Source: Microvirga tunisiensis
Lineage (GTDB): Bacteria > Pseudomonadota > Alphaproteobacteria > Rhizobiales > Beijerinckiaceae
Direction of reading: 5' to 3'
Assembly: GCF_009296175.1 (NCBI RefSeq)
Contig: NZ_VOSK01000001.1
Coordinates: forward strand, 62,001 to 126,000
DNA: 64,000 nt
Part shown: in pieces, positions 1 to 64,000 of the stretch
How the letters are laid out: each line of letters starts with the position of its first letter
How positions within the stretch are numbered: position 1 is the first letter of the stretch
Notes under the pieces: model-generated
Seen by the model: only the letters and a program-made list of their open reading frames with translations
Told to the model about the DNA's origin: nothing
Databases searched by the model: none
Made by a program: the position numbers and the translations under genes

Positions 1-441
1 CGGGAATAATATCGTTCGGATATTTTTGTGCGAAGTCCAGCAGAGACTGCCTGGCTTCAGTCAACGCGCTATATACGTCCGCCACGGACTCACGCTGCAG
101 CATACGCCGATTGACGGAGCCAACATCCCAAGTGCTTCGGCCAGTATGAAGCCTCGATACTTCTGGACCACCAACTCTGATGAGAAACGGCTCAACCGAG
201 GAATAGCTTGTTGTGCGCTTGAACCCGGGTTTTTGCCTTCTTCGTAGAGCTGATCAAGCGCCTTTGCGATGTTGTTTGTCTGTTCTCCAGACAGGATTTT
301 TTGCTCGCTCAGCATTACAAGCGATGCCCTATTAAGCCGATCCAGCCAATAAAACCCGTCCCTAACCTCCTGCCCGAATGCTTGGGTAAAAGTGCTAAGG
401 GAAATCCCAGCGACTAATCCGGCCATGAGCGATGTCTTCAT
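1..441 (-). pseudogene. Argininosuccinate-lyase-like protein, frameshifted, cut by window edge
   Basis: The start at 441 follows a strong ribosome site (GGGAGGAG, a few bases upstream) and opens with a secretion signal (MKTSLMAGLVAGIS...AFGQ). The segment after it (RDGFYWLDRLNRASLVMLSE) resembles the N-terminal helices of argininosuccinate-lyase-superfamily proteins that carry signal peptides in proteobacteria. After residues EALGML the frame runs into a short nonsense tail that stops at 61. Shifting frame by one base near 105-125 gives GSVNRRMLQRESVADVYSAL and reads openly to base 1. I therefore infer a one-base indel in a longer gene that continues past the window. The fumarase/lyase signature is not reached, so substrate and activity cannot be judged. 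A sequencing error is the main alternative to a real pseudogene. Confidence 0.6.
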
Positions 442-571
442 TATCTCCTCCCTAGCGTGATAGGTGTGCTTGATGGGCGCTGCTTGAGCCCCTCGTCCCC
501 CGCAGCCATCCAGCGGGACGGCGGCAGACCAATCCGTTACGGCGCATCGTCGATACCGTAACCGTGCACTG

Positions 572-1876
572 TCAGCTGCTCTTGAGCAGCCGTGTTCGAC
601 TTGACTGCACATCGGCAGTCGCATGGTTTTTGCGGATTCGACGCATTGTAATCCAAACGAGAAGCACGGCGATCGGCACAAAAAGGCCAATCATTATTGA
701 TGCGTCAATCGGCGGATCGTGGCCAATCGCCTTGATCAAATAACTGAATAAGCCGACGAGGTAATAGCTTATCGCTATGACCGAAAGGCCTTCAACAGTT
801 TGCTGGAGCCGGAGCTGTAGTTCAGCACGGCGATTCATCGCCGCGAGCAAGGCAGCATTCTGCCGCTCTAACTCAACATCGATCCAGCTCCGAACCAGGG
901 CATTGGCACGGGTAAGCTTTCGTGACAACTTCGCTTGGCGCTCCTCAACTGCCTGGCAGGTCCGCATGGCAGGAGCGAGGCGTCGCTCAAGGAACATTCC
1001 AAGCGTTTCAAAACTGGTCACAGCAACCTCGCCGAGTGCTTTGATGCGCTCCTGAACGATCTCATAATAGGCGCGCGACGCCCCAAAACGATAAAGAGAT
1101 AGGACAGCATTCGCCTCGAGATCGGCCGCCAACTGTGTAATCTCAGAGAGGACGTCATCAGCATCATTGCGCGTCTCTTCTTTCATTCGCTGAGTAATGC
1201 GGGTCAGTCCATCCTCGATACGGCGTATTTCCGGTGATAGTGTTTGAGCCAGTGGCAAGCCGAGCATCGCAAGCGTCCGGTAGGTCTCAATATCGAGGAG
1301 ACGCTGGACCAGCGCACCAGTCCCGGTCCGAGTCATTCCCCGATCAACCACCAAGATTTGGGTAAGCCCATCGCCATTCTGGCGGAAGTCAGTATAAATT
1401 TCTGCTTGGCCATTCATGACTTTGCTATGGCAGAGGCTTGTTGGATCGAAGAGTCCAATTGCGCTTTCCGTGCTCGGCCCATCTGGTCGTATCTCGAGGC
1501 GGACGCCCGAGATCAATGGTCCGGGCGGCTGAAAGCCATTGCCAAATGGATGCGCGGTCACTTCACCGTTGAACTTCTCTGGCAGTGGCCCATCCCAAAA
1601 CCATGTGGAGAATTCTGTATGCTGTTCCCAACGGAGCGTGCCAGGACCCCACGGCAACGCATGATGATGAGCATCACGGCCTGGCGGTGAAATCCCGAGC
1701 TGCTGAGACAGCTTTGCCATGACTGCGTGGTCGACACCTGAGCCACCGTCAAGCATAAAAGCCAGTTGGAAGATCACGCGGGGCGAAGGCACGAGTACAT
1801 ATGGGCGTGCATGGATTTCACCGAGTGCACGGGCACGATTTTGGGCATGCGGGAACGAAAACGCGCCAGCACTCAT
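572..1876 (-). CDS. DUF3422 family membrane protein
   Basis: A 434-residue protein whose opening (ALGEIHARPYVLV) and central region (FLERRLAPAMRTCQAVEERQ) are typical of DUF3422. The N-terminal part is soluble. A long helical segment around residues 300-350 leads into two membrane spans near the C-terminus (VIAISYYLVGLFSYLIKAI and IGLFVPIAVLLVWITMRRI), then a short basic tail. Family function is not established; members often sit beside oxidoreductase or transport genes in proteobacteria. It lies 42 bases downstream of the ABM monooxygenase gene and is probably cotranscribed with it. Length and domain order look complete. Start at 1876 is simply the first ATG in the frame. Confidence 0.85.
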   Translation of the reverse strand: MSAGAFSFPHAQNRARALGEIHARPYVLVPSPRVIFQLAFMLDGGSGVDHAVMAKLSQQLGISPPGRDAHHHALPWGPGTLRWEQHTEFSTWFWDGPLPEKFNGEVTAHPFGNGFQPPGPLISGVRLEIRPDGPSTESAIGLFDPTSLCHSKVMNGQAEIYTDFRQNGDGLTQILVVDRGMTRTGTGALVQRLLDIETYRTLAMLGLPLAQTLSPEIRRIEDGLTRITQRMKEETRNDADDVLSEITQLAADLEANAVLSLYRFGASRAYYEIVQERIKALGEVAVTSFETLGMFLERRLAPAMRTCQAVEERQAKLSRKLTRANALVRSWIDVELERQNAALLAAMNRRAELQLRLQQTVEGLSVIAISYYLVGLFSYLIKAIGHDPPIDASIMIGLFVPIAVLLVWITMRRIRKNHATADVQSSRTRLLKSS

Positions 1877-1918
1877 TCCGGTTCTCGCAATGCTATCCCG
1901 GAGGTCATAGGGAATACC

Positions 1919-2209
1919 TCAAGCGACTTTCTCAAGCGTGTAGAGGACGCTGTGCTCGATCCAGCCATCAGTCTGCTTTAGGTACGCTTCAACATGACGT
2001 GAACCACAATGGACCCTGAAGTCTTCCTCGTCCTCCCAGCGTTCAATGAAAACGAAGCTCCGCGGATTTTTCGGATCGCGGTGCATTTCGTACTGGAGCA
2101 TCCCCTTTTCCTGGCGTGTCGGCGCAATCAACGCCTCCAGTGCAATTCCTACCTTGTCTTCAAACCCGGGCTTGGCCAGAGTTATCGCCACGGCTGATAC
2201 TTCCTTCAT
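1919..2209 (-). CDS. ABM-domain (antibiotic biosynthesis monooxygenase-like) protein
   Basis: A 96-residue single-domain protein. The segments ALIAPTRQEKGMLQYEMHRD, FVFIERWEDEEDF and HVEAYLK form the usual beta-alpha-beta pattern of the dimeric ferredoxin-like ABM fold, as in YgiN-type quinol monooxygenases. Such proteins oxidise small quinols or aromatics without a cofactor, or act as accessory dimers. No exact substrate can be read from sequence. It sits between the FAD dehydrogenase gene (371 bases upstream) and DUF3422 (42 bases downstream) on the same strand, so it may act in the same aromatic or steroid-like catabolism. Cytosolic; no signal peptide. Confidence 0.85.
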   Translation of the reverse strand: MKEVSAVAITLAKPGFEDKVGIALEALIAPTRQEKGMLQYEMHRDPKNPRSFVFIERWEDEEDFRVHCGSRHVEAYLKQTDGWIEHSVLYTLEKVA

Positions 2210-2580
2210 GATCGATCGCCTCCCGCCTCTTCAATCCATTGACTTTCCCAGTCTTCCGTGACGAGCCACACGACACGACAAACCGCTCTCCGATTGCAAG
2301 TGCACTTCGTCTTGCGGTCGGCCGTCTCGGGGCCGATATCCTGCGTTGATTGGCGAAGTTACCACGGCATCAGCGCTGGGCCGCTTCCGGTAGCATTCGC
2401 GTCCTTGCTGAGCGTGTGCTGCACGAGCTCTGGCAGCCTGCGCGCGGTGGCACCTGCGGTGGCTGGAAGTTTCTTGGCCTCCGGAACGATCTGGGCCGGT
2501 CCCGGCACGAGCGTCAGGATGATGCCCAAGATTTGATCGTTCTTGTCCGACCGTATTGGAGCTTTGGGTGACGAAATTTA
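2210..2580. other. Intergenic region without a confident gene
   Basis: Open frames exist on both strands (for example 2231-2584 on the minus strand, 117 codons), but none has a recognisable domain, ribosome site or natural composition; the minus frame is very rich in Arg, His and Ala. It may be a decayed gene. The promoter for the ABM/DUF3422 pair probably lies in its lower half. Confidence 0.4.
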
Positions 2581-4329
2581 TCATTTGCTCGCCAACCGCT
2601 CCGCCTGCAAGCTTGTGACCTTTGCCATGTGCTGTACGGCGCGATAGGCGAAGGTGATGGCGGGTCCCAAGGTGATGCCGCCGGCCGGATAAGCCCCGCG
2701 CATGACCGAGGCCATGTCATTGCCGCAGGCATAAAGACCGCGGATCACGTTGCCTGCCTTGTCCAGGACCTGACCGTTTCCATTCGCCTTGATGCCTACA
2801 GCGGTGCCCAGAGTTCCCGGATAAATACGGAGGACGATGAAAGGCCGCTTGCGAATGGGGGCCAGGTTCCCGTTCGGCTTGGCTCTTGGATGAGCAAAAA
2901 GCCGGTTGTATGCGGTGCTGCCCTTGCCGAAGTCCAAATCGACGCCCGTTTCCGCGAATTGGTTATGGCGGGAAACGGTATCGACAAGCCCCCCCGGGTC
3001 GACGCCAATCTTTGCGGCAAGGTCCTCCAGAGTGGGGGCTATGGTGATGTATCCGTCCTTGATATAGCGATTGAGGCTCCAGCGGAACGGACGGATCATG
3101 CCGAGTCCGTGATACCAGACAAAGTCGCGGTCACATACGAAATGGAAGTAATTGCCCTCGCGCAGGCCCGCATCGAACAGTGACACGCCGACATGGTGAT
3201 AAGAGTTCGATTCATTGACGAATCGCTTGCCGTGGCGGTCGACAGCGATGATGCCCGGCCGCCCTCTGTCGAGGTAGCCATACAAAACTCCGATCTTCCG
3301 GCCGTCGGGCATGAGTCGTGCCGAGCTAGGTTGCCAGTAACCCGAGCTTTTCAAGCTGCTGTCCATGCTTGCACCGACCGCCAGCGCCGATTGGATGCCA
3401 TCACCCACATTGCCCTCGTAACCGAAAGTAAATTCATGGGGGAAGTCTTTGGAATAGCGCGCACGCATTTCCCTGCTATGGGGAAAGCCCCCCGTAGCTA
3501 GAACGATGCCGCGCCGGGCGCGCACACGCCTCAGCCCGCTGTCAGTTTGAACCTCCGCCCCGACGACACCGTCGTCGGTGATCAGCCGTACCAACGAGGC
3601 ATTTGTCCAGATAGCCGCATTGCGCTTCTTCAGGCTGTATAGAAATGCAGCCACAAGGGCATTGCCAGCGCAGAGTTCGGTGCCACGCCGGTACCTCATT
3701 CGGTCCATGCCGTAGCGCCAGAAGGTCTTCAGCACGCGCAGAAAGGTCGACGGGCTTCCAAAGGGGTTCAAGAAATCATCGACCTTGCGCTTGTCGACCT
3801 GCATACCGCCGAACAGCATCAACGGCTTCAGTGGCGCGCGCACGAGGCGGAAATCCCTGCCAAGCTGCCGGCCATCAAACCGCTGCGCTTCGAGAGTTCG
3901 ACCCTTGTTGATACCGCCCTTGGCGTCGGGATAGTAATCTGGCCACGGCGCAAGGTTGAATTTCACGTCGCTGTTCTCTTCCAGCGTGTCGATCGCAGCA
4001 GCCGCACTTTCGATGAATGAGTTCGTCAGCTCGGGGTTGTTGGTATTGCCGAACTGGGTTTCGAGATAGAGGCGCACCTGTTCAGCGCTGTCTTTGATGC
4101 CGGCCTGTCGGGCATGGCGGGACAGCGGCGCCCACACAATTCCACCCGAAGAGGCCGTTGTGCCGCCAAGCTGCGCATCCTTCTCACATAACAGCGATTC
4201 TAGCCCAGCGATCTCTGCGTAGAGCGCTGCGCTAAGCCCTCCTGCCCCGCTCCCGAACACCAGAACGTCAACTTCCTCATCCCAGTGAGTTGCAGGAGGC
4301 CTTTCTAAATTGTGGACTTGCGATACCAT
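2581..4329 (-). CDS. FAD-dependent oxidoreductase (fumarate reductase / 3-ketosteroid dehydrogenase type)
   Basis: Encodes about 582 residues from the ATG at 4329, which has GGAG eight bases upstream; a TTG at 4374 would add 15 residues but has no ribosome site. The N-terminal dinucleotide motif VLVFGSGAGGLSAALYAE binds FAD. It is followed by GGTTASSGGIVWAP, the substrate-domain entry seen in flavocytochrome c and KstD-like enzymes. The C-terminal GLYACGNDMASVMRGAYP and GGITLGPAITFAYRA close the FAD site. Family members desaturate ketosteroids or reduce and oxidise unsaturated acids. The gene is third in a minus-strand set after MmgE/PrpD and SDR genes (60-base gap), suggesting sequential redox steps on one substrate. 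No signal peptide, so probably cytosolic. Confidence 0.9.
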   Translation of the reverse strand: MVSQVHNLERPPATHWDEEVDVLVFGSGAGGLSAALYAEIAGLESLLCEKDAQLGGTTASSGGIVWAPLSRHARQAGIKDSAEQVRLYLETQFGNTNNPELTNSFIESAAAAIDTLEENSDVKFNLAPWPDYYPDAKGGINKGRTLEAQRFDGRQLGRDFRLVRAPLKPLMLFGGMQVDKRKVDDFLNPFGSPSTFLRVLKTFWRYGMDRMRYRRGTELCAGNALVAAFLYSLKKRNAAIWTNASLVRLITDDGVVGAEVQTDSGLRRVRARRGIVLATGGFPHSREMRARYSKDFPHEFTFGYEGNVGDGIQSALAVGASMDSSLKSSGYWQPSSARLMPDGRKIGVLYGYLDRGRPGIIAVDRHGKRFVNESNSYHHVGVSLFDAGLREGNYFHFVCDRDFVWYHGLGMIRPFRWSLNRYIKDGYITIAPTLEDLAAKIGVDPGGLVDTVSRHNQFAETGVDLDFGKGSTAYNRLFAHPRAKPNGNLAPIRKRPFIVLRIYPGTLGTAVGIKANGNGQVLDKAGNVIRGLYACGNDMASVMRGAYPAGGITLGPAITFAYRAVQHMAKVTSLQAERLASK

Positions 4330-4389
4330 TGTATCAGCTCCGTCTGCGTGCTCTTTGCTGGGCGAAGCACACAAGAAATCCGTTGGCGT

Positions 4390-5157
4390 TCATACCCCTC
4401 CACCATCGACACTTAGGACCGCGCCGGAAACATAGCCGGCACGCGGTGAGGCAAGGAACGTGACGACCGAGGCGATTTCCTCGGGCCTTGCCAACCGACC
4501 AAAGGGGTAGTGTGTCGTGAGCTCTTTCCACCGCTCGGGGTCGCCTAGTTGCGCCTGTGCGCGCTCCCGCCAACGCGTGGTCTGGCGATCAGTCTCCGTT
4601 GCGCCTGGGTTCACGCCGACGACGCGGATACCATAGCTGACGCTTTCGGTTCCCAGCGCGCGTGTGAAGGCGGCCAGGGCTGCGTTGCCCGTCGCTACAG
4701 CGATCTGGTGGCCGCGCGGCTTTTCCGCCGTGTTGCCAATAATATTGATAATGACCCCCTGCCCTCGCGCTATCATGAGGCCGTAGATTGTTCGCGAAAG
4801 GTTGATGTACCCGAAGATCTTAAGATCCCATGCGTGGCGCCATTGCGGCTCATCGATTTCCAGAAGCGAGCCGTGCGGCACGTCGCCGGCATTGTTGATC
4901 AGTATGTCAATCGCGCCCGCGGCCGCAGCAATCTGCTCGTTTACTCCATCGTCGCGTATATCGCGGGCGATTACCTCAACTTCGACCGACGGGTAGGCGG
5001 CGTTGATATCGGCCTTGACACTTTCAAGGCCTTGAAGATCACGCGAGGTGAGAACCACGCTGCAGCCCTCGCTGGCTAGCATGCGTGCAATGGCTGCTCC
5101 GAGCCCGCGCGAGGCACCGGTCACCAGCGCCCTTTTCCCCTGAAGTTCCAAGTCCAT
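4390..5157 (-). CDS. SDR-family oxidoreductase lacking the usual YxxxK pair
   Basis: A 255-residue short-chain dehydrogenase/reductase. The NAD(P) site TGASRGLG (residues 13-20) and the NNAG motif (88-91) are intact, and the C-terminal SAGYVSGAVLSVDGG-like end (AGYVSGAVLSVDGG) is standard. Where the catalytic Tyr and Lys normally sit the sequence reads QIAVATGNAALAAFTRALG. Aligning the AAL segment places Val154 and Asn158 at those positions, and no Ser is evident about 13 residues before. From memory, a divergent SDR subgroup shares this GNAAL pattern. It may use other residues or act on a CoA ester. It starts 12 bases after the MmgE/PrpD stop, so the two are almost certainly cotranscribed. 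Confidence 0.88.
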   Translation of the reverse strand: MDLELQGKRALVTGASRGLGAAIARMLASEGCSVVLTSRDLQGLESVKADINAAYPSVEVEVIARDIRDDGVNEQIAAAAGAIDILINNAGDVPHGSLLEIDEPQWRHAWDLKIFGYINLSRTIYGLMIARGQGVIINIIGNTAEKPRGHQIAVATGNAALAAFTRALGTESVSYGIRVVGVNPGATETDRQTTRWRERAQAQLGDPERWKELTTHYPFGRLARPEEIASVVTFLASPRAGYVSGAVLSVDGGGV

Positions 5158-5169
5158 TCAGCACTCCAA

Positions 5170-6519
5170 TTACATACCAGGCGGAGCCGATTCCGCCATT
5201 AGCGCAGCCAGATCGGCCGCCTCTTCGATCCCATTGCAAAGCCGAAGGAGTCGATCAGCTCTGTCAGAACCTAGCAAGGGATGAGTCAGGCCTGCGAATT
5301 TCTGTTCCAGGCGTTCACGAGTCATCGGATGGGTTTCGCTGCCCGAATAATCGGTAACGCTGACATGGTGATCGCTGCCATCCTGCAGAGTTACCGTCAG
5401 CTCCGCTGCCGATGTCGGCAGATCAGGATTCTTTCGCAGGAGAATCTTTTGGCGGACATCCCGTATTTCGGCATTTGCAACCGAAGCTGCGGAAATCTCT
5501 TCCATGGTGGCTTGGCCACGCACTAAGGCAGCGGCAACCCAGTGCTGAAGGCTGAACTTGGCCTCAACCCCATTCCGCGGCACTGGCCTGTCGCCAAGGC
5601 TCGCGGCTTTCGCTGAGACGGTGACGACGACTTGCTGGATGGCGCCTGCGTGGGGCACTTGTCCACACAGTGACAGCGCGGCGTCAAGCGCCGGAAAAAT
5701 TACAACCCCGCAGGGATAGGGCTTATACCGGTTCCGCATCAGCAGGAAATCTTCCCCGAGACCGTCGAGGAATTGTCCGGGTGCAGGCTCTTCAGAAAAG
5801 GTTTCCCAGAAGCCGAATGAGCGCGAAAGCATTTCGGACGGTGCTGTAAAATCCTGCGCCGCGAGCAATGCCGAGCGGGTACCACTAGCGGCAGCTGACG
5901 CGAAGATAAAGGAAGCAGCCATTGTGCCGTGCGTTGCGCGTGTGCCTGATGCCTCGGCAAGTGCGAGAGCAATCGCGGATTCGAGTTGCTGTTCGCTGAG
6001 ATTCAGCAGCAGCCCCGACGACAGTGCAGCACCAGCACCGCAGGCGATCCCGGTTTGCGACCAGGCCAGATCGCACCTGGCCGGTGGCAGCGCAATTGAA
6101 GCTGTCAGGCGGCAGGCGAACTCAACGCCAGCCAGCAACGCCCCGAGGACTTGTGATCCCTTGGCGCCCGTTTGCTCGGCCAAGGCCGCTGTCGCTGCAA
6201 AAACGGGCCCTACAGGGTGCAACAACGCTTCGGAGAATGTGTCGTCGTATGAATAGGCCGCGCCAGCCAGAGCATTCATCATGGTCGCGTTAATGGCATC
6301 GCAAGTGCTGCCGCGTCCGATCAACGTGCTGCGACCGCTGCCGAAACTGGGCGACAGCGCCGCAAAGGCGCGGGTTGACAGCTCGTGTGCCGATCCGCCG
6401 ACCATGCAGCCGAGGGCATTCAACACCATGTTGCGTGCCTCGGCCCCTAGGGGCGCCGGAATGGCGCCACCGTGCAGAGCCTTGCCAAGACCAATGATCG
6501 CTTGCAAATACATTAACAT
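5170..6519 (-). CDS. MmgE/PrpD family protein (first copy)
   Basis: About 449 residues from the ATG at 6519. In-frame starts at 6549 (ATG) and 6567 (TTG) would extend it, but the family similarity begins close to 6519 and no start has a convincing ribosome site. MmgE/PrpD proteins are all-helical dehydratases or decarboxylases such as 2-methylcitrate dehydratase and aconitate decarboxylase. Typical features here are LNALGCMVGGSAHEL, MNALAGAAYSYDDTF, LGALLAGVEFACRL and the middle motif NRYKPYPCGVVIFPALDA. It leads the operon with the SDR and FAD dehydrogenase. The exact substrate is unknown; the separate second copy at 10517-11905 argues against a housekeeping methylcitrate role. Confidence 0.85.
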   Translation of the reverse strand: MLMYLQAIIGLGKALHGGAIPAPLGAEARNMVLNALGCMVGGSAHELSTRAFAALSPSFGSGRSTLIGRGSTCDAINATMMNALAGAAYSYDDTFSEALLHPVGPVFAATAALAEQTGAKGSQVLGALLAGVEFACRLTASIALPPARCDLAWSQTGIACGAGAALSSGLLLNLSEQQLESAIALALAEASGTRATHGTMAASFIFASAAASGTRSALLAAQDFTAPSEMLSRSFGFWETFSEEPAPGQFLDGLGEDFLLMRNRYKPYPCGVVIFPALDAALSLCGQVPHAGAIQQVVVTVSAKAASLGDRPVPRNGVEAKFSLQHWVAAALVRGQATMEEISAASVANAEIRDVRQKILLRKNPDLPTSAAELTVTLQDGSDHHVSVTDYSGSETHPMTRERLEQKFAGLTHPLLGSDRADRLLRLCNGIEEAADLAALMAESAPPGM

Positions 6520-7366
6520 GCCATCCGATTTGGTTGCATCTTGTCGCATATTGCAGGATTTTGTCAAATATCTTTCTCAATCATCCTTCCTTTTAAGCGA
6601 GAGGATGTAGTGAGATAGATTGGATCCCTATCCCTCTTACGGAACTTGGCGAGTTGAATCCCACAGTCGCAAGACGACTGCGCCTGAGAAATCAGTAATG
6701 CTTAGGTATGGGGCGGCAAGGACGGCCGGCTTCAATAAAGGGTGCGGTGGACAGTGCAATGGCGGTTTGGCCAAAGCCAAGGCATCGCCTCTAACTTTTT
6801 GGTCCACAACCACATCCCGTTACGAACCGTTACCCAATTCCGGGCGCGCTATTGTCGTCGACCAGCTGTGTGATTACATGCCTTCGGCTTTGGATAGCGG
6901 GGCCGCGCCTGCGCTCGCCCTGCGACAAGGCAGATCTACCCACCTTAACCCTCTTTAGATCTCTCATATCTTGCAAACACGAGTGGGCCATCCGTAAAGG
7001 GCGAGTGGGCGTGAAGCAAGCGTTTGCGAAGATCGTCGGGGGCTGGTCCGAAGTGCTATACAGTAACTTCCGGGCGGAACTAAACCCCGAACCTTAAACC
7101 GCAGAACAGTTACAGTAGATAACGTAGCATTACAATGCCGCCGGGGCGCCGAAGAGGATCCAAGATTGCACTACCCGCCCGAGCCCCGAATGTGGATCAC
7201 ACCTCAGTTTTCCCAACCATTTCACGAGCAGCGGCTTCCCGACACTGTCACCGGTTTGTCCATATCCACAGAATCCGACCAGTTCTGCGCCGGCTAACTT
7301 ACCCTCAAACGACGCAGAGTCATCGTTCGAACACAACGCTTGTGATTCAGGCAATTGCCTTAGTAG
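6520..7366. other. Long intergenic region, no recognised gene
   Basis: About 850 bases between two minus-strand genes. Small frames on both strands (6620-6958, 6852-7097, 7130-7354) match nothing I recognise and lack good ribosome sites. The upper end must hold the promoter of the MmgE/PrpD-SDR-FAD operon. The rest may be remnant DNA. Confidence 0.4.
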
Positions 7367-8233
7367 TTAGGCTTGACCGACAGCACGCGGCGGTAGTGCC
7401 ATGCCGTTCATGGTCTGCGAGACCCGTTGGGTGATCTCGCGCGCGGCTCGCTTGACGGCTAGGGCGATCTTGCCACATTCGCTTTCGGGTACATCACCCT
7501 TGTGCCAAGCTACACCCACACTACCAAGAATACCGTCTTCCGCATTGAAGATTGGCGAGGCGACGCCGACGATGTTCGGGTTGAACTCGCCGTAGGTAAT
7601 CGCGTAGCCCGCCTTGCGGATTTTGTTTAGGTTGCTGCGGAACGCATCCCAACTGTCGCCCAGGTCGACCTCACGGATAACCTCAGCATTGCGCGTATAG
7701 ATGCTTTTCAGCCGGTGGAAAGGGATGTGCGCTAGAATGACCTTGGAAACGGCGCCGCGGAACAGTGGGCGGCGCTGACCCCGGCTGAACAAGTTCTCAG
7801 GGCTCAACGGGGCTAGATGCGTGGCGACACAAAGGACCGAGTTGCTGTATACTGTGCACAACAGCGCCGAATGGCCGGTTGTGTCTACCAATTGCTCCAA
7901 AACGCCCCTGCTCGCGATCGTTAGAGGGTCGCAATTGCGGATCTGCAGGTCCATTTCAATGATCCGGGGGCCTAGCACGTAGAAGCCGTTGCCAACGGCG
8001 CTGAGCAGACCAAATTCCTGCATGTGCTTGATATAGCGGTATCCGGTCGAGCGAGAGGTCTCTAGAGCTTCAATCAAATCGTTCGTCGCCCAAACAGGTT
8101 TTTCAGCAGTAAACAGGTCGAGAATGCTGAGCATTTTCGTGGAACTGCTCTCCTTCCGTGGGGAAGGCTGCGTTTTCACAATCCTTGGGGAGGGAGGCAA
8201 TTTTTTCTTATTCGAAGCGAGCGAACTGACCAT
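7367..8233 (-). CDS. IclR-family transcriptional regulator
   Basis: About 288 residues from the ATG at 8233; an earlier frame start at 8299 adds an unlikely tail. After a basic linker, residues about 30-95 form the winged helix-turn-helix (KMLSILDLFTAEKPVWATND, LETSRSTGYRYIKHMQEFGL). The C-terminal two-thirds is the IclR effector domain, with GHSALLCTVY, LAPLSPENLFSRGQRRPLFR and the closing AGYAITYGEFNPNIVGVASP. IclR proteins sense small acids and aromatics and control nearby catabolic operons. It lies between two catabolic operons on the same strand, so either or both may be targets. No operator could be assigned. Confidence 0.9.
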   Translation of the reverse strand: MVSSLASNKKKLPPSPRIVKTQPSPRKESSSTKMLSILDLFTAEKPVWATNDLIEALETSRSTGYRYIKHMQEFGLLSAVGNGFYVLGPRIIEMDLQIRNCDPLTIASRGVLEQLVDTTGHSALLCTVYSNSVLCVATHLAPLSPENLFSRGQRRPLFRGAVSKVILAHIPFHRLKSIYTRNAEVIREVDLGDSWDAFRSNLNKIRKAGYAITYGEFNPNIVGVASPIFNAEDGILGSVGVAWHKGDVPESECGKIALAVKRAAREITQRVSQTMNGMALPPRAVGQA

Positions 8234-8302
8234 TAGGCACCGAAAGACAATATCGTGGGAAATTTGTACCAGTATCTCACAGTGCGAGACAACGCGCAAG
8301 CA

Positions 8303-8330
8303 TAGCGCCGGCGCGGAGGCGCCGGCGCTA
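8303..8330 (-). terminator. Perfect 12-bp hairpin after the cupin gene
   Basis: TAGCGCCGGCGC, a GGAG loop, then the exact reverse complement. It lies 32 bases past the stop of the cupin gene, at the end of the MmgE/PrpD-BKACE-amidase-cupin operon. No run of T follows, so it may be a GC-rich intrinsic terminator or an mRNA-stabilising stem. Confidence 0.65.
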
Positions 8331-8361
8331 CTGGTAGGGAGACTGGGGCTAGGCCGGACGG

Positions 8362-8748
8362 TTATTCTTTCCCGTCCTCAGTGAAGAATTTCGCCCCTTC
8401 AAAGAAGCGGTTCGGGCGGGTGAAGATTGAGAGGAACACCGCTCCATCCGGCGAGCGTGCAATGTGCTTGTTGCCAGCTGGTCGCCAGACGTAGGTGCCA
8501 GCAGTGCATTTGCCCTCGTCGTCTTCGAGACTGCCTTCCAGCATAAATGTCTGCTCGAAGTCGGTGTGCTCGTGGGCAGGAACAACTGCGCCGGGTGCCA
8601 TCCTGAACATGATTGTCGAGCGGCCCTGTTCGTCCTTGTAGAGCATCTTCATCTCGATGCCTGGGAAATCCGTCTCAACCCAGGGCATATTTGGGACGTC
8701 GACAAAGCGCGACTGCAGTTCGGGCGGATTTACAAGATTGTCACTCAT
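8362..8748 (-). CDS. Small single-domain cupin protein
   Basis: A 128-residue cupin. The first metal motif is PAHEHTDFEQTFMLEG and the second is the GTYVWRPAGNKH segment, giving two His, one Glu and a later His for a metal site. Similar cupins are dioxygenases, isomerases or metal-dependent decarboxylases of aromatic intermediates; the reaction cannot be read here. Its start overlaps the stop of the upstream amidohydrolase (ATGA), showing translational coupling. It is the last gene of the four-gene operon and is followed by the hairpin at 8303-8330. Confidence 0.88.
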   Translation of the reverse strand: MSDNLVNPPELQSRFVDVPNMPWVETDFPGIEMKMLYKDEQGRSTIMFRMAPGAVVPAHEHTDFEQTFMLEGSLEDDEGKCTAGTYVWRPAGNKHIARSPDGAVFLSIFTRPNRFFEGAKFFTEDGKE

Positions 8749-9608
8749 GCTGCTGTCTCCTTCTTGAGTTTGGAGTTGACGACGTCCAGCCGAAAATCCG
8801 GGTTGGACGTGAGCGAGGGGATCCGGGATCTGGCCTTGGCAACCTCGGCGAGATCGACATCGGCGAGAATAACCGTATTGGCCTCAGAACCTGCGGAGCT
8901 TAGAACGCGGCCCCAAGGGTCGATGATCATGGCATGGCCATAAGTCTGCCAGTCACCGGGATGCTCACCGGTGGTTGCCGGTGCCAGAACATAAGCTCCT
9001 GTCTCGATGGCACGAGCCCGTAGCAGCACCTCCCAGTGGGCAGGTCCAGTCTGAGCAGTAAAGGCGGCTGGCACAAACAGGGCCTCGGCCCCTGCCTTGG
9101 CCAGAGCACGATAGAGATGCGGAAAACGCAGGTCATAGCAGATCGACAGACCGAAAATGCCGAGCGGCGTTTCCACGACACGGGCACTCGCGCCCGGACA
9201 GTAATGCGCGGATTCTCGCAGTTCGCGCCCATCAGGGAGGACGACATCGAACATGTGAATCTTGTCGTAGTAGGCTACGGACTGCCCATCCGGCCCGATT
9301 AGGTAACTGCGGTTGACCGGCCTGTCTTCAATCCCATCAAGCACCAGAATGCTTCCGGCCATAATCCAGATTGAATGCCGGCGGGCCGCCGCGGACAACT
9401 GTTGAAGGACAGGATGCTCTGCCTCTGGATAGGCCGACGATTTCATGATCCTCGCCGAACGTACCAGAAAGCTGGCATACTCGGGCAGACAGACAAGCTC
9501 TGCGCCTTGGGCTGTCGCCTCGGCCACGAGCCGCTCGATCGCCGCCAGGTTCCGCTCGATGTCGTCTGTCGGATTGAGCTGCAGGCAGCCAGCGCGAAAA
9601 CGGCTCAT
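8745..9608 (-). CDS. Carbon-nitrogen hydrolase (nitrilase superfamily, Nit-type amidase)
   Basis: A 287-residue protein with the full Glu-Lys-Cys triad of the superfamily: Glu43 in LVCLPEYASF, Lys116 in AYYDKIHMFDV and Cys157 in GLSICYDLRFP. The DKIHMFDV and CYDLRFPHLYR motifs point to the Nit1/Nit2 branch (omega-amidase or deaminated-glutathione amidase-like), which hydrolyses amides of short dicarboxylic acids. The start overlaps the stop of the BKACE gene (ATGA) and its own stop overlaps the cupin start, so all three are coupled. In this context it may release ammonia from an amide intermediate of the pathway. Cytosolic. Confidence 0.9.
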   Translation of the reverse strand: MSRFRAGCLQLNPTDDIERNLAAIERLVAEATAQGAELVCLPEYASFLVRSARIMKSSAYPEAEHPVLQQLSAAARRHSIWIMAGSILVLDGIEDRPVNRSYLIGPDGQSVAYYDKIHMFDVVLPDGRELRESAHYCPGASARVVETPLGIFGLSICYDLRFPHLYRALAKAGAEALFVPAAFTAQTGPAHWEVLLRARAIETGAYVLAPATTGEHPGDWQTYGHAMIIDPWGRVLSSAGSEANTVILADVDLAEVAKARSRIPSLTSNPDFRLDVVNSKLKKETAA

Positions 9609-10480
9609 TGTTGCCGCAGTCCCATAATTTCGCGCGCCTCAGCAGGCGTGGCAAGTTCGCCACCCAGCAGACGTACGATCTGACCGGCCTTTTCAACAAG
9701 CTGCGCGTTGCTCTGCGCCTCCTTGCCCTTTTCGAGGAAGAGGTTGTCTTCCATTCCCACGCGAATATGCCCGCCCGATAGATAGGTCATAGCAACTGCA
9801 GGAAACTCTTGGCGTCCCACACCGAAGGCTGCCCATAGTGCATTCGCCGGGACGGCGTTCTTGAAGTAGGTGATCATTTCGGGCGACGCCGGAGCGCCCC
9901 ACGGGACACCAAGCGCAAACTGGAAAAAGTACTTTTCCGGTAGCTTGCCGTCAGCTTGCATTTTCAGAGCCAGGGCCAAATGGCCGGTGTCGAAAATCTC
10001 CAACTCGGCCAGCGCACCGGACTGCCGGACACCTTCGGCAATGATCTCGATTTGTGTAGGCGTATTGATCAAAGCGCCTCTTCCGAAGTTCAGCGAGCCC
10101 ATATCAAGGCTGCAAATCTCCGGCTTCAGCTCGACGATGTGGCGAACACGTTCAGCTGGCGTTCTCACGTTTGAGCCTGCAGCGAAGCCGTTGGTCTTCT
10201 CCGTGTCGGGCACGAAGCGCGCCCCAGGGCCTGTGGTTAGGTTGATCACGACATCGGTCGATGATGAGCGGATACGATCGACCACGTCACGATAGAGGTT
10301 CAGCTCCATGCTCGGTTTGCCGGTTTCTGGATCGCGCACATGAATGTGAACGATGGCAGCGCCGGCCTTGGCCGCGTCGATCGCGGCATTGGCGATCTGT
10401 TCAGGTGTGACAGGCAACTGCGGATAGCGGGAAGCTACATCGTCGCCCCCAGTGACTGCACATGTAAGAATGGTCTTCAT
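9605..10480 (-). CDS. BKACE family beta-keto acid cleavage enzyme (DUF849)
   Basis: A 291-residue TIM-barrel protein. The start KTILTCAVTGG, LPVTPEQIANAAIDA and the zinc motif AAIVHIHVRDPETGKPS (His45, His47) are diagnostic of 3-keto-5-aminohexanoate cleavage enzyme and relatives. These Zn enzymes condense a beta-keto acid with acetyl-CoA and split it into acetoacetate and a new CoA thioester. Substrate varies widely across the family, so only the reaction type is safe. It lies 36 bases after the second MmgE/PrpD gene and overlaps the amidase gene. Together they suggest breakdown of a nitrogen-containing beta-keto acid. Confidence 0.92.
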   Translation of the reverse strand: MKTILTCAVTGGDDVASRYPQLPVTPEQIANAAIDAAKAGAAIVHIHVRDPETGKPSMELNLYRDVVDRIRSSSTDVVINLTTGPGARFVPDTEKTNGFAAGSNVRTPAERVRHIVELKPEICSLDMGSLNFGRGALINTPTQIEIIAEGVRQSGALAELEIFDTGHLALALKMQADGKLPEKYFFQFALGVPWGAPASPEMITYFKNAVPANALWAAFGVGRQEFPAVAMTYLSGGHIRVGMEDNLFLEKGKEAQSNAQLVEKAGQIVRLLGGELATPAEAREIMGLRQQ

Positions 10481-10516
10481 AGTCTTTCCCTCTTGGGATC
10501 CATTGATAGGCCCGAG

Positions 10517-11905
10517 TCAGGCATTGGCTGCCGAAAGCCGCACTGGCGTCAAGACGCCCACCGCAGTGGGTAAATCATGCGTTGTGGTAATCTCGACGAG
10601 TCGGCGCGTTGAGTCGAACAGAGAGCGAGCGTCTTCCAGGCTGTGAGTTCGCTCGGTGCACTCACGGAACTTCGCCCACAATTCGTCATGGGTGAGTGGA
10701 TCGAAGGCATGCCCTTTGATCTGGACAACTTCGCCCGTATCCAGCACGCGCCCGTCTTTTAGAGTTACTTTGACGCGGTCGCTGGGCGAGTGAGCCGGAT
10801 CACGCGTGTCATAGGCTTCAATGGCAGTAATACGGACTTTACCATAGAAATCCTGGAAGTCCTGGCGTGTCGCAACCTCGGTGGTGACCTCGTTCACCCC
10901 CATGCGCCCTAGGATCACTGCTGCGGCCATAGCGAACTGGCCACTGAACTTTGCCTCGAGACCCGAGACGGGATGCGTGTAGACCAAAACGGTGGCCTGA
11001 CCTTTGCTCATCCTCATCTCAACGTCGGCGACATCTTCCGGACGGACTGGATTGTCTTTTAGTAAGCTCACTAGCGCGTCAAACGAACGGTGCATGAAGT
11101 AACATGTTGGATATCGTTTGATACACAGTCGATGGCTGAGGATTCGCCATTCCTTCCCGGCAAGCGATGGGCTGTCGAGATCGGCATTTCCATCCAGCGA
11201 AAATGCGTTCAGAAAGCCCTTTGGCGCCTCTAACGCAACGGAAGACCCCGTTGCCCCCCTTGCAGCCAGCCGTGCCGAGATCAGTCCGTCGCGGGCAGCC
11301 ATTCCGGCGTGATAGGGTTTAGTCATCGTGCCGAAGTTCACCGACAGCCCACTCGCATGGCTTGCCGCGATTGCCAACGCCGACGCGGCCTGCTCTGCGG
11401 GAAGACGATGCAGCACGGCGATCGCGGCGGCTGTGGCGATCACGCCGAATACCGACGTCGGATGCCAGCCTTTCGCGTGATAGTTTCTTCCCCGCCCAAC
11501 AAGTTCTGCCCAGACCTCATAGCCTGCCATATAAGCGGTGATCATGTCCCGACCGCTGGAGCCCAGCACCTCGGCCTCGGCAAGGATTGCGGGCACGAGA
11601 ACTGCACTGGGATGGCCTGTTAGTGCCTGGTCGTCATAGTCTAGAGCATGCGCAGCTGCACCGCCGATTAGCGCGGCTTGCGCAGGAGCGACGCGGACAT
11701 CGGACAGGCATGCTCGAACTCCGTCTCGGCCCGTGCTTGAGGCAAGCTCTTTTTGTAGTACCGAGACAATCGGCTCGTGCGCGCCGGCCATAATGACACC
11801 AATTGTATCTGTGAAGGCGTCGATGACCAGCGGAATGGCCTCATCCGGCACGTGGTTAAATCGAATGTTCTGGAGAAACTCCCCCAAGTCCAAAGTAAGC
11901 GTCAT
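10517..11905 (-). CDS. MmgE/PrpD family protein (second copy)
   Basis: About 462 residues from the ATG at 11905, which has GGTGGA seven bases upstream; an earlier frame start at 11980 lacks support. The opening LTLDLGEFLQNIRFNHVPDE is the usual start of the family. ALIGGAAAHALDYDD, AGYEVWAELVGRGRN, GWHPTSVFGVIATAAA and KRYPTCYFMHRSFDAL are typical of MmgE/PrpD, with the His and Asp of the dehydratase active site in the first two. It is only distantly like the copy at 5170-6519 and heads a different operon. It probably dehydrates or decarboxylates the substrate that BKACE later cleaves. Confidence 0.9.
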   Translation of the reverse strand: MTLTLDLGEFLQNIRFNHVPDEAIPLVIDAFTDTIGVIMAGAHEPIVSVLQKELASSTGRDGVRACLSDVRVAPAQAALIGGAAAHALDYDDQALTGHPSAVLVPAILAEAEVLGSSGRDMITAYMAGYEVWAELVGRGRNYHAKGWHPTSVFGVIATAAAIAVLHRLPAEQAASALAIAASHASGLSVNFGTMTKPYHAGMAARDGLISARLAARGATGSSVALEAPKGFLNAFSLDGNADLDSPSLAGKEWRILSHRLCIKRYPTCYFMHRSFDALVSLLKDNPVRPEDVADVEMRMSKGQATVLVYTHPVSGLEAKFSGQFAMAAAVILGRMGVNEVTTEVATRQDFQDFYGKVRITAIEAYDTRDPAHSPSDRVKVTLKDGRVLDTGEVVQIKGHAFDPLTHDELWAKFRECTERTHSLEDARSLFDSTRRLVEITTTHDLPTAVGVLTPVRLSAANA

Positions 11906-12655
11906 AAGTTCCACCGGATTTTGGATCGGCGTGCGATCTGAAGCTCCAAGATATCTCGCATTGCGGGAGTTTGTCAACATTATGCAGCCAACACCTGCCT
12001 CAGGACGAGCTTAAAGGACTATCAGGTGCGCATGATTTAGGATTCTATCAAGAAGTTGAAGGGATCCCCGGCGAAGGTGAACCGTAGCAGATGCCGAATT
12101 TTGGTTGAACGGTGTACGTCTACATAAACATGTCGATGTTTCATCCCCTTTGGAAACTATCGGGGAGTGCTCCGGATTGAGAACTCAGTGACCCCACCCG
12201 GACGGCGCCAAGCCGTAGCTAAGAGGCTTGATTCAATTAAGTTATTCTGACTGTACTAGATAACATTCGACAAACAATGCCAGAGGTAGTCCCTCGTTCT
12301 TAGCGGGTGTTCGCAGGACCTCCAGTAAGAGTGGTGCAACATGAAGCGAGAGTCCGCTTCTCGGCCACGTTCGAAAGTTGGGCTCGTCATTGATATCGTT
12401 CCCAAACAGCAGGGAACTTCGAGGTTCTGGAATTAGGCAGCGCAATGGAAGGCCTACCTAAGCGAAGATCGACTGCATTGCTGGCGAAGCGCTTGGGAAT
12501 GTGGCGGCAACCTTGGGCATCTGCGCCTGCTCAAGAGAGTTGGTGTCGGCATTTCGCAGAGATCGCGCTAGTCGTCAGCCGGGCGCCGTTACTAGGTGTC
12601 CTTGGCTACTGCTGCGACCATGGAGCTGAAGCCAACAAAGGCAGCGTACCCGTCG
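11906..12655. other. Intergenic region with no confident gene
   Basis: About 750 bases. A 67-codon minus frame (12242-12445) and a plus frame (12445-12708, overlapping the CMD gene) match nothing I know. The lower part should contain the promoter of the MmgE/PrpD-BKACE operon. No repeat or hairpin of note. Confidence 0.4.
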
Positions 12656-13390
12656 CTAGAATGCGTTCTGTTGGGATGGCCTCTGCGCCAGATAGGACGT
12701 GCCGATGAAATATCCTTCAAGGCCCATCAGCGCAGCCAAGGAGAACACCTCAAGCAATTCCTCTTTCGTCGCCCCAAATCGGAGGGCGTTTTGGATGTGC
12801 ATCTTCATGCCAGGCTCGTAAGTATGAGAGACCGAGCAGTCGATCGCAATATAGATGAACTCTCTCTCTTTTGGAGAGAGCGAACCACTGCGCCAAGGTT
12901 CCATGCACGTTTCGATGAAAACCTCGAAATATTGAGGAAGGAGTTTGGCGATAGTATCGCGCATCGGGCTCCAGTAGCCACGTTCCTCGATAAATTTCTG
13001 ACGGATCGCCGCGCATTGTTCGGGCATCTCAGGAAGAGTTTTGGCATCTTTTTCGCCAGCGGCCTCGCACTCCTGGAGAAGCAGTGGAATTCCTGAATAG
13101 ACAGGATGGTTTGCCAAGGGCATAATTGTCAAAAGCACATCAGCTATGTCGCCCTCCGTTGCGCCGGCTTGCAGCGCCAAGTCAATTTGCTTCTTGATTG
13201 CACGCTCGTTTAGGGAACTCGGCGATGCGTGCAACGCGAGCAGAACTAAATGTTTCTGACGCAAGGTCAGGTGAGGTTGGCTTAAAACACCCTTCCAGAA
13301 TTGCAGAGCTGACTCCTGAATGCGCCCGAATCCGCGGCCCGCGGCCTCCTCCAACGATTTCGATTCAAAAGGCGTATTGATTGCAGACAT
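12656..13390 (-). CDS. Carboxymuconolactone decarboxylase (CMD) family protein, two domains
   Basis: A 244-residue protein with two CMD/AhpD-type helical repeats. Repeat one spans about residues 35-110 (LTLRQKHLVLLALHASPSSL, QIDLALQAGATEGDIADVLL). Repeat two spans about 155-230 (LSPKEREFIYIAIDCSVSHT, ALRFGATKEELLEVFSLAAL). Neither carries the CxxC of peroxidase-type AhpD, so a redox role is unlikely; a decarboxylase, lactonase or scaffold role is possible. It follows the VOC gene with a 24-base gap and is probably cotranscribed with it. Both proteins are common in aromatic ring-cleavage pathways. Confidence 0.85.
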   Translation of the reverse strand: MSAINTPFESKSLEEAAGRGFGRIQESALQFWKGVLSQPHLTLRQKHLVLLALHASPSSLNERAIKKQIDLALQAGATEGDIADVLLTIMPLANHPVYSGIPLLLQECEAAGEKDAKTLPEMPEQCAAIRQKFIEERGYWSPMRDTIAKLLPQYFEVFIETCMEPWRSGSLSPKEREFIYIAIDCSVSHTYEPGMKMHIQNALRFGATKEELLEVFSLAALMGLEGYFIGTSYLAQRPSQQNAF

Positions 13391-13414
13391 GTACGATCCC
13401 CATTCGCCCGTGTT

Positions 13415-13996
13415 TCAGCTGCCATGGACATTGAGAAATTCTTGGCGACTAGCGTAGCGCAAGACCGTGTCGGCAATCTCGTCGCTTTCAACCAATTCTC
13501 TTATCTTAGCGAAATAACGTTTGCGGTCCTCGGTTAGCGGTACCAACTCCACGATCGTACCCACCGCGGCGGGCGCCTTATAATAGGCAACGTTCTTTTC
13601 ACCCTGTGGGGTATAGAAGGCGCAAATCTCCTCGAACCCTTCGCGTTCGAGCCGCTGGCACTCGGAAGCGAACTCAGACGGCCAGAATGCAATGTGGTGG
13701 AGGCCCGACCTGCCTGCGTCGAGAAAGTCCTTGTAGGGTGAAGGCTCGTCATTGATCGGTGAGACAAGTTCAATTTGGGTATCGCCCAGGTACGTGAAGG
13801 CCAGCGCCATATCCATTTGCGTGTCATGGCCGTTGTAGACGAGACGGCGTGCCCCTGCGTTAGTCTGGAATAGCACAAAGCGCTTTACGCCCAGCTTTTC
13901 GACCCAGTAGTTCAGGGCCTCTTCCATGTCACGTACCACGAAGGCAAGCTGAACCCGGTTCCCTATCCCATAGCTGCCTAATTTGCCCTCAAGCAC
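13415..13996 (-). CDS. VOC superfamily protein (glyoxalase / extradiol dioxygenase fold)
   Basis: A 193-residue protein with paired beta-alpha-beta modules. NRVQLAFVVRDMEEALNYWV begins module one. GDTQIELVSPINDEPSPY carries a metal Glu, GLHHIAFWPSEF carries the His of module two, and TIVELVPLT supplies another Glu. This arrangement suits metal-dependent isomerases, epimerases or hydrolases such as methylmalonyl-CoA epimerase relatives. An extension of about 40 residues follows (KRYFAKIRELVESDEIADTV). The first gene of the VOC-CMD pair. The exact chemistry is not readable. Confidence 0.85.
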   Translation of the reverse strand: MLEGKLGSYGIGNRVQLAFVVRDMEEALNYWVEKLGVKRFVLFQTNAGARRLVYNGHDTQMDMALAFTYLGDTQIELVSPINDEPSPYKDFLDAGRSGLHHIAFWPSEFASECQRLEREGFEEICAFYTPQGEKNVAYYKAPAAVGTIVELVPLTEDRKRYFAKIRELVESDEIADTVLRYASRQEFLNVHGS

Positions 13997-14421
13997 CGCC
14001 CTCTCCTTAGCTCACTCCAGCCACGGGATTATCCGCCGCACTCATGTTTAATCGCTAGCAGCAGGGGCAACCAAAATCAATATTAATCCCGTATTGTGCG
14101 AAATTACGATGCGCAGCTTTGTTCTTCACTGTCTCCTCAACGACGCTAGCTAGGGCGTATCACTCGCTGCTCTTCAACGCAACGATTTGCGGCCGAGAAA
14201 GGGGTGGCGATTCTCCAGGCACTCGCCGCTCACGTCTCACACGCAGGGCGAACATTCCTTGCAAGGATATGGGGCCTTTCGCTTTCTCTGGAAACATATC
14301 TTATACTATGCGACTATTTGTGGATAGAACCTAGATTTCGTGCCACGGTAGGAAAGCAGATCCGAATCGAGATATATGATAACGTCAAGATCGGAATTAA
14401 TAAGTCCGGAGACTCCAGGTC
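13997..14421. other. Divergent promoter region between VOC and enoyl-CoA hydratase genes
   Basis: About 425 bases separating divergently transcribed genes. No gene is recognised. Short frames on both strands have no domain. Promoters for both directions should lie here, but I could not assign a clear -35/-10 pair or operator. Confidence 0.45.
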
Positions 14422-15195
14422 ATGGCTGAGTTTGTCTTGAGCGAGCGACGGGGCGCCGTCGGCATCATCACCCTGAACCGTCCCCAGGTTTTGAATGCCT
14501 GGAACGCCGCCATGCGGGAGGAGCTGACCGCCACCCTCGCGATCATGGAAGAGGATGCAGAGGCCCGCGCCGTCATTCTCACGGGTGCAGGCGACCGCGC
14601 CTTCGGGGCCGGTCAGGACCTCAATGAGACGAAAACCTTCGATCCGGATCGGGCAGAAGTGTGGATGGGCGAATGGGAGCAGCTCTACGACCGCATTCGT
14701 TCGCTGTCGAAGCCGATCATCGCAGCCCTGAACGGCGTCGCCGCTGGCTCCGCGTTCCAGGTGGCCCTCCTGTGCGACATCCGCGTCGGCCATCCAGGCG
14801 TGACCATGGGCCAACCGGAGATCAACTCCGGAGTTGCCAGCACCACCGGCCCCTGGATCATGCGCGAGCACGTTGGTCTCGCAAGAACCATTGATCTGAC
14901 ACTCACCGGGCGCATGATGGACGCGGATGAGTGCCACCGGATCGGCGTCATCAACCGCTTGGTGCCGCAGGACAAGGTGATGAGTGAATCGCTTGCGCTT
15001 GCAGAACTTCTCGCGAGCAAGCCGCCCGTCGCCATGCGCCTTGATCGCCAGCGCTTCCGTGAGATGACGGAAGAGGGGTTCCGCGACTGTCTCGCGGCCG
15101 GCATCCGCATCCAGCGCGAAGCATACGCGTCGGGAGAGCCAGCGCGCATGATGGAGGAGTTCTTGGCTCGCAAGGCCGCGGCGAAGGAGATTTGA
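14422..15195 (+). CDS. Enoyl-CoA hydratase/isomerase (crotonase) family protein
   Basis: A 257-residue crotonase. The oxyanion-hole segments are ILTGAGDRAFGAGQDLNE (residues 53-69) and ALNGVAAGSAFQVALLCDIR (102-121). The active-site Glu equivalent is Glu133 in MGQPEINSGV; the second Glu is not obvious, as Ser/Thr occupy the following loop. Members hydrate, isomerise or split acyl-CoAs in fatty or aromatic acid breakdown. It leads a plus-strand set with an acyl-CoA ligase 30 bases downstream and a Rossmann protein, together able to activate an acid and act on its thioester. Cytosolic. Confidence 0.92.
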   Translation: MAEFVLSERRGAVGIITLNRPQVLNAWNAAMREELTATLAIMEEDAEARAVILTGAGDRAFGAGQDLNETKTFDPDRAEVWMGEWEQLYDRIRSLSKPIIAALNGVAAGSAFQVALLCDIRVGHPGVTMGQPEINSGVASTTGPWIMREHVGLARTIDLTLTGRMMDADECHRIGVINRLVPQDKVMSESLALAELLASKPPVAMRLDRQRFREMTEEGFRDCLAAGIRIQREAYASGEPARMMEEFLARKAAAKEI

Positions 15196-15225
15196 AGTCT
15201 TGGCCAACTCATAGAGACATTTTTG

Positions 15226-16761
15226 ATGTCACGCGACAACACCTGTCTCGGCGATTTACTGCGACTTCAGGCCGAGAAGAACCCGGAAGGCCTTTTCGCC
15301 TCCTTCAACGGCGAACCCGTGAGCTTTGCCACGCTGGATGCGCAATCATCGGCTTTAGCCGCATGGGCGCGCTCCCGTGGCTTGCGATCCGGTGATCATG
15401 TTGCGGTGATGATGCGCAACAGCATTGAGACCCTTGCGGTGGTGTTCGGCCTCGCCAAGGCGGGCTTGGTCTGGGTGCCGCTCAACGCGCAGCAGCGCGG
15501 TCAGGGCCTGCAATATATCATCAACCACTCGAAGTCTGCTTTGGTCATCGCTGATGCCGACCTCCTGCCGACGATTGGCGAATGCGGCGCGGACGATCCC
15601 CGCGAGGGGTTCCTCGTTCGGGGAGCAGCCGACGATCATCCAAGCCTGGCCGACGTCCTGAGCACAGAATCCCTCTTCACGGAACCTGCGCCCAGCATGG
15701 ATGCACCCTTCGCCATCATGTACACCTCCGGCACGACCGGCCAGCCCAAAGGCGTGATCGTCTCAAACCGCATGATCCGGCTGGCGGGAGACGGGGTCAG
15801 CCTCGTCGCAGCCTCCCGCTCAGGCGACGTGATGTTCGTGTGGGAGCCGCTCTACCATATCGGCGGAGCTCAGCTTCTGAGCCTGCCGATGACCCACGGC
15901 GTGGTCCTTGCAATGGTCGATCGCTTCAGCGCAAGCCGCTTCTGGAGCCAGGTGCGCGAGTACAATGCAACGCACATCCACTACCTTGGCGGCATTCTCC
16001 AGATCCTCCTCAAACAGCCAGAATCGCCGGCGGATCGCGACCATGCTGTGAAGATCGCCTGGGGAGGTGGTTGCTCGGGCGACATCTGGGAGGCCTTCCA
16101 GAACCGCTTCGGCGTTCAGATCCGCGAATGCTACGGCATGACCGAAGCCTCTAGCATCACGACCTTTAACGACAAGGGCGTCGTGGGATCGGTAGGAAAT
16201 GCCGTGCCATGGTTCACGGTGGAACTGCTCGGTGCCGACGGTCAGCTGGTACCGCAGGGAGAGCGCGGAGAGATCGTCGTGCGCACCACGGTACCGGGCG
16301 CGATCTTCCCAGGGTACTTTGATAATCCATCGGTAACCGAGAAAGCTCTTCGGAACGGCGCTCTATATACGGGCGATCTCGGCACAAACGACCGGGAGGG
16401 CAACCTGACCTTCCACGGCCGCATGACCGACAGTGTCCGCTGCCGTGGCGAGAACGTTTCCGCCTGGGAAGTCGAGCGCGTCGTCTCTGACCATCCGGCC
16501 GTCGAGGATTGTGCCATGATCGGTGTCACGGCGGAGATCGGCGAGCAGGACATCAAGCTCTTCATCAAACCAAAGATTGGCGCCAGCATACGGCCCGCGG
16601 AGGTTTCCACCTGGCTCTCCGCACGCCTCGCAAGCTACCAAAACCCTCGCTACATCGCCGTCGTCGACGAGTTCGAGCGCACGCCGAGCCAACGCATCAT
16701 GAAGCATAAGCTCTCAAAGCGTCTCGATGATTGCTGGGACAGACTCGCGAAAGGTCTCTGA
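15226..16761 (+). CDS. Acyl-CoA synthetase (AMP-binding, CaiC-like ligase)
   Basis: About 511 residues from the ATG at 15226 (a TTG precedes it directly). The ATP motif YTSGTTGQPKG (about residues 166-176), the YGMTEAS motif, YTGDLGTNDREG with the ribose-binding Asp, and the closing PSQRIMKHKL Lys region are complete for the ANL superfamily. The overall style resembles crotonobetaine/carnitine-CoA ligases. It forms an acyl-adenylate, then a CoA thioester, supplying the crotonase encoded upstream. The substrate acid is unknown. It ends one base before the ATG of the next gene, indicating a tight operon. Confidence 0.92.
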   Translation: MSRDNTCLGDLLRLQAEKNPEGLFASFNGEPVSFATLDAQSSALAAWARSRGLRSGDHVAVMMRNSIETLAVVFGLAKAGLVWVPLNAQQRGQGLQYIINHSKSALVIADADLLPTIGECGADDPREGFLVRGAADDHPSLADVLSTESLFTEPAPSMDAPFAIMYTSGTTGQPKGVIVSNRMIRLAGDGVSLVAASRSGDVMFVWEPLYHIGGAQLLSLPMTHGVVLAMVDRFSASRFWSQVREYNATHIHYLGGILQILLKQPESPADRDHAVKIAWGGGCSGDIWEAFQNRFGVQIRECYGMTEASSITTFNDKGVVGSVGNAVPWFTVELLGADGQLVPQGERGEIVVRTTVPGAIFPGYFDNPSVTEKALRNGALYTGDLGTNDREGNLTFHGRMTDSVRCRGENVSAWEVERVVSDHPAVEDCAMIGVTAEIGEQDIKLFIKPKIGASIRPAEVSTWLSARLASYQNPRYIAVVDEFERTPSQRIMKHKLSKRLDDCWDRLAKGL

Positions 16762-16762
16762 G

Positions 16763-17848
16763 ATGACGATGGAACCGACCATACTGCTCACTGGGACCGG
16801 TGCATTCGCCGCTCGCATCCTGTTCGATATCGCCGCTACCGTGGGCACCCCCACCCGCGTGGTTCTCGCGGGCCGGAACCGCGAGCGCCTGCAATGGCTC
16901 AAGGTCGCAGCGGGCGCGCGAGCTGCGATCTTCAACACACCCGTGAGCATCGTCACTCGCGAGGCCGATCTTCTTGCGCTAGGCGCCGCCACGGAAGTCC
17001 TCGACGAGACAAAACCGAATGTCGTCGTGCAGGCGGCCTCTGTGCAGACATCGTCCGTGATCGCGGGATCAGGCGATGATTGGAGCAGGCTTGTCGCAGA
17101 AGGCGGGCTGAGCGCGACCGCAGTCTTCCAGGCGCTTCTCAGCTCCCGCGTGGCAGCAGCCATGACGCGCTTGGGAAGCACCGCCCCGCTGATCAATTGC
17201 AGCTTCCCGGACGTGGTGAACGGATTGATCAAGGCGCTGGGCCATCGGGTCATGTGCGGCATGGGCAATGTCGCGATCCTCTCCAATGCCTTTGCGGCCG
17301 ACCGCGATCTGATGGACAGGAGCCGCATCAAGGTCCTTGCCCATTATCAGCATCTCGGAGCATGGCGCCGCCCGGCCGAAGCGCGCGCTGGATCGGCGCC
17401 GAGGGTCTGGATCGACGATGAAGAGATCGGCAATGTATTTGGCACATTTCGGGATGTGAAGCTGACGCCGGAGCCGGTCATCGACATCTCCGGAGCGAGT
17501 GGCGTGCCGATGATCCTAGCCCTCGCGCAGGGTCGCTCCTGGACTGGCCATGTACCGGGGCCTTACGGTCTGCCGGGAGGCTACCCGGTTCAGCTTGTCG
17601 ACGGCGTGCTGGATCTCGACCTGCCGCCATCCGTCTCTCGGGACGAAGCCGTCGCATGGAACGCCCGCTTCGAGGAAGAGAACGGCCTCGTGGTCGGCGC
17701 GGATCGGCATGCACGCTACACGGGCGTCCTGCGCGAACGTCTGGCACAACATTCCCCCGCGCTGGCGGAAGGCTTCGATGTGGTGGATCTCGAGGGCATC
17801 TACTGTTCGATGCAGGACCTGCGCACGAGGCTACAGAAACGGGCCTGA
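16763..17848 (+). CDS. NAD(P)-binding Rossmann-fold protein, saccharopine dehydrogenase-like
   Basis: About 361 residues from the ATG at 16763, just after the ligase stop; the longer frame start at 16727 lies inside the ligase gene. The N-terminus ILLTGTGAFAARILFDIAAT contains a GxGxxA-type dinucleotide site. VVLAGRNRERLQWL gives the acidic/basic end of beta-2, and VVVQAASVQTSS resembles the saccharopine-dehydrogenase-like fold. GSTAPLINCSFPDVVNGLI suggests a substrate loop. I cannot name the reaction; reduction of an acyl or keto intermediate is plausible from the operon. Third gene of the crotonase-ligase set. No membrane segments. Confidence 0.7.
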   Translation: MTMEPTILLTGTGAFAARILFDIAATVGTPTRVVLAGRNRERLQWLKVAAGARAAIFNTPVSIVTREADLLALGAATEVLDETKPNVVVQAASVQTSSVIAGSGDDWSRLVAEGGLSATAVFQALLSSRVAAAMTRLGSTAPLINCSFPDVVNGLIKALGHRVMCGMGNVAILSNAFAADRDLMDRSRIKVLAHYQHLGAWRRPAEARAGSAPRVWIDDEEIGNVFGTFRDVKLTPEPVIDISGASGVPMILALAQGRSWTGHVPGPYGLPGGYPVQLVDGVLDLDLPPSVSRDEAVAWNARFEEENGLVVGADRHARYTGVLRERLAQHSPALAEGFDVVDLEGIYCSMQDLRTRLQKRA

Positions 17849-17909
17849 CCCCAGGCAGCATCGTCAACTTAATGGCTTGAGATAAATCCACTCCAGCTGG
17901 AGTGTCCGA

Positions 17910-18275
17910 TCAGGGGCCAGTGGCAACGCCCGATATCTCGGCCCAGGTCATGAAGGCTCGGGCTCGAGCCGTTCGATGAACGACGGCGCGCCAGAGCCAA
18001 CGCTTCCGGCCAGCGATGCCGATGACGACCTCATCAATGTGCCACTTGTCTCCTGGCGCCGGAAGACGCCTGCGGATCTGGTTCGCGAAACTCTGGCCGA
18101 ATTTCATCGCCCACTGCCCGACGGTCTCATGACTGACCCCGATCCCTCTGGTTGCGAGCATTTCCTCCACCATGCGCAGGCTCAAGGGGAAGCGGAAGTA
18201 CAGCCAGATGGCATAGCTGACCAACTCAGCCCGAAAGCCTTGGCGGGCGTAACGAGGATGTCGGCTCGGAATCAT
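17910..18275 (-). pseudogene. IS6-family transposase remnant, 3' truncated
   Basis: A 121-codon frame. Residues 1-95 match the N-terminal half of IS6/IS26-type transposases: AELVSYAIWLYFRFPLSLRM, VSHETVGQWAMKFGQSFANQ, PGDKWHIDEVVIGIAGRKRW and LWRAVV, including the first Asp of the DDE triad. After LWRAVV the sequence loses similarity and stops, so more than half of the catalytic domain is missing. No flanking inverted repeats were found. It marks the boundary between the catabolic block and the next accessory block. Not expected to be active. Confidence 0.85.
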
Positions 18276-18303
18276 GCCTCATCTATGCCGTCTAGACGGT
18301 CAT

Positions 18304-18322
18304 CCGCCCGTTCTCCGGGCGG
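18304..18322. other. GC-rich hairpin near the IS6 remnant
   Basis: CCGCCCG, loop TTCTC, CGGGCGG: a perfect 7-bp stem just outside the 5' end of the transposase remnant. It could be a terminator shielding the downstream small gene, or a piece of the old element. No T run. Confidence 0.35.
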
Positions 18323-18382
18323 TGCCCTACCTTCGTAGGTTGTGTCACGCTCTGATCCCGTGGGCCCGATGCCGTCCCATTC

Positions 18383-18425
18383 ATGAACCAGAGCGATAAG
18401 TCCTATCGGGATTCAGGGGCTAATA
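18383..18425 (+). promoter_or_regulatory. LysR-type box variant plus CTAATA -10-like hexamer
   Basis: ATGA-ACCAGAG-CGAT (18383-18397) is a one-base variant of the ATGA-N7-TCAT box found before many genes in this window. Exactly 22 bases later is CTAATA (18420-18425), as at the other sites. The following AAGTCCTATCGG resembles the AAGGCTTATCGG after the boxes at 37520 and 44797. It precedes the small membrane protein gene at 18553. Weaker than the others because one half-site is degenerate. Confidence 0.5.
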
Positions 18426-18552
18426 GAATCCTGCAACGTGCTTATCTCTGTCACTGACGCACGGGTACATCGTTCCCAAGCGGCTCTCGACAACTCACTC
18501 CATTCGGCGGGTGATCTTCAGTACCGATGCAACAAAGGAGAGAAGGACCGAC

Positions 18553-18819
18553 ATGCCTCGTGTTCGACATAGAGATACGCCTGAGTACGCCATGGATGTC
18601 ATCGAGGGCGCCAAACCAATCAGCTCCCAGTTGGCCGCAGCGGCGGGGCTTCTCACCATGCTCCTGGTGGGGATGTCGGCTATGGAAGGTCCATTGACGC
18701 GGCAGGATCTCGCGGTTAACGGAACGGGCGCAATGGAAAGCCCATTCGCGGATGAACCTGGATTGCTGTGCTCGATTGGCGGCAAGATCGTGAATTGGAT
18801 TCGCGTCGAGGCCGCCTAG
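18553..18819 (+). CDS. Small single-span membrane protein, paralogue of 33088-33333
   Basis: About 88 residues from the ATG at 18553, with GGAGAGAAGG upstream. The N-terminus PRVRHRDTPEYAMDVIEGAK precedes one hydrophobic span, LAAAAGLLTMLLVGMSAMEG (about residues 30-50), then a polar tail. The same layout and several identical positions occur in the protein at 33088-33333 (RDxPxYAxDVIxxAKPxxSQ, then GLLxMLxxxMSAxExP). I do not recognise the family. It could be a small inner-membrane regulator or subunit. A LysR-type box lies 155 bases upstream of the start. It is followed 40 bases later by the zinc-ribbon gene. Confidence 0.7.
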   Translation: MPRVRHRDTPEYAMDVIEGAKPISSQLAAAAGLLTMLLVGMSAMEGPLTRQDLAVNGTGAMESPFADEPGLLCSIGGKIVNWIRVEAA

Positions 18820-18859
18820 CCACTCAGCCCGCAGCAACTGCTGGAGAAAGGGAGGATAC

Positions 18860-19078
18860 ATGGCCCAAAGGTTCTGTCCACAGTGCTCCTGCGATGCAGC
18901 ATCCGTCCTGAGCTTCGCCACGGATGATGGTGGCTTCGCCGCCGCTGTTCAGTGCCACGTCTGCGGCTTCGAGCAGCCCACTGACCGTGGCTTCGAGGAC
19001 GAGCAGACCGCTCGCGAGGCCGCAATCCATGATTGGATAGAGGACGCGGGGGCCCTCCCCTCAACCCGTCGCACCTGA
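18860..19078 (+). CDS. Small zinc-ribbon protein, Lar-like
   Basis: A 72-residue protein with strong ribosome site GGGAGG upstream. CPQC near the N-terminus and CHVCGFEQPT in the middle form a two-knuckle zinc ribbon. The tail EDEQTAREAAIHDWIED matches the EAIxxWN pattern of Lar-type restriction-alleviation proteins. Lar proteins of phages and plasmids relieve type I restriction; many chromosomal relatives have no known role. Length and spacing fit. Function here is only suggested by pattern. Confidence 0.65.
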   Translation: MAQRFCPQCSCDAASVLSFATDDGGFAAAVQCHVCGFEQPTDRGFEDEQTAREAAIHDWIEDAGALPSTRRT

Positions 19079-19176
19079 TTTAGCGCTTATCTCCCGTCAC
19101 CAGGATGGTGATGTGCAGCTTCCAGAGCTCGCGCTTGAGAGCCTCCAGGCGGTCAGGTGGCAGCTCTTAAAGATCT

Positions 19177-20280
19177 CTACCTTCTGTCAATCCGGTAATG
19201 GTGCAGTTTGTCCTCGTCGATCTCGACTCCGATGCCAGGTTTCGATGAGGGCGTCAGCCGACCGTCCTTAACCTCAAGATAATCGACGACGAGCTGGTCG
19301 GAGAGGATTGTATAAAAATCGAGCTCACCAGGCTCACCTGCAACGCGCGGAAAGGCCGATCCAAATGCGAGCCCGGCCGCGGCACCGACCATTCCATCAG
19401 CTTGAGAGCCGATGAGCGTGCGGGCGCCCAATCCTTCTGCAAGGGCGATGAGCTTCGCCGATTCCGTAAATCCGGTGCGCGTGACCTTGATGCTGAGTGC
19501 ACGTGCGGAGCCAGTCCACAATTCGCGAGCTGCATCCGCCAAGGTGGGTGCGCTTTCGTCGGCCATGACGGTGATCGGAACCTGCTGCGCAAGCCGCTGC
19601 CTGCCAATTGTGTCTCCGGCCGGACTCGGTTCTTCCACAAGGTCGACGCCGTGGTCGGCTATCGCAGTGAGCGCGCGGATCGCGGTCTCCGCGCTCCAGC
19701 CATGGTTTGCGTCGACGTAGATGTAGGCATCCTCGCCCACAGCCTTGCGCACCGCAGCAACGCGAGCGACATCTTCTCGGGGATTGCCACCAACTTTGAT
19801 CTTGAAGGAAGTGATGCCAGACAGGCTGGCAATTTTGGAAGCCTGTTCCCCAGCTTCGTCAGGATCGCCCATTGTCAGAATGCTGGTCACGCGCATCGCC
19901 TTGCCGTCGCCACCGAGCAACCGCCAAGATGGCTGACTGGTAACTTTGCCTCGTATGTCATGTAGTGCGATGTCGATGGCCCCATGAGCAGTGTTATTAG
20001 CAACAATCCAGGATACCCGCGCGTTGTTCTCCTCCACAGCGAAGGGATCGGCGCCCACGAGGGCAGGTTCGAACCAGAGCCGGATCGCCGCGATGATCGA
20101 GGCCTGAGATTCTCCGTAGACGAAGGAACGTACCACGGCCTCAGAAACGCCGACTGGCCCTTCGTCGGTATATATGCGCACCAGAACGTGTTCCGCACTG
20201 TCCAGCGTACCTGAGGCTGCTATCACGGGGTAATGATAGGGAATCGTGTAAGGTATGGCTTCTATTTTGGTGATCTTCAC
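19177..20280 (-). CDS. Mandelate racemase / muconate lactonizing enzyme family (enolase superfamily)
   Basis: A 367-residue enzyme with the complete active site of the muconate-cycloisomerase / dipeptide-epimerase branch: Lys160 and Lys162 in SFKIKVGG, metal ligands Asp190 (YVDANHGW), Glu216 (VEEPSP) and Asp241 (MADESAP), and Lys265 in SIKVTRTG. The enzyme abstracts a proton next to a carboxylate. It may be a cycloisomerase, a racemase or an epimerase. It is encoded beside a TRAP uptake system, suggesting that the transported acid is its substrate. A possible LacI operator lies right before the start codon. A degenerate fragment of a similar gene is found at 49103-49219. Confidence 0.92.
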   Translation of the reverse strand: MKITKIEAIPYTIPYHYPVIAASGTLDSAEHVLVRIYTDEGPVGVSEAVVRSFVYGESQASIIAAIRLWFEPALVGADPFAVEENNARVSWIVANNTAHGAIDIALHDIRGKVTSQPSWRLLGGDGKAMRVTSILTMGDPDEAGEQASKIASLSGITSFKIKVGGNPREDVARVAAVRKAVGEDAYIYVDANHGWSAETAIRALTAIADHGVDLVEEPSPAGDTIGRQRLAQQVPITVMADESAPTLADAARELWTGSARALSIKVTRTGFTESAKLIALAEGLGARTLIGSQADGMVGAAAGLAFGSAFPRVAGEPGELDFYTILSDQLVVDYLEVKDGRLTPSSKPGIGVEIDEDKLHHYRIDRR

Positions 20281-20282
20281 TT

Positions 20283-20296
20283 TGGTATGTTCCCAG
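20283..20296 (-). promoter_or_regulatory. Possible LacI operator half-match before the MLE-family gene
   Basis: On the minus strand ACTGGGAACATACC lies three bases before the start codon. It matches ACTGGGAACGTTCC at 21972-21985, upstream of the lacI-type gene, at 11 of 14 positions. One half-site (GGGAAC) is intact. Repressor binding here would block translation or transcription start of the enzyme gene. Confidence 0.4.
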
Positions 20297-20584
20297 TGTT
20301 AAGGCTGGGCGGCCTGAATGGTGGGCACGGTCGTGCAACTATTCATATATGCCCCCCAGCGAACAGCCCCGGCCCTGTAGCGGCGCCCGCCCGGTAACGA
20401 CGAGCGGGACTATGCTCTAACGCAATGTTGGCTCACAGATCCGATGCGCCGCCTTAGGCTGCATTCGGTGGCTAGGACAGCCATTGAACCATCGCATCGT
20501 CCAATCGCATGGCAATCCCGGAGCAGAGCATTCCCTGGCAGGATGGACGAGGAACTGCTCACCCATCTAAACTGTCGCCGGGGT

Positions 20585-20610
20585 GACACCGCAGCTTCCG
20601 TTGCGGTGTC
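20585..20610 (-). terminator. Hairpin after dctP
   Basis: GACACCGCA, an 8-base loop, TGCGGTGTC: a perfect 9-bp stem about 16 bases beyond the dctP stop. It would end or attenuate transcription between the binding-protein gene and the MLE-family gene. No T run on the minus strand. Confidence 0.6.
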
Positions 20611-20626
20611 GTTCGTATTTTAAGAA

Positions 20627-21691
20627 CTACTTCCAAGCCTTCAGGCCGAGCGTCGCGCCTACCGTCGAATTCCAGTCATCGATGCAGGCCTGGGTATTGC
20701 ACCGTTCGGCGTAGCGCTTGAGAACGCGGTTTTCAATCACGTCCTTAATCTTTGCTGCTTCTTCCTTGGTCGGCACAACTTCGATGAGGCCAGCGGGCTT
20801 GCCGTCAGGGCACGGTCCATTGGTGAGACAGCGCTGCATGTCGGCCTCGAGTTGCGCAGTCTTTTCCTGCATCCGGTGCTCGAGATCGGCCATGCTGGTG
20901 GACAGAATTTCCTGCTGCTTCGGTGTCAGGTTGTTCCAAGTGTCCAAATTGATGACGATGAAGCTTGCCGAATAGCCGAGGTTTATCGCTATCTTGTGCG
21001 TAAGCACTTCATAGATCTTCTGAGTATAAGTGCCGAGCAACGAGGCACTTTGGCAGTCGACCGTGCCGCGCTGGAGGGCGGTGACCACTTCGCCAAAGGG
21101 AATCGTGACGGGGACCGCACCCAATCCCTCCATCAGGTCAGATACGGTCGTCGCGAAGCTGCGGATCTTCTTGCCTTTCAGACTCGCCAGAGTAACATCT
21201 TTCTGCCCGGGGAAATTGCAGAATATTTGGTTCTGAGGCCAGGCGAAGAGTGCGAGAGGCTTCGCATTGTACTTGGTCGCAAGTTCCCTTTCAATAACGG
21301 GACGGTATGCCGAGTAGACCTTCTCGAATGCCGCAAGGTTTGGCGTAATACCGCCAAGACTTCCGCCGTTCAATGCGGGGCTGTCCTGGGTCACGTAGTT
21401 CATTGTGACAGAGGCAATGTCTATCGTGCCTTTCTTCATGAGGCGCATGAGCTCGAAGCCGGTCAGCCCCAGCTGATCAAAGGGCACAGCGTTCGCCGTC
21501 ATGCTGCCGTCTGATGCTTTCGGTAGTATTTCGTTGAAATATGGTTTCTGGAAATCGGTATACCAATGTGTGGAGCTCAATTCAGCCGCCACTTCGAACT
21601 TTGTGGCGTTGTTGTCGGCTGCCACGGCTGCTTGGCCGCAGAATGGCAGCAGAATGCCCGCTAAGGCACTCATAACGTACTGTCTTGTCAT
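20627..21691 (-). CDS. dctP: TRAP transporter solute-binding protein (DctP type)
   Basis: A 354-residue periplasmic protein with a clear signal peptide (MSALAGILLPFCGQAAVAAD). LSSTHWYTDFQKPYFNEILP, TIDIASVTMNYVTQDSPALN, LKGKKIRSFATTVSDLMEGL and PFGEVVTALQRGTVDCQSAS are the standard DctP elements, including the Arg of the carboxylate-binding site in KIRSF. Cysteine pairs near the C-terminus (RCLTNGPC and CNTQAC) may form disulfides. It delivers an organic acid to the DctQM permease encoded at 23699-25625. It is separated from it by the divergent lacI-type gene, sharing a control region with operator-like palindromes. Confidence 0.93.
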   Translation of the reverse strand: MTRQYVMSALAGILLPFCGQAAVAADNNATKFEVAAELSSTHWYTDFQKPYFNEILPKASDGSMTANAVPFDQLGLTGFELMRLMKKGTIDIASVTMNYVTQDSPALNGGSLGGITPNLAAFEKVYSAYRPVIERELATKYNAKPLALFAWPQNQIFCNFPGQKDVTLASLKGKKIRSFATTVSDLMEGLGAVPVTIPFGEVVTALQRGTVDCQSASLLGTYTQKIYEVLTHKIAINLGYSASFIVINLDTWNNLTPKQQEILSTSMADLEHRMQEKTAQLEADMQRCLTNGPCPDGKPAGLIEVVPTKEEAAKIKDVIENRVLKRYAERCNTQACIDDWNSTVGATLGLKAWK

Positions 21692-21917
21692 TTTTGATCC
21701 TCCCGTTGCCGAAACTATAGCCTGTTACAGCGCGCCGCGATCTCGTGGTGTTCGTTCTTAAATCGGCCGCATCTCTTCATCCGCTACGAGCGGCGCCTGC
21801 TTCCAAGCAGGGATCATCAAGATCCTTCCAAGTCGCGAGTCCATCCTGGCGGTGGAAACGGACTGCTTTCCTGGACAAGCGTAGACTCTTCTGATTCCGG
21901 AGCATAAGATCGTTACC

Positions 21918-21928
21918 GGAACCGTTCC
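21918..21928. promoter_or_regulatory. LacI-type operator palindrome 1
   Basis: GGAACCGTTCC, a perfect odd palindrome, preceded by GATCGTTACC. It is one of two matching sites in the dctP/lacI divergent region, 57 bases apart, both with the same GATCGTTAC lead. Spacing and symmetry fit a GalR/LacI dimer. Assignment to the neighbouring regulator is inferred. Confidence 0.6.
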
Positions 21929-21974
21929 CGCAATATGTCGGACAGTGTCCTTCGGATGTGGCGGATCGTTACTG

Positions 21975-21984
21975 GGAACGTTCC
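21975..21984. promoter_or_regulatory. LacI-type operator palindrome 2
   Basis: GGAACGTTCC, a perfect even palindrome within TGGGAACGTTCCTA, preceded by GATCGTTACT as at site 1. It lies 61 bases before the lacI-type start codon, where it could repress both divergent promoters. Confidence 0.65.
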
Positions 21985-22044
21985 TATGGTGGATGAAAGC
22001 CAGGCGCGAGTCAAGGGCCGGATTGGAGAAGCGGGAATGGAGAA

Positions 22045-23088
22045 ATGTCGACCAATGATGGCAGTTCAATGAAGCCGGGCCGAATCACCCTGCACGACGT
22101 CGCGGCGGCTGCTGGCGTTTCGAAATCCTCGGTCTCCCGCATCCTCGACGAACGGCTCCCGCGTTCGGAAAGCGAGTCCGCGAAGCGTGTGCGGCAGGTC
22201 GCCGCCGAACTCGGCTATGTGCGGGACATTTCCGCCGCCAGTCTTCGCCGGGGCAATACGTCAACAATAGGCGTCGTTGTCCCGCATTTGACCGATACGG
22301 TCATGGCGATGTTTTACGAGGCGGTTGCCCGCGCCTGCCAGAAGGCGGGCCTGTTTGCGATTGTGGTGGCCACCTCTAGAGATGAGCCGGAGGCGGATCG
22401 AGCAGCTGCGGAGACCCTGTTGGCCCGCGGCGTCGATGGGCTCATTCTGACCACAGCGCAACTGGGCGAAAAATTCACCCAGGAACTGCAGCTGCGCAAC
22501 ATACCGTTCGTTCTGGCGCTTCGAAGGAGCGGCAACGGACTCGCTTCGGTTGGCGACGACACGCTTGGCGGATATCTCGCCACGCGTCATCTGCTTGATC
22601 TGGGCCATCGAAAAATCGGGATCATTGCCGGCCTATCCTATTCCTCGTCCTCCAGCGACAGGCTGATAGGATATCGGAAGGCGATGGACGAGGCAGGCGC
22701 GGAGATCGCGGACGGCTGGGTCGTACCGTCGGGCTTCGACATCGAATCCGGGGCTGAGGCTGCCGCCAAGCTCATTTCGCATCCGGACCGACCAACCGCG
22801 ATATTTGCTGTCAACGACAACACGGCGATCGGCGCTATGTCGTGGCTCCCTTCGGCAGGGCTGTCGGTACCCGGCGATATTTCTATCGTCGGCTACAACG
22901 ACATTCCGATCGTCAGGCATTTGGCGGTCCCGCTAACGACGGTTCGAGTGCCCTTTGATCAGATCGCGACCGGGGCGATTGAACTGCTGCGCTCGACGAC
23001 ACTTGGGCCGAACGACAGGATAAGGATCGCAACGCCGACGCTCATTCCGCGACGCTCAACCGCACGAAACGCATCAAAGGATGTCTGA
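22045..23088 (+). CDS. LacI/GalR-family transcriptional regulator
   Basis: A 347-residue protein. The N-terminal helix-turn-helix reads ITLHDVAAAAGVSKSSVSRI, followed by the hinge (SLRRGNTSTIGVVVPHL) and a periplasmic-binding-protein-like sensor domain (HLLDLGHRKIGIIAGLSYSS, PDRPTAIFAVNDNTAIGAMS, GDISIVGYNDIPIVRHLAVP). It is transcribed away from dctP and toward the dctQM genes. Two palindromes between it and dctP are likely operators, so it should control its own gene and the transporter, responding to the transported acid or a product of the MLE-family enzyme. Confidence 0.94.
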   Translation: MSTNDGSSMKPGRITLHDVAAAAGVSKSSVSRILDERLPRSESESAKRVRQVAAELGYVRDISAASLRRGNTSTIGVVVPHLTDTVMAMFYEAVARACQKAGLFAIVVATSRDEPEADRAAAETLLARGVDGLILTTAQLGEKFTQELQLRNIPFVLALRRSGNGLASVGDDTLGGYLATRHLLDLGHRKIGIIAGLSYSSSSSDRLIGYRKAMDEAGAEIADGWVVPSGFDIESGAEAAAKLISHPDRPTAIFAVNDNTAIGAMSWLPSAGLSVPGDISIVGYNDIPIVRHLAVPLTTVRVPFDQIATGAIELLRSTTLGPNDRIRIATPTLIPRRSTARNASKDV

Positions 23089-23698
23089 GGACAAGGCTGG
23101 AAGACGCTGCGGCGTCCGCCTTCGGATTTGATCAATCCGAGGCGAAAGCTTCAGGGCTGGATGGAATCGTCCTGCCGGAAGCATTTAATTCGAGGGCGTG
23201 GCGCCTAGCGAAAGCGACAGGGTGTGTCCGCTAGATGTGGTTCGATACGCAGGCAGCGGCGACAGCATCGTCCGACAGCCCAGCCACGGCCAGGTTTCTC
23301 TATCTGGACCTTTTTTGACGTCTCACTTGATGAGGTTCTTGACACCGCCATAGATCGTCGCCAGTATGGGAACGATCCCGATAACGATCCTGACCGGTAG
23401 CCTAGGTACTAGGCTGTTGGGTTGAGGAGGAAACGTCGACATGCCTGGGAGAGCGGAGCCACACGTCGAGCGCGAACCCGCTTGGCGCGCCGCTGTCGTT
23501 CCAACTGCCGAGTGACTGGACGAATTTAAGGAACGTGACAGCGAAATTGCTGTCGGCCATGGGCCATTCGTACACCGCAATGATTGCTTTTGCGTTCAAA
23601 CGATACCGTGGGCCCCTGCCTGCCCGTAGGTGATGACGTAGAGGCAGTTTTTGCGGGAGTGCCGTCAGTCCCGCAAAACAGGAAGGGAGAACTTGACG
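23089..23698. other. Intergenic region before dctQ
   Basis: About 610 bases. Minus frames at 23323-23580 and 23402-23719 are open but unlike any family I know. A degenerate palindrome GGGAACGATCCC (23368-23379) resembles the operators at 21918 and 21975 and could be a third site. A promoter for dctQM is expected here. Confidence 0.4.
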
Positions 23699-24256
23699 AT
23701 GGAACGGATCTACGACCATGTAGAACGGGTTTCCCAGCTTGCCTCTTGGGTAGGCGGAGCCGCAGTCTTGGCTATTGCGCTGATGGTCACATTCGACGTG
23801 CTTGCGCGAAATCTCCTCGGCGTCACAATAACCAATGCGCCGGAGGTCGCCGGGTACATCTTCGCGGCAGCCATCGCATTCTCGTTCCCGATCGTCGTCA
23901 TCAGGCGCGCCAATATCCGGATCGACACATTGTACGTCCTTCTCCCGACACCGGCGGCGCGCCTTCTCGACGTGATCGGTGCGTTCGTCCTTTGCCTATC
24001 CGCCGGGGTGATCGCCTATTTCGCCGCTCAGACCTTCTGGGAGTCGTGGCAAGCCAATTCGACGTCGATTTCGTCGCTCAGCGCAAGGCTCTGGATCCCC
24101 CAACTGTTCTGGGCGGCCGGCCTGGTGCTATTCTTCGCGATGACGGTCTTCATCACTGCCTACGCTACGATCGCCTTCTTCAGGCGCCGGTGGAGCGATG
24201 TCGAACGCATTGCCGGCTTGCCTTCTCCAAAAGAATCGCTGGTTGACGAGTCCTGA
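23699..24256 (+). CDS. dctQ: TRAP transporter small permease (DctQ type)
   Basis: About 185 residues from the ATG at 23699, with GGAAGGGAGA upstream; the frame is open earlier but without a ribosome site. Four membrane spans are visible (AAVLAIALMVTFDVLARNLL, GYIFAAAIAFSFPIVVIRRA, LLDVIGAFVLCLSAGVIAYF, LFWAAGLVLFFAMTVFITAY). The first carries the conserved DVxxRN motif. It pairs with the large permease 70 bases downstream and the DctP protein encoded on the other side of the lacI-type gene. Inner membrane; Na+-coupled acid uptake is the family role. Confidence 0.92.
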   Translation: MERIYDHVERVSQLASWVGGAAVLAIALMVTFDVLARNLLGVTITNAPEVAGYIFAAAIAFSFPIVVIRRANIRIDTLYVLLPTPAARLLDVIGAFVLCLSAGVIAYFAAQTFWESWQANSTSISSLSARLWIPQLFWAAGLVLFFAMTVFITAYATIAFFRRRWSDVERIAGLPSPKESLVDES

Positions 24257-24326
24257 CCCCCTACCGCAGCGCCCCACAACATCGATATCAGGCTGCTCCA
24301 CACCGCTGCATTGAAGGTGATTTCCT

Positions 24327-25625
24327 ATGCTGGCCATTTTCCTGGTATGCTTGGTGATACTTGTTGCCCTTGCGGTGCCCGTTGCATCGATACTCCTGCT
24401 CAGCGGCATCTTCCTCGCTGACATCACGGGACGCGGGCGTTTCATCAATGCGATCGGCGACGTCTATTGGGAGAACAGCACGGGCTTCATCCTGATTTCG
24501 GTGCCCCTGTTCATTTTTCTCGGAGAGATCATGGTCCGCTCCGGGATAGCAGGGCGAATGTACAGCTCCGTGGCGCTCTGGCTAACTTGGCTGCCGGGCG
24601 GCCTGATGCATGCCAACGTCGCCGCCTCCACCCTGTTCGCAGCCACATCCGGGTCCAGCGTCGCTACCGTGGCCACGATCGGAACGGTGGCCTATCCCGA
24701 GATCAAGAAGCGCCGCTATCACGAGGGCATCTTCCTGGGCAGCCTCGCCGCCGGCGGCACGCTGGGCATTCTCATCCCGCCGTCGATCGCCATGATCATC
24801 TACGGGGTCATGACGCAGACCTCCATACCTGATCTCTACTTGGCGGGGATCGTTCCGGGTCTTATACTGGCAGTCCTCCTTTCCGGTACGATCTTCGTGA
24901 TCTGCAAGATCAAGCCGAAATGGGGCGGAGAGCAAACGATCGTCAGTTGGGCAGAACGGTTTCGAGCTCTGCCGGACCTGCTGGCTCCCATCGCCGTGTT
25001 CGGTTCGGTAGTCGGATCCATCTATGCTGGCATCGCAACTCCGACTGAGGCCGCATCGCTCGGCGTCACGGTCGCACTCGTCCTTTCCGCCTTCTACAGG
25101 ACGCTCAACCTGCAGATGCTACTGATCTCCTTCGAGCGAACCATGGTCACCACCGCGATGGTGCTCGGCATCGTCTTCGCTTCCATGTTCCTGAACTTCG
25201 TGCTCGGGTTCACGGGGATAAGCAATGCGGTCCTCGCCTATGTCACTGCGCTGGACCTGTCTGCCGTCTCGCTGGTGATGTGCCTGATCGTCTTCTACAT
25301 CCTGCTCGGCACTTTTATGGAGGAACTTTCCATGATCCTGCTGACGCTGCCGGTGGTATTTCCGATCGTGATGGACCTGAACGTCGCCGGATTTTCAGAC
25401 GTGTGGTTTGGGATCATCATCGTCCTGGTGATGGAACTGGGGCTGATCTCTCCTCCCTTCGGCATGAACCTCTTCGTCGCTCAGGCGCTGCGCACACGCG
25501 GCGGCCCGTTCAGCGACGTTACGCGGGGCGCCATCCCCTTCGCGGTGCCGATGCTTATCCTGATCTTGGCCCTCGTGGCCTTTCCCGAGATAGCGACGTT
25601 CCTTCCCAACTGGGTCAAAGGCTAG
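24327..25625 (+). CDS. dctM: TRAP transporter large permease (DctM type)
   Basis: A 432-residue membrane protein with about 12 spans. Family motifs include FILISVPLFIFLGEIMVRSG, LPGGLMHANVAASTLFAATS, GTLGILIPPSIAMIIYGVMT and MELGLISPPFGMNLFVAQAL. DctM forms the Na+-driven translocation path with DctQ. Length is normal and no frame damage is seen. It is followed 79 bases later by a cyclase-family hydrolase gene, which may process the imported compound. Confidence 0.94.
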   Translation: MLAIFLVCLVILVALAVPVASILLLSGIFLADITGRGRFINAIGDVYWENSTGFILISVPLFIFLGEIMVRSGIAGRMYSSVALWLTWLPGGLMHANVAASTLFAATSGSSVATVATIGTVAYPEIKKRRYHEGIFLGSLAAGGTLGILIPPSIAMIIYGVMTQTSIPDLYLAGIVPGLILAVLLSGTIFVICKIKPKWGGEQTIVSWAERFRALPDLLAPIAVFGSVVGSIYAGIATPTEAASLGVTVALVLSAFYRTLNLQMLLISFERTMVTTAMVLGIVFASMFLNFVLGFTGISNAVLAYVTALDLSAVSLVMCLIVFYILLGTFMEELSMILLTLPVVFPIVMDLNVAGFSDVWFGIIIVLVMELGLISPPFGMNLFVAQALRTRGGPFSDVTRGAIPFAVPMLILILALVAFPEIATFLPNWVKG

Positions 25626-25704
25626 TTCCAGGCTAATGCACCAAGGTACATGTGAGCGGTTTTCGCAGTAGTTCTCTGTCATTCATGTCAAGTGGAGGAA
25701 GATC

Positions 25705-26649
25705 GTGACGCATGACGTAACAGTAGATGACATCAAGCGTGCCTCCCGTGAGCTGTCTAATTGGGGCCGCTGGGGCGCCGACGACCAGATTGGCACGCTC
25801 AACAATGTGACCCCGGCACACATAGTCGCCGCTGCCGGGCTGATAAGGAGCGGCAAGGTGTTCGCGCTCGGCGTGCCGCTCTCGTGGCCGCTGCAATCGA
25901 CGCCGCAGAAGCGCTGGAATGTCATCCACACCTACATGGTGGATGGGGCGGACGTACATGCCGGCCTCTCGGTAGGAGGGATCCAATATACTGACGACGC
26001 CATTCACATGCCCGTCCAATGCTCGACCCACTGGGACGCGCTGTGCCACATCCTTCATGACAATGTAATGTATAATGGCGTCCCCGCGACCGCGTTCGGC
26101 TCGCGAGGCCCGGCAAAGAACGGAATCGAGAACACCGTCAACAAGATAGTCGGCAGAGGCGTCCTTCTGGACGTGGCCCGGTACAAAAACGTCGACCATC
26201 TGGAAAACGGCTACGCCATCAGCAACGACGAGCTCGATGACTGCGCGGCAGCACAGGGCGTTACAGTCGGGGACGGCGACTTCGTAATCATACGGACTGG
26301 ATATCAGGAACGCTTCCTAGCGCGCGGAAACTGGGACGGCCACTCCTATTCTGAGGCGCCTGGTGTAGCCTTCGAGAACTGCTACTGGCTCAAGGAGAAG
26401 GGCGTGGCAGCGATCGCCTCCGACACCTATTGTGTTGAGGTTCGACGGTACTACAATGATGGATTGAAAGATCCCTGGCATCAGGTCGTCATCCCGAGCA
26501 TGGGGATCACAATGGGCGAGATGTTCTACTTGAAGGAACTTGCCGAAGACTGCGCGCTAGACGGCGTATACGAGTTCTTCTTCTGCGCTCCGCCGTTGAA
26601 TCTCACGGGAGGTACGGGATCGCCGATCAATCCGCAGGCAATCAAGTAG
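25705..26649 (+). CDS. Cyclase-family metal-dependent hydrolase (kynurenine formamidase-like)
   Basis: A 314-residue protein starting at a GTG (25705), supported by AGTGGAGGAA immediately upstream. The Zn motif region reads HMPVQCSTHWDALCHI; in the family HxGTHxDxPxH is usual, and here CSTHWDALCH keeps the His, Asp and His. GVLLDVARYKNVDHLENGYA and FVIIRTGYQERFL follow family order. Members open lactams, lactones or formamides. The TRAP context suggests it hydrolyses a ring or amide of the imported acid. No signal peptide, so cytosolic. Confidence 0.88.
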   Translation: MTHDVTVDDIKRASRELSNWGRWGADDQIGTLNNVTPAHIVAAAGLIRSGKVFALGVPLSWPLQSTPQKRWNVIHTYMVDGADVHAGLSVGGIQYTDDAIHMPVQCSTHWDALCHILHDNVMYNGVPATAFGSRGPAKNGIENTVNKIVGRGVLLDVARYKNVDHLENGYAISNDELDDCAAAQGVTVGDGDFVIIRTGYQERFLARGNWDGHSYSEAPGVAFENCYWLKEKGVAAIASDTYCVEVRRYYNDGLKDPWHQVVIPSMGITMGEMFYLKELAEDCALDGVYEFFFCAPPLNLTGGTGSPINPQAIK

Positions 26650-26756
26650 TGGTTGAAATGTTTCGGGGCAGAAGGATCAACAACTCTGAAATGCGAATCG
26701 GGTTTCTCATTTTCGGCGCCTTTTGCTGAAGAAGATCCGTATCGCGGTGACTGCAG

Positions 26757-27163
26757 GACATTCGCTTTGCAGCAGTCGGTTCAAAATCCTACTTCGCGAA
26801 GCACACACGGCCGCCGACGCCGCAGGATCTGGTCAGGCATATTTACATCAACATCCGGTTGCCTACCTCCGGCGGATTGTGGGCTTGGGAATTCGAGAAG
26901 GAAGGTCGCGAGTTGAAAGTGCGCGTGGACGGGCAACTCGTCTTCAAAGCATTTTCCGGGTCCTCAACGCCGCCATCACTGGATTTGGCAGTGCATATGA
27001 TCCGAAGGAACTGGCGCAGCTTTATTTTGCGACGGGCCGTCTTGAGCGGGTCCTTGAAGACTCGTGCCAACCATAACCAGGATACCACCTGTGTTATACG
27101 AGTCGCCGCCAGTCTTCCCCTGCCTCCGCTTTGCTGGTCGACGTATTGCGCCATTGCAGGTGA
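26757..27163 (+). pseudogene. LysR-family regulator remnant (C-terminal effector domain), frameshifted
   Basis: Successive frames give DIRFAAVGSKSYFAKH, INIRLPTSGGLWAWEFEKEG, RVDGQLVFKAF, then FRVLNAAITGFG and ATGRLERVLEDSCQP, ending LVDVLRHCR at 27163. All align in order with the C-terminal half of the intact regulator at 49262-50155 (DVRFAVVGAPSYFANR, LRLPTYGGLYAWEFERDG, ILNAAVDGFG, GHLERVLEDWCP, VVDALRHRS). At least two frameshifts and loss of the DNA-binding half make it nonfunctional. It is a third member of the same LysR subgroup and sits upstream of xdhC. Confidence 0.85.
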
Positions 27164-27329
27164 TGCGACGACCGACCATGTGGAAGGTCGAGCCGCTTCC
27201 GGAAAGACCCGAATGCACCCTTAAGCGTTGGCAGGGCTGAGAACATGTTCGGCAGCCGGATGGTCCGGGATTATTTCAGATTCCCAGTTATTGGTCTCGT
27301 GTTGACCCGGATAGGGAAGCGCTGCATTC

Positions 27330-27372
27330 ATGAGCTGTGCACATAACTCCATGCAAAAATTAACCTCTAATG
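27330..27372 (+). promoter_or_regulatory. LysR-type box and -10 upstream of xdhC
   Basis: ATGA-GCTGTGC-ACAT (27330-27344) is a one-base variant of the ATGA-N7-TCAT box. CTAATG follows after 22 bases (27367-27372). The linker starts AACTCCATGCAAAA, nearly the same as AACGACATGCAAAA after the box at 61946. The predicted start of transcription is about 155 bases before the xdhC start codon. Confidence 0.65.
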
Positions 27373-27532
27373 GCTGGCTCTGTCATGCGCTATCTTCCGA
27401 TGGGGACCAACTGGCCAGGGAAATCGCACCGTAGATGACTCCTTCACTGGCTAGGGCTGGTCTAGCGCGGAGAAGCTCTGATACCGGACGCTCACGATTC
27501 GAGAAGAAGTGGTTGTAAGATTGGAGTGAATA

Positions 27533-28549
27533 GTGGTTCAGAGCTCTCCTGCTCTTTCACGAGGCGATCTGCGTGACCCACATAGTTGGGCGCCTGCGGC
27601 TGCCGTCACAGCGAGCCATCTCGAGGTTCTTCGCTTTGTTACGGAGGCGGCTCAGCGCGGGGAGCGCGTCGCCTTAGTCACCATCACTAGCGTTACAGGC
27701 TCCTCGTCTAGGCCACTCGGGACGTTGATGGGAGTGGCAGCGGACGGATCCTTCGCTGGCTCATTCTCCGGCGGATGCATCGAAGCAGCCGTTGTTGCTG
27801 AGGCCCAGGAAGCAATGCTAGAGGGTCGGCCCCGGCAGGTGCGCTACGGCGCAGGCTCCCCCTACATCGACATCAAGCTTCCCTGCGGCGGCGGTGTGGA
27901 TCTGCTGTTCCAGCCTAATCCCAACTTAGAAGCGATCCGCTACGCAGTAGCCCTACTTGATAGGCGGGAGCCGCTCATCCTCATCCAACGTGCATCCGGG
28001 GGCTTGATCGCCCGCACCGGTTTATCGTGCCAGCGGCCAGAATGGCAGGGAGAAGCATTTGTTTCCTGGCATGCGCCGCCACTGCAGATCATCCTCCTGG
28101 GACATGGGGCGGAGAGTCTTGCACTCGTCCAACTCAGCTCGGCATACGGCGCAAAAGTTACGCTACGATCTCCTGACAAGCGAGTAGTGGCGCTTGCCAA
28201 GCAGATGGGGGCGCAGGCGTACCACATGACGACACCACATCTGCCGCACGCCTTTGTTACAGATGCTTGGAGTGCCGTCGTATTCCTATTTCACGATCAT
28301 GGCTGGGAGCCTATTCTTTTGGAGCGAGCGCTCGCTCAACCCACGTTCTTTATTGGTGCCATGGGAAGCCGGCAAACACACGCCAATCGGCTGGAGAAGC
28401 TACGTGAACTCGGTGTGCGGGAGGAGGCCTTGGCACGCATTGCTGCGCCACTTGGGCTGATACAATCGGCACGAGATCCCGTTACACTCGCTCTCTCGGC
28501 GCTTGCGCAGGTAGTTGATGGCTACCGAAAGGTGACAACTTCCGGGTAG
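27533..28549 (+). CDS. xdhC: XdhC-family molybdoenzyme maturation factor
   Basis: A 338-residue protein starting at GTG 27533, with GGAG seven bases upstream. The N-terminal XdhC/CoxI domain shows VTGSSSRPLGTLMGVAADGS and GSFSGGCIEAAVVAEAQ. The C-terminal Rossmann domain shows IILLGHGAESLALVQLSSAY and PTFFIGAMGSRQTHANRLEK. XdhC proteins bind Mo cofactor, promote its sulfuration and insert it into xanthine-dehydrogenase-family enzymes. Two such enzymes are encoded in this window (37758-41506 and 45561-48310), the likely clients. A LysR-type box lies upstream, shared with the paoABC promoter. Confidence 0.93.
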   Translation: MVQSSPALSRGDLRDPHSWAPAAAVTASHLEVLRFVTEAAQRGERVALVTITSVTGSSSRPLGTLMGVAADGSFAGSFSGGCIEAAVVAEAQEAMLEGRPRQVRYGAGSPYIDIKLPCGGGVDLLFQPNPNLEAIRYAVALLDRREPLILIQRASGGLIARTGLSCQRPEWQGEAFVSWHAPPLQIILLGHGAESLALVQLSSAYGAKVTLRSPDKRVVALAKQMGAQAYHMTTPHLPHAFVTDAWSAVVFLFHDHGWEPILLERALAQPTFFIGAMGSRQTHANRLEKLRELGVREEALARIAAPLGLIQSARDPVTLALSALAQVVDGYRKVTTSG

Positions 28550-29151
28550 AACTCAGCTTAGGAGGCTGAGCTGCTGCGTTATGACAAACCCTTTCTGGCT
28601 TAAAGGGAAAGTGGTTCCATTTCGCAATCCAAATACACTCGGATCTCTCGGGACAACCCTCGGAGTTTCACCTCGTTACGCCGACAAAAGAGCCCTTCTG
28701 CATTTATAGTGCCTGCCATAGTCACACAGTCCTCCGATGCGATGATCGTGCACCCGAGCCCACGGGTAGTCTCCTCTAGGCGGCTTGCAACGTTCACCAC
28801 GTCTCCAACCACTGTAAACTCGATCCTCTGATCTGAACCGAGACTCCCAACGAGGACATCCCCACTATGCACCCCAATGCTGACGCGAACTGGAGCTGCT
28901 TCAAGCCGCTGCCGCTCGGCATTCCACTGTTCTATTTCTTTCTTCAGATCGAACGCGCACGCGAGCGCCAGCGATGACGGATCTAGATGATCATCGGTAG
29001 CACCGAAAGTCGCCATAAAGCCATCGCCCAAGTACTTATCGAGTGTCCCGCCATGCCGAAAGACGCTCTCGCAGCTTCTTTCCTGAAAACTGATCCTCCC
29101 TCGCATTGATGGACACCTCTGATACGCTCCTGTGGAGCAGGAAGGTGTTCG

Positions 29152-29478
29152 GTGACGAAGATGAGACGGGAATTCACCCCGGAGTTTAAACGAGAGGCGG
29201 TCGCGCTGCTGGAGAGCAGCGGCCGGCCCCTCATGCAAATCGCGACAGAGTTGGGAATTTCACCCTCGATGCTGCGCAACTGGCGGACCGTTGGGCACGG
29301 CGGTAGCCCTCGATCGAGGGCTGGCTCAAAGGGTTCTGCGACCAGTTCGGCCCCGATGACCTCTCCGGCTGATCAGGCGGCGGAGATTGCCCGTCTGCGC
29401 CGTGAGCTCGATCGCACGCGCATGGAGCGCGATGTGTTAAAAAAAGCCATCGGCATCTTCGCGGAGATGCCCAAATGA
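29152..29478 (+). CDS. IS3-family transposase OrfA
   Basis: A 108-residue DNA-binding protein starting with GTG at 29152 (an ATG at 29161 is an alternative). MRREFTPEFKREAVALLESS, MQIATELGISPSMLRNWR is the helix-turn-helix of IS3/IS911 OrfA, followed by a C-terminal leucine-zipper-like stretch (AAEIARLRRELDRTRMERDV). It binds the element's ends. Its stop overlaps the ATG of orfB (ATGA), and the A7 run at 29439-29445 before it lets ribosomes shift -1 into the orfB frame, which is open through that region. Confidence 0.92.
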   Translation: MTKMRREFTPEFKREAVALLESSGRPLMQIATELGISPSMLRNWRTVGHGGSPRSRAGSKGSATSSAPMTSPADQAAEIARLRRELDRTRMERDVLKKAIGIFAEMPK

Positions 29479-30335
29479 GGTTTGGCTTCATCGAGCAGCA
29501 TGCCCGTACCTGGCCGGTGCGGCTCATGTGCCGCGTGCTCCAGGTCTCGCCCAGCGGCTATTACGCCTGGCGCTCCCGGCCGGAGAGCCATAGGGCGATA
29601 GCGAACCGGCGCCTGCTGCACGAGGTGCATCGGCTCCATGGGCAGCATCAGGGCCGTTATGGCAGCCCGCGCATGCATGCCGCTTTGCGCGCCGAGGGTC
29701 ATCGGGTCAGCCGTGGCCGGGTCGAGCGGTTGATGCGCCGGCATGGCATTCGCGCTCTGGCCCGACGCCGTTTCCGGCCGACCACGACCGACAGTCGTCA
29801 TCAGCTGCCGATCGCGCCCAACCTGCTGCAGCAAAAGTTCACGGCATGTGTGCCGAACCGGGTCTGGCTGGCCGACATCACGTACATTCCGACCGGTGAG
29901 GGCTGGCTCTACCTGGCGGCCGTGCTGGATCTGGCGACCCGCAAGGTGGTGGGCTGGGCCATGCGCGATCACATGCGCACCGAACTGACACTCGCAGCCC
30001 TGATGATGGCGACCCAGCGGCAGCGGCCCGGTCCCGGGCTGATCCATCACACCGATCGCGGCAGCCAATATGCGGCCGAGGCCTATGCCCGGCACTTGGC
30101 CCTCCTCAAGGCCAAGCCATCGATGAGCCGGACGGGCTGCTGCTATGACAATGCCCCGATGGAGTCGTTCTTCCATTCGTTGAAGGTGGAGCTGGTTCAT
30201 CAGTGCCGCTGGGCTACCCGAGAGGAGGCGCGGCGGGATCTGTTCGGCTATATCGAGGGCTACTATAATCGGCAGCGCATCCACTCGGCGCTCGGGTATC
30301 TCACACCCGTACAAGCTGAGAGGAAAGCGAGCTAA
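29475..30335 (+). CDS. IS3-family transposase OrfB (DDE integrase)
   Basis: A 286-residue catalytic subunit. The HTH_21 region reads HGQHQGRYGSPRMHAALRAE. The rve domain has its first Asp in VWLADITYIPTGEGWLYLAA, the second in LIHHTDRGSQYAAEAY and the Glu in FFHSLKVELVHQC. The closing GYYNRQRIHSALGYLTPVQ is standard for the family. Probably made mainly as an OrfAB fusion by -1 frameshifting. No internal stop, so the protein should be functional. Confidence 0.95.
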   Translation: MRFGFIEQHARTWPVRLMCRVLQVSPSGYYAWRSRPESHRAIANRRLLHEVHRLHGQHQGRYGSPRMHAALRAEGHRVSRGRVERLMRRHGIRALARRRFRPTTTDSRHQLPIAPNLLQQKFTACVPNRVWLADITYIPTGEGWLYLAAVLDLATRKVVGWAMRDHMRTELTLAALMMATQRQRPGPGLIHHTDRGSQYAAEAYARHLALLKAKPSMSRTGCCYDNAPMESFFHSLKVELVHQCRWATREEARRDLFGYIEGYYNRQRIHSALGYLTPVQAERKAS

Positions 30336-30413
30336 CCCGGTGTCCACGCAGTCGGGGGAAGATCAAACCTCGTAGAAGAGAGAAGGTATGCTCCGGTGGG
30401 GCGGCATCTATTA

Positions 30414-31528
30414 TTGATCCGGCTTGGGTGATCTTGAACTACGCGGCATAACGGAAAGATGGATGCCCAAAGTAGCTTCGGATCCGTTCGGGAAGCTTTG
30501 TCAGCCGGCGCATGTGGCTGATGACGGCGCGCTTGAGTTCGGGCTTGCTGCGGGCCGGTGGCTTGCGGGTCACGGCGTGTTTCAGGTCAGCATTCAGTCC
30601 CTCGTCCGGGTTCAACTCAGGGCTATAGGATGGCAGGTAGAAGACCTCGATCTGCTCCGTGCGCTCAGCCAGCCAGCCCCGTACCGCCTGGGCCCGATGG
30701 ACCGGCAGGTTGTCCCAGATCAGAAACACCTTGCCCGTGGCATCCTGGATCAGCCGGCCGAGAAAGCGGATCAGGCTCGGGGCCTTGACGGCACCATTGA
30801 GCACCATCCAGCGCAGCTCGCCCTTGTTGGTCACAGCCGAGATCAAGCCCAGCCCCGCGCGCTTGTGGCAGGGGTGCACCACAGGCGTCCGGCCCCGCGG
30901 GGCGAAGCTGCGACCGCGCACATCATCGGAGCGCAAGCCGGTCTCGTCCCCCCAGAAGATCGTGCCCTTCTCCCCTCTGGCTCGTGCTGCAATGGCCGGA
31001 TAGTCCTGCCGCAGCCAGCGCCGCACGGCCTTCGGTGACTGCTCATAGGCCCGTCGGAGCGGCTTCTGGGCCGTGAAGCCCCAACGCGCCAGATAGGTGC
31101 CGATGGTCCGCACCGCCAGCCGGACCCCACATTGCCGCTCGATCAGCATCCGCACCGCGGCCCGGCTCCACAGGGCGAAGGGCAGGCCCAGTTCGTCGGG
31201 CGTGTGCCGGCGGAGCAGAGCGCGGATCTGCGCTTCCTGCTCGGGCGCGAGAAACCGTCCCGTGCCGGGGGCCGGGCCTCGCGGTCCGCTGGCCAATCCG
31301 GCCAGGCCCTGCTCGGCGAAGCGGCGGCAGATATCGAACACGCCGGTCCGGGTCAGGCCCACCTGCGCGGCAATGGCATCATAAGTCAGGCCGCTCTCGC
31401 GCAGGCCGACCACCTGTCGCCGACGCTCCTCTTGCGCTGCTGCTGGCAGCTTGCGCATGTCGACATGTTTCATCCCGCCAAACTGGATCGATTGGCCCTA
31501 GATTTCAAGTTCACCCAAGCCGGATCAA
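30414..31528 (-). mobile_element. IS630-family insertion sequence, complete
   Basis: Terminal repeats of 25 bp with one mismatch start TTGATCCGGCTTGGGTGA at each end (30414-30438 and complement of 31504-31528). It is flanked by the TA duplication that IS630 elements make (30412-30413 and 31529-31530). One full-length transposase gene lies inside. It interrupts the same cyclase gene as the IS3 element; the two target sites were 46 bases apart in the unbroken gene. Confidence 0.93.
30439..31473 (-). CDS. IS630-family transposase
   Basis: A 344-residue transposase. The N-terminal helix-turn-helix reads ESGLTYDAIAAQVGLTRTGV. A linker with a winged-helix region (LPFALWSRAAVRMLIERQCG) follows. The DDE catalytic domain has Asp in IFWGDETGLRSDD, Asp in FLIWDNLPVHRAQ and Glu/Asp in YSPELNPDEGLNADLK. 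Full length with no frame damage. It is unlike the IS630 fragment at 41797-42165, so they derive from different elements. Confidence 0.95.
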   Translation of the reverse strand: MKHVDMRKLPAAAQEERRRQVVGLRESGLTYDAIAAQVGLTRTGVFDICRRFAEQGLAGLASGPRGPAPGTGRFLAPEQEAQIRALLRRHTPDELGLPFALWSRAAVRMLIERQCGVRLAVRTIGTYLARWGFTAQKPLRRAYEQSPKAVRRWLRQDYPAIAARARGEKGTIFWGDETGLRSDDVRGRSFAPRGRTPVVHPCHKRAGLGLISAVTNKGELRWMVLNGAVKAPSLIRFLGRLIQDATGKVFLIWDNLPVHRAQAVRGWLAERTEQIEVFYLPSYSPELNPDEGLNADLKHAVTRKPPARSKPELKRAVISHMRRLTKLPERIRSYFGHPSFRYAA

Positions 31529-32411
31529 TAACTTGGTAAAGCCCGCAATATCCGCAAACATCTCCGCGACATTACGGTTTGTTGGCTCCCCGGAACCCGT
31601 TTCCACGCGCGCAGCCAGCGCTTCGGCGACGTCAGGTGAGACATACCGGGCAAGGTCTCTTCGACCCAGTTCTGCCTGGACCAGATTAAACATCGAAAGC
31701 CTACCGCGCCATACCGCCATCATGATGAGCACGGTGAACAGGAATGCCCCGACGAGCTGGGTCTGCCATTGGGTTAAGCCGACAAATGCCGGTTGCAGGA
31801 AGAGCCAGAGTGTTTCGTCACTCGAATCGTCATCTCTTGCTGCTAAGTCGAGGAACCGCAACGTATCGTCGCGTGAATAGATTAGATCCACTCCAGCCGA
31901 CCGAATGATCAGTATTCCCAGCCCGGTCCAAATGACGCGCCTTGGCTAATAGGTAAGCGCCGCTTCTCCGAGCAAAAGCAGAAGATAGAGGAACTCTTGC
32001 CCGCGGAGGCGGGTCTGAACAGGCCAATCAGCTCTGGGAGCTGCAGGCGGCGGAAGCAAAATGGCCGTTGTGATTAAAGCAACGTCCAACAGGACAAACC
32101 CGAGCTTGATCACCTCTGCATAACGATCGTGCCGGAGGCGATACCGTATATCTCCGAGCAAGAAGAAGACGCCTGCGAAAGCGCCGTAGTACAGATCTCT
32201 GGGCCGAGGAACCAGGAATACGAACCAGACCAAGACTATGGTGATCGCAATGCTCCGTGCGCGGAATCCGAAGGCAAGCCCCTTGAGTTCTGCCTGCCGC
32301 ACACTGCTACTGAGACGGCCTCCAAGCTGAACTGTCCGTACTCCTCGGCGCATAGTTCGGAACCAGGTCGCAAGATCCTGAAGCGCTCGATCTAACATAT
32401 CAGAGCGCTCC

Positions 32412-33056
32412 TTACGGACTGATCCGGAATGAGCTGTAGGAAATTCTTGTCAGTTCCTCCGACGTATCGACATCCACAAGGATGGCTGGATCGTTGACCG
32501 GACACTCAATTACGTCAGTTCGTTCACGAAGGATCGGCCCGGCCCCTGCATCCCCTGAAAGCTGCATAATAAGGCTTCCAAGGACTCGCGAGAGAACAAC
32601 CGGGTTGCCGCGTCTACCGTTTATGGTGGGCACCAACGCCACTGGCCTGCCCATGCGATCCCACATCTGCACGAGGCCGTCGATGAGCTCCGACGTGACA
32701 AGGGGCATATCCCCAAGGATGACAACTGCTGCCTTGCTCTCTGGCGGCAGAGCGGCAAAGCCCGCTTTCAGGGATGTTGAAAGTCCTTCGCCGAAGGCGG
32801 CGTTCTGCACGATCTGAACACGGATATCGTTCAATTCTGCCTGTACCTCGCGATGCCGACACCCTGTCACTACGATCACCGGATTAGCCATGGACCGAAC
32901 TGCAGCCTCGGCGACATGCCGGATGAGCACCTTCCCATCCAACGAAGCCAAGAGTTTCGGCTCTGGGCCAAAGCGGGTGCCGCGACCGGCAGCGAGTACA
33001 ATGGCGGCGACATGTTTAACACTGCAGCTTCGCACGGAGATATCGCTTGCCGTCAT
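32412..33056 (-). CDS. mocA: MocA/MobA-like molybdenum cofactor nucleotidyltransferase
   Basis: About 214 residues from the ATG at 33056; the longer frame start at 33110 would overlap the upstream small gene. The nucleotide motif AAIVLAAGRGTRFGPEPKLL, then VVILGDMPLVTSELIDGL and GRRGNPVVLSRVL, are the NTP-transferase elements of CTP:molybdopterin cytidylyltransferases. MocA makes the MCD form used by many xanthine-dehydrogenase-family enzymes, including PaoABC. Its presence beside xdhC and moa genes fits the two molybdoenzymes encoded nearby. The stop is followed at once by AAGGAG and the cyclase start, showing an operon. Confidence 0.88.
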   Translation of the reverse strand: MTASDISVRSCSVKHVAAIVLAAGRGTRFGPEPKLLASLDGKVLIRHVAEAAVRSMANPVIVVTGCRHREVQAELNDIRVQIVQNAAFGEGLSTSLKAGFAALPPESKAAVVILGDMPLVTSELIDGLVQMWDRMGRPVALVPTINGRRGNPVVLSRVLGSLIMQLSGDAGAGPILRERTDVIECPVNDPAILVDVDTSEELTRISYSSFRISP

Positions 33057-33087
33057 GTATCGCCTAGTCTCAGTGACGGGAGGAGGT

Positions 33088-33333
33088 TCAGCTGGTTGGC
33101 TTCTCGCCAAACATACACATCAGCCAAGAGATGCCTTGTGCCGGGCCTCCGTCTTCTGAGGATTGGCTTATGTATGTACCTTGGTGCAACATAGGTGCTT
33201 CGACTGCCGACATAGCAATCATAAGCATACTGAGAAGTCCTGCACCAAGAACAAGCTGCGATCTGACGGGCTTGGCAAAACTAATGACATCGTCAGCATA
33301 GGCAGGAATATCTCTGTACTTAGCACGATGCAT
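33088..33333 (-). CDS. Small single-span membrane protein, paralogue of 18553-18819
   Basis: An 81-residue protein with AAGGAG eight bases before its ATG. MHRAKYRDIPAYADDVISFA precedes one span (LVLGAGLLSMLMIAMSAVEA, about residues 30-48), followed by a polar tail. It shares the R-D-x-P-x-Y-A-x-D-V-I pattern and span sequence with the protein at 18553. No family is recognised. It is encoded directly before mocA on the same strand, so it may assist molybdoenzyme assembly or regulation at the membrane; that is inference. The IS66 element lies only about 30 bases upstream of its start and may have cut it from its promoter. Confidence 0.75.
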   Translation of the reverse strand: MHRAKYRDIPAYADDVISFAKPVRSQLVLGAGLLSMLMIAMSAVEAPMLHQGTYISQSSEDGGPAQGISWLMCMFGEKPTS

Positions 33334-33370
33334 GTTGGTGCTCCTTTCATACGTTCATGGCTGGGTTCTG

Positions 33371-34736
33371 GTAATTACCCAGGCCCTTGCGCGAACAGGG
33401 ATTCGCTGATTCCCTGTCGTCATGGACCGCAGCGACCTTGAGCGTCTGAGCAAGGAAGAGCTAATCGAGCTGGTGCTGCGGCTGCAGCGGCCAGAGAAGA
33501 CGTCTCGCACCTCGTCCAAGCCGCCCTCGACCGATCGCAAGGAGCAGCGGGAGAAGTCCAAGCCCGGCGGAGCCAAACCCGGTCATGAGGGTCATAGCCG
33601 GACCATCAGCGACACGCCCGATGAGGTGGTCGATCACCGTCCCGGTTGGTGCTCCTGCTGTGGAGCCGCTCTGATGATGGATCTGCCAAGCGAGACGGTC
33701 AGCCTTCACAAGCATATCGACCTCCCGGAGGTGAAGCCCCTCATCACCCATCATCGACGGCTTTCGGTGTGCTGTTCGACCTGCGGGACGCGGGTTGTCG
33801 CTCCCGTGCCTGAAGCAGCACGAGGCACGCCGTTCGGGCCGCGCCTGCACGCAGTGGCGACCTACCTCAAAACCTTTCAGGCGCTCTCCTACGAGCGGCT
33901 GCAAGGCGCCTTGTCGGATCTGTTCGGGCTCACGCTCAGCCAGGGTGGGCTGATGAACCTGCTGCGGCGGGCGCAGGGATGCTTTGCCGAGGGGCAGGTC
34001 AGCGCCGTCTCGTCTCTTCGCCGGGCCGAGGTGATCGCATCAGATGAGACGGGCGTGCGCATCGAGGGCAGCAACGCCTACCACTGGGTCTTCCACAGTT
34101 CGCAAGCTGTCGTGCATCACGCTTCCCCGACACGAGCTGCCTCCGTGATCCGGGAGATGATGGATGGCCATCGCCCGGCCGTGTGGCTCTCCGACCGCTA
34201 CACCGCCCAGCAGGGGCATGGGGCCGCGCACCAGACCTGCCTGGCGCATCTGGCGCGGGATGTTGCCTATGCGGTGGAGGTCAGCACAGATCCGGTGCCC
34301 TGGCGCCTGCAGCTCTGGCTGCAGGCGGTCTTCACCCTCTCGGAACGGATCACCTATCTGGCCGCCTCCACCCTCTCAGCCAAGCGCCGGACGCTGGAGC
34401 GGCAACTGGCTGACATCCTCGCTGCTGCGAGTTCCTGTGACCTGACCCGAGCGCTTCAGGCCAAGATCAGCCGGGCTCGAGATCAGCTTCTGACCTTCCT
34501 TGATCATCCTGGGCTGGTCGAGGCCACCAACAATGCCTGCGAACGAGCCCTCCGGCCGGCCGTGGTTCAGCGCAAGGTCACCAACGGCTACCGCGCCATG
34601 TGGGCCGCTCAAGGAGAGGCCGCGATCCGCACCGTCGTCGATACCGCCCGCCAAGCAACCGGCGCCACCGTCTTCGGCACCATCCTCGCAACCGTCAGGG
34701 CCTGAAGTCCACCTCGCTCAAGGCGTGGGTAATTAC
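33371..34736 (+). mobile_element. IS66-family single-ORF insertion sequence, complete
   Basis: Terminal repeats begin GTAATTACCCA at 33371 and, inverted, at 34736. It is flanked by a perfect 8-bp target duplication GGGTTCTG (33363-33370 and 34737-34744), the size made by IS66 elements. It encodes only TnpC, without tnpA or tnpB, like the ISBst12 subgroup. It sits between moaA and the small membrane gene in an otherwise continuous minus-strand molybdenum-cofactor cluster. Confidence 0.93.
33422..34705 (+). CDS. IS66-family transposase (TnpC)
   Basis: A 427-residue transposase. A short coiled N-terminus (ELIELVLRLQRPEKTSRTSS, KPPSTDRK) is followed by a zinc finger (GWCSCCGAALMMD, CCSTCGTRV). 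The IS66 catalytic core shows SDETGVRIEGSNAYHWVF, VWLSDRYTAQQG, HQTCLAHLARDV and ATNNACERALRPAVVQRKVT. The frame is intact and the element ends are preserved. Likely functional. Confidence 0.95.
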   Translation: MDRSDLERLSKEELIELVLRLQRPEKTSRTSSKPPSTDRKEQREKSKPGGAKPGHEGHSRTISDTPDEVVDHRPGWCSCCGAALMMDLPSETVSLHKHIDLPEVKPLITHHRRLSVCCSTCGTRVVAPVPEAARGTPFGPRLHAVATYLKTFQALSYERLQGALSDLFGLTLSQGGLMNLLRRAQGCFAEGQVSAVSSLRRAEVIASDETGVRIEGSNAYHWVFHSSQAVVHHASPTRAASVIREMMDGHRPAVWLSDRYTAQQGHGAAHQTCLAHLARDVAYAVEVSTDPVPWRLQLWLQAVFTLSERITYLAASTLSAKRRTLERQLADILAAASSCDLTRALQAKISRARDQLLTFLDHPGLVEATNNACERALRPAVVQRKVTNGYRAMWAAQGEAAIRTVVDTARQATGATVFGTILATVRA

Positions 34737-34808
34737 GGGTTCTGGATCACTTACTTCAGGCGCTGCGACCGCCCGCTTCAACGGCCGGAGTCGCTCATGG
34801 AATTGCGC

Positions 34809-35798
34809 TCAGCCCCCTGTCACGCTCATGTGACGGCTCAGCGCCGGGCGGGCGTGGCGCCGGTCGATGATGAAGTCGTGGCCCTTCGGCTTGCGGGCGA
34901 TGGCATCGACGATAGACCGTTCGAGAAGCTCGTTGCTTTCGGAAGCGCGCACCGGTGCCCGCAGATCGGCGGCGTCCTCCTGGCCGAGGCACATGAAGAG
35001 CTGGCCAGTGCAGGTGAGGCGCACCCGGTTGCAGCTTTCGCAGAAATTGTGCGTCATCGGTGTGATGAAGCCCAGCCGCCCACCGGTCTCCTTCACCCGC
35101 ACGTAACGCGCCGGCCCGCCGGTGCGATCCGCCAGATCCTCCAGCGTGTAACGCCCGGCGAGGCGGGCGCGCACCAGCGAGAGGGGCAGGAACTGATCGA
35201 TGCGCTGCCCGTCGATCTCGCCCAGGGGCATCACTTCGATGAGGGTGAGGTCCATGCCGCGCCCATGGGCCCATTCGAGCAGGGGCTCGATCTCGCCCTC
35301 GTTGACGCCCTTCAGGGCGACGGTGTTGATCTTGACCTTGAGGCCGGCATTCTGAGCGGCATCGAGCCCCTGAAGCACTTTTGTCAGGTCGCCCCAGCGG
35401 GTGATACGGCGGAATTTCTCGGCATCGAGAGTGTCGATCGATACGTTGATCCGCTTCACGCCGCAGGCGGCGAGCTCCTTCGCGTGGCGCGCGAGCTGCG
35501 AGCCGTTGGTGGTGACGGTAAGTTCGTCCAGGCCACCCGAATCCAGGTGCCGGGACAGGGAGCCGAACAGGGTCATGATGTCCCGCCGCACCAGGGGCTC
35601 GCCGCCGGTGATGCGCAGCTTGCGCACGCCCCGGTCGACGAAGGCCGAGCAGATCCGGTCGAGCTCCTCCAGGGTGAGCAGGTCGCGCTTGGGCAGGAAC
35701 GCCATGTCCTCGGACATGCAATAGACGCAGCGGAAATCGCAGCGATCCGTCACCGACACGCGAAGATAGGTGATCGCCCGGCCAAACGGGTCCAGCAT
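34809..35798 (-). CDS. moaA: GTP 3',8-cyclase MoaA
   Basis: About 329 residues from the ATG at 35798 with AGGAG eight bases upstream; the frame is open to 35882 but without support. The radical-SAM cluster motif is CDFRCVYC. The second [4Fe-4S] site is [18 protein letters not shown], and the C-terminal Gly-Gly tail (SVTGG) needed for catalysis is present. It turns GTP into 3',8-cyclo-GTP, the first step of molybdenum cofactor synthesis. The moaC partner is not in this window. It lies on the same strand as moaE and moaD but 625 bases away, and before the IS66 insertion. Confidence 0.97.
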
Positions 35799-36422
35799 CT
35801 TGTTTGCTCCTGAGGAGGATTCAACCCTATCTGTCGGCGGTTCCGCTGAGACTATATGGTGTTGAAGCATTCGGCCGGTCATGAGGTCACCACTCCCGCT
35901 ACTTTCATGCAGAATCCATGCTCCGTCTCTTCGATCGACTGGACCACCCTTTCCGCTGACATATACATGGGTGTGTTAAAACCATTGGACGGCTACACCA
36001 TGCCACTTGTGATGTAGCTATCAAAGGAGCCCACTTGATTGACCCGAGGTCACCATAGATACCCCATGCCGTTCACGCGCGGTGCAGCAGGATGTCTGGA
36101 TATCGCTTGTATAGGGATTTAGCAGCGCCTCCGGCTTTTGATTAGATGGGATTGTCTGCATGAAGATATGAATACGGCTCATGAGTAATGCGAGGGTTAC
36201 CCGTCCCGTCGCCGTAATAATGGAACGGCGCTGCTTCGTAAGAAATGCAAAGGTTTAAGTCGCCTACCTAAAGATGAGCCACAACGTCCAGCTGTTTGAG
36301 ATCGGCTCGATGATCACTCTTGCCGCACATGACAACCAGATACCGGCTGCATTGCAGGTAATGATTGGTCATACAAGCATCGAAATGAGCATGCGTGATT
36401 GCCAATCTCACAATCTGCTCGG
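35799..36422. other. Intergenic region between moaE and moaA
   Basis: About 620 bases without a recognised gene. A 62-codon minus frame at 36268-36456 overlaps the end of moaE and looks random. Promoter for moaA expected near 35800-35950. I could not see a molybdenum-cofactor riboswitch, but I cannot fold the RNA here. Confidence 0.4.
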
Positions 36423-36902
36423 TCAAAGCGAGACTGATAGACCTGATTGGTTCCATCGTTCCGCGGCCTGATCGTCCAGTTCTTTAGCTTCAACCCAGGC
36501 TCCCACCGTGCCATCCTTGAGGTGCTCACGCTTCCAGAATGGCGCATGGGTTTTCAGGTAATCCATCAGAAATTCGGCAGCCTCGAAAGCAGGCCGTCGA
36601 TGGGCACTGGCAGCAAGGATCAGCACGATCTCCTCACCAGGAGAGATCTTACCAAAACGGTGAATGACAGTCAGACCAAGCAAAGGCCAGCGACTCTCAG
36701 CCTGCCCAGCAATACGAGCGATCTCGGTCTTGACCATGCCGGGGTAATGTTCGATTTCAAGAGCCGACAGCCTCCCGCCTTCATCGCGGCATAGCCCAGT
36801 GAAGGCAACGAGCGCACCGATATCGGCCCTACCCTCGGTCATGGCCGCGGTTTCGGCGGCCATCTGGAAGGGCTCAGCCTGGATGCGGATGATTGCTGCC
36901 AT
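36423..36902 (-). CDS. moaE: Molybdopterin synthase large subunit MoaE
   Basis: A 159-residue protein. VAFTGLCRDEGGRLSALEIE, VIHRFGKISPGEEIVLILAA, SAHRRPAFEAAEFLMDYLKT and HAPFWKRE are the MoaE signature, including the active-site Lys residues near KTHAPFWK. It joins MoaD thiocarboxylate to convert cPMP into molybdopterin. The gene follows moaD with 23 bases between and is translated with it. It supplies cofactor for the two molybdo-hydroxylases nearby. Cytosolic. Confidence 0.97.
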   Translation of the reverse strand: MAAIIRIQAEPFQMAAETAAMTEGRADIGALVAFTGLCRDEGGRLSALEIEHYPGMVKTEIARIAGQAESRWPLLGLTVIHRFGKISPGEEIVLILAASAHRRPAFEAAEFLMDYLKTHAPFWKREHLKDGTVGAWVEAKELDDQAAERWNQSGLSVSL

Positions 36903-36925
36903 GGGTTCTCGCTCCTTGACGGGAC

Positions 36926-37177
36926 CTAGCCTCCTGTCATGGGCGGGAAGAAAGCAATCTCCCCCGCTCCGGCGATCCGGGCCTCAAGCTTGACATGAAC
37001 ATGGTCGATAGCCGCCCGGACAATGCCTTCATTCTCGAAGGCATACTCGTACTCGTCGCCCCGACTCCTCAGCCAACTCACCAAGTGGGCCACAGTCTCA
37101 ATCCCTTTAGGCACTTCCACTTGCTCATCGGTCTTGCCGACGCGCTCCCGCACCCATGCGAAGTAGATGAGCTTCAT
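36926..37177 (-). CDS. moaD: Molybdopterin synthase sulfur carrier MoaD
   Basis: An 83-residue ubiquitin-like protein that starts MKLIYFAWVRERVGKTDEQV and ends FFPPMTGG. The terminal Gly-Gly is thiocarboxylated by MoeB. VRAAIDHVHVKLEARIAGAG and EIAFFPP complete the family pattern. First gene of the moaDE pair. Promoter expected in the 37178-37519 interval. Confidence 0.97.
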   Translation of the reverse strand: MKLIYFAWVRERVGKTDEQVEVPKGIETVAHLVSWLRSRGDEYEYAFENEGIVRAAIDHVHVKLEARIAGAGEIAFFPPMTGG

Positions 37178-37757
37178 AAGTTGTTCCTAAGCAATCGTGC
37201 TGATGTCTACCTGTCACGAACAACAGGATTGTTGCTATGACAGATGAGCGGAATGGAAGTCCTGATGATTGGGCTTTAGCGGCACAGATGCAAGAGCCTC
37301 GTCAGACACACTATGTGATGTGTTTGCCGAGCCTGATATTAGCTCAGCGTTGCGACCGGAGAGAGCAACCGGCTACGAATGCCACTATCAAATCGGGTTT
37401 GGGCAGAGCCGTTGGTCAAGCAGACTAGCCAAAGCTCGCTAGGATGATTGTAGCGCGTGCTCCAGTGTGGGTATGGCGAGTGCGAGGGTGAGTCAACGCT
37501 CAGCCAAACCTTTTGTGTCATGATTCAAATTCATAAGGCTTATCGGAAATGGATCATTATCAGAGACCGTCTTAAGTCTACAATCTTATCGGACATCTAA
37601 CGGCAGATACGATAACGTTATCATATGGCGTCAATAAGAGTGCTAATTGGAACAAGTACTTCAGGCATACTCTGCCGCCGATGATGTCGGTTGCCGTCAG
37701 CGACTTCATGTAGCGGGCTTGGATAGGCCAACGCTACATAGGACAGGAGACCCGACG
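37178..37757. other. Divergent control region between moaD and the paoABC operon
   Basis: About 580 bases between divergent genes. It contains the LysR-type box at 37520-37534. Small frames on both strands look random. The GATAACGTTATC palindrome near 37608-37625 (within cgataacgttatcat) is a further candidate operator for the pao promoter. Confidence 0.5.
37520..37562 (+). promoter_or_regulatory. LysR-type box upstream of paoABC
   Basis: ATGA-TTCAAAT-TCAT (37520-37534) is a full match to ATGA-N7-TCAT. It is followed by AAGGCTTATCGG and, about 20 bases after the box, CATTATCA as a -10 candidate. The same AAGGCTTATCG follows the box at 44797, giving a 13-of-15 class match. The paoA start is 224 bases downstream. 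Confidence 0.65.
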
Positions 37758-38372
37758 ATGGCCAACTCGAATTTGACGCGCCGAGAGATATTGGAAGCCG
37801 CCGCAGCCAGTGGCGGCGCTCTGGTGGGAGGCCAACTCATGCCTGGAACGACATCTCCGGCGGCCGCGCAAGGTGCTGCCGGGATCCCCTCCCCACTCGA
37901 GGTCGTGTTACGGGTCAACGGAGCCGAGCACCGGATGACCCTCGATCCGCGGACAACGCTGCTTGATGCTTTGCGGGAGCACCTGCATCTGACCGGCTCA
38001 AAGAAGGGCTGTGGCCTTGGCCAGTGCGGCGCCTGCACGGTGCTGATGGACGGCAAGCGCGTCAAATCCTGTCTCTCGCTCGCTGCCCTCGTGGACGGCC
38101 GCGAGATCACGACCATCGAAGGCTTGGCTCAAGGCGAACAGCTCCACCCCTTGCAGGCTGCTTTCATTGAGCGTGATGCCTTCCAATGCGGCTATTGCAC
38201 GTCCGGGCAGATCATGGCCGGGGTCGCGTGCATCGCTGAGGGCCACGCTGGTTCGGCACAGGAGATCCGGGACTGGATGAGCGGCAATCTGTGCCGCTGC
38301 GGTGCCTATGACCACATCGTCGGGGCCATCCAGGACGCTGCAGCGGCCACCGGTTCCGTTCGGAGAGGTTGA
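37758..38372 (+). CDS. paoA: Aldehyde oxidoreductase 2Fe-2S subunit (PaoA type), Tat-exported
   Basis: About 204 residues from the ATG at 37758 with GGACAGGAG upstream. A twin-arginine signal (LTRREILEAAAASGGALVGG) shows export to the periplasm. The plant-type cluster is CGLGQCGACTVLMDG then KSC; the C-terminal cluster is CGYCTSGQIMAG and SGNLCRCGAYDHI. It passes electrons from the molybdenum site toward FAD in the trimeric periplasmic aldehyde oxidoreductase. It is the first gene of paoABC (3-base gap to paoB). A LysR-type box lies upstream. Alternative: another xanthine-dehydrogenase-family enzyme with the same layout. Confidence 0.92.
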   Translation: MANSNLTRREILEAAAASGGALVGGQLMPGTTSPAAAQGAAGIPSPLEVVLRVNGAEHRMTLDPRTTLLDALREHLHLTGSKKGCGLGQCGACTVLMDGKRVKSCLSLAALVDGREITTIEGLAQGEQLHPLQAAFIERDAFQCGYCTSGQIMAGVACIAEGHAGSAQEIRDWMSGNLCRCGAYDHIVGAIQDAAAATGSVRRG

Positions 38373-38375
38373 GCC

Positions 38376-39374
38376 ATGCATCCCTTCACCCTCGAACGGC
38401 CACGCGACATAGCCGCCGCCCTCGCCTTCGGCGCTCAGCCCGGCCGCAACGACGCGCCTGCCGAATACATCGCCGGCGGCACCGACATGGTGCAGCTCCT
38501 GCAAGAAAATGTGCGCCGGCCTGAGCGGCTGGTCAGCCTCGCCGGCCTTCTCGACAACCGCATCGATGTCGGACCGCAAGGGCTCCGGCTCGGCGCGGCC
38601 GCCACGATGGCGGAAGTCGCGGCTCACCCCGCGGTGGTTGAGCAGTTTCCCGTCATCGCCGAGGCGTTGCTGAATTCGGCAAGCCCTCAGGTGCGCAACC
38701 AGGCGACCACGGGCGGCAACCTCCTGCAGCGCACCCGCTGCCCATATTTTCGTGACATCGGCTACGACGCCTGCAACAAGCGCGCACCGGGTTCCGGCTG
38801 CGCTGCCATCGGCGGCGAGAACCGCTGGCATGCGGTGCTTGGCACGAGCGAGAACTGTATCGCCACTAACCCGTCCGATCTTGCGGTTGCGCTCGTCGCC
38901 CTCGACGCTGCTATCGAGGTGCATGGGACCGGCGGTCAACGCACTGTGCCGCTGGCCGACTTCCACCGCCTGCCCGGCGCGACCCCGCACATCGAAACCG
39001 TGCTCGAACCGGGCGAGGTGATCGCCGCCATCACTGTGCCGGCCAATCCGGTGGCACGGCGCTCGCATTACCTCAAGGTGCGTGACCGAGCTTCCTTCGA
39101 ATTTGCCATTGTGTCCGCCGCAGTGGCGCTCGAGATGGACGGTAACCGCATCCAGCAGGCACGCGTCGCCCTCGGTGGGGTCGGGACCAAGCCTTGGCGT
39201 GTCCCGCCAGTTGAGGCGGCGTTGGTCGGAGCCAGTCTTGATCCGGCAGCGCTGCGCCCGGCAGCGGCCCTTGCCGCGGCGGGAGCGCAGGGGCACGGGC
39301 ACAACGGGTTCAAGATCGAATTGATGCAGCGCGCCATTGTGCGGGCCGTCGAAACCGCGGGAGCTCGCGCATGA
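38376..39374 (+). CDS. paoB: Aldehyde oxidoreductase FAD subunit (PaoB type)
   Basis: A 332-residue protein. The N-terminal FAD site is EYIAGGTDMVQLLQENVRRP and AATMAEVAAHPAVVEQFPVI. QVRNQATTGGNLLQRTRCPY and CNKRAPGSGCAA hold the cysteines of the extra [4Fe-4S] cluster seen in E. coli PaoB and 4-hydroxybenzoyl-CoA reductase relatives. The CO-dehydrogenase flavoprotein C-terminal domain follows (FEFAIVSAAVALEMDGNRIQ). Its stop overlaps the paoC start (ATGA). No signal peptide, so it is probably exported together with PaoA. Confidence 0.93.
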   Translation: MHPFTLERPRDIAAALAFGAQPGRNDAPAEYIAGGTDMVQLLQENVRRPERLVSLAGLLDNRIDVGPQGLRLGAAATMAEVAAHPAVVEQFPVIAEALLNSASPQVRNQATTGGNLLQRTRCPYFRDIGYDACNKRAPGSGCAAIGGENRWHAVLGTSENCIATNPSDLAVALVALDAAIEVHGTGGQRTVPLADFHRLPGATPHIETVLEPGEVIAAITVPANPVARRSHYLKVRDRASFEFAIVSAAVALEMDGNRIQQARVALGGVGTKPWRVPPVEAALVGASLDPAALRPAAALAAAGAQGHGHNGFKIELMQRAIVRAVETAGARA

Positions 39375-41506
39375 CCACCGCTTTCATCGGACAGCCCATC
39401 AGCCGTGTCGACGGTCGCCAAAAGGTCACGGGCCAGGCGACTTATGCGGCCGAGTTTGATCAACCGAACCAAGCCTATGCTGCAATCGTGGGGAGCACGA
39501 TTGCAGCTGGCCGCATTGCCTCGATCGAAGCCGCGGCAGCAGAGCGGGCGCCTGGTACCATCGCGGTTCTCACTCATCACAATGCGCCCAAGCTCGCCTA
39601 CGCTCCGCACAAAGGATTTACGGACCCTGAGGTCGGTGAGCGTCTACACATATTGCAAAACGACAAGGTGAGCCATCAGGGTCAGCCAATCGCCCTGGTG
39701 ATCGCCGACAGTCTTGAGCAGGCTAGCCACGCGGCCATGCTGGTGCGGATCATCTACGCGCCCGAAACCGGGACCACCGATGTCACTCGAGTCGCGCCGG
39801 TGCCGCCGACTCAGCAGAAGACCGACCAGGGCGCAACCCAGCCCCCGGAGATTCAGCGCGGCAATCCCCAGGAAGCCCTCGCGGCTGCCGAAGTCAGCGT
39901 CGGCCAGACCTATGTACACCCCCGGGAGAACCACAACCCGATCGAGATGCACGCCACCATCGCCGCTTGGGAGGGTGATCGACTGACCCTGTGGGACAAG
40001 TCGCAGTGGGTGCATGGCGTGACCGATGAGATCGCCGCCGTGTTCGGCATTCCGGGCGAGAACATCCACGTCGTCTCACCCTTCGTCGGCGGCGCCTTCG
40101 GCTCAGGGCTGCGGACCTGGCCGCATGTGACGCTGGCGGCGCTCGGCGCCCGCGTCACAGGTCGGCCGGTCAAGTTGATGCTGTCACGCCGCGAGATGTA
40201 TTACGGTGTCGGGTACCGCCCGCACACTGTCCAGCGCGTGGCGCTCGCCGCGGCCCGCGACGGCCGCCTCACAGCCATCATGCACGAAGGTTACCAAGAG
40301 ACCTCCACCTACGAGGAATTCTCGGAAGCGCTCCTGAATGCGAGCCGGTTCCTGTATTCCTGCCCGAACGTCTACACGCGCCATCGGATTGTGCCGATGA
40401 ACGTGCACACGCCGACCTACATGCGCGCACCTGGCGAGGCGAGCGGTATCTTTGCGCTCGAATCCGCGATGGACGAACTCGCGGTGGCCCTGAACATAGA
40501 TCCCGTTGAACTGCGCCTGCGTAACGAGCCCGAGCAGGACGAGTTCAAGAAGCTGCCGTTTTCGAGCCGCTCGACACAGGAATGTTACCGCGTAGCGGCA
40601 GACCGCTTCGGCTGGAGCCGCCGCACCCCCGAACCGCGCTCGATGCGCGATGGACGGTTCCTCATCGGCTGGGGTATGGCGACCGCAACTTATCCGATGA
40701 ACTTCGCTCCTGCCTCCGCTCTTGCGCGTCTCCTGCCAGATGGCACCGCTGAGGTGGCAAGCGCGGCAAGCGACATGGGGCCAGGCACATGGACATCCAT
40801 GACCCAGGTGGCGGCGGAAGCCCTTGGCCTTCCGATTGAACGGGTGAAATTCTCCCTTGGCGATAACCGGCTGCCGAAGACGCCGCCGCATGGTGGCTCA
40901 ATGACGATGGCGAGCGTCGGCAGCGCCGTGCAGGCAGCCTGCAGGAAAGTGCGTGACGGGGTTCTCGCACGCTCTGGCGGGACTGATATTGCCGAGGCGA
41001 TGGGTCGCCTGACCGAGCCGTTCGAAGCAACTGCCGAGGTCAAGCCGGGTGATACAGGTCAGCGGTTCTCTACCCATGCTTTTGGAGCCGTGTTCGTCGA
41101 AGTGGCCGTTGATCCGGATCTTGGGGAGACCCGGGTGCGGCACATCATCGGCGCCTACGGAGCCGGCCGCATCATCAACCCCAAAATGACTCGCAGCCAG
41201 TGCATCGGCGGCATGATCGGTGGCATTGGCATGGCGCTGATGGAGCACTCAGTCGTGGATGCTCGCAACGGGCGGGTTCCAAACGCTAATCTCGCTGAAT
41301 ACCCGGTGCCGGTCCATGCCGACACCCCGCCGGTCATGGAGGCGATCTTCGTGGAGGAGCACGATCCGCATATAAATCCGCTTGGGGCAAAGGGAGTGGG
41401 TGAGATCGCTATGGTGGGCGTTGCGCCAGCGATAGCGAACGCCATCTTCCATGCCACAGGCAAGCGCATTCGCGAACTGCCGATAACGCCTGACAAGCTG
41501 CTCTGA
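39371..41506 (+). CDS. paoC: Aldehyde oxidoreductase molybdenum subunit (PaoC type)
   Basis: A 711-residue catalytic subunit. RVDGRQKVTGQATYAAEFDQ opens the aldehyde-oxidase a/b hammerhead domain. GGAFGSGLRTWPHVTLAALG binds the cofactor, and the C-terminal GVGEIAMVGVAPAIANAIFH contains the active-site Glu. It oxidises aldehydes, probably aromatic or alpha-beta unsaturated ones that arise in the periplasm. It needs MCD from MocA and sulfuration by XdhC, both encoded within 14 kb. Length and motifs are complete. It ends the paoABC operon. Confidence 0.94.
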   Translation: MTTAFIGQPISRVDGRQKVTGQATYAAEFDQPNQAYAAIVGSTIAAGRIASIEAAAAERAPGTIAVLTHHNAPKLAYAPHKGFTDPEVGERLHILQNDKVSHQGQPIALVIADSLEQASHAAMLVRIIYAPETGTTDVTRVAPVPPTQQKTDQGATQPPEIQRGNPQEALAAAEVSVGQTYVHPRENHNPIEMHATIAAWEGDRLTLWDKSQWVHGVTDEIAAVFGIPGENIHVVSPFVGGAFGSGLRTWPHVTLAALGARVTGRPVKLMLSRREMYYGVGYRPHTVQRVALAAARDGRLTAIMHEGYQETSTYEEFSEALLNASRFLYSCPNVYTRHRIVPMNVHTPTYMRAPGEASGIFALESAMDELAVALNIDPVELRLRNEPEQDEFKKLPFSSRSTQECYRVAADRFGWSRRTPEPRSMRDGRFLIGWGMATATYPMNFAPASALARLLPDGTAEVASAASDMGPGTWTSMTQVAAEALGLPIERVKFSLGDNRLPKTPPHGGSMTMASVGSAVQAACRKVRDGVLARSGGTDIAEAMGRLTEPFEATAEVKPGDTGQRFSTHAFGAVFVEVAVDPDLGETRVRHIIGAYGAGRIINPKMTRSQCIGGMIGGIGMALMEHSVVDARNGRVPNANLAEYPVPVHADTPPVMEAIFVEEHDPHINPLGAKGVGEIAMVGVAPAIANAIFHATGKRIRELPITPDKLL

Positions 41507-41646
41507 AGGCGTGGCAGATCCGCGCGAAATTTATCGTGACGGAGGCCTTTCCCGGCACCAAGCAAAGGACAGTCTAGCAATGAAATCACAAGCAGCGGCT
41601 CGACACCTTCATGCAAGGCGTCAGCTGACCTGAGGCTGTCTGGAGG

Positions 41647-41790
41647 TTAAGCTGCTGCATCGCCTAATCTTTTGATCATCAGGCGTCACATCTCGAGATA
41701 GATCCACGTCTCGGTGGTGGCCGAAAGGCGTTCCCAATCCTTCGCCAAGCGCCGGTTGTGGATCAGCCACTCGAAGGTGCGCTCGACGAT
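41647..41790 (-). pseudogene. IS5-family transposase C-terminal remnant
   Basis: The minus strand reads [20 protein letters not shown] then [14 protein letters not shown], a TGA, and RLMIKRLGDAAA before a stop at 41647. This is the C-terminus of IS5-group transposases ([17 protein letters not shown]). Only about 45 codons survive, with an internal stop. It abuts the IS630 fragment, forming a small graveyard after paoC. Confidence 0.8.
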
Positions 41791-41796
41791 CTAGTT

Positions 41797-42165
41797 TTAT
41801 GACGCTAATGCTTGTTTCGCACAGGCGGCCTTTTGCAGGATAGCTGAGGCTGAGACGGTCCAGATAAAGGGTCTGGGGTCGGCATTGTGGTGCTCCAGGT
41901 AGGCCATGATCGTGGCCTTCACGTCGGGCACGCTCGTGAAGGCGGCACGCCAGATGCGCTCCTGGGTAATCAGGGCAAAGAAGCGCTCAACCTGATTGAG
42001 CCACGGGGCCGAGGTCGGCGTGAAGTGCAGATGGAAGCGCGGATGCCTCTCGCGCCAAGCCTTCACCTTCGGGTACTTGTGGGTGGCGTAGTTGTCCACG
42101 ATCAGGTGCAGGTCGAGGCGCTTGTTGGTGTTGCGATGGATGACGCGTAGGAAGCGCAGAAACAT
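41797..42165 (-). pseudogene. IS630-family transposase C-terminal fragment
   Basis: A 122-codon frame starting at the second Asp region: FLRFLRVIHRNTNKRLDLHL, IVDNYATHKYPKVKAW, HFTPTSAPWLNQVERFFALI. These are the C-terminal half of the DDE domain of the ISRj/IS630-type transposases. The N-terminal half is missing, so it cannot be active. It differs from the complete IS630 at 30414-31528. Confidence 0.9.
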
Positions 42166-42326
42166 CGCTCAAGTCGGTGTCGTAGCTGAGGGCTGTCATG
42201 CCCTTTCAGATCGGCTCAACCCGTTTCTCCAGACCCCCTCTAACAGCTTATGACATACTCGTTACTTGTTAGCACATCAGGACCCTGTATCTCCTATGAT
42301 TCTGCCGATATAATACGTTCGATGAT

Positions 42327-42341
42327 ATGAGGAAGATTCAT
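42327..42341. promoter_or_regulatory. LysR-type box abutting the start of lysR copy 1
   Basis: ATGA-GGAAGAT-TCAT ends two bases before the GTG start codon of the regulator at 42344. The same placement (two bases) is found at the regulator at 49262-50155. Binding there would block expression, so simple autorepression is likely. Confidence 0.7.
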
Positions 42342-42343
42342 TA

Positions 42344-43237
42344 GTGCTCCGCGGGAATGTGAATGACCTTGTTGCGTTCTTAGCCGTCGCTCGAGAGCTT
42401 AGTTTCACAAAAGCAGCAGCGAAGATCGGTGTCTCACAATCGGCCCTGAGCCATACCCTCCGCCTGCTTGAGGCGCGGCTTGGCATCCGCCTCCTCACAC
42501 GCACGACACGGGCCGTCTCCCTTACGGAAGCCGGCGAGCGCCTGCTTGAGAGCATCGGGCCGCACTTCGATGAGATCGAGGCCCAAATGGAAGCCCTCAG
42601 CGAACTGCGCGACAAGCCGGCTGGGACCATCCGCATTGCAGCATCCGACTATGCGATCAGGTTCGTCCTCTGGCCGAAGTTGCGGAAGTTCCTCCCGAAC
42701 TACCCAGACATCAAGGTCGAACTCGTTCAAGATAATGGGCTCACCGACATCGTTACCGAGCGTTTCGAAGCCGGCGTGCGCATGGGCGAGCATCTCGCCA
42801 AGGACATGATCTCCGCCCGGATCAGCCCGGACTTCCGCATGGCGGTCGTCGGCGCGCCATCCTACCTTGCCAACCAGCCAACACCGCTTCACCCCAAGGA
42901 GCTCGTCGGCCATAAATGCATCAACTTCCGCCTTCAGACATCGGGCGCATTGTACGCGTGGGAATTCGAGGAGAATGGCCGCGAGATCAAAATTCGTGTT
43001 GAGGGCCAACTGGCCTTCACCAACAGCTTCGATGTCCTGGAGGCGACACTCGATGGCTTCGGCCTGTCCTACATGGCGGAGGAGATCGTCCGACCATACC
43101 TTGAGCAGGGACGGCTTGTGCGCGTCCTGGAGGAGTACTGTCCTTACTGGGACCCCTACTATCTCTACTATCCGAGCCGCCGGCAGTCGTCGCCGGCCTT
43201 CGCCGCCGTGGTGGAGGCACTGCGCCATCGGGGGTGA
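42344..43237 (+). CDS. LysR-family transcriptional regulator, copy 1
   Basis: A 297-residue regulator with a GTG start. The winged helix-turn-helix reads LSFTKAAAKIGVSQSALSHT, followed by LLTRTTRAVSLTEAGERLLE. The effector-binding domain follows (PAGTIRIAASDYAIRFVLWP, DFRMAVVGAPSYLANQPTP, YYLYYPSRRQSSPAFAAVVE). It is closely similar along its length to the regulator at 49262-50155 and to the remnant at 26757. Both should recognise the same ATGA-N7-TCAT box. It faces the broken DUF4405 gene at its 3' side. Likely regulator of the boxes in regions 3 and 4. Confidence 0.94.
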   Translation: MLRGNVNDLVAFLAVARELSFTKAAAKIGVSQSALSHTLRLLEARLGIRLLTRTTRAVSLTEAGERLLESIGPHFDEIEAQMEALSELRDKPAGTIRIAASDYAIRFVLWPKLRKFLPNYPDIKVELVQDNGLTDIVTERFEAGVRMGEHLAKDMISARISPDFRMAVVGAPSYLANQPTPLHPKELVGHKCINFRLQTSGALYAWEFEENGREIKIRVEGQLAFTNSFDVLEATLDGFGLSYMAEEIVRPYLEQGRLVRVLEEYCPYWDPYYLYYPSRRQSSPAFAAVVEALRHRG

Positions 43238-43269
43238 GTCCGGGCCGTCCGAAGGCTGGGTGCACATGC

Positions 43270-44023
43270 TCACGCACGTGCCCCATCCTCAGACGCCGCG
43301 CTGCGCACGATCCGTGTCTGCTGCCCGCCGATAGTCACGGTACGGCGGCCCCGCCACCACACCATGATGTAGTGGGTCACAATGGCGGGCAGGCAGACGA
43401 CCCCACCCAATGCCCGGAGAAGGGCGTAACTGAGGCGTTGAAGTCCCAGAAGCCGAGGCTGTAGGTGAAGGTCAGCTTGTCCCATACGCCCAGAACGAAG
43501 CAACTCCACAGTCGGAAGGCGGCCGGGAACACGCAGCGGCGCGGAGCGCCAACGCTCTCGCCGGGTTCCACGGTGTGAGCCTTAGGGTGGTGCGCGCCAT
43601 CGCCATGACGCGCGTCCAGTGCAGGCCGACATGGGCGCCGACGATGATCATGACCCAGTAGGCTGCGAACCAGTGCACGTCACGCAGGTAGATGCTGTCC
43701 GAGACGGGAAGGAACTCAAGCGCCGACTTCGAGATTACGATGCTCGCCACCAGGAGAACCGCCACGTTGGTGATCTGCAGCAGATGGAGCGCGAGCGTGA
43801 AGGTCCGGCGGGTATCGTAGCGCCCCCAGAACAGGTTCGTGAACCAGGCCCGGTTCACGGCGATGTGCCAGCCAAACGGCGCGAACAGCACCGTCCCGAA
43901 GATCTCGTGCGGCAGGTTCTCGAGTCCTCGATAGAGTAGCGCGAGCAGCAGGAGGATCGGCATCGCAGCAGGCAATCCAAGACGCTTGTGGATGATGGCT
44001 TTCAAGGGGAATTCGGGCGTCAT
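43270..44023 (-). pseudogene. DUF4405 membrane protein, frameshifted copy
   Basis: From the ATG at 44023 it reads LENLPHEIFGTVLFAPFGWH, IAVNRAWFTNLFWGRYDTRR and DVHWFAAYWVMIIVGAHVGL, matching the intact protein at 55431-56168 position for position. Near 43530-43550 the frame changes to continue LWSCFVLGVWDKLTFTYSLG and FNASVTPFSGHWVG. Near 43410 it shifts again to VVCLPAIVTHYIMVWWRGRR, ending at 43270. Two frameshifts in a multi-span membrane protein should abolish function. Unlike the intact copy it lacks a cytochrome P460 partner upstream. Confidence 0.88.
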
Positions 44024-44402
44024 CACTTGAAGCTGGCTCAAAAGCCATACTTCAGGGAGGATCACTTTTCAGGAGGCAGACCATAACGATTGCCGTCCAT
44101 AACGGGGCTCGAAGACTGACAACAGTGCGGCTCCTCGATGAGCAGACCAACTTTATTCTGCCAGCGGTGACGATAGGAGCCACCAAGTCCACCCAAACAT
44201 GCTAGACGATGCAATCCGTCCCAGCAGCACATACCCCGATTAACGGTCGAGTCTGCCTGTGGCCTTTGTTACTGCTCTGGCACTCTCATGCCTACATCAG
44301 GCATTCGGACGAAAGTCGGACACCTAGAATGCATGGGAAGATTGCCGCCGAAACGGCGGCAATCCGTGAACTCTGAGCGTAGGGGGTACTGGCGATACGT
44401 GA
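44024..44402. other. Intergenic region after the secreted-peptide gene
   Basis: About 380 bases. GGAGG near 44069-44075 precedes the broken DUF4405 gene. No ATGA-N7-TCAT box, no recognised gene. Confidence 0.4.
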
Positions 44403-44588
44403 CTACTCCCTTGCCTGAGTGTCCTTTTCCGTAAGAAAGGCTTGGTTCTGCTGCTTGTCAGACGACTGGATGCTACCAGTCTTCTCTTGGCGATCCGTCG
44501 ATGCAGAAGCCTGATGATACGTACAGTCTGCCATCGCAGATGTTGCAGACAGCCCGAGAAGTGCGGCAAAGATGAAGCCTACTTTCAT
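44403..44588 (-). CDS. Small secreted protein, unknown function
   Basis: A 61-residue product with a signal peptide (MKVGFIFAALLGLSATSAMA) and a predicted cleavage before DCTYHQASAS. AGAGGAT stands seven bases before the ATG. The mature part of about 40 residues is polar, Gln/Ser/Lys rich, with one Cys next to the cleavage site and no recognised domain. It might be a periplasmic peptide; lipoprotein processing is unlikely because the lipobox is poor. A similar style of small periplasmic protein is common in Rhizobiales. Confidence 0.6.
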   Translation of the reverse strand: MKVGFIFAALLGLSATSAMADCTYHQASASTDRQEKTGSIQSSDKQQNQAFLTEKDTQARE

Positions 44589-45001
44589 ATCCGTATCCTC
44601 TTTGTTGTCGCGCCCGTTCTAATGGCACATCGGTAAAGTAGTCTGCAATGTGCGTATCGGTAATCACGATGCTGAGATCTGCTGACTAGGTCCCTGCTGT
44701 AGGAGAACGAATGTCGTTCATCACTGCACAATGCTGAATCTCCGCCCTGCACCAGAAGTAGAAAGACATCAACGCCAGCTCTTGCCCATATGTTTCGTGA
44801 GTTAAACTCATAAGGCTTATCGAAGATGAACAATAATCAGGTTGCATGGATCGGCTATGGTCGAGCCTTGTGCGAACGCTGCCCGTAGCGCAACCCCGCG
44901 ATGTGCATAAGTTGGATGGCCGAAAGTCAATGCTGATCGAAAGGGATGAAGATGGCCCATGCCAGCTCGTAACCCTCTGGGACGTCGAAAGGAGCTAGTT
45001 G
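44589..45001. other. Divergent control region with a LysR-type box
   Basis: About 410 bases between the divergent small secreted-protein genes. It contains the box at 44797-44811. No other gene is evident. Confidence 0.5.
44797..44836 (+). promoter_or_regulatory. LysR-type box upstream of the 45002 gene
   Basis: GTGA-GTTAAAC-TCAT (44797-44811) keeps the TGA-N7-TCA core. AAGGCTTATCGAAGATG follows, almost the same as after the box at 37520, then AATAATCA as a -10 candidate. The start codon is 190 bases downstream, close to the spacing at paoA. Confidence 0.6.
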
Positions 45002-45409
45002 ATGAAACGGCGAAAACTGCTTTTAGCTGGGGGGCTCTGTCTTCTTGTTGCCACTCCTACATTGGCGTCGCCTTGTGGCGATTCCATCCGTGCATTGGAG
45101 CCGCGAGTGGATGAGGCAACATCGCAAAGCGTAGCTCTCTCGTCAGGGGGGCAAGGGGTTGCCGCCTCTCGAGAGTCTCAGGCCATGCAAGCCGAGAAGG
45201 GCGCATTTCCTCCCGGCGAATCGCCTCAGAAACTTCCAGAGCACGATGTAGAAGCGACAGCAGCAGCTACGCCGTTGGCTGGCGGGGACAGGTCCTTGAA
45301 AGCTCGCGCTGCTCTCGATCGAGCGCAGGCTTTGGACCGCGAAGGCGATGCAGCGGGGTGTGCTGCGGCATTGAACGAGGTACGACGTGAACTCGGAGTG
45401 GCGCAATAG
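45002..45409 (+). CDS. Secreted protein of unknown function
   Basis: About 135 residues from the ATG at 45002 (AGGAG upstream; a TTG precedes it). A signal peptide MKRRKLLLAGGLCLLVATPT ends near TLAS, before PCGDSIRALEPRVD. The mature region is Ala/Glu/Gln rich and probably helical. Two Cys (near residues 26 and 120) could form a disulfide; DRAQALDREGDAAGCAAALN looks like a TPR-type helical hairpin. I know no named family. It is followed 150 bases later by the iorAB genes and has a LysR-type box upstream. Confidence 0.7.
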   Translation: MKRRKLLLAGGLCLLVATPTLASPCGDSIRALEPRVDEATSQSVALSSGGQGVAASRESQAMQAEKGAFPPGESPQKLPEHDVEATAAATPLAGGDRSLKARAALDRAQALDREGDAAGCAAALNEVRRELGVAQ

Positions 45410-45560
45410 CAATTCTGCGAGAGCTACCATTGCGGTCACAGTCTCTCGAATTTCTGCTGATGCCAACAGACGCGGAGAGTACTTGGGTTGATTAATCCTG
45501 ATAGATGATTAGTCATCCCCTATTCTGAAATGTTTAATCAACTTATCGAGAAAGAACGCT

Positions 45561-46016
45561 ATGGCAACACTCGTAGTGAATGGCGCACGAAAATCCTTCG
45601 ATGGCGATGAGGAGATGCCGCTCCTATGGTACTTGCGTGATGAACTAGGCCTGACTGGCACGAAGTTTGGTTGCGGCATCGCCCAGTGCGGGGCCTGTAC
45701 CGTGCACCTCGATGGCACTGCGGTTCGGGCTTGTGTGACCCCAATGGCAGCTGCATTGGGTGCCACAGTGACAACGGTGGAAGGTCTTTCGCCGGACGGT
45801 AGTCACCCTGTTCAAGTTGCTTGGAGAGACCTCAACGTATCGCAGTGCGGCTACTGCCAGGCCGGCCAGATCATGCAGGCCGCGTCGCTCCTCAAGGACA
45901 ACCCGAGCCCGAGCGACGAGGACATCGACAGCACCATGAGCGGCAACATCTGTCGGTGCGGGACATACCCGCGCATTCGCGCTGCTATCAAGCAGGCCAG
46001 CACGGGAGGTCGTTAA
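45561..46016 (+). CDS. iorA: 2Fe-2S subunit of an isoquinoline 1-oxidoreductase-type enzyme (IorA)
   Basis: A 151-residue two-cluster protein. The plant-type motif is [17 protein letters not shown] then ACV; the helical-domain motif is [13 protein letters not shown] and [17 protein letters not shown]. It has no signal peptide and likely rides out with IorB, which has a Tat signal. It carries electrons from the molybdenum site of IorB to an outside acceptor; no FAD subunit gene is present. Its stop overlaps the iorB start (TAATG). No strong ribosome site is visible. Substrate could be an N-heterocycle or an aldehyde. Confidence 0.92.
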
Positions 46017-48310
46017 TGACAGGCCACAAGGAACCCGCTCTTGCGGTTGCGAACGTCAGCCGCCGAGGGTTTTTAGCAGGCATTACAGCCGGTTCGCTGG
46101 TGCTGGCTGTCGGCTTGTCGCCCGAAGTCAATGCGCAGGAGAAGAAGTTCGGCCCCGATGGCATGCCCAATGGATGGCGTGACGATCCGAAAGTGTTCGT
46201 CTCGATCAGCCCAGATGGTCTTGTGACCGTCACCTGTCACCGGCAGGAGATGGGCCAAGGGGTCCGCACCTCTATTGCAATGGTGGTGGCGGATGAACTG
46301 GACGCCGACTGGTCGAGGGTCCGTGTGGCCCAAGCGCAGGCCGACGAGGCTAAGTACGGCAACCAAGACACGGACGGCTCACGCTCGCTTCGCCACTTCT
46401 TTATGCCCATGCGCCGAGCTGGTGCCGCTGCACGTACAATGCTGGAGCAGGCGGCGGCTGCCCAATGGGGCGTTCCGGTCCAAGAGGTCCGCGCCCGGGA
46501 GCACGTGGTACTGCATGAACGAACCGGCCGGAGGCTTGAGTACGGTGCACTCGCGGCTGCCGCCGCATCCCAGCCAGTACCTGCACGTGAGGCGCTCAAG
46601 CTGAAGGACTCTTCTACCTTCCGCTACATCGGCAAAGACCGAATTGGGCTGGTCGATAACGGCGACATCACGACCGGTAAGGCTGTTTACGGGATTGATG
46701 CTCGCGCGGACGGCATGCTCTACGCAGTTGTTGCACGTCCTCCTGTCTTCGGAGGGCGCGTCGGAAGCGTCGATGATGCTGAGACGTTGAAGGTCCCCGG
46801 CGTCGTCAGGGTCGTGCAGATCGCACCGCCCGACATTCCGTCCGAGTTTCAACCGTTGGGTGGAGTCGCTGTTGTGGCACGCAACACCTGGGCTGCCATG
46901 CAAGGGCGCGACAAGCTTAAGATCGTCTGGGACGACGGTCCGCATGGGAGCTATAGCTCGGACACCTATCGCGCTGATCTGGAGGCTGCAGTCCGCAAAC
47001 CCGCTAAAGTCGTTCGCAGCCAGGGCGATGCCGATGCCGCCATGGCCACGGCAGCAAATAGGGTCGAGGCTGAGTACTACATCCCCCATTTGACCCAGGC
47101 GCCGATGGAGCCGCCGGCCGCACTTGTCCAGATTAAGGACGGCAAGTGCGAGGCGTGGGCCTGCGTTCAAGCTCCGCAAGCCACCCGTACCCGGCTGTCG
47201 GAACGTCTTGGCATTTCGGAAGAGAACGTCATCGTCAATGTCACCCTGCTAGGTGGCGGCTTCGGCCGTAAGTCCAAGCCGGATTTCGTTCTCGAAGCCG
47301 GCTTGATCAGTCAGGCCATGGGCGGCACTCCCGTGAAGGTGACATGGACCCGAGAGGACGATCTGCACCACGGCTACTATCACACAGTGTCGGTTGAGCG
47401 GCTCGAAGCGGGTCTCGACCAGCGCGGCATGCCAGTTGCATGGTTGCACCGCAGCGCTGCACCGACGATCGGCTCCATCTTCGCCCCGGATCCCAAGCAT
47501 GAGCTTCCATTCGAATTAGGAATGGGGTTTACGAATGTGCCGTTCGCAGTGCCGAACATGCGTATGGAAAATCCTGAAGCAGCGGCGCATACCCGGATCG
47601 GCTGGTTCCGATCGGTCTCAAACGTGCCGCATGCGTTCGCGGTCCAGTCTTTCATTGCTGAGTTGGCGCATGCTGCCGGGCGTGACCCGAAGGACTACCT
47701 TCTCGACCTGATCGGTCCTGCCCGCATCATCGACCCGACCGATATTGGGGACGCCTGGAATCATGGCGAGGATCCGAAACTCTATCCAATCGATACGGGT
47801 CGCCTGCGGCAGGTCATTGAGACGGCCGCTTCCGGCATCGGCTGGGGGCGGAACCTGCCACAGGGCAGCGGGCTAGGTATCGCAGGCCACTACAGCTTCG
47901 TGAGCTACGTGGCCGTCGCTGCCGAGGTACGGGTCGATGGGGACAGGCTTGTCATCCCGCGGGTTGATATCGCGATCGACTGTGGACCCCGGGTCAATCC
48001 CGATCGTATCCGCTCCCAGATGGAGGGTGCCGTCGTAATGGGAGTAGGGCTTGCGACGACCTCGGAGATCTCATTCAAGAATGGTCGCGTCGAGCAGAAC
48101 AACTTCGACGGCTATGAGGTCACCCGGATCGATACGGCACCCCGTGAGATTCATGTGCATCTGGTAGCGTCGCACGATTACGGGCACCCGCTTGGGGGCG
48201 TGGGCGAGCCGGGCTTGCCGCCTGTCGCCGCAGCCATTGCCAATGCGGTGTTTGCCGCAACAGGCAAGAGGATCCGGCGTCTGCCCATCCGGGATCAGTT
48301 CGTAGCGTAG
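46016..48310 (+). CDS. iorB: Molybdenum subunit of an IorB-type enzyme, Tat-exported
   Basis: About 764 residues from the ATG at 46016, overlapping the iorA stop. A Tat signal (NVSRRGFLAGITAGSLVLAV) opens it. HRQEMGQGVRTSIAMVVADE, RRAGAAARTMLEQAAAAQWG, NVTLLGGGFGRKSKPDFVLE and GGVGEPGLPPVAAAIANAVF (active-site Glu) are the IorB/XDH motifs. Members hydroxylate N-heterocycles or oxidise aldehydes with water as the oxygen source. A cytochrome c gene 265 bases downstream is the likely electron acceptor. XdhC and MocA encoded in the same window would mature it. The longer frame back to 45821 overlaps iorA and is not real. Confidence 0.93.
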   Translation: MTGHKEPALAVANVSRRGFLAGITAGSLVLAVGLSPEVNAQEKKFGPDGMPNGWRDDPKVFVSISPDGLVTVTCHRQEMGQGVRTSIAMVVADELDADWSRVRVAQAQADEAKYGNQDTDGSRSLRHFFMPMRRAGAAARTMLEQAAAAQWGVPVQEVRAREHVVLHERTGRRLEYGALAAAAASQPVPAREALKLKDSSTFRYIGKDRIGLVDNGDITTGKAVYGIDARADGMLYAVVARPPVFGGRVGSVDDAETLKVPGVVRVVQIAPPDIPSEFQPLGGVAVVARNTWAAMQGRDKLKIVWDDGPHGSYSSDTYRADLEAAVRKPAKVVRSQGDADAAMATAANRVEAEYYIPHLTQAPMEPPAALVQIKDGKCEAWACVQAPQATRTRLSERLGISEENVIVNVTLLGGGFGRKSKPDFVLEAGLISQAMGGTPVKVTWTREDDLHHGYYHTVSVERLEAGLDQRGMPVAWLHRSAAPTIGSIFAPDPKHELPFELGMGFTNVPFAVPNMRMENPEAAAHTRIGWFRSVSNVPHAFAVQSFIAELAHAAGRDPKDYLLDLIGPARIIDPTDIGDAWNHGEDPKLYPIDTGRLRQVIETAASGIGWGRNLPQGSGLGIAGHYSFVSYVAVAAEVRVDGDRLVIPRVDIAIDCGPRVNPDRIRSQMEGAVVMGVGLATTSEISFKNGRVEQNNFDGYEVTRIDTAPREIHVHLVASHDYGHPLGGVGEPGLPPVAAAIANAVFAATGKRIRRLPIRDQFVA

Positions 48311-48316
48311 CCGGGC

Positions 48317-48349
48317 AGCAGGTGGACCTGATTGCTCGGTCCACCTGCT
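48317..48349 (+). terminator. Hairpin after iorB
   Basis: AGCAGGTGGACC, a 9-base loop, GGTCCACCTGCT: a perfect 12-bp stem six bases past the iorB stop. It likely ends the iorAB message before the cytochrome gene or weakens read-through to it. The T run is short. Confidence 0.7.
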
Positions 48350-48574
48350 TCCGAGGCATTTTGTTTAGCTGCGAATGCCGCTCCCGGATCAGATGGTACC
48401 GCAATAAGCAGTAGTTTTGTTCGAAACTGGTGGACCTACCGGAGAGGGAATTATCCACTTGGCTCGTCTGGGGTCGACCTGACAGGTGTGGCGAACTGCA
48501 GTTGGCTCGAAAACCCGTTGCAACGTTGGTTGCTCACACCGAGTTGTGTTTACCGCCCAGCATAGGAGTTTCTG

Positions 48575-48964
48575 ATGCGTTCCATCGCTGTTTCCGTTAC
48601 CTTTCTCATCGTCGGCCTCGGCCATACCCGGGCTCAAGATATGGCCGCTGGCGAGCGGGTGTTCGCACAATGCCGAGCCTGTCACCAGGTCAATGAGAAC
48701 GCAAAGAACGCTGTCGGTCCTCACCTGAACGGGCTTTTTGGCCGTGTTGCTGGATCGGTGGAAGGCTACAACTACTCCCCTGCCAACAAGAATTCCGGCA
48801 TCACCTGGGATGAAGCGACCTTCCGGGAGTACATTCAGAACCCGCGTGCGAAAATTCCTGGTACCAAAATGGTCTATGCCGGCCTGAAGGACGAGCAGCG
48901 GATCAACGATCTCATCGCCTATCTGAAGCAGTTTAACGCGCAGAGGCAGAAGGCCACCCAATGA
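48575..48964 (+). CDS. Class I c-type cytochrome
   Basis: A 129-residue periplasmic cytochrome c with a signal peptide (MRSIAVSVTFLIVGLGHTRA). The haem motif is CRACH (Cys33, Cys36, His37), and the axial Met is Met99 in PGTKMVYAG. VGPHLNGLFGRVAGSVEGYN and ITWDEATFREYIQNPRAKIP are typical of cytochrome c2/c550. AGGAG stands seven bases before the ATG. Placement after iorAB suggests it takes electrons from that enzyme to a terminal oxidase. Confidence 0.95.
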   Translation: MRSIAVSVTFLIVGLGHTRAQDMAAGERVFAQCRACHQVNENAKNAVGPHLNGLFGRVAGSVEGYNYSPANKNSGITWDEATFREYIQNPRAKIPGTKMVYAGLKDEQRINDLIAYLKQFNAQRQKATQ

Positions 48965-49102
48965 CCAGCGTTTCTCCTCAAGACCTTGCCGCGGGATCGT
49001 TATCTCTGGCGGAAGTGGAAGTATGACCGCAATCCGCATCCATCCCCTGCGGAGTAGCTAGACCGGCACCATTAGGTCGTCGAGCGTAACCAGATCGATA
49101 GT

Positions 49103-49219
49103 TCAGAAGCCAGTGATGCTGAGTGCACGCGCGGAGGCAATCTACAAATTACGCGCTGCATCGGCCAAAGTGGGTGCGGTTTCATCAGCCGCTGCGACGC
49201 ATGCCGTTATGAGCTCGGC
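49103..49219 (-). pseudogene. Fragment of an MLE-family gene
   Basis: Thirty-nine minus-strand codons read AELITACVAAADETAPTLAD then AARNL, a TAG, IASARALSI and TGF. They match AQQVPITVMADESAPTLADA, ARELWTGSARALSI and TRTGF of the intact enzyme encoded at 19177-20280, with a three-residue gap. It is a decayed relic of a second enolase-superfamily gene, not a close duplicate. It carries an internal stop and lacks both ends. Confidence 0.8.
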
Positions 49220-49261
49220 TCATCAATCTCACCTGAAGTTGAAGGATGGGCCATCATTGTT

Positions 49262-50155
49262 TCAGCTCCGATGGCGCAGGGCATCGACGACCAAGTTGAA
49301 GGCCGCAGAGGATTGCCGACGGCTTGGGTAGTACAGGTGGTATCCCGTCCACGACGGGCACCAATCCTCGAGGACTCGCTCGAGGTGCCCGGAGGCGATG
49401 TGCGGCAACGCCATGTCCTCCGGCACATGGGCGAGCCCAAAGCCATCCACCGCGGCATTCAAGATCTGGAAGATGCCGTTGAACACGAGTTGTCCCTCGA
49501 CCCGGACAGCCAGCTCGTGTCCGTCCCGTTCGAACTCCCAGGCATAAAGCCCACCATAGGTGGGAAGGCGCAGGTTGATGCAGGTATGGCCGAGAAGGTC
49601 CTGAGGGGTTCTGGGCCGTGGTCTGTTGGCGAAGTATGACGGTGCTCCGACCACCGCAAAGCGGACATCGGAGCTGATGCGCACCGCGATCATGTCCTTG
49701 GCAACCTGCTCGCCGAGGCGCACGCCCGCGTCGAACCGCTGCTCGACGATGTTCGTCAGGGATTGATCGAGGCCGATCTCAACCTTGATGTCAGGGTAAC
49801 CGGGAAGAAATTTTCTGAGCTTCGGCCAGAGGACCGTCTCGGTGGGATGATCACCCGCTGTGATCCTGATCGTGCCGGCAGGCTTCTCCCGGAACTCGCT
49901 CAATCCGTACAGCTCGGCCTCGATCTCGGCCAGCCTGGGACCTGCCGTCTGGAGCAGGCGCTCCCCCGCGTGAGTGGGCGCCACGCTGCGGGTGGTCCGC
50001 GTCAGGAGCCGCACGCCCAATCGCTCCTCAAGGCCACGCAAGGTGTGACTCAGGGCTGATTGGGAGACGCCGAGCTGCGCGGCGGCCTTCGTGAAGCTCC
50101 GCTCGCGTGCAACGGTCAGGAAGGCGATCAGGTCATTGACGTTCCCGCGCAACAT
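49262..50155 (-). CDS. LysR-family transcriptional regulator, copy 2
   Basis: A 297-residue regulator with an ATG start. MLRGNVNDLIAFLTVARERS and FTKAAAQLGVSQSALSHTLR form the helix-turn-helix region, almost identical to copy 1 at 42344. The effector domain (PAGTIRITAGDHPTETVLWP, INLRLPTYGGLYAWEFERDG, YHLYYPSRRQSSAAFNLVVD) is more diverged, so the two may sense different ligands while sharing one DNA site. It is divergent from the MFS gene at 50331. A LysR-type box ends two bases before its start. Confidence 0.94.
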   Translation of the reverse strand: MLRGNVNDLIAFLTVARERSFTKAAAQLGVSQSALSHTLRGLEERLGVRLLTRTTRSVAPTHAGERLLQTAGPRLAEIEAELYGLSEFREKPAGTIRITAGDHPTETVLWPKLRKFLPGYPDIKVEIGLDQSLTNIVEQRFDAGVRLGEQVAKDMIAVRISSDVRFAVVGAPSYFANRPRPRTPQDLLGHTCINLRLPTYGGLYAWEFERDGHELAVRVEGQLVFNGIFQILNAAVDGFGLAHVPEDMALPHIASGHLERVLEDWCPSWTGYHLYYPSRRQSSAAFNLVVDALRHRS

Positions 50156-50157
50156 TC

Positions 50158-50200
50158 ATGAATTCCACTCATAGGTCCATTCACGTCTTAGCACCTAATC
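50158..50200 (+). promoter_or_regulatory. LysR-type box in the lysR/MFS divergent region
   Basis: ATGA-ATTCCAC-TCAT (50158-50172) lies two bases from the LysR start codon. Reading toward the MFS gene, CTAATC follows after 22 bases (50195-50200). It can repress lysR and activate the MFS promoter from one site. Confidence 0.7.
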
Positions 50201-50330
50201 GACGGGAGGGGTACAGCCTATGTTCAGGCTCGTAGCCATGCACCAATAGGCTCCGGAGACACTCCCCGCATAGCTCCCTTCGCTCGCCTCGGGTCCATCC
50301 CGAAGCGAACAACGTTATTACGAGGCCCCA

Positions 50331-51530
50331 ATGACCGTGGGATATGCTTCCCCTTGCGACACGATACCCGAGCGGGCGCCTGCATGGGGGGCGGTCCTTG
50401 CCATGTCGCTATGCTGCATGGTGCTCGTCGCCTCCGAGTTCATGCCGGTCAGCCTGCTGACACCCATTGCCGCCGACCTTCACATGACCGAGGGCCAAGC
50501 CGGGCAGGCGATCTCCGTCTCAGGCATCTTCGCGGTGCTCACCAGTCTGTCCATCTCGGGCCTGACGTCCCGATGGGATCGGCGCACCGTCCTGCTCGTG
50601 TTGGCCCTCTCGCTGATCGTCTCTGGAACGGTCGTGGCCCTTGCGCCGAACTACACGATCCTAATGGTTGGCCGAGCGGTCCTTGGCATCGCCATCGGCG
50701 GGTTCTGGTCGATGTCGGCCGCAGCGGTCATGCGCTTGGTGCCGAAGGACAGCGTGCCTCGTGCCCTGGCGGTCCTGCAAGGCGGGACTGCATTGTCCTC
50801 CATCGTCGCCGCGCCGCTTGGGAGCTTTCTTGGTGGGTACATCGGGTGGCGCGGAACCTTCTTCTGCGTGGTGCCTCTGGCAGCCATTGCGTTAGTGTGG
50901 CTACTGATGAGGTTGCCCTCCATGCATGCCGGGCGGCGGACCGGCTCAGCGAACGTGTTCAGGCTGCTTCGCAGGCCAGTGGTGGCCTATGGCATGGCGG
51001 CGATCACGCTGTTCTTCATGGGTCAGTTCGCGCTGTTCACTTACCTGCGACCGTTCCTTGAGATGGTGACCCACGTCGACGTTCCGACCCTGTCGCTCAT
51101 CCTGCTGCTTCTGGGTGTGACCGGCCTCGTTGGGACCACCCTCATCGGATCCTTCCTGAAGAACGGTATGTATGGCGTGATGATCGCGATTCCACTTGCA
51201 ATGGCAGGGATTGCCGTTGCCCTGATCACCTTCGGGAACTGGCTTACCGGAACGGCATTCCTGCTCGGGGCATGGGGCCTAGTGGGCACTCCGGCACCCG
51301 TGGCGTGGAACACTTGGCTCACCCGGACCTTGCCCGAGGACGCGGAAGCCGGCGGCGGACTGATGGTGGCCGCCATCCAACTGGCGATCACTCTGGGCGC
51401 GACCATTGGCGGCCTCCTGTTCGACGTGAGCGGCTATCAGAGCACCTTCAGTGCGAGCGCAGCCATGCTGGCCGCTGCAAGTCTCATGGCGTTCGTGACG
51501 CAGCGGGCGGGATCATCCGCACGCACGTGA
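50331..51530 (+). CDS. MFS exporter (DHA1, AraJ/chloramphenicol-efflux type), copy 1
   Basis: A 399-residue protein with 12 membrane spans. Signature pieces are ASEFMPVSLLTPIAADLHMT, the loop motif SGLTSRWDRRTVLLVL (motif A type), VGRAVLGIAIGGFWSMSAAA and ALFTYLRPFLEMVTHV. Family members export sugars, drugs or arabinose-like compounds with H+ antiport. About 60 percent identical by eye to the MFS protein at 56505. It heads a run of exported CMD, cupin and alcohol dehydrogenase genes and is divergent from lysR copy 2. Confidence 0.93.
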   Translation: MTVGYASPCDTIPERAPAWGAVLAMSLCCMVLVASEFMPVSLLTPIAADLHMTEGQAGQAISVSGIFAVLTSLSISGLTSRWDRRTVLLVLALSLIVSGTVVALAPNYTILMVGRAVLGIAIGGFWSMSAAAVMRLVPKDSVPRALAVLQGGTALSSIVAAPLGSFLGGYIGWRGTFFCVVPLAAIALVWLLMRLPSMHAGRRTGSANVFRLLRRPVVAYGMAAITLFFMGQFALFTYLRPFLEMVTHVDVPTLSLILLLLGVTGLVGTTLIGSFLKNGMYGVMIAIPLAMAGIAVALITFGNWLTGTAFLLGAWGLVGTPAPVAWNTWLTRTLPEDAEAGGGLMVAAIQLAITLGATIGGLLFDVSGYQSTFSASAAMLAAASLMAFVTQRAGSSART

Positions 51531-51607
51531 GCACCGCATGGGCCGTCGCAATCCACGCCGTCGAGCCACTTAACCCCACCACCTTACAGGAAAAGAACCG
51601 TCTCACC

Positions 51608-52399
51608 ATGAAACTGCTGGTCGCCACATTCGTATCCCTCGCACTGGCAGCCCCTGCCCTTGCCCAAGGAAGCGCTCCTATGTCCACACCTCTTCAAAAC
51701 GCTTCGGCGCTCTCGGTGGCCGATATCGGGTCCGTCTCCCCGGCCCTCGGCCGATACGCCAAGGAAGACGTTGCTGATGGCCTGTGGCAGCGCCCTCAAC
51801 TCTCCCGTCGCGACCGCAGCCTCGTGACGGTGGCGATCCTGATCGCACGCAACCAGACGCTGGACCTGCCGCATTACATCAACCTTGCCCTCGACAGCGG
51901 CGTGACACCGCGCGAGCTCTCCGAGACGATCACGCACCTCGCCTTCTACGCGGGCTGGTCGAACGCCATGGCGGCGGTTGCCGTCACCAAGGACATTTTC
52001 GCCCAACGCCGGATCGAGCCGGATCAGTTGCCGACCGCATCGCCGCAGCTCCTGCCGCTGAACGAGCAGGCGGAGGCAACCCGGGTCGCGAGCGTGCAAC
52101 GCCTTCTCGGAACCGCCGCTCCTGGCCTCGACCAGTACACCACCGATCCGCTCTTCAAGGACGTGTGGTTGCGCCCCGACCTGTCGCCGCGTGACCGCAG
52201 TCTTGTGACCATCACGTCGCTAATGGCGAATGGGCAGGTGGCCCAGCTCGCGGGTCATTTGAACAGGGCCTTGGACAACGGCCTGACGCAAGAACAAGCC
52301 GGCGAGGTGGTGACGCAGATCGCCTTCTATGCCGGCTGGCCCAATGCCTTCTCAGCCGGTCCGGTTGTCGCCGAAGTCCTCAAGGCTCGGTCCAACTAA
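51608..52399 (+). CDS. Exported carboxymuconolactone decarboxylase-family protein, two domains
   Basis: About 263 residues from the ATG at 51608. A signal peptide (MKLLVATFVSLALAAPALAQ) is unusual for this family. Two CMD repeats follow: WQRPQLSRRDRSLVTVAILI with THLAFYAGWSNAMAAVAV, and LRPDLSPRDRSLVTITSLMA with TQIAFYAGWPNAFSAGPVV. No Cys is present, so it is not an AhpD-like peroxidase. It lies 78 bases after the MFS gene and before a cupin gene; such MFS-CMD-cupin-ADH sets recur in rhizobia. The role is probably periplasmic detoxification, but unproved. Confidence 0.88.
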   Translation: MKLLVATFVSLALAAPALAQGSAPMSTPLQNASALSVADIGSVSPALGRYAKEDVADGLWQRPQLSRRDRSLVTVAILIARNQTLDLPHYINLALDSGVTPRELSETITHLAFYAGWSNAMAAVAVTKDIFAQRRIEPDQLPTASPQLLPLNEQAEATRVASVQRLLGTAAPGLDQYTTDPLFKDVWLRPDLSPRDRSLVTITSLMANGQVAQLAGHLNRALDNGLTQEQAGEVVTQIAFYAGWPNAFSAGPVVAEVLKARSN

Positions 52400-52440
52400 C
52401 CAAAACTGTCTCGCCCGCTCCTATCCTGCAGGGATTCAAC

Positions 52441-52911
52441 GTGAAGAACACACTCATCGCAGCCACCATGACCGCGGCCGCACTCGTCGGTGAGCCGGCC
52501 AATGCGAAGGAGATCCAGGTTTTCCCGAGCGGCTCCTCGCCGTCGGTGGTCGCCGATCCGAAAAATTTCTCGGGTCAGGTGGTGGTGGATCTTCTCACGC
52601 CGCCATCCGTCGAGATCCCGGCCTCGTCGGGTCTTGTGACTTTCGCTCCACGCGCACGCACCGCCTGGCACAGCCATCCGGCTGGGCAGATGCTCATCGT
52701 CACGGCAGGAAGGGGCTGGGTCCAGCGGGAAGGCCAGGCTCGCCAGGAGATCACGTCCGGCGACGTCGTGTGGATCCCAGCCAGGATTAAGCACTGGCAT
52801 GGCGCAACCGACACCAACGGCATGAGCCACGTCGCGATCACGTACATCCAAGACGGAAAGAACGCCGATTGGATGGGGTTGGTCACTGACCAGGAATACG
52901 CCACCCGATAG
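52441..52911 (+). CDS. Exported cupin protein (mandelonitrile-lyase-like)
   Basis: A 156-residue protein from a GTG start. A probable signal peptide (MKNTLIAATMTAAALVGEPA, NAK) precedes one cupin domain. The metal site reads AWHSHPAGQMLIVTAGRGWV and GDVVWIPARIKHWHGAT: His, His, Gln in place of Glu, and a later His. The Gln variant is typical of manganese cupins such as the (R)-mandelonitrile lyase group. It lies 42 bases after the CMD gene. The substrate is not known. Confidence 0.88.
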   Translation: MKNTLIAATMTAAALVGEPANAKEIQVFPSGSSPSVVADPKNFSGQVVVDLLTPPSVEIPASSGLVTFAPRARTAWHSHPAGQMLIVTAGRGWVQREGQARQEITSGDVVWIPARIKHWHGATDTNGMSHVAITYIQDGKNADWMGLVTDQEYATR

Positions 52912-53038
52912 CGGCGCATTCAACCGGGATGGGATCCATGAACACGGCTCGTCATGGCAGGTTCGGCTGAACTCTGCTCGCCTGACCACCCTTCCGCAGA
53001 CGCCCATCCAATGATCCAAGCAAAGAAAGTAAGCCTCC

Positions 53039-53884
53039 ATGACTGTAAAGGCTTTTGGTGCCTACGCCGGAGACAAGTCGCTCGAACCGATGGACATCAA
53101 CCGTCGGTCAGTCGGCCTCCACGATGTCGGCATCCAATTCGCTTTCTGTGGCGTGTGCCACTCTGACATCCATCAGGTTCGTGCCGAATGGGCGGGCACC
53201 CTGTACCCTTGCGTGCCGGGGCACGAGATCGTCGGCCGGGTGTCGGCGGTGGGCGCGCGTGTGACGAGCCACAAGGTCGGCGATCTGGTCGGCGTGGGGT
53301 GCATCGTCGATAGCTGCAAGCGTTGCGACGATTGCAGCGACGGGTTAGAAAACTACTGCGACCACATGGTCGGCACCTACAATGGCCCCACGCCCGATGC
53401 GCCGGGTCATACGCTGGGAGGCTACTCGCAGCAGATCGTTGTGCACGAGCGCTACGTGCCGCGCGTCAGTCACCCTGAAGAGCAACTGGCTGCCGTCGCG
53501 CCGCTGCTGTGCGCTGGGATCACCACCTACTCGCCGCGCGCCACTGGAACGTTGGACCCGGCCACAAGGTGGGCGTCGTCAGCATCGGCGGCCTGGGCCA
53601 CATGGGCATCAAGGTCGCGAACGCGATGGGCGCGCACGCGGTGGCGTTCACCACCTCCGAGTCGAAGCGCGAGGCCGCCAAGGCATTAGGCGCGCATGAG
53701 GCCGTCGTCGCCCGCAACGCGGACGAGATGGCAGCGCACGCCAAGAGCCTCGACTTCATCCTCAACACGGTGGCAGCACCGCATGACCTCGATGCCTTCT
53801 TCGCGCTGCTCAAGCGCCTCCGGCCGCAAGCAAGGCAGATAGAACCCGGGCGCTGGAGAGTAGATAGCGTCCAAACCCGGTGAA
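53039..53884 (+). pseudogene. Zinc-dependent alcohol dehydrogenase, frameshifted and 3' truncated
   Basis: Frame 1 (53039 on) gives CGVCHSDIHQVRAEW, YPCVPGHEIVGRVSAVGARV, the structural-zinc cysteines CKRCDDCSDGLENYC and PLLCAGITTYSP. One base is missing near 53537 (CG where CTG is expected). Frame 2 then continues RHWNVGPGHKVGVVSIGGLG, HMGIKVANAMGAHAVAFTT and DFILNTVAAPHDLDAF. Similarity ends at FALLKR (about 53820), and the last third of the YahK-like cinnamyl-alcohol-dehydrogenase family is gone. It ended the MFS-CMD-cupin operon. Loss may leave an aldehyde or alcohol step incomplete. Confidence 0.88.
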
Positions 53885-54296
53885 GTCGTCTTGAGAAAAA
53901 GGTCGCATCGAAGTGTCCAGATTTTCAGCCACATCGGGATCCGAGCGAGAAGGCGTCCTCTCGATACGTTCGGCCGGTTCAGTAACTGCCTTTGAATGGT
54001 CCGTAGGTGGCCTCAATGAACTGGATTATCCGGCTCGCTGCGGGCTCCTTGGAGCCATGCGGGCGGTGTACGACAAAGAGTCTCTGTCGGCCGGCGGCGC
54101 CTGCTAGCGGTAGGAAGGCAACGATCCTCAATGTGCACTCGTCGAGAGTGTCCGACCTGGAACGGTCAGGATACCTCATCACAACCCTATCCGTTGCTGT
54201 GGACGGATAACGCGACAGCTTCGGGAACAGATGCAACCGCCTCACTGCGCCGGCCTCAAGGCTCACCCTCAAAACTGAAACCGCGGGCCGCGACAC
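53885..54296. other. Region of likely gene debris
   Basis: About 410 bases with no recognised intact gene. A minus frame (53979-54311) contains RPHGSKEPAASRIIQFIEAT, which looks like a regulator C-terminus, but I cannot place it. It lies between two truncated genes, so deletion and rearrangement are likely. Confidence 0.4.
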
Positions 54297-54545
54297 GTGC
54301 CGGTGGGACACGATGATCGAAGTGCTGAGCAGATCCTAATCCAGGGTCTACCCGCAGAGACCCTGCTCTCCCTGTTGGGCAGCCGCTACTGCGAGACGGA
54401 TTGTCTCTCCGACGTCGCCTTGAGCCCCTTTGGACCAACTTCGTTAGGCTGGGCCCATGTGCAGGTGATCTGTGACCACGTGCACGACCATGTCACCTGC
54501 GGCTATGAGCACTCGCGCGCGAGCGGATCGCTACACTTGCCAGGC
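54297..54545 (+). pseudogene. Transglutaminase-family protein fragment
   Basis: GHDDRSAEQILIQGLPAETL, LSLLGSRYCETDCLSDVALS and VQVICDHVHDHVTCGYEHSR match the segment before the catalytic Cys of bacterial transglutaminase-like proteins (family pattern LLGSRYCETDxLSDxAW...VxAICDFVHxHxxFGYEHARATRTA). The N-terminal domain, the Cys and the His/Asp of the triad are absent. It is a relic of a deletion. Whether it once belonged to this cluster is unclear. Confidence 0.75.
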
Positions 54546-54616
54546 AGCCCCGTCATCTCTCTCAAAATTAAGATGAGGACTGATTATTGGTCAGTCTATG
54601 AATACTGCACGCCCTT

Positions 54617-54631
54617 ATGAATAGTATTCAT
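54617..54631. promoter_or_regulatory. LysR-type box 1 upstream of the P460 gene
   Basis: ATGA-ATAGTAT-TCAT, a perfect 15-base palindrome apart from its centre. It lies 69 bases before the second box at 54686 and could be an upstream activator site for cooperative binding. Confidence 0.65.
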
Positions 54632-54685
54632 AAATCCCTCGGCATCTTCGACCCGAACGATGATTCAATGTCACTTCGCGGATTG

Positions 54686-54728
54686 ATGAATACCGCTCAT
54701 GACAACATGCGATTTCTGCCGTCTAGTT
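54686..54728 (+). promoter_or_regulatory. LysR-type box 2 and -10 upstream of the P460 gene
   Basis: ATGA-ATACCGC-TCAT (54686-54700), then after 22 bases CTAGTT (54723-54728). The linker GACAACATGC is nearly the same as GACGGCATGC after the box at 56256. The P460 start codon is about 190 bases further. Confidence 0.7.
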
Positions 54729-54919
54729 ACGGATCGAAGCATCGGCTATCTGTGCCGAACGATCGATCCGGCGTCTGACGGGCAGCATTGACGCGCCCTG
54801 ACTGCTTTTCGCCGAAAGGCGAGCTGCATGCGCCGGCCTATCGGAAAGCGAAGCAACTTCGGGAGAGCCGCGTAACCGCACTTGCGTGCCTCACAAGCGG
54901 CAAAAAATGGATGCAAGCG

Positions 54920-55396
54920 ATGAACAGAAAAGGTTGGAGCTTCGGGTTAGCTTCGATTCTCGGTGCAGCGGCGCTCATCGGCGGATATCTCATGCTGCCT
55001 GAGGGCGTCGGGCCTGCGCCGGCCTTTGCTCAGGTGGGTACGGTCACCTTCCCGGAGCTTGAGAAGCTCGTACACTACACGACGGTACGGCGCGGCGTGA
55101 CGCGCGAGCACATGCTCACCAATCAAGCCGCCCTCGACGCCATCCAGGCCGGGCAGCCGGTTCCGACCGGAACCCATGTCGTTCTGGTCGACTACCAAAG
55201 CGACGTCCTGGCCCGTTACTTAGTGGCCGAGAAAACAGGAAATAACCCGGACGACTGGGCGTATCAGGCGTTCACGCCGGAGCGGTCGATCAAGACCGAC
55301 GATGAAAGCCCGGCGCGTTGCTACTCCTGTCACCAGTCCCGCCAGGATCGGCAATACATGTTCACCTTCAGCGATGCACGCAGTTTCCAGGACTAA
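54920..55396 (+). CDS. Cytochrome P460-family haem protein
   Basis: About 158 residues from the ATG at 54920; a longer frame runs back to 54788. A signal anchor (FGLASILGAAALIGGYLMLP) targets it to the periplasm. The haem motif is CYSCH (Cys134, Cys137, His138) in PARCYSCHQSRQDRQYMFTF, and TVTFPELEKLVHYTTVRRG matches the P460 fold. The best known members oxidise hydroxylamine or handle nitric oxide, but many have no proven role. The gene is followed 34 bases later by the DUF4405 gene, a probable membrane electron partner. Two LysR-type boxes lie upstream. Confidence 0.88.
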   Translation: MNRKGWSFGLASILGAAALIGGYLMLPEGVGPAPAFAQVGTVTFPELEKLVHYTTVRRGVTREHMLTNQAALDAIQAGQPVPTGTHVVLVDYQSDVLARYLVAEKTGNNPDDWAYQAFTPERSIKTDDESPARCYSCHQSRQDRQYMFTFSDARSFQD

Positions 55397-55430
55397 CTCC
55401 TGAACATCTATCGACAAGGAGTGCGTCATC

Positions 55431-56168
55431 GTGAAGTCTCCCCTTATCGACCGCCTTTTGTTGCCCGGCATGATGGCGATCTTCCTTCTGCTCTCGCTGG
55501 CCTACTGGTGGCTCGAAAACGTGCCGCACGAGATATTCGGGACGGCGATGTTCGCGTTTCTGGCGTGGCACATCGTGGTGAACCGGCTCTGGTTCAAAAA
55601 TCTCTTCAGGGGCCGTTATGACGGGCGCCGTACTTTAGTCCTCGCCCTTAATCTGCTGCTGCTCGTCAACATGGTTATCCTGCTGATCACCAGCATCGTA
55701 ATCTCGAAATTGCTCTTCAGCGCGCTCCCGATCCCCGACAGCATCTATCTGCGGGAAGTCCATTGGTTCTCGGCCTATTGGGTGATGATGATCGTCGGCA
55801 TCCATCTCGGCCTGCACTGGGTACGCGTGATGACATTAAGCCGTTCAATTCTGGGACTGTCAGCTAACAGCGCGAGCAGGACAATGGTCCTTCGCGTCAT
55901 CGCCGTTCTTCTCGCCGGTCTGGGCGCATGGAGTTTTTCAGTGCTCGGTGTCTGGACCAAGCTCATCTTCACCTATAGCCTCGATGTCTGGAACTTCAAA
56001 ACCTCAGTCACGCCGTTTTTCGGCCATTGGGCCAGCATCGTCGCCCTTCCGGCAATCCTCACCCACTATTCGATGACCTTGTGGCGCAACCGCAAGCGAC
56101 ATCGTTCTGATGATCGCCTCCGCAATCCCCAAGGAGAAGAAGTGCAAGAGGGCGTTGCACAGGTGTAA
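55431..56168 (+). CDS. DUF4405 membrane protein, cytochrome-b-like
   Basis: A 245-residue protein with about five membrane spans (LLLPGMMAIFLLLSLAYWWL, MVILLITSIVISKLLFSALP, WFSAYWVMMIVGIHLGLHWV, VLRVIAVLLAGLGAWSFSVL, SIVALPAILTHYSMTLW). Conserved His residues in HEIFGTAMFAFLAWHIVVNR, REVHWFSAYW, GIHLGLHW and LTHYS suit haem b ligation. It is likely a membrane electron carrier for the upstream P460 protein. A frameshifted second copy is at 43270-44023. The C-terminal tail is polar and cytosolic or periplasmic. Confidence 0.88.
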   Translation: MKSPLIDRLLLPGMMAIFLLLSLAYWWLENVPHEIFGTAMFAFLAWHIVVNRLWFKNLFRGRYDGRRTLVLALNLLLLVNMVILLITSIVISKLLFSALPIPDSIYLREVHWFSAYWVMMIVGIHLGLHWVRVMTLSRSILGLSANSASRTMVLRVIAVLLAGLGAWSFSVLGVWTKLIFTYSLDVWNFKTSVTPFFGHWASIVALPAILTHYSMTLWRNRKRHRSDDRLRNPQGEEVQEGVAQV

Positions 56169-56504
56169 GGGCGGTCCGGTCTGGTCTCGATCCGGGTGGC
56201 GACACTTGCGAGAGACCAGAACCGTGCATCGGGCTATGCGCGATCAGCAGAATTCATGAATCTAGTTCATGACGGCATGCAGGTTATACCGACTAGTTGC
56301 GGAGCCACGCCTTGACTATGTTCTAGAGCACAGGATCGATCCCGTAACTGATGGGCGAAAGTCCTCCGCGCCTTCGCTCTGTCACGAAAGGGCGGAGTTT
56401 CAAGACGCCGGATACGTGCGCTCAAATTCATGAAGCGCCTCCGGTGGTCAGACCGCTCGGCGGACACTTGCGTCCAGCACCGTAAGCCTGGAAGTGGAAC
56501 GGAA
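56169..56504. other. Intergenic region before MFS copy 2
   Basis: About 340 bases with no gene. It holds the LysR-type box and -10 at 56256-56298. Confidence 0.5.
56256..56298 (+). promoter_or_regulatory. LysR-type box and -10 upstream of MFS copy 2
   Basis: ATGA-ATCTAGT-TCAT (56256-56270) with CTAGTT after 22 bases (56293-56298). The downstream context (GACGGCATGC, then ACCGACTAGTTGCGG) repeats that at 54686. The MFS start codon is 207 bases beyond. Confidence 0.7.
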
Positions 56505-57701
56505 ATGTTGAACCACCCTGCTGCCCCAACGAGGGACATCGCGGATCGGCCCGCCCATTGGGGTGGGGTTCTCGCGATGTCGCTCTGCGTGTTCGCGCTC
56601 GTCGCCTCTGAATTCATGCCGGTCAGCCTGCTGACGCCCATTGCCTCCGAACTTGAGGTGAGCGAGGGGCAGGCCGGACAGACCATCGCCATCTCCGGGG
56701 CGTCCGCCGTCATGACGAGCCTGTTCATCTCGTCCATTGCCGGAGGCCTTGACCGGAAGTTGCTGCTGCTGGTGCTGACCGGGGCGATGGCGGTGTCGGG
56801 GACTATCGTGGCCATTGCGCCGAACTATCTGATCTTCATGATCGGACGGGCGCTGATTGGCGTTGCCATCGGCGGCTTCTGGTCCATGTCGGCGGCGACC
56901 GCGATGCGGCTGGTGCCGGAACGGCACGTCCCGCGCGCGCTCGCGGTCTTCAATGGCGGCAACGCGTTGGCGACGGTGGTCGCGCCGCCACTTGGAGCTT
57001 TCCTGGGGTCGATCATCGGCTGGCGCGGCGCCTTCTTCTGCGTTGTTCCGGCCGCCGTGATCGTATTCTTCTGGCAGATGGCCAGCCTACCATCAATGAA
57101 GGCGGAACAGCAACCGGGGTCCGGCCATGTCTTCAAGCTGCTGAAGCGGCCGTTGGTCGCGCTCGGCATGGTGTCGGTTGCACTCTTCTTCATGGGGCAG
57201 TTCGCACTCTTCACCTATGTGCGCCCCTTCCTTGAAACCGTGACGATGGTCGATGTCTCGACGCTCTCCCTCATCCTGCTCGGAATCGGCATTGCCGGCG
57301 TTGGCGGCACCAGCCTCATCGGCGCTTTCCTCAAAAACGGACTTTATCGCACCCTGACCATCATCTCGGCGACGATGGCGGTAATCGCGGCGGTCCTTGT
57401 CACTTTCGGATACAGTCTCCCAGTCACGGCGAGTTCACTGGGAATTTGGGGGCTGATCGGCACTGCGGCGCCTGTCGGCTGGTGGACATGGCTTGCGCGC
57501 TCGCTGCCGCAAGATGCCGAAGCCGGCGGCGGGCTCATGGTGGCGGTCATCCAGCTTGCGATTACCGTGGGGGCGATCGTCGGGGGCATGCTGCTCGACC
57601 TTAGTGGCTATCAAATGACCTTTGCTGCCAGCGCTGTTCTGTTGCTGATCGCTGCTTTCACGACCCTCCTCACATCTCGCCAGAGTGGGCCTTCAGTCTA
57701 A
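56505..57701 (+). CDS. MFS exporter (DHA1), copy 2
   Basis: About 398 residues from the ATG at 56505; an upstream frame from 56430 lacks support. Twelve spans. ASEFMPVSLLTPIASELEVS, IGRALIGVAIGGFWSMSAAT, RLVPERHVPRALAVFNGGNA and PVGWWTWLARSLPQDAEAGG align with MFS copy 1 nearly residue for residue. A drug or sugar exporter using the proton gradient. A LysR-type box lies upstream. The two copies, with the same box, probably respond to the same signal. Confidence 0.93.
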   Translation: MLNHPAAPTRDIADRPAHWGGVLAMSLCVFALVASEFMPVSLLTPIASELEVSEGQAGQTIAISGASAVMTSLFISSIAGGLDRKLLLLVLTGAMAVSGTIVAIAPNYLIFMIGRALIGVAIGGFWSMSAATAMRLVPERHVPRALAVFNGGNALATVVAPPLGAFLGSIIGWRGAFFCVVPAAVIVFFWQMASLPSMKAEQQPGSGHVFKLLKRPLVALGMVSVALFFMGQFALFTYVRPFLETVTMVDVSTLSLILLGIGIAGVGGTSLIGAFLKNGLYRTLTIISATMAVIAAVLVTFGYSLPVTASSLGIWGLIGTAAPVGWWTWLARSLPQDAEAGGGLMVAVIQLAITVGAIVGGMLLDLSGYQMTFAASAVLLLIAAFTTLLTSRQSGPSV

Positions 57702-57958
57702 ATTTGCAGAAACTGAAGTCCGAGCGGCTGTGGTTTGCTTAGTCTTGGACGCAGTGTGTCGTTCTGTGCTGTTGCCGGGGAGCGATCGCTAGAACCAAAC
57801 CGAATTCAGCCTTGAGCTGTAGTGAGACTTAGAACAATCTGTTAGCTCCCGCAAACGGGCCACTCTCAAACGTAAGATTCATCTTCGTCGCTAAACAGCG
57901 CATAGCGGTTGCAAACCGGATACTTATCTTGCGGGTATGCTGCCAACGGCCAATGCAA

Positions 57959-59293
57959 ATGCTGAAATCTATGATGAAACCTCACACCATCATCAACACT
58001 GTCCAGATGTCGTCCAGTGGCGAAAGAGCGCTAGCAGATGCACAGCGGAAAGGCTTTCGCTTGGCTATCGTCGGGAGGACAATTGCAGTTGGCGCTTTAG
58101 CTTTTGTCTTTCTCGCCGGTTACCATTTTCCATTCAATGTTGCAATCTGGCTTCTCACTTTGGCTTTGGCGTTAAGCGGTTTGATGGCATTGAAGACCGC
58201 CGGTACAAGGCTGGAAAATATGGTGCGCTATGTATTCTTCTTGCTGGATGCCGCTCTCGTCTCTGCAATAATTGCCTTCGCTCCTTTGAGCGGCGGGGAT
58301 GATATACCGCAGAACCTGACATTCTTCACAAGCAGAACTCAGTTTTACTATGTCGTAATCACAGCATCGATTCTCACCCTGTCGCCGGGCCTCGTGCTAT
58401 GGACAGGTGGATGTTGTGTGGCTGGCCTTGCCCTCTCCACGATCTGGATCGCGGCTGGCATGGAGAGCATTCTGAATTTTGCTGACCTGCCCATCGCACC
58501 GTCTCGCGAAGACTTATATCGCATTGTCCTTAATCCAGATTTCTTAGGCACTGAGTCTCGCATCGAGGAAATGCTGATTCTTTCAGCAGTGACGGGCATC
58601 GCGGCGATTGCAGTCCGCGGTGCTCGGCTCGTGGTACTTGCCAGAATCTCTGCAGAAGAAAAGCGCAGGCACACGCAACGACTTTTTGGCAAGTACCTGC
58701 CCGCTGCTGTAATTCCTGACCTCAAAAGCGACGGGCATTTGAGTCCGCAAATGCGGGAAGCGACCCTTTTGTACGCTGACGTTGAAGGATTCACGTCCAT
58801 TTCAGAGAAGCTGCAGCCAGAAGAGATTATTCACCTCCTGAACGAGCTATTCACTATGGTGAGCGAGAAAATAACAATGCGAGGCGGGTTGGTAGTTAGC
58901 TATTTCGGTGATGCGGTAATCGCAGCATTCAACTCACCCCTGCCCCTCGAAAAACACGAATTTAGCGCAGTTATGGCTGCGAGGGATATCCTCAAGACGC
59001 TGGAAAGTTCGGAATTTCGTAGCCACCGTCTGCGTCTGCGCATCGGAATAGCCACCGGTCTAGTCGCCGTAGGGACGGTCGGGAGTGAGGAGCGGTTATC
59101 CTTTACTCATTACGGCGACACCGTGAACCTCTCCCAGCGACTGGAAGCCTTAAACAGGGAAACAGGAACAGATTGTCTGATGTGCGGCGCGACCTACACT
59201 GCCGTTCAGCACGAAATAGAGGGCATTCGCTCTCTGGGGTTTCATTCACTTCGCAACAAGCAGCGCGGGGTCGAGGTCTATGCGCTTGAGTGA
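57959..59293 (+). CDS. Membrane-bound class III adenylate/guanylate cyclase
   Basis: About 444 residues from the ATG at 57959; nearby in-frame ATGs (57953, 57971, 57974) are equally possible, as none has a clear ribosome site. Six membrane spans occupy roughly residues 30-240 (for example LAFVFLAGYHFPFNVAIWLL, YVFFLLDAALVSAIIAF, LILSAVTGIAAIAVRGARLV). The catalytic domain follows: ATLLYADVEGFTSISEKL (metal Asp), GGLVVSYFGDAVIAAFNS (second Asp), RIGIATGLVAVGTVG and YGDTVNLSQRLEALNRETG. It makes cyclic AMP or GMP in response to a membrane signal. It is the intact relative of the split gene at 28600-32398. Confidence 0.92.
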   Translation: MLKSMMKPHTIINTVQMSSSGERALADAQRKGFRLAIVGRTIAVGALAFVFLAGYHFPFNVAIWLLTLALALSGLMALKTAGTRLENMVRYVFFLLDAALVSAIIAFAPLSGGDDIPQNLTFFTSRTQFYYVVITASILTLSPGLVLWTGGCCVAGLALSTIWIAAGMESILNFADLPIAPSREDLYRIVLNPDFLGTESRIEEMLILSAVTGIAAIAVRGARLVVLARISAEEKRRHTQRLFGKYLPAAVIPDLKSDGHLSPQMREATLLYADVEGFTSISEKLQPEEIIHLLNELFTMVSEKITMRGGLVVSYFGDAVIAAFNSPLPLEKHEFSAVMAARDILKTLESSEFRSHRLRLRIGIATGLVAVGTVGSEERLSFTHYGDTVNLSQRLEALNRETGTDCLMCGATYTAVQHEIEGIRSLGFHSLRNKQRGVEVYALE

Positions 59294-59755
59294 AGGCACA
59301 CAGATACTTACACGCTTGACGGCAACCCGTCTACGGAACGGGTAGGCACCATAGGCATTACTGCGGACCGCCGGAATACCCGGGCCGGATATCGTTTCTT
59401 ACGCGAGGCTCTGGGGACGACGTGCACTTATCCTCCTTCCTCCATCGTCCTCACGACACCCTACCGCGCCAAGCACCCCAAAGCCCGCTTAACAATCCAG
59501 TCTCAGACTTAGACAGCGGTGCTCGAGATGTTGGACAATCTCAGGATCGATGCAGGACTTATGTGTTTCGACAACGAACCGCTTGGTCAGGTGCGCTTCG
59601 TACGTGACATAGTTGATCGTTCGCATTCTCAATTCTTGCTGAGCTTTTTTCGTGAGTGGGTCTCTAGACTTCGCCGACGATCGAGGAAGCGCCCGATTTC
59701 CCTTCACAGGTGCCTAAGCTTGAGAAATTCCACAATTCGACGACGCTGCTGCGGA
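59294..59755. other. Intergenic region with no recognised gene
   Basis: About 460 bases between convergent genes. Short frames on both strands (59422-59607, 59489-59707) have no recognisable domain. Confidence 0.4.
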
Positions 59756-59783
59756 AGGAGGGCGGGACCCATCCCGCCCTCCT
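59756..59783 (-). terminator. Perfect 12-bp hairpin after the alpha/beta hydrolase gene
   Basis: AGGAGGGCGGGA, loop CCCA, then its exact complement. It lies ten bases past the minus-strand stop at 59793. Probable terminator for that gene and possibly for convergent transcripts. Confidence 0.7.
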
Positions 59784-59792
59784 CGGTACGAA

Positions 59793-60755
59793 CTATTTGA
59801 GATGTTCGTTGAAGAACTCAGAGATCCGGGTGAAAGGAATCTTGTCCATGCGATCATATAGGTCGACGTGGTTGGCGTCCTTTATAATCATAAGTTCCTT
59901 GGGATCAGCCGCGGCCTCGTGAGCATCCTCGCTGAAGTAACGTGAGTGCGCGTTGTCACCCGCGATTAGCAAGATTGGCCGTGGTGAAATCTCCGCAATG
60001 TAGGTCAGAAGCGGCATGTTCATGAAGGACAATGGACTAGTTACCGCCCAGCCCGTGGTCGAATTCACCGAGCGCTCGTGGAAGCCGCGAGGCGTCTTGT
60101 AGTAGTCGAAGTACATTCTGGTGACAGGATCATCGACGCCGTCCAAGGTTTCAGGCAATCCTCCTGCCAGCGCAGGAGCCTCGCCTTCGGCGTCAGCCCA
60201 ACGCTGCTGACTCAGCTTTTCCAGCATCTGCGCGCGCTGCTCGGCCGTAAAGCCATCGTAATAACCCCGCGCCATCACGCGGGACATATCATACATGCTG
60301 GTAGTCGCGACAGCTCTGATACGCTTGTCTGCGGCGGCGGCATTCAATGCCATGCCCGCAAAGCCGCAAATGCCGACGATTCCGATACGGTTACGATCAA
60401 CGGCAGCGTGCCTACCGAGATAGTCAACAGCGGCGCTAAAATCCTCAGTATTGATGTCAGGAGACGCCGTTTTGCGTGGCTCGCCACCGCTTTCCCCCGT
60501 GTAGGACGGATCGAATGCGAGCGTGACATAGCCATGTTCCGCCATAGTCTGAGCGTACAGGCCGGAGGACTGTTCTTTCACAGCGCCAAACGGACCGCTT
60601 ACGGCGAGCGCCGCCAACTTCTGGTTGCCACGAGCTTTGGGTAGATACAAGTCGGCCGCAAGCGTGATGCCATAACGATTCTCGAATGCCACCTTCTGGT
60701 GATCGACCTTGTCGCTGCGCGGGAACGTCTTGTCCCACTCCTGGATAAATTGCAT
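59793..60755 (-). CDS. Alpha/beta hydrolase with Cys nucleophile (YcjY/dienelactone-hydrolase-like), copy 1
   Basis: A 320-residue hydrolase read from the ATG at 60755 (GGAG nine bases upstream). The nucleophile elbow is GICGFAG with Cys130. The acid and base are likely Asp in ILLIAGDNAHSRYFSED and His in KDANHVDLYDRMDK. The N-terminus EWDKTFPRSDKV aligns with residues 56-67 of the Tat-exported copy at 62071. Just upstream, in another frame, is a Tat-like leader (60756-60904). So the present protein may be cytosolic, cut off from an ancestral signal by an indel. A similar exported paralogue and a decayed one follow. Confidence 0.82.
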   Translation of the reverse strand: MQFIQEWDKTFPRSDKVDHQKVAFENRYGITLAADLYLPKARGNQKLAALAVSGPFGAVKEQSSGLYAQTMAEHGYVTLAFDPSYTGESGGEPRKTASPDINTEDFSAAVDYLGRHAAVDRNRIGIVGICGFAGMALNAAAADKRIRAVATTSMYDMSRVMARGYYDGFTAEQRAQMLEKLSQQRWADAEGEAPALAGGLPETLDGVDDPVTRMYFDYYKTPRGFHERSVNSTTGWAVTSPLSFMNMPLLTYIAEISPRPILLIAGDNAHSRYFSEDAHEAAADPKELMIIKDANHVDLYDRMDKIPFTRISEFFNEHLK

Positions 60756-60904
60756 GGTATTTTCTCCGAACGCGGTGATTGCGCAATAATGGCCTGGACG
60801 CTCATCAGGATTGATGTAGTTGCAATGGGAGAGCCTTGGATGAGTGTCCTGCGCAATGGCCCGTTTGTCAGTGCAAGGGCGTCAGCATGCGGTTTGTTGC
60901 CCAT
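60756..60904 (-). pseudogene. Orphaned Tat-like leader of alpha/beta hydrolase copy 1
   Basis: From the ATG at 60904 (AAGGAGGG five bases upstream) the frame reads GPLRRTLIQGSPIATTSILM then SVQAIIAQS, resembling the leader RRNLLKMTGTGMAALSV...AVAQS of the copy at 62071. It runs on out of frame past the hydrolase start. An indel near 60760 would fuse it to EWDKTF. This shows the gene was exported, or that the assembly has an error here. Confidence 0.6.
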
Positions 60905-60965
60905 CGGACCCTCCTTGAATTTCTCTGATCAAAGCAGGGCTAAAATATCTCCAAACCTGTGAGCA

Positions 60966-61008
60966 GATTAGATCAGTTATTTGAGTTGCAGTTATGAACT
61001 GGAGTCAT
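60966..61008 (-). promoter_or_regulatory. LysR-type box and -10 upstream of hydrolase copy 1
   Basis: Read on the minus strand: ATGA-CTCCAGT-TCAT (61008-60994), then after 22 bases CTAATC (60971-60966). The linker AACTGCAACTCAAATAAC resembles AACGACATGCAAAACAAA at 61961. It points toward the leader start at 60904. Confidence 0.7.
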
Positions 61009-61732
61009 CAATCCGCCGGAGCGGTGGCCGATTTGGGTCTTCTGGACGTTGTTGACCGTAACCGTATTGATGTGCCGGGCGTTTGCGGCAATGGCGGCCT
61101 GAACCTGAGCGCCACTGCCGCCGACAACCGCATCAAGGCTGTTGCAAGCTCCATGATGTACGATATGGCTCGACTGTGGGTCACAGGCTTCCAGGACGGC
61201 TACACGCCGGAACAACGTTCCAAAGCCTTGAAGAATACGAGGCTTCGGCGCTGAGAAGACGCGGAAAACGGCACTCGCCTGCGTCAGCCACAACGTCGTA
61301 TTCGATGAAACCAGCAATCTCACCTGCACAGTGGTCATCAACCTGGAGACGCTGCCTGAAAACGCAGACCCGATTCCGGTAGAGTTTATAGGTTTACTGT
61401 GCAAGACAAAGCTTCCGTCCGCGCTCTGTGAACTCCACGGCACTCTGTCGATCACGACGCCGATGGCGTTCATGACCTTCCCGCAGTTCACCTACATCAA
61501 GGAAATTACGCCACGCCCAGTGTTAATTATCGCCGGCGAGACGGCACATTTGCGCAACTTTGCCGAAACCGCTTACCAGGACCCGGCCCAGCTCAAGGAC
61601 CTGGTCGATGTGATGGGTGCCGACCACGTCGATCTGTATGACAAGCAGAACGGCAAGAGCTCGTTCGACAAGCTAAAAGCGCTTTTCAAGAAGAATTCTG
61701 AATCAGGAGAAACGTTCAGCTTGACGATTTCA
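61009..61732 (+). pseudogene. Alpha/beta hydrolase copy 2, decayed
   Basis: Frame A (to 61254) gives VDRNRIDVPGVCGNGGLNLS, AADNRIKAVASSMMYDMARL and DGYTPEQRSKALKN. Frame B (61331 on) gives LSITTPMAFMTFPQFTYIKE, ITPRPVLIIAGETAHLRNFA, ADHVDLYDKQNGKSSFDKLK. All match copies 1 and 3 in order. The N-terminal 150 residues are missing, there is at least one frameshift near 61245-61330, and the elbow has GVCGNGG. It is nonfunctional. Its lost 5' end sits over the box that serves copy 1. Confidence 0.85.
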
Positions 61733-61945
61733 CGTCCGGCCTTGCGGGGAAATACTGAAGCAAATCGGGATGGATGATTACAGGGATGTGATCATAGTAT
61801 CCGGTTCGTGGGAACGAGTCCGAGTCCGGATTATTTCGCTAAGGCATAGATAGGCGATGGGCTCAGCGGCGACTGGCGCGGCAAGGCTGCATGTGGTTAT
61901 GAGCCCTGAAACAATCGGAGCGATCTGCCCCGACGCGCACCGTTT

Positions 61946-61988
61946 ATGAGCTAGATTCATAACGACATGCAAAACAAACGACCTAATG
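61946..61988 (+). promoter_or_regulatory. LysR-type box and -10 upstream of hydrolase copy 3
   Basis: ATGA-GCTAGAT-TCAT (61946-61960) and CTAATG after 22 bases (61983-61988). The linker AACGACATGCAAAA nearly repeats that before xdhC. The hydrolase start is 83 bases beyond the hexamer. Confidence 0.72.
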
Positions 61989-62023
61989 TCGGCGCCTGGT
62001 GTCATCTAAATTTCCGCCATGAA

Positions 62024-62047
62024 GGGCTTATCCCGCGGGATAAGCCC
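62024..62047. repeat. 24-bp perfect palindrome in the 5' leader of hydrolase copy 3
   Basis: GGGCTTATCCCG joined directly to its reverse complement. It lies 35 bases after the -10 hexamer and 23 before the start codon. It could be an operator for another dimeric regulator or, as RNA, a stem near the ribosome site. Confidence 0.75.
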
Positions 62048-62070
62048 AGGACACGTACGGAGGCACAGCG

Positions 62071-63228
62071 ATGAACAGGCAAAATGCGGATGAACGTGCC
62101 GTGGACGAGCATGCGGGCTTCGACCTCGGCAGGCGCAACCTCCTGAAAATGACGGGCACCGGTATGGCCGCGTTGAGCGTTGGTATGGCTGCCTCGGGTC
62201 AAGCCGTCGCGCAGTCGCAAGTGAAACTCAGTGACGCTTGGGACAAGACCTTCGCCAAAAGCGATAGGGTTGACTACAAGAAAGTCACCTTCAAGAACCG
62301 CTACGGCATCATCCTAGCGGCAGACCTGTACCAGCCGAAGAACGCCAGTGGCAGAATGGCGGCGATTGCCATCAGCGGCCCGTTTGGTGCGGTGAAGGAA
62401 CAAGCGTCAGGCCTTTATGCACAAACCATGGCCGAACGGGGTTTCGTCACGCTGGCGTTCGATCCTTCCTATACCGGGGAAAGCAGTGGCGAAACGCGCA
62501 ACGTGGCGTCGCCGGACATCAACACCGAGGATTTCAGCGCGGCCGTGGATTTTCTTGGCCTTCAGCCGAACGTTGACCGCGACCGCATCGGTGCCATTGG
62601 CATTTGTGGTTTCAGCGGCATGGCACTTACTGCCGCCACCAGCGATTCGCGCATCAAGGCGGTCGCTACAGCTTCCATGTATGACATGTCTCGCAGCATG
62701 AGCCGCAGCCATAAAGACGGTTATACGATGGAGCAGCGCCACAAGGTTATTAACTACATCAGCCAGCAACGCTGGATTGATGCGGAAAGCGGCAAACCTG
62801 CGCTGGGTTATCACGAGGTTCCGTTCGACGAGAAGGGGAATATCCTGAAAGGGCAGCGTGTCCTTCCTGAAAGCCTGCCCGCAGATCCTGACCCGGTTCT
62901 GGTCGCTTTCTTCAACTACTACAAAACCCCGCGCGGTTTCCATCCAAGGGGCATCAACTCGACAACGGCGTGGACGGCCACGACCCCCATGTCGTTCTTC
63001 AGCTTTCCGCTGTATGCGAACATCGAAATGATTTCCCCGCGCCCGGTTCTGCTGGTGGCGGGAGAAAACGCCCACTCACGCTATTACTCTGAAGATGTCT
63101 ACAAGGAGGCTTCCAATCCCAAGGAATTGGTGATTGTGCCCAATGCAGACCACGTTGATCTTTATGACCAGATGGACAAGATCCCGTTTGATAAGCTGAC
63201 GTCGTTCTTCAAACAGCATCTGGCTTGA
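62071..63228 (+). CDS. Tat-exported alpha/beta hydrolase with Cys nucleophile, copy 3
   Basis: A 385-residue protein with a twin-arginine signal (GRRNLLKMTGTGMAALSVGM, cut near AVAQS). The hydrolase core has GPFGAVKEQASGLYAQTMAE, FDPSYTGESSGETRNVASPD, the elbow GICGFSG with Cys179, VLLVAGENAHSRYYSED and PNADHVDLYDQMDK with the likely His. The family (YcjY-like, DUF1100-type neighbours) has no clear substrate; esters or lactones are probable. Upstream are a full LysR-type box and a 24-bp palindrome. It is the intact, exported member of the three copies. Confidence 0.92.
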   Translation: MNRQNADERAVDEHAGFDLGRRNLLKMTGTGMAALSVGMAASGQAVAQSQVKLSDAWDKTFAKSDRVDYKKVTFKNRYGIILAADLYQPKNASGRMAAIAISGPFGAVKEQASGLYAQTMAERGFVTLAFDPSYTGESSGETRNVASPDINTEDFSAAVDFLGLQPNVDRDRIGAIGICGFSGMALTAATSDSRIKAVATASMYDMSRSMSRSHKDGYTMEQRHKVINYISQQRWIDAESGKPALGYHEVPFDEKGNILKGQRVLPESLPADPDPVLVAFFNYYKTPRGFHPRGINSTTAWTATTPMSFFSFPLYANIEMISPRPVLLVAGENAHSRYYSEDVYKEASNPKELVIVPNADHVDLYDQMDKIPFDKLTSFFKQHLA

Positions 63229-63861
63229 GTGTGTGCCGTCTGATGGTCTGAATTCAATCGAGCGCCTATTTCTTGGCCGCACCCATCCAGCCGGACAGAT
63301 GCGGCCATTCCCGTGAGCCTGCGGGCATAGAACAACAGAGCATTTCATGAGAGATCAAGTAAGCAATGATCTTGCTCCCCTTTTGTGGAGCGCGGTTTGG
63401 TAGCTATCTAGCCAGCCTTTCGGACTGAATCGGGTTGACGTGGGAGCCGGAGCGAGAACAGCAGTTTTTGTCCCGCCCCGATCAAGCAGGAGTTCTACGC
63501 ATAAAGATCAAACGCCGCGGATGAAAGGGTCCACAGCGGCGCTGAAAATCACCGGCCGCTAGGTGATGGAGGTCGGCAAAGCTAACTCAATTATCTGGAC
63601 CAACCGATTTGGATTTATAGGCTAGGCTCGACTTGGTTACTGCTCGCACAATGGATCGCTGTCAAACCCTGCGTGAAGCGGCGTAATGTTGATGTTGCGG
63701 CTCGAGGGGCAAGTTGATGGTTGTTGGCCTTGGTGCAGTCTCCTTTCCGCGTCATTGTGATCGGGCGAGATCGACCGACCGAAGATCCTTCCACCAACTG
63801 AAGAAGAGCGTGTTCGGCTCATCGTGGACTTGCGTCGAAAAAGATACTGCTGGCGAATTCA
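63229..63861. other. Intergenic region with no recognised gene
   Basis: About 630 bases after the hydrolase. Minus frames at 63615-63797, 63637-63822 and 63752-63940 are short and unlike any family known to me; the last overlaps the transposase fragment. Possibly part of an old element. Confidence 0.4.
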
Positions 63862-64000
63862 TCATGCTGGGATGGGAGCCATCATGAGCTTGGTAAAGGC
63901 GGATTGCCGGGTTCGTGCGAGCGGTGTGCCCGCGAACCAAGCCCCTAGTCGGATGAGGTTCATGGCAGCTGCCGTCAGCACGTGCTGGAGATGCGTCTTG
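63862..64000 (-). pseudogene. Transposase C-terminal part (IS1182-like), cut by the window edge
   Basis: Reading in from base 64000: KTHLQHVLTAAAMNLIRLGA, WFAGTPLARTRQSAFTKLMM, then APIPA and a stop at 63862. The LQHVxTAAAxNLxRL pattern is the C-terminus of IS1182-family transposases. Whether the rest is intact lies beyond the window, so 'pseudogene' is provisional; it may be a complete gene cut only by the window. Confidence 0.65.

Follow-up and report, generated by a model that had tools for sequence, protein, structure and literature searches.

The window analysed here, a stretch of 64,000 nucleotides of contig NZ_VOSK01000001.1 of Microvirga tunisiensis, carries at 59793-63228 three alpha/beta hydrolase sequences of one family; copies 2 and 3 lie on the forward strand and copy 1 on the reverse strand (Table 1). 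In copy 1, a Tat-type leader and an apparently complete enzyme lie next to each other in different frames. Did this arrangement arise through a move of the enzyme from the periplasm to the cytosol, as suggested by an earlier examination of the letters alone (the sequence-only reading), or is copy 1 a gene that has begun to decay?

Table 1. Features of the hydrolase locus; positions are counted from the first base of the window
Feature	Position	Strand	Remarks
Copy 1, mature alpha/beta hydrolase	59793..60755	-	320 aa; from internal ATG, GGAG 8 bases upstream
Copy 1, Tat-type leader in other frame	60756..60904	-	RR at 18-19, AQS at 41-43
Frame break zone, from AQS (leader) to WDKTF (enzyme)	60738..60776	-	read against relatives
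Copy 2, pseudogene	61015..61696 (start approximate)	+	5'-truncated, frame change, in-frame TGA
Copy 3, intact hydrolase with in-frame Tat-type leader	62071..63228	+	385 aa

Judged by their matches, the three copies are members of the known family of PA2218 (2hdw) and YcjY (5xb6). Over the length of the mature protein, residues 1-319 of copy 1 match 2hdw with an E-value of 5.2e-143, and residues 40-384 of copy 3 with an E-value of 4.3e-130; both copies match YcjY more weakly, and both score above the Pfam cut-off for Peptidase_S15. The structure model of copy 1, based on 46 aligned sequences, has a mean pLDDT of 90.1 and superposes on 2hdw with a TM of 0.92 and on 5xb6 with a TM of 0.83. PA2218 of P. 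aeruginosa resembles copy 1 in fold, in the GICG site, in overall sequence (66% identity in the fold search) and in its mature start, LQLTQEWDKTF; YcjY of E. coli, at 33% identity, has the same fold, with the Cys and His sites aligned. C130 of copy 1, which aligns with the serine of the lipase GIS motif, is found in all 46 rows, and H296, near the end, in 45 of the 46, so that the designation of copies 1 and 3 as Cys-nucleophile hydrolases, already put forward in the sequence-only reading, is a good inference. The profile of the N-acyl-homoserine lactonase UilS (NF047920) gave 60.7 and 58.8 bits, far below its curated cut-off of 400.

The three relatives do lie side by side, but the earlier count of three copies is incomplete for the genome, and they are not recent duplicates. 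Contig C220 encodes a relative 93% identical to copy 3, and contig C611 one at 38% identity. A recent triplication at this locus can be rejected, given that copies 1 and 3 share 64% identity and both have closer relatives in other genomes. A twin-arginine leader in frame with the enzyme, the feature by which exported members were recognised, is present in copy 3 (GRRNLLKMTG), consistent with the proposal that this protein is exported by the Tat route, and is absent from copy 1. The close relatives of copy 3 in two genomes of the same genus are at most 94% identical to it in the mature part and 90-92% identical with the leader included. In copy 2, homology starts at about mature residue 107, the first 106 or so mature residues being absent, and the remainder is spread over two frames, one piece running from 61015 to about 61270-61290, where the frame changes, and the other from 61289 or 61442 to 61696; together with the single in-frame TGA, these lesions bear out its earlier description as a pseudogene. 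Copy 2 is 40-57% identical to its relatives among the matches listed. In the tree described below, its branch is very long and its identity to other rows does not exceed 45%; it is an old wreck and no fresh duplicate.

The leader of copy 1 belongs to a frame of 101 aa (60904-60599, reverse strand) that is separate from the mature frame. Its ATG is preceded, five bases upstream, by AAGGAGG, and it encodes a 15-residue stretch with a mean hydropathy of 1.79. The leader frame overruns the internal ATG at 60755 by 157 bases. A scan for the combination of ribosome site, start, RR motif and hydrophobic stretch identified three sites in the real 64 kb and three sites in total in twenty resampled 64-kb sequences, and on this basis a chance leader is rejected for copy 1; the other sites in the window are a plausible leader at 46016 and one within a transporter gene at 50922. 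The leader noticed earlier just upstream of the enzyme, in another frame, is genuine.

The ancestry of this leader was traced through relatives, among them the best 80 of 590 confirmed matches in a genome scan; one comparison used 45 of these 80 loci. One reading of leaders excluded matches below 150 bits and eight loci that duplicate L109 or copies from the own genome. In a tree of 79 rows (quick search; L024, L091, L098, L110 and rows below 62% identity or with no more than 330 bits were excluded), copy 1 groups with 13 rows at an SH-aLRT of 80, and all 13 members of this sister clade possess an in-frame RR leader behind an ATG. Orthologues without any leader, which according to the sequence-only reading would refute its interpretation, were searched for in this clade, and none was found there. 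A broader survey, in which the translated stretch before the enzyme was measured and start codons were not individually checked, showed that 111 of 115 rows have an in-frame stretch of leader or hydrophobic character, 109 of them above the hydropathy threshold and two narrowly below it but with an RR motif; L024, which is copy 3, was excluded, some rows are repeats (L028 and L125 represent a single gene, and L041 is identical to L120), and one, L004, is a relative from the own genome. Two further rows, L044 (Thioclava) and L102 (Chakrabartyella), appear naturally leaderless, and two are frame-broken: in L098, the leader is split by the break, and in L110, the leader is in frame and the break lies just within the mature part. 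A split leader is too rare among these rows to be a habit of the family. Because a leader is in frame throughout the sister clade, and a leader or hydrophobic stretch in nearly all rows of the survey, the leader of copy 1 is ancestral and was cut off on copy 1's own branch, to which we assign the break because the mature part is free of decay. The nearest relative of copy 1, in genome G478, is only about 77-78% identical, and therefore the break is not closely datable. No near-identical plasmid relative was detected; the best match in protein mode reached 76%, and in DNA mode 80% of the three copies was nowhere covered.

In the mature part of copy 1, neither the conserved columns nor the changes along its branch revealed a loss of constraint. 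Across 110 of 117 rows, conservation reaches 95% or more in 98 columns, and copy 1 deviates in two of these, each time conservatively (F to Y and K to R), which places it at rank 19 of 110. Parsimony assigns 27 nonsynonymous and 28 synonymous changes to its branch, rough counts given the high divergence; under the same rule, L115 has 13 and 4 (Fisher p 0.056 against copy 1), and under a laxer rule, L109 has 27 and 24 and L116 has 17 and 20. The mature frame is intact and shows no decay, a state that fits a gene still in use after the break as well as one that no longer is.

Taken with the two frames and the ancestral leader, the intact mature part allows us to infer how copy 1 would be translated, in what amount, and with what location and fate. 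Copy 1 would at first have been a Tat-exported enzyme, whose leader was later separated from the mature domain by a frameshift on the branch of copy 1. Translation probably still proceeds mainly from the strong leader start and would yield the leader followed by 58 residues of another frame, whereas the intact enzyme could be made solely from the internal ATG, would stay in the cytosol and would probably be present in small amounts. We consider it fairly probable that copy 1, made redundant by exported relatives, is a pseudogene at an early stage whose leaderless product is expressed weakly at most, and that it does not represent a settled relocation. We favour decay because the strong original start has been retained and the frame read from it extends across the internal start; because intact relatives of the exported type, copy 3 and the copy on C220, are present in the same genome and make copy 1 redundant; and because there is further decay nearby, in copy 2 and, 6 kb away, in the alcohol dehydrogenase gene (53039-53817), which is frame-broken too and is shortened compared with that of Microvirga terrae.

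The break could instead be an error of sequencing or assembly, in which case the true gene would be one continuous frame and its product exported like that of copy 3. The genome is a draft of 8.8 Mb in 1022 contigs with a contamination estimate of 8.78%, a run of AAAA is located at 60763, and two other family members in public records, L098, whose contig is titled with a coverage of 3.29, and L110, are broken near the same place, possibly through errors too. However, the AAAA run is just four bases long, and there is no near-identical copy (identities are 63-65%) that could confuse assembly. Moreover, eight genes of the window that were matched in one piece to relatives (7503 bases, copies 1 and 3 included) contain no break, and rpoB and rpoC are unbroken, with open frames of 1384 and 1399 aa. 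An error is thus unlikely, although it ranks ahead of the remaining alternatives.

Next in order, and likewise unlikely, is a functional relocation, whereby the break gave rise to a cytosolic enzyme that functions, is produced from the internal ATG and is maintained by selection. In favour of this reading are the fully conserved mature part and the existence of leaderless relatives, namely, L044, L102 and YcjY. The internal start was described in the sequence-only reading as usable and endowed with its own ribosome site. The GGAG is indeed there, and an equally good 4-base site precedes 8 of 189 internal ATGs in 17 other frames of the window. However, 9 of 45 ATGs at the corresponding position in relatives have an equal site, although nearly all of these relatives keep an in-frame leader; the GGAG may therefore be inherited and is only weakly indicative of a new start. 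In addition, a weak predicted fold pairs part of the site. The old strong start, retained together with a frame that runs through the internal one, also argues against relocation, as does the decay in neighbouring genes. Searches of 200, 397 and 385 genomes at thresholds of 1e-60, 1e-146 and 1e-150 (the own genome is in each list, and overlaps are possible) did not reveal this split in any other match for which the leader was read.

A more specific form of relocation, in which a single frameshift created both a decoy leader peptide and a selected leaderless cytosolic enzyme with its own site, beside an exported paralogue, appears more doubtful again; it would be a change of compartment through one mutation, observed at an early stage. 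A cytosolic form as such is viable in the PA2218/YcjY family, because L044 and L102 appear leaderless and YcjY, given as 306 aa in PMC3614548, has no room for such a leader; a move of copy 1 from periplasm to cytosol is to this extent possible. The same study describes ycjY as the gene of an uncharacterised predicted hydrolase, over-expression clones of which cause filamentation of E. coli, and places ycjZ next to it in one clone, and PMC4909307 reports that ribosome profiling shifts the ycjY start site. The match of YcjY begins at residue 4, so that there is no leader comparable to the one that copy 1 lost by frameshift, whereas the PA2218 chain has 49 residues before the shared part, where the in-frame leader of copy 1 is gone. 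In literature searches on leader loss and enzyme relocation, no title or abstract opening among the matches listed dealt with such a case. If the cytosolic form is real, copies 1 and 3 would constitute a natural exported/leaderless pair in one cell, informative as to how enzymes switch compartment.

Programmed frameshifting, joining leader and enzyme to produce exported and cytosolic forms from one gene, is highly improbable despite the preservation of both frames and their overlap in an open stretch: the stretch from leader to domain contains no classical slip heptamer (the sole X XXY YYZ in the leader frame, CCCAAAG at 60641, lies inside the domain), the predicted RNA structure at both starts is not unusual (z of 0.75 and 0.15), and relatives have one frame.

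An early pseudogene, the likelier reading of copy 1, would be a case of routine redundancy and decay within a mosaic of hydrolase modules; a family of the PA2218/YcjY type and a frameshift that cuts off a leader are both of ordinary kinds. It would also carry a warning for annotation, in that an intact frame of 320 aa can hide a lost leader.

The suggestion that the copies are under the same regulator found no support. A sigma-70-type scan of 59290-62100 gave no match on the strand of copy 1 and one on the forward strand, against a shuffle mean of 1.6. The nearest LysR gene profiled in the window, at 49262-50155, is 9.6 kb from copy 1. The copies, at most about 64% identical, resemble modules that elsewhere include different LysR genes, and this linkage also argues against a common regulator; cross-regulation of the copies is possible. 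PA2218 adjoins the gene of the transporter OpdE, and YcjY that of the regulator PgrR. A literature search on OpdE with a LysR and a hydrolase retrieved nothing related.

Hydrolases of this family travel in LysR-MFS clusters. The gene set of the clusters of Gemmobacter fulvus and Microvirga terrae (LysR - MFS - cupin - hydrolase - alcohol dehydrogenase) is also found in the window, but scattered: compared with those clusters, the modules are rearranged, the hydrolase copies lie away from the LysR genes and the dehydrogenase is shortened. The association of the hydrolase types with different LysR types in other genomes makes a mosaic of several modules the best reading of the window. In G015 and G022, the neighbour of a copy 3-type hydrolase is a 42344-type LysR (93% and 85%). 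In M. terrae, the hydrolase next to a 49262-type LysR (87%) shares 61% identity with copy 3 and 69% with copy 1, and a LysR 58% identical to that at 49262 accompanies the copy 1 type in G489 and Gemmobacter. The copy 1-type hydrolase of G478 has a LysR with 74% identity to that at 42344 at a distance of 1.4 kb and, about 6 kb away, an MFS protein that shares 82% identity with the one encoded at 56430 in the window.

The window resembles a plasmid of Microvirga terrae at the DNA level (85-88% similarity over 49191-50229 and 50331-53817), and this similarity ends approximately at the position of the hydrolase gene of that plasmid. Because the similarity breaks off there, the window probably has a rearrangement joint at this place, entered at 49191. 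The alcohol dehydrogenase of the hydrolase cluster is damaged: its frame is broken at about 53.53 kb and, compared with Microvirga terrae, it lacks the final part.

Elsewhere in the draft genome, contig C220 (locus L125) carries a close relative of copy 3, the intact plus-strand hydrolase of the window. This gene is preceded by frames that we take to be DNA polymerase-like and followed by a presumably cyclophilin-like one. Given that the contamination of the M. tunisiensis draft genome is estimated at 8.78%, the relative may originate from a second strain.

Family members in other genomes include both apparently leaderless and broken genes (see table). Shortly upstream of the hydrolase of Chakrabartyella piscis lies a frame that we assume encodes a cupin. 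Each of the two frame breaks, that in Neorhizobium EC2-8 and that in the Flammeovirgaceae MAG, could stem from a sequence error. The Phocaeicola faecicola member, with 25 deviations at 100 conserved columns, is probably a broken gene.

Hydrolase-family loci and cluster genes compared
Feature	Locus	Coordinates	Source	Basis
Hydrolase, 93% relative of copy 3	L125	6205-7356	M. tunisiensis, contig C220	
Gene after copy 3 relative	L125	7475-7984	M. tunisiensis, contig C220	
Hydrolase, apparently leaderless	L044	4001-4951	Thioclava sediminum	
Hydrolase, apparently leaderless	L102	4001-4957	Chakrabartyella piscis	
Frame break near leader-enzyme junction	L110	3846-4030	Neorhizobium EC2-8	
Frame break near leader-enzyme junction	L098	about 480-600	Flammeovirgaceae MAG	
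Hydrolase, frame ending early	L091	4001-4702	Phocaeicola faecicola	
NAD(P)-dependent alcohol dehydrogenase, hydrolase-cluster gene set	window	53039-53817	M. tunisiensis	comparison with Microvirga terrae

Another good Tat-type leader in the window starts at ATG 46016, within a longer TTG frame from 45821, and belongs to what is presumably a molybdenum hydroxylase large subunit.
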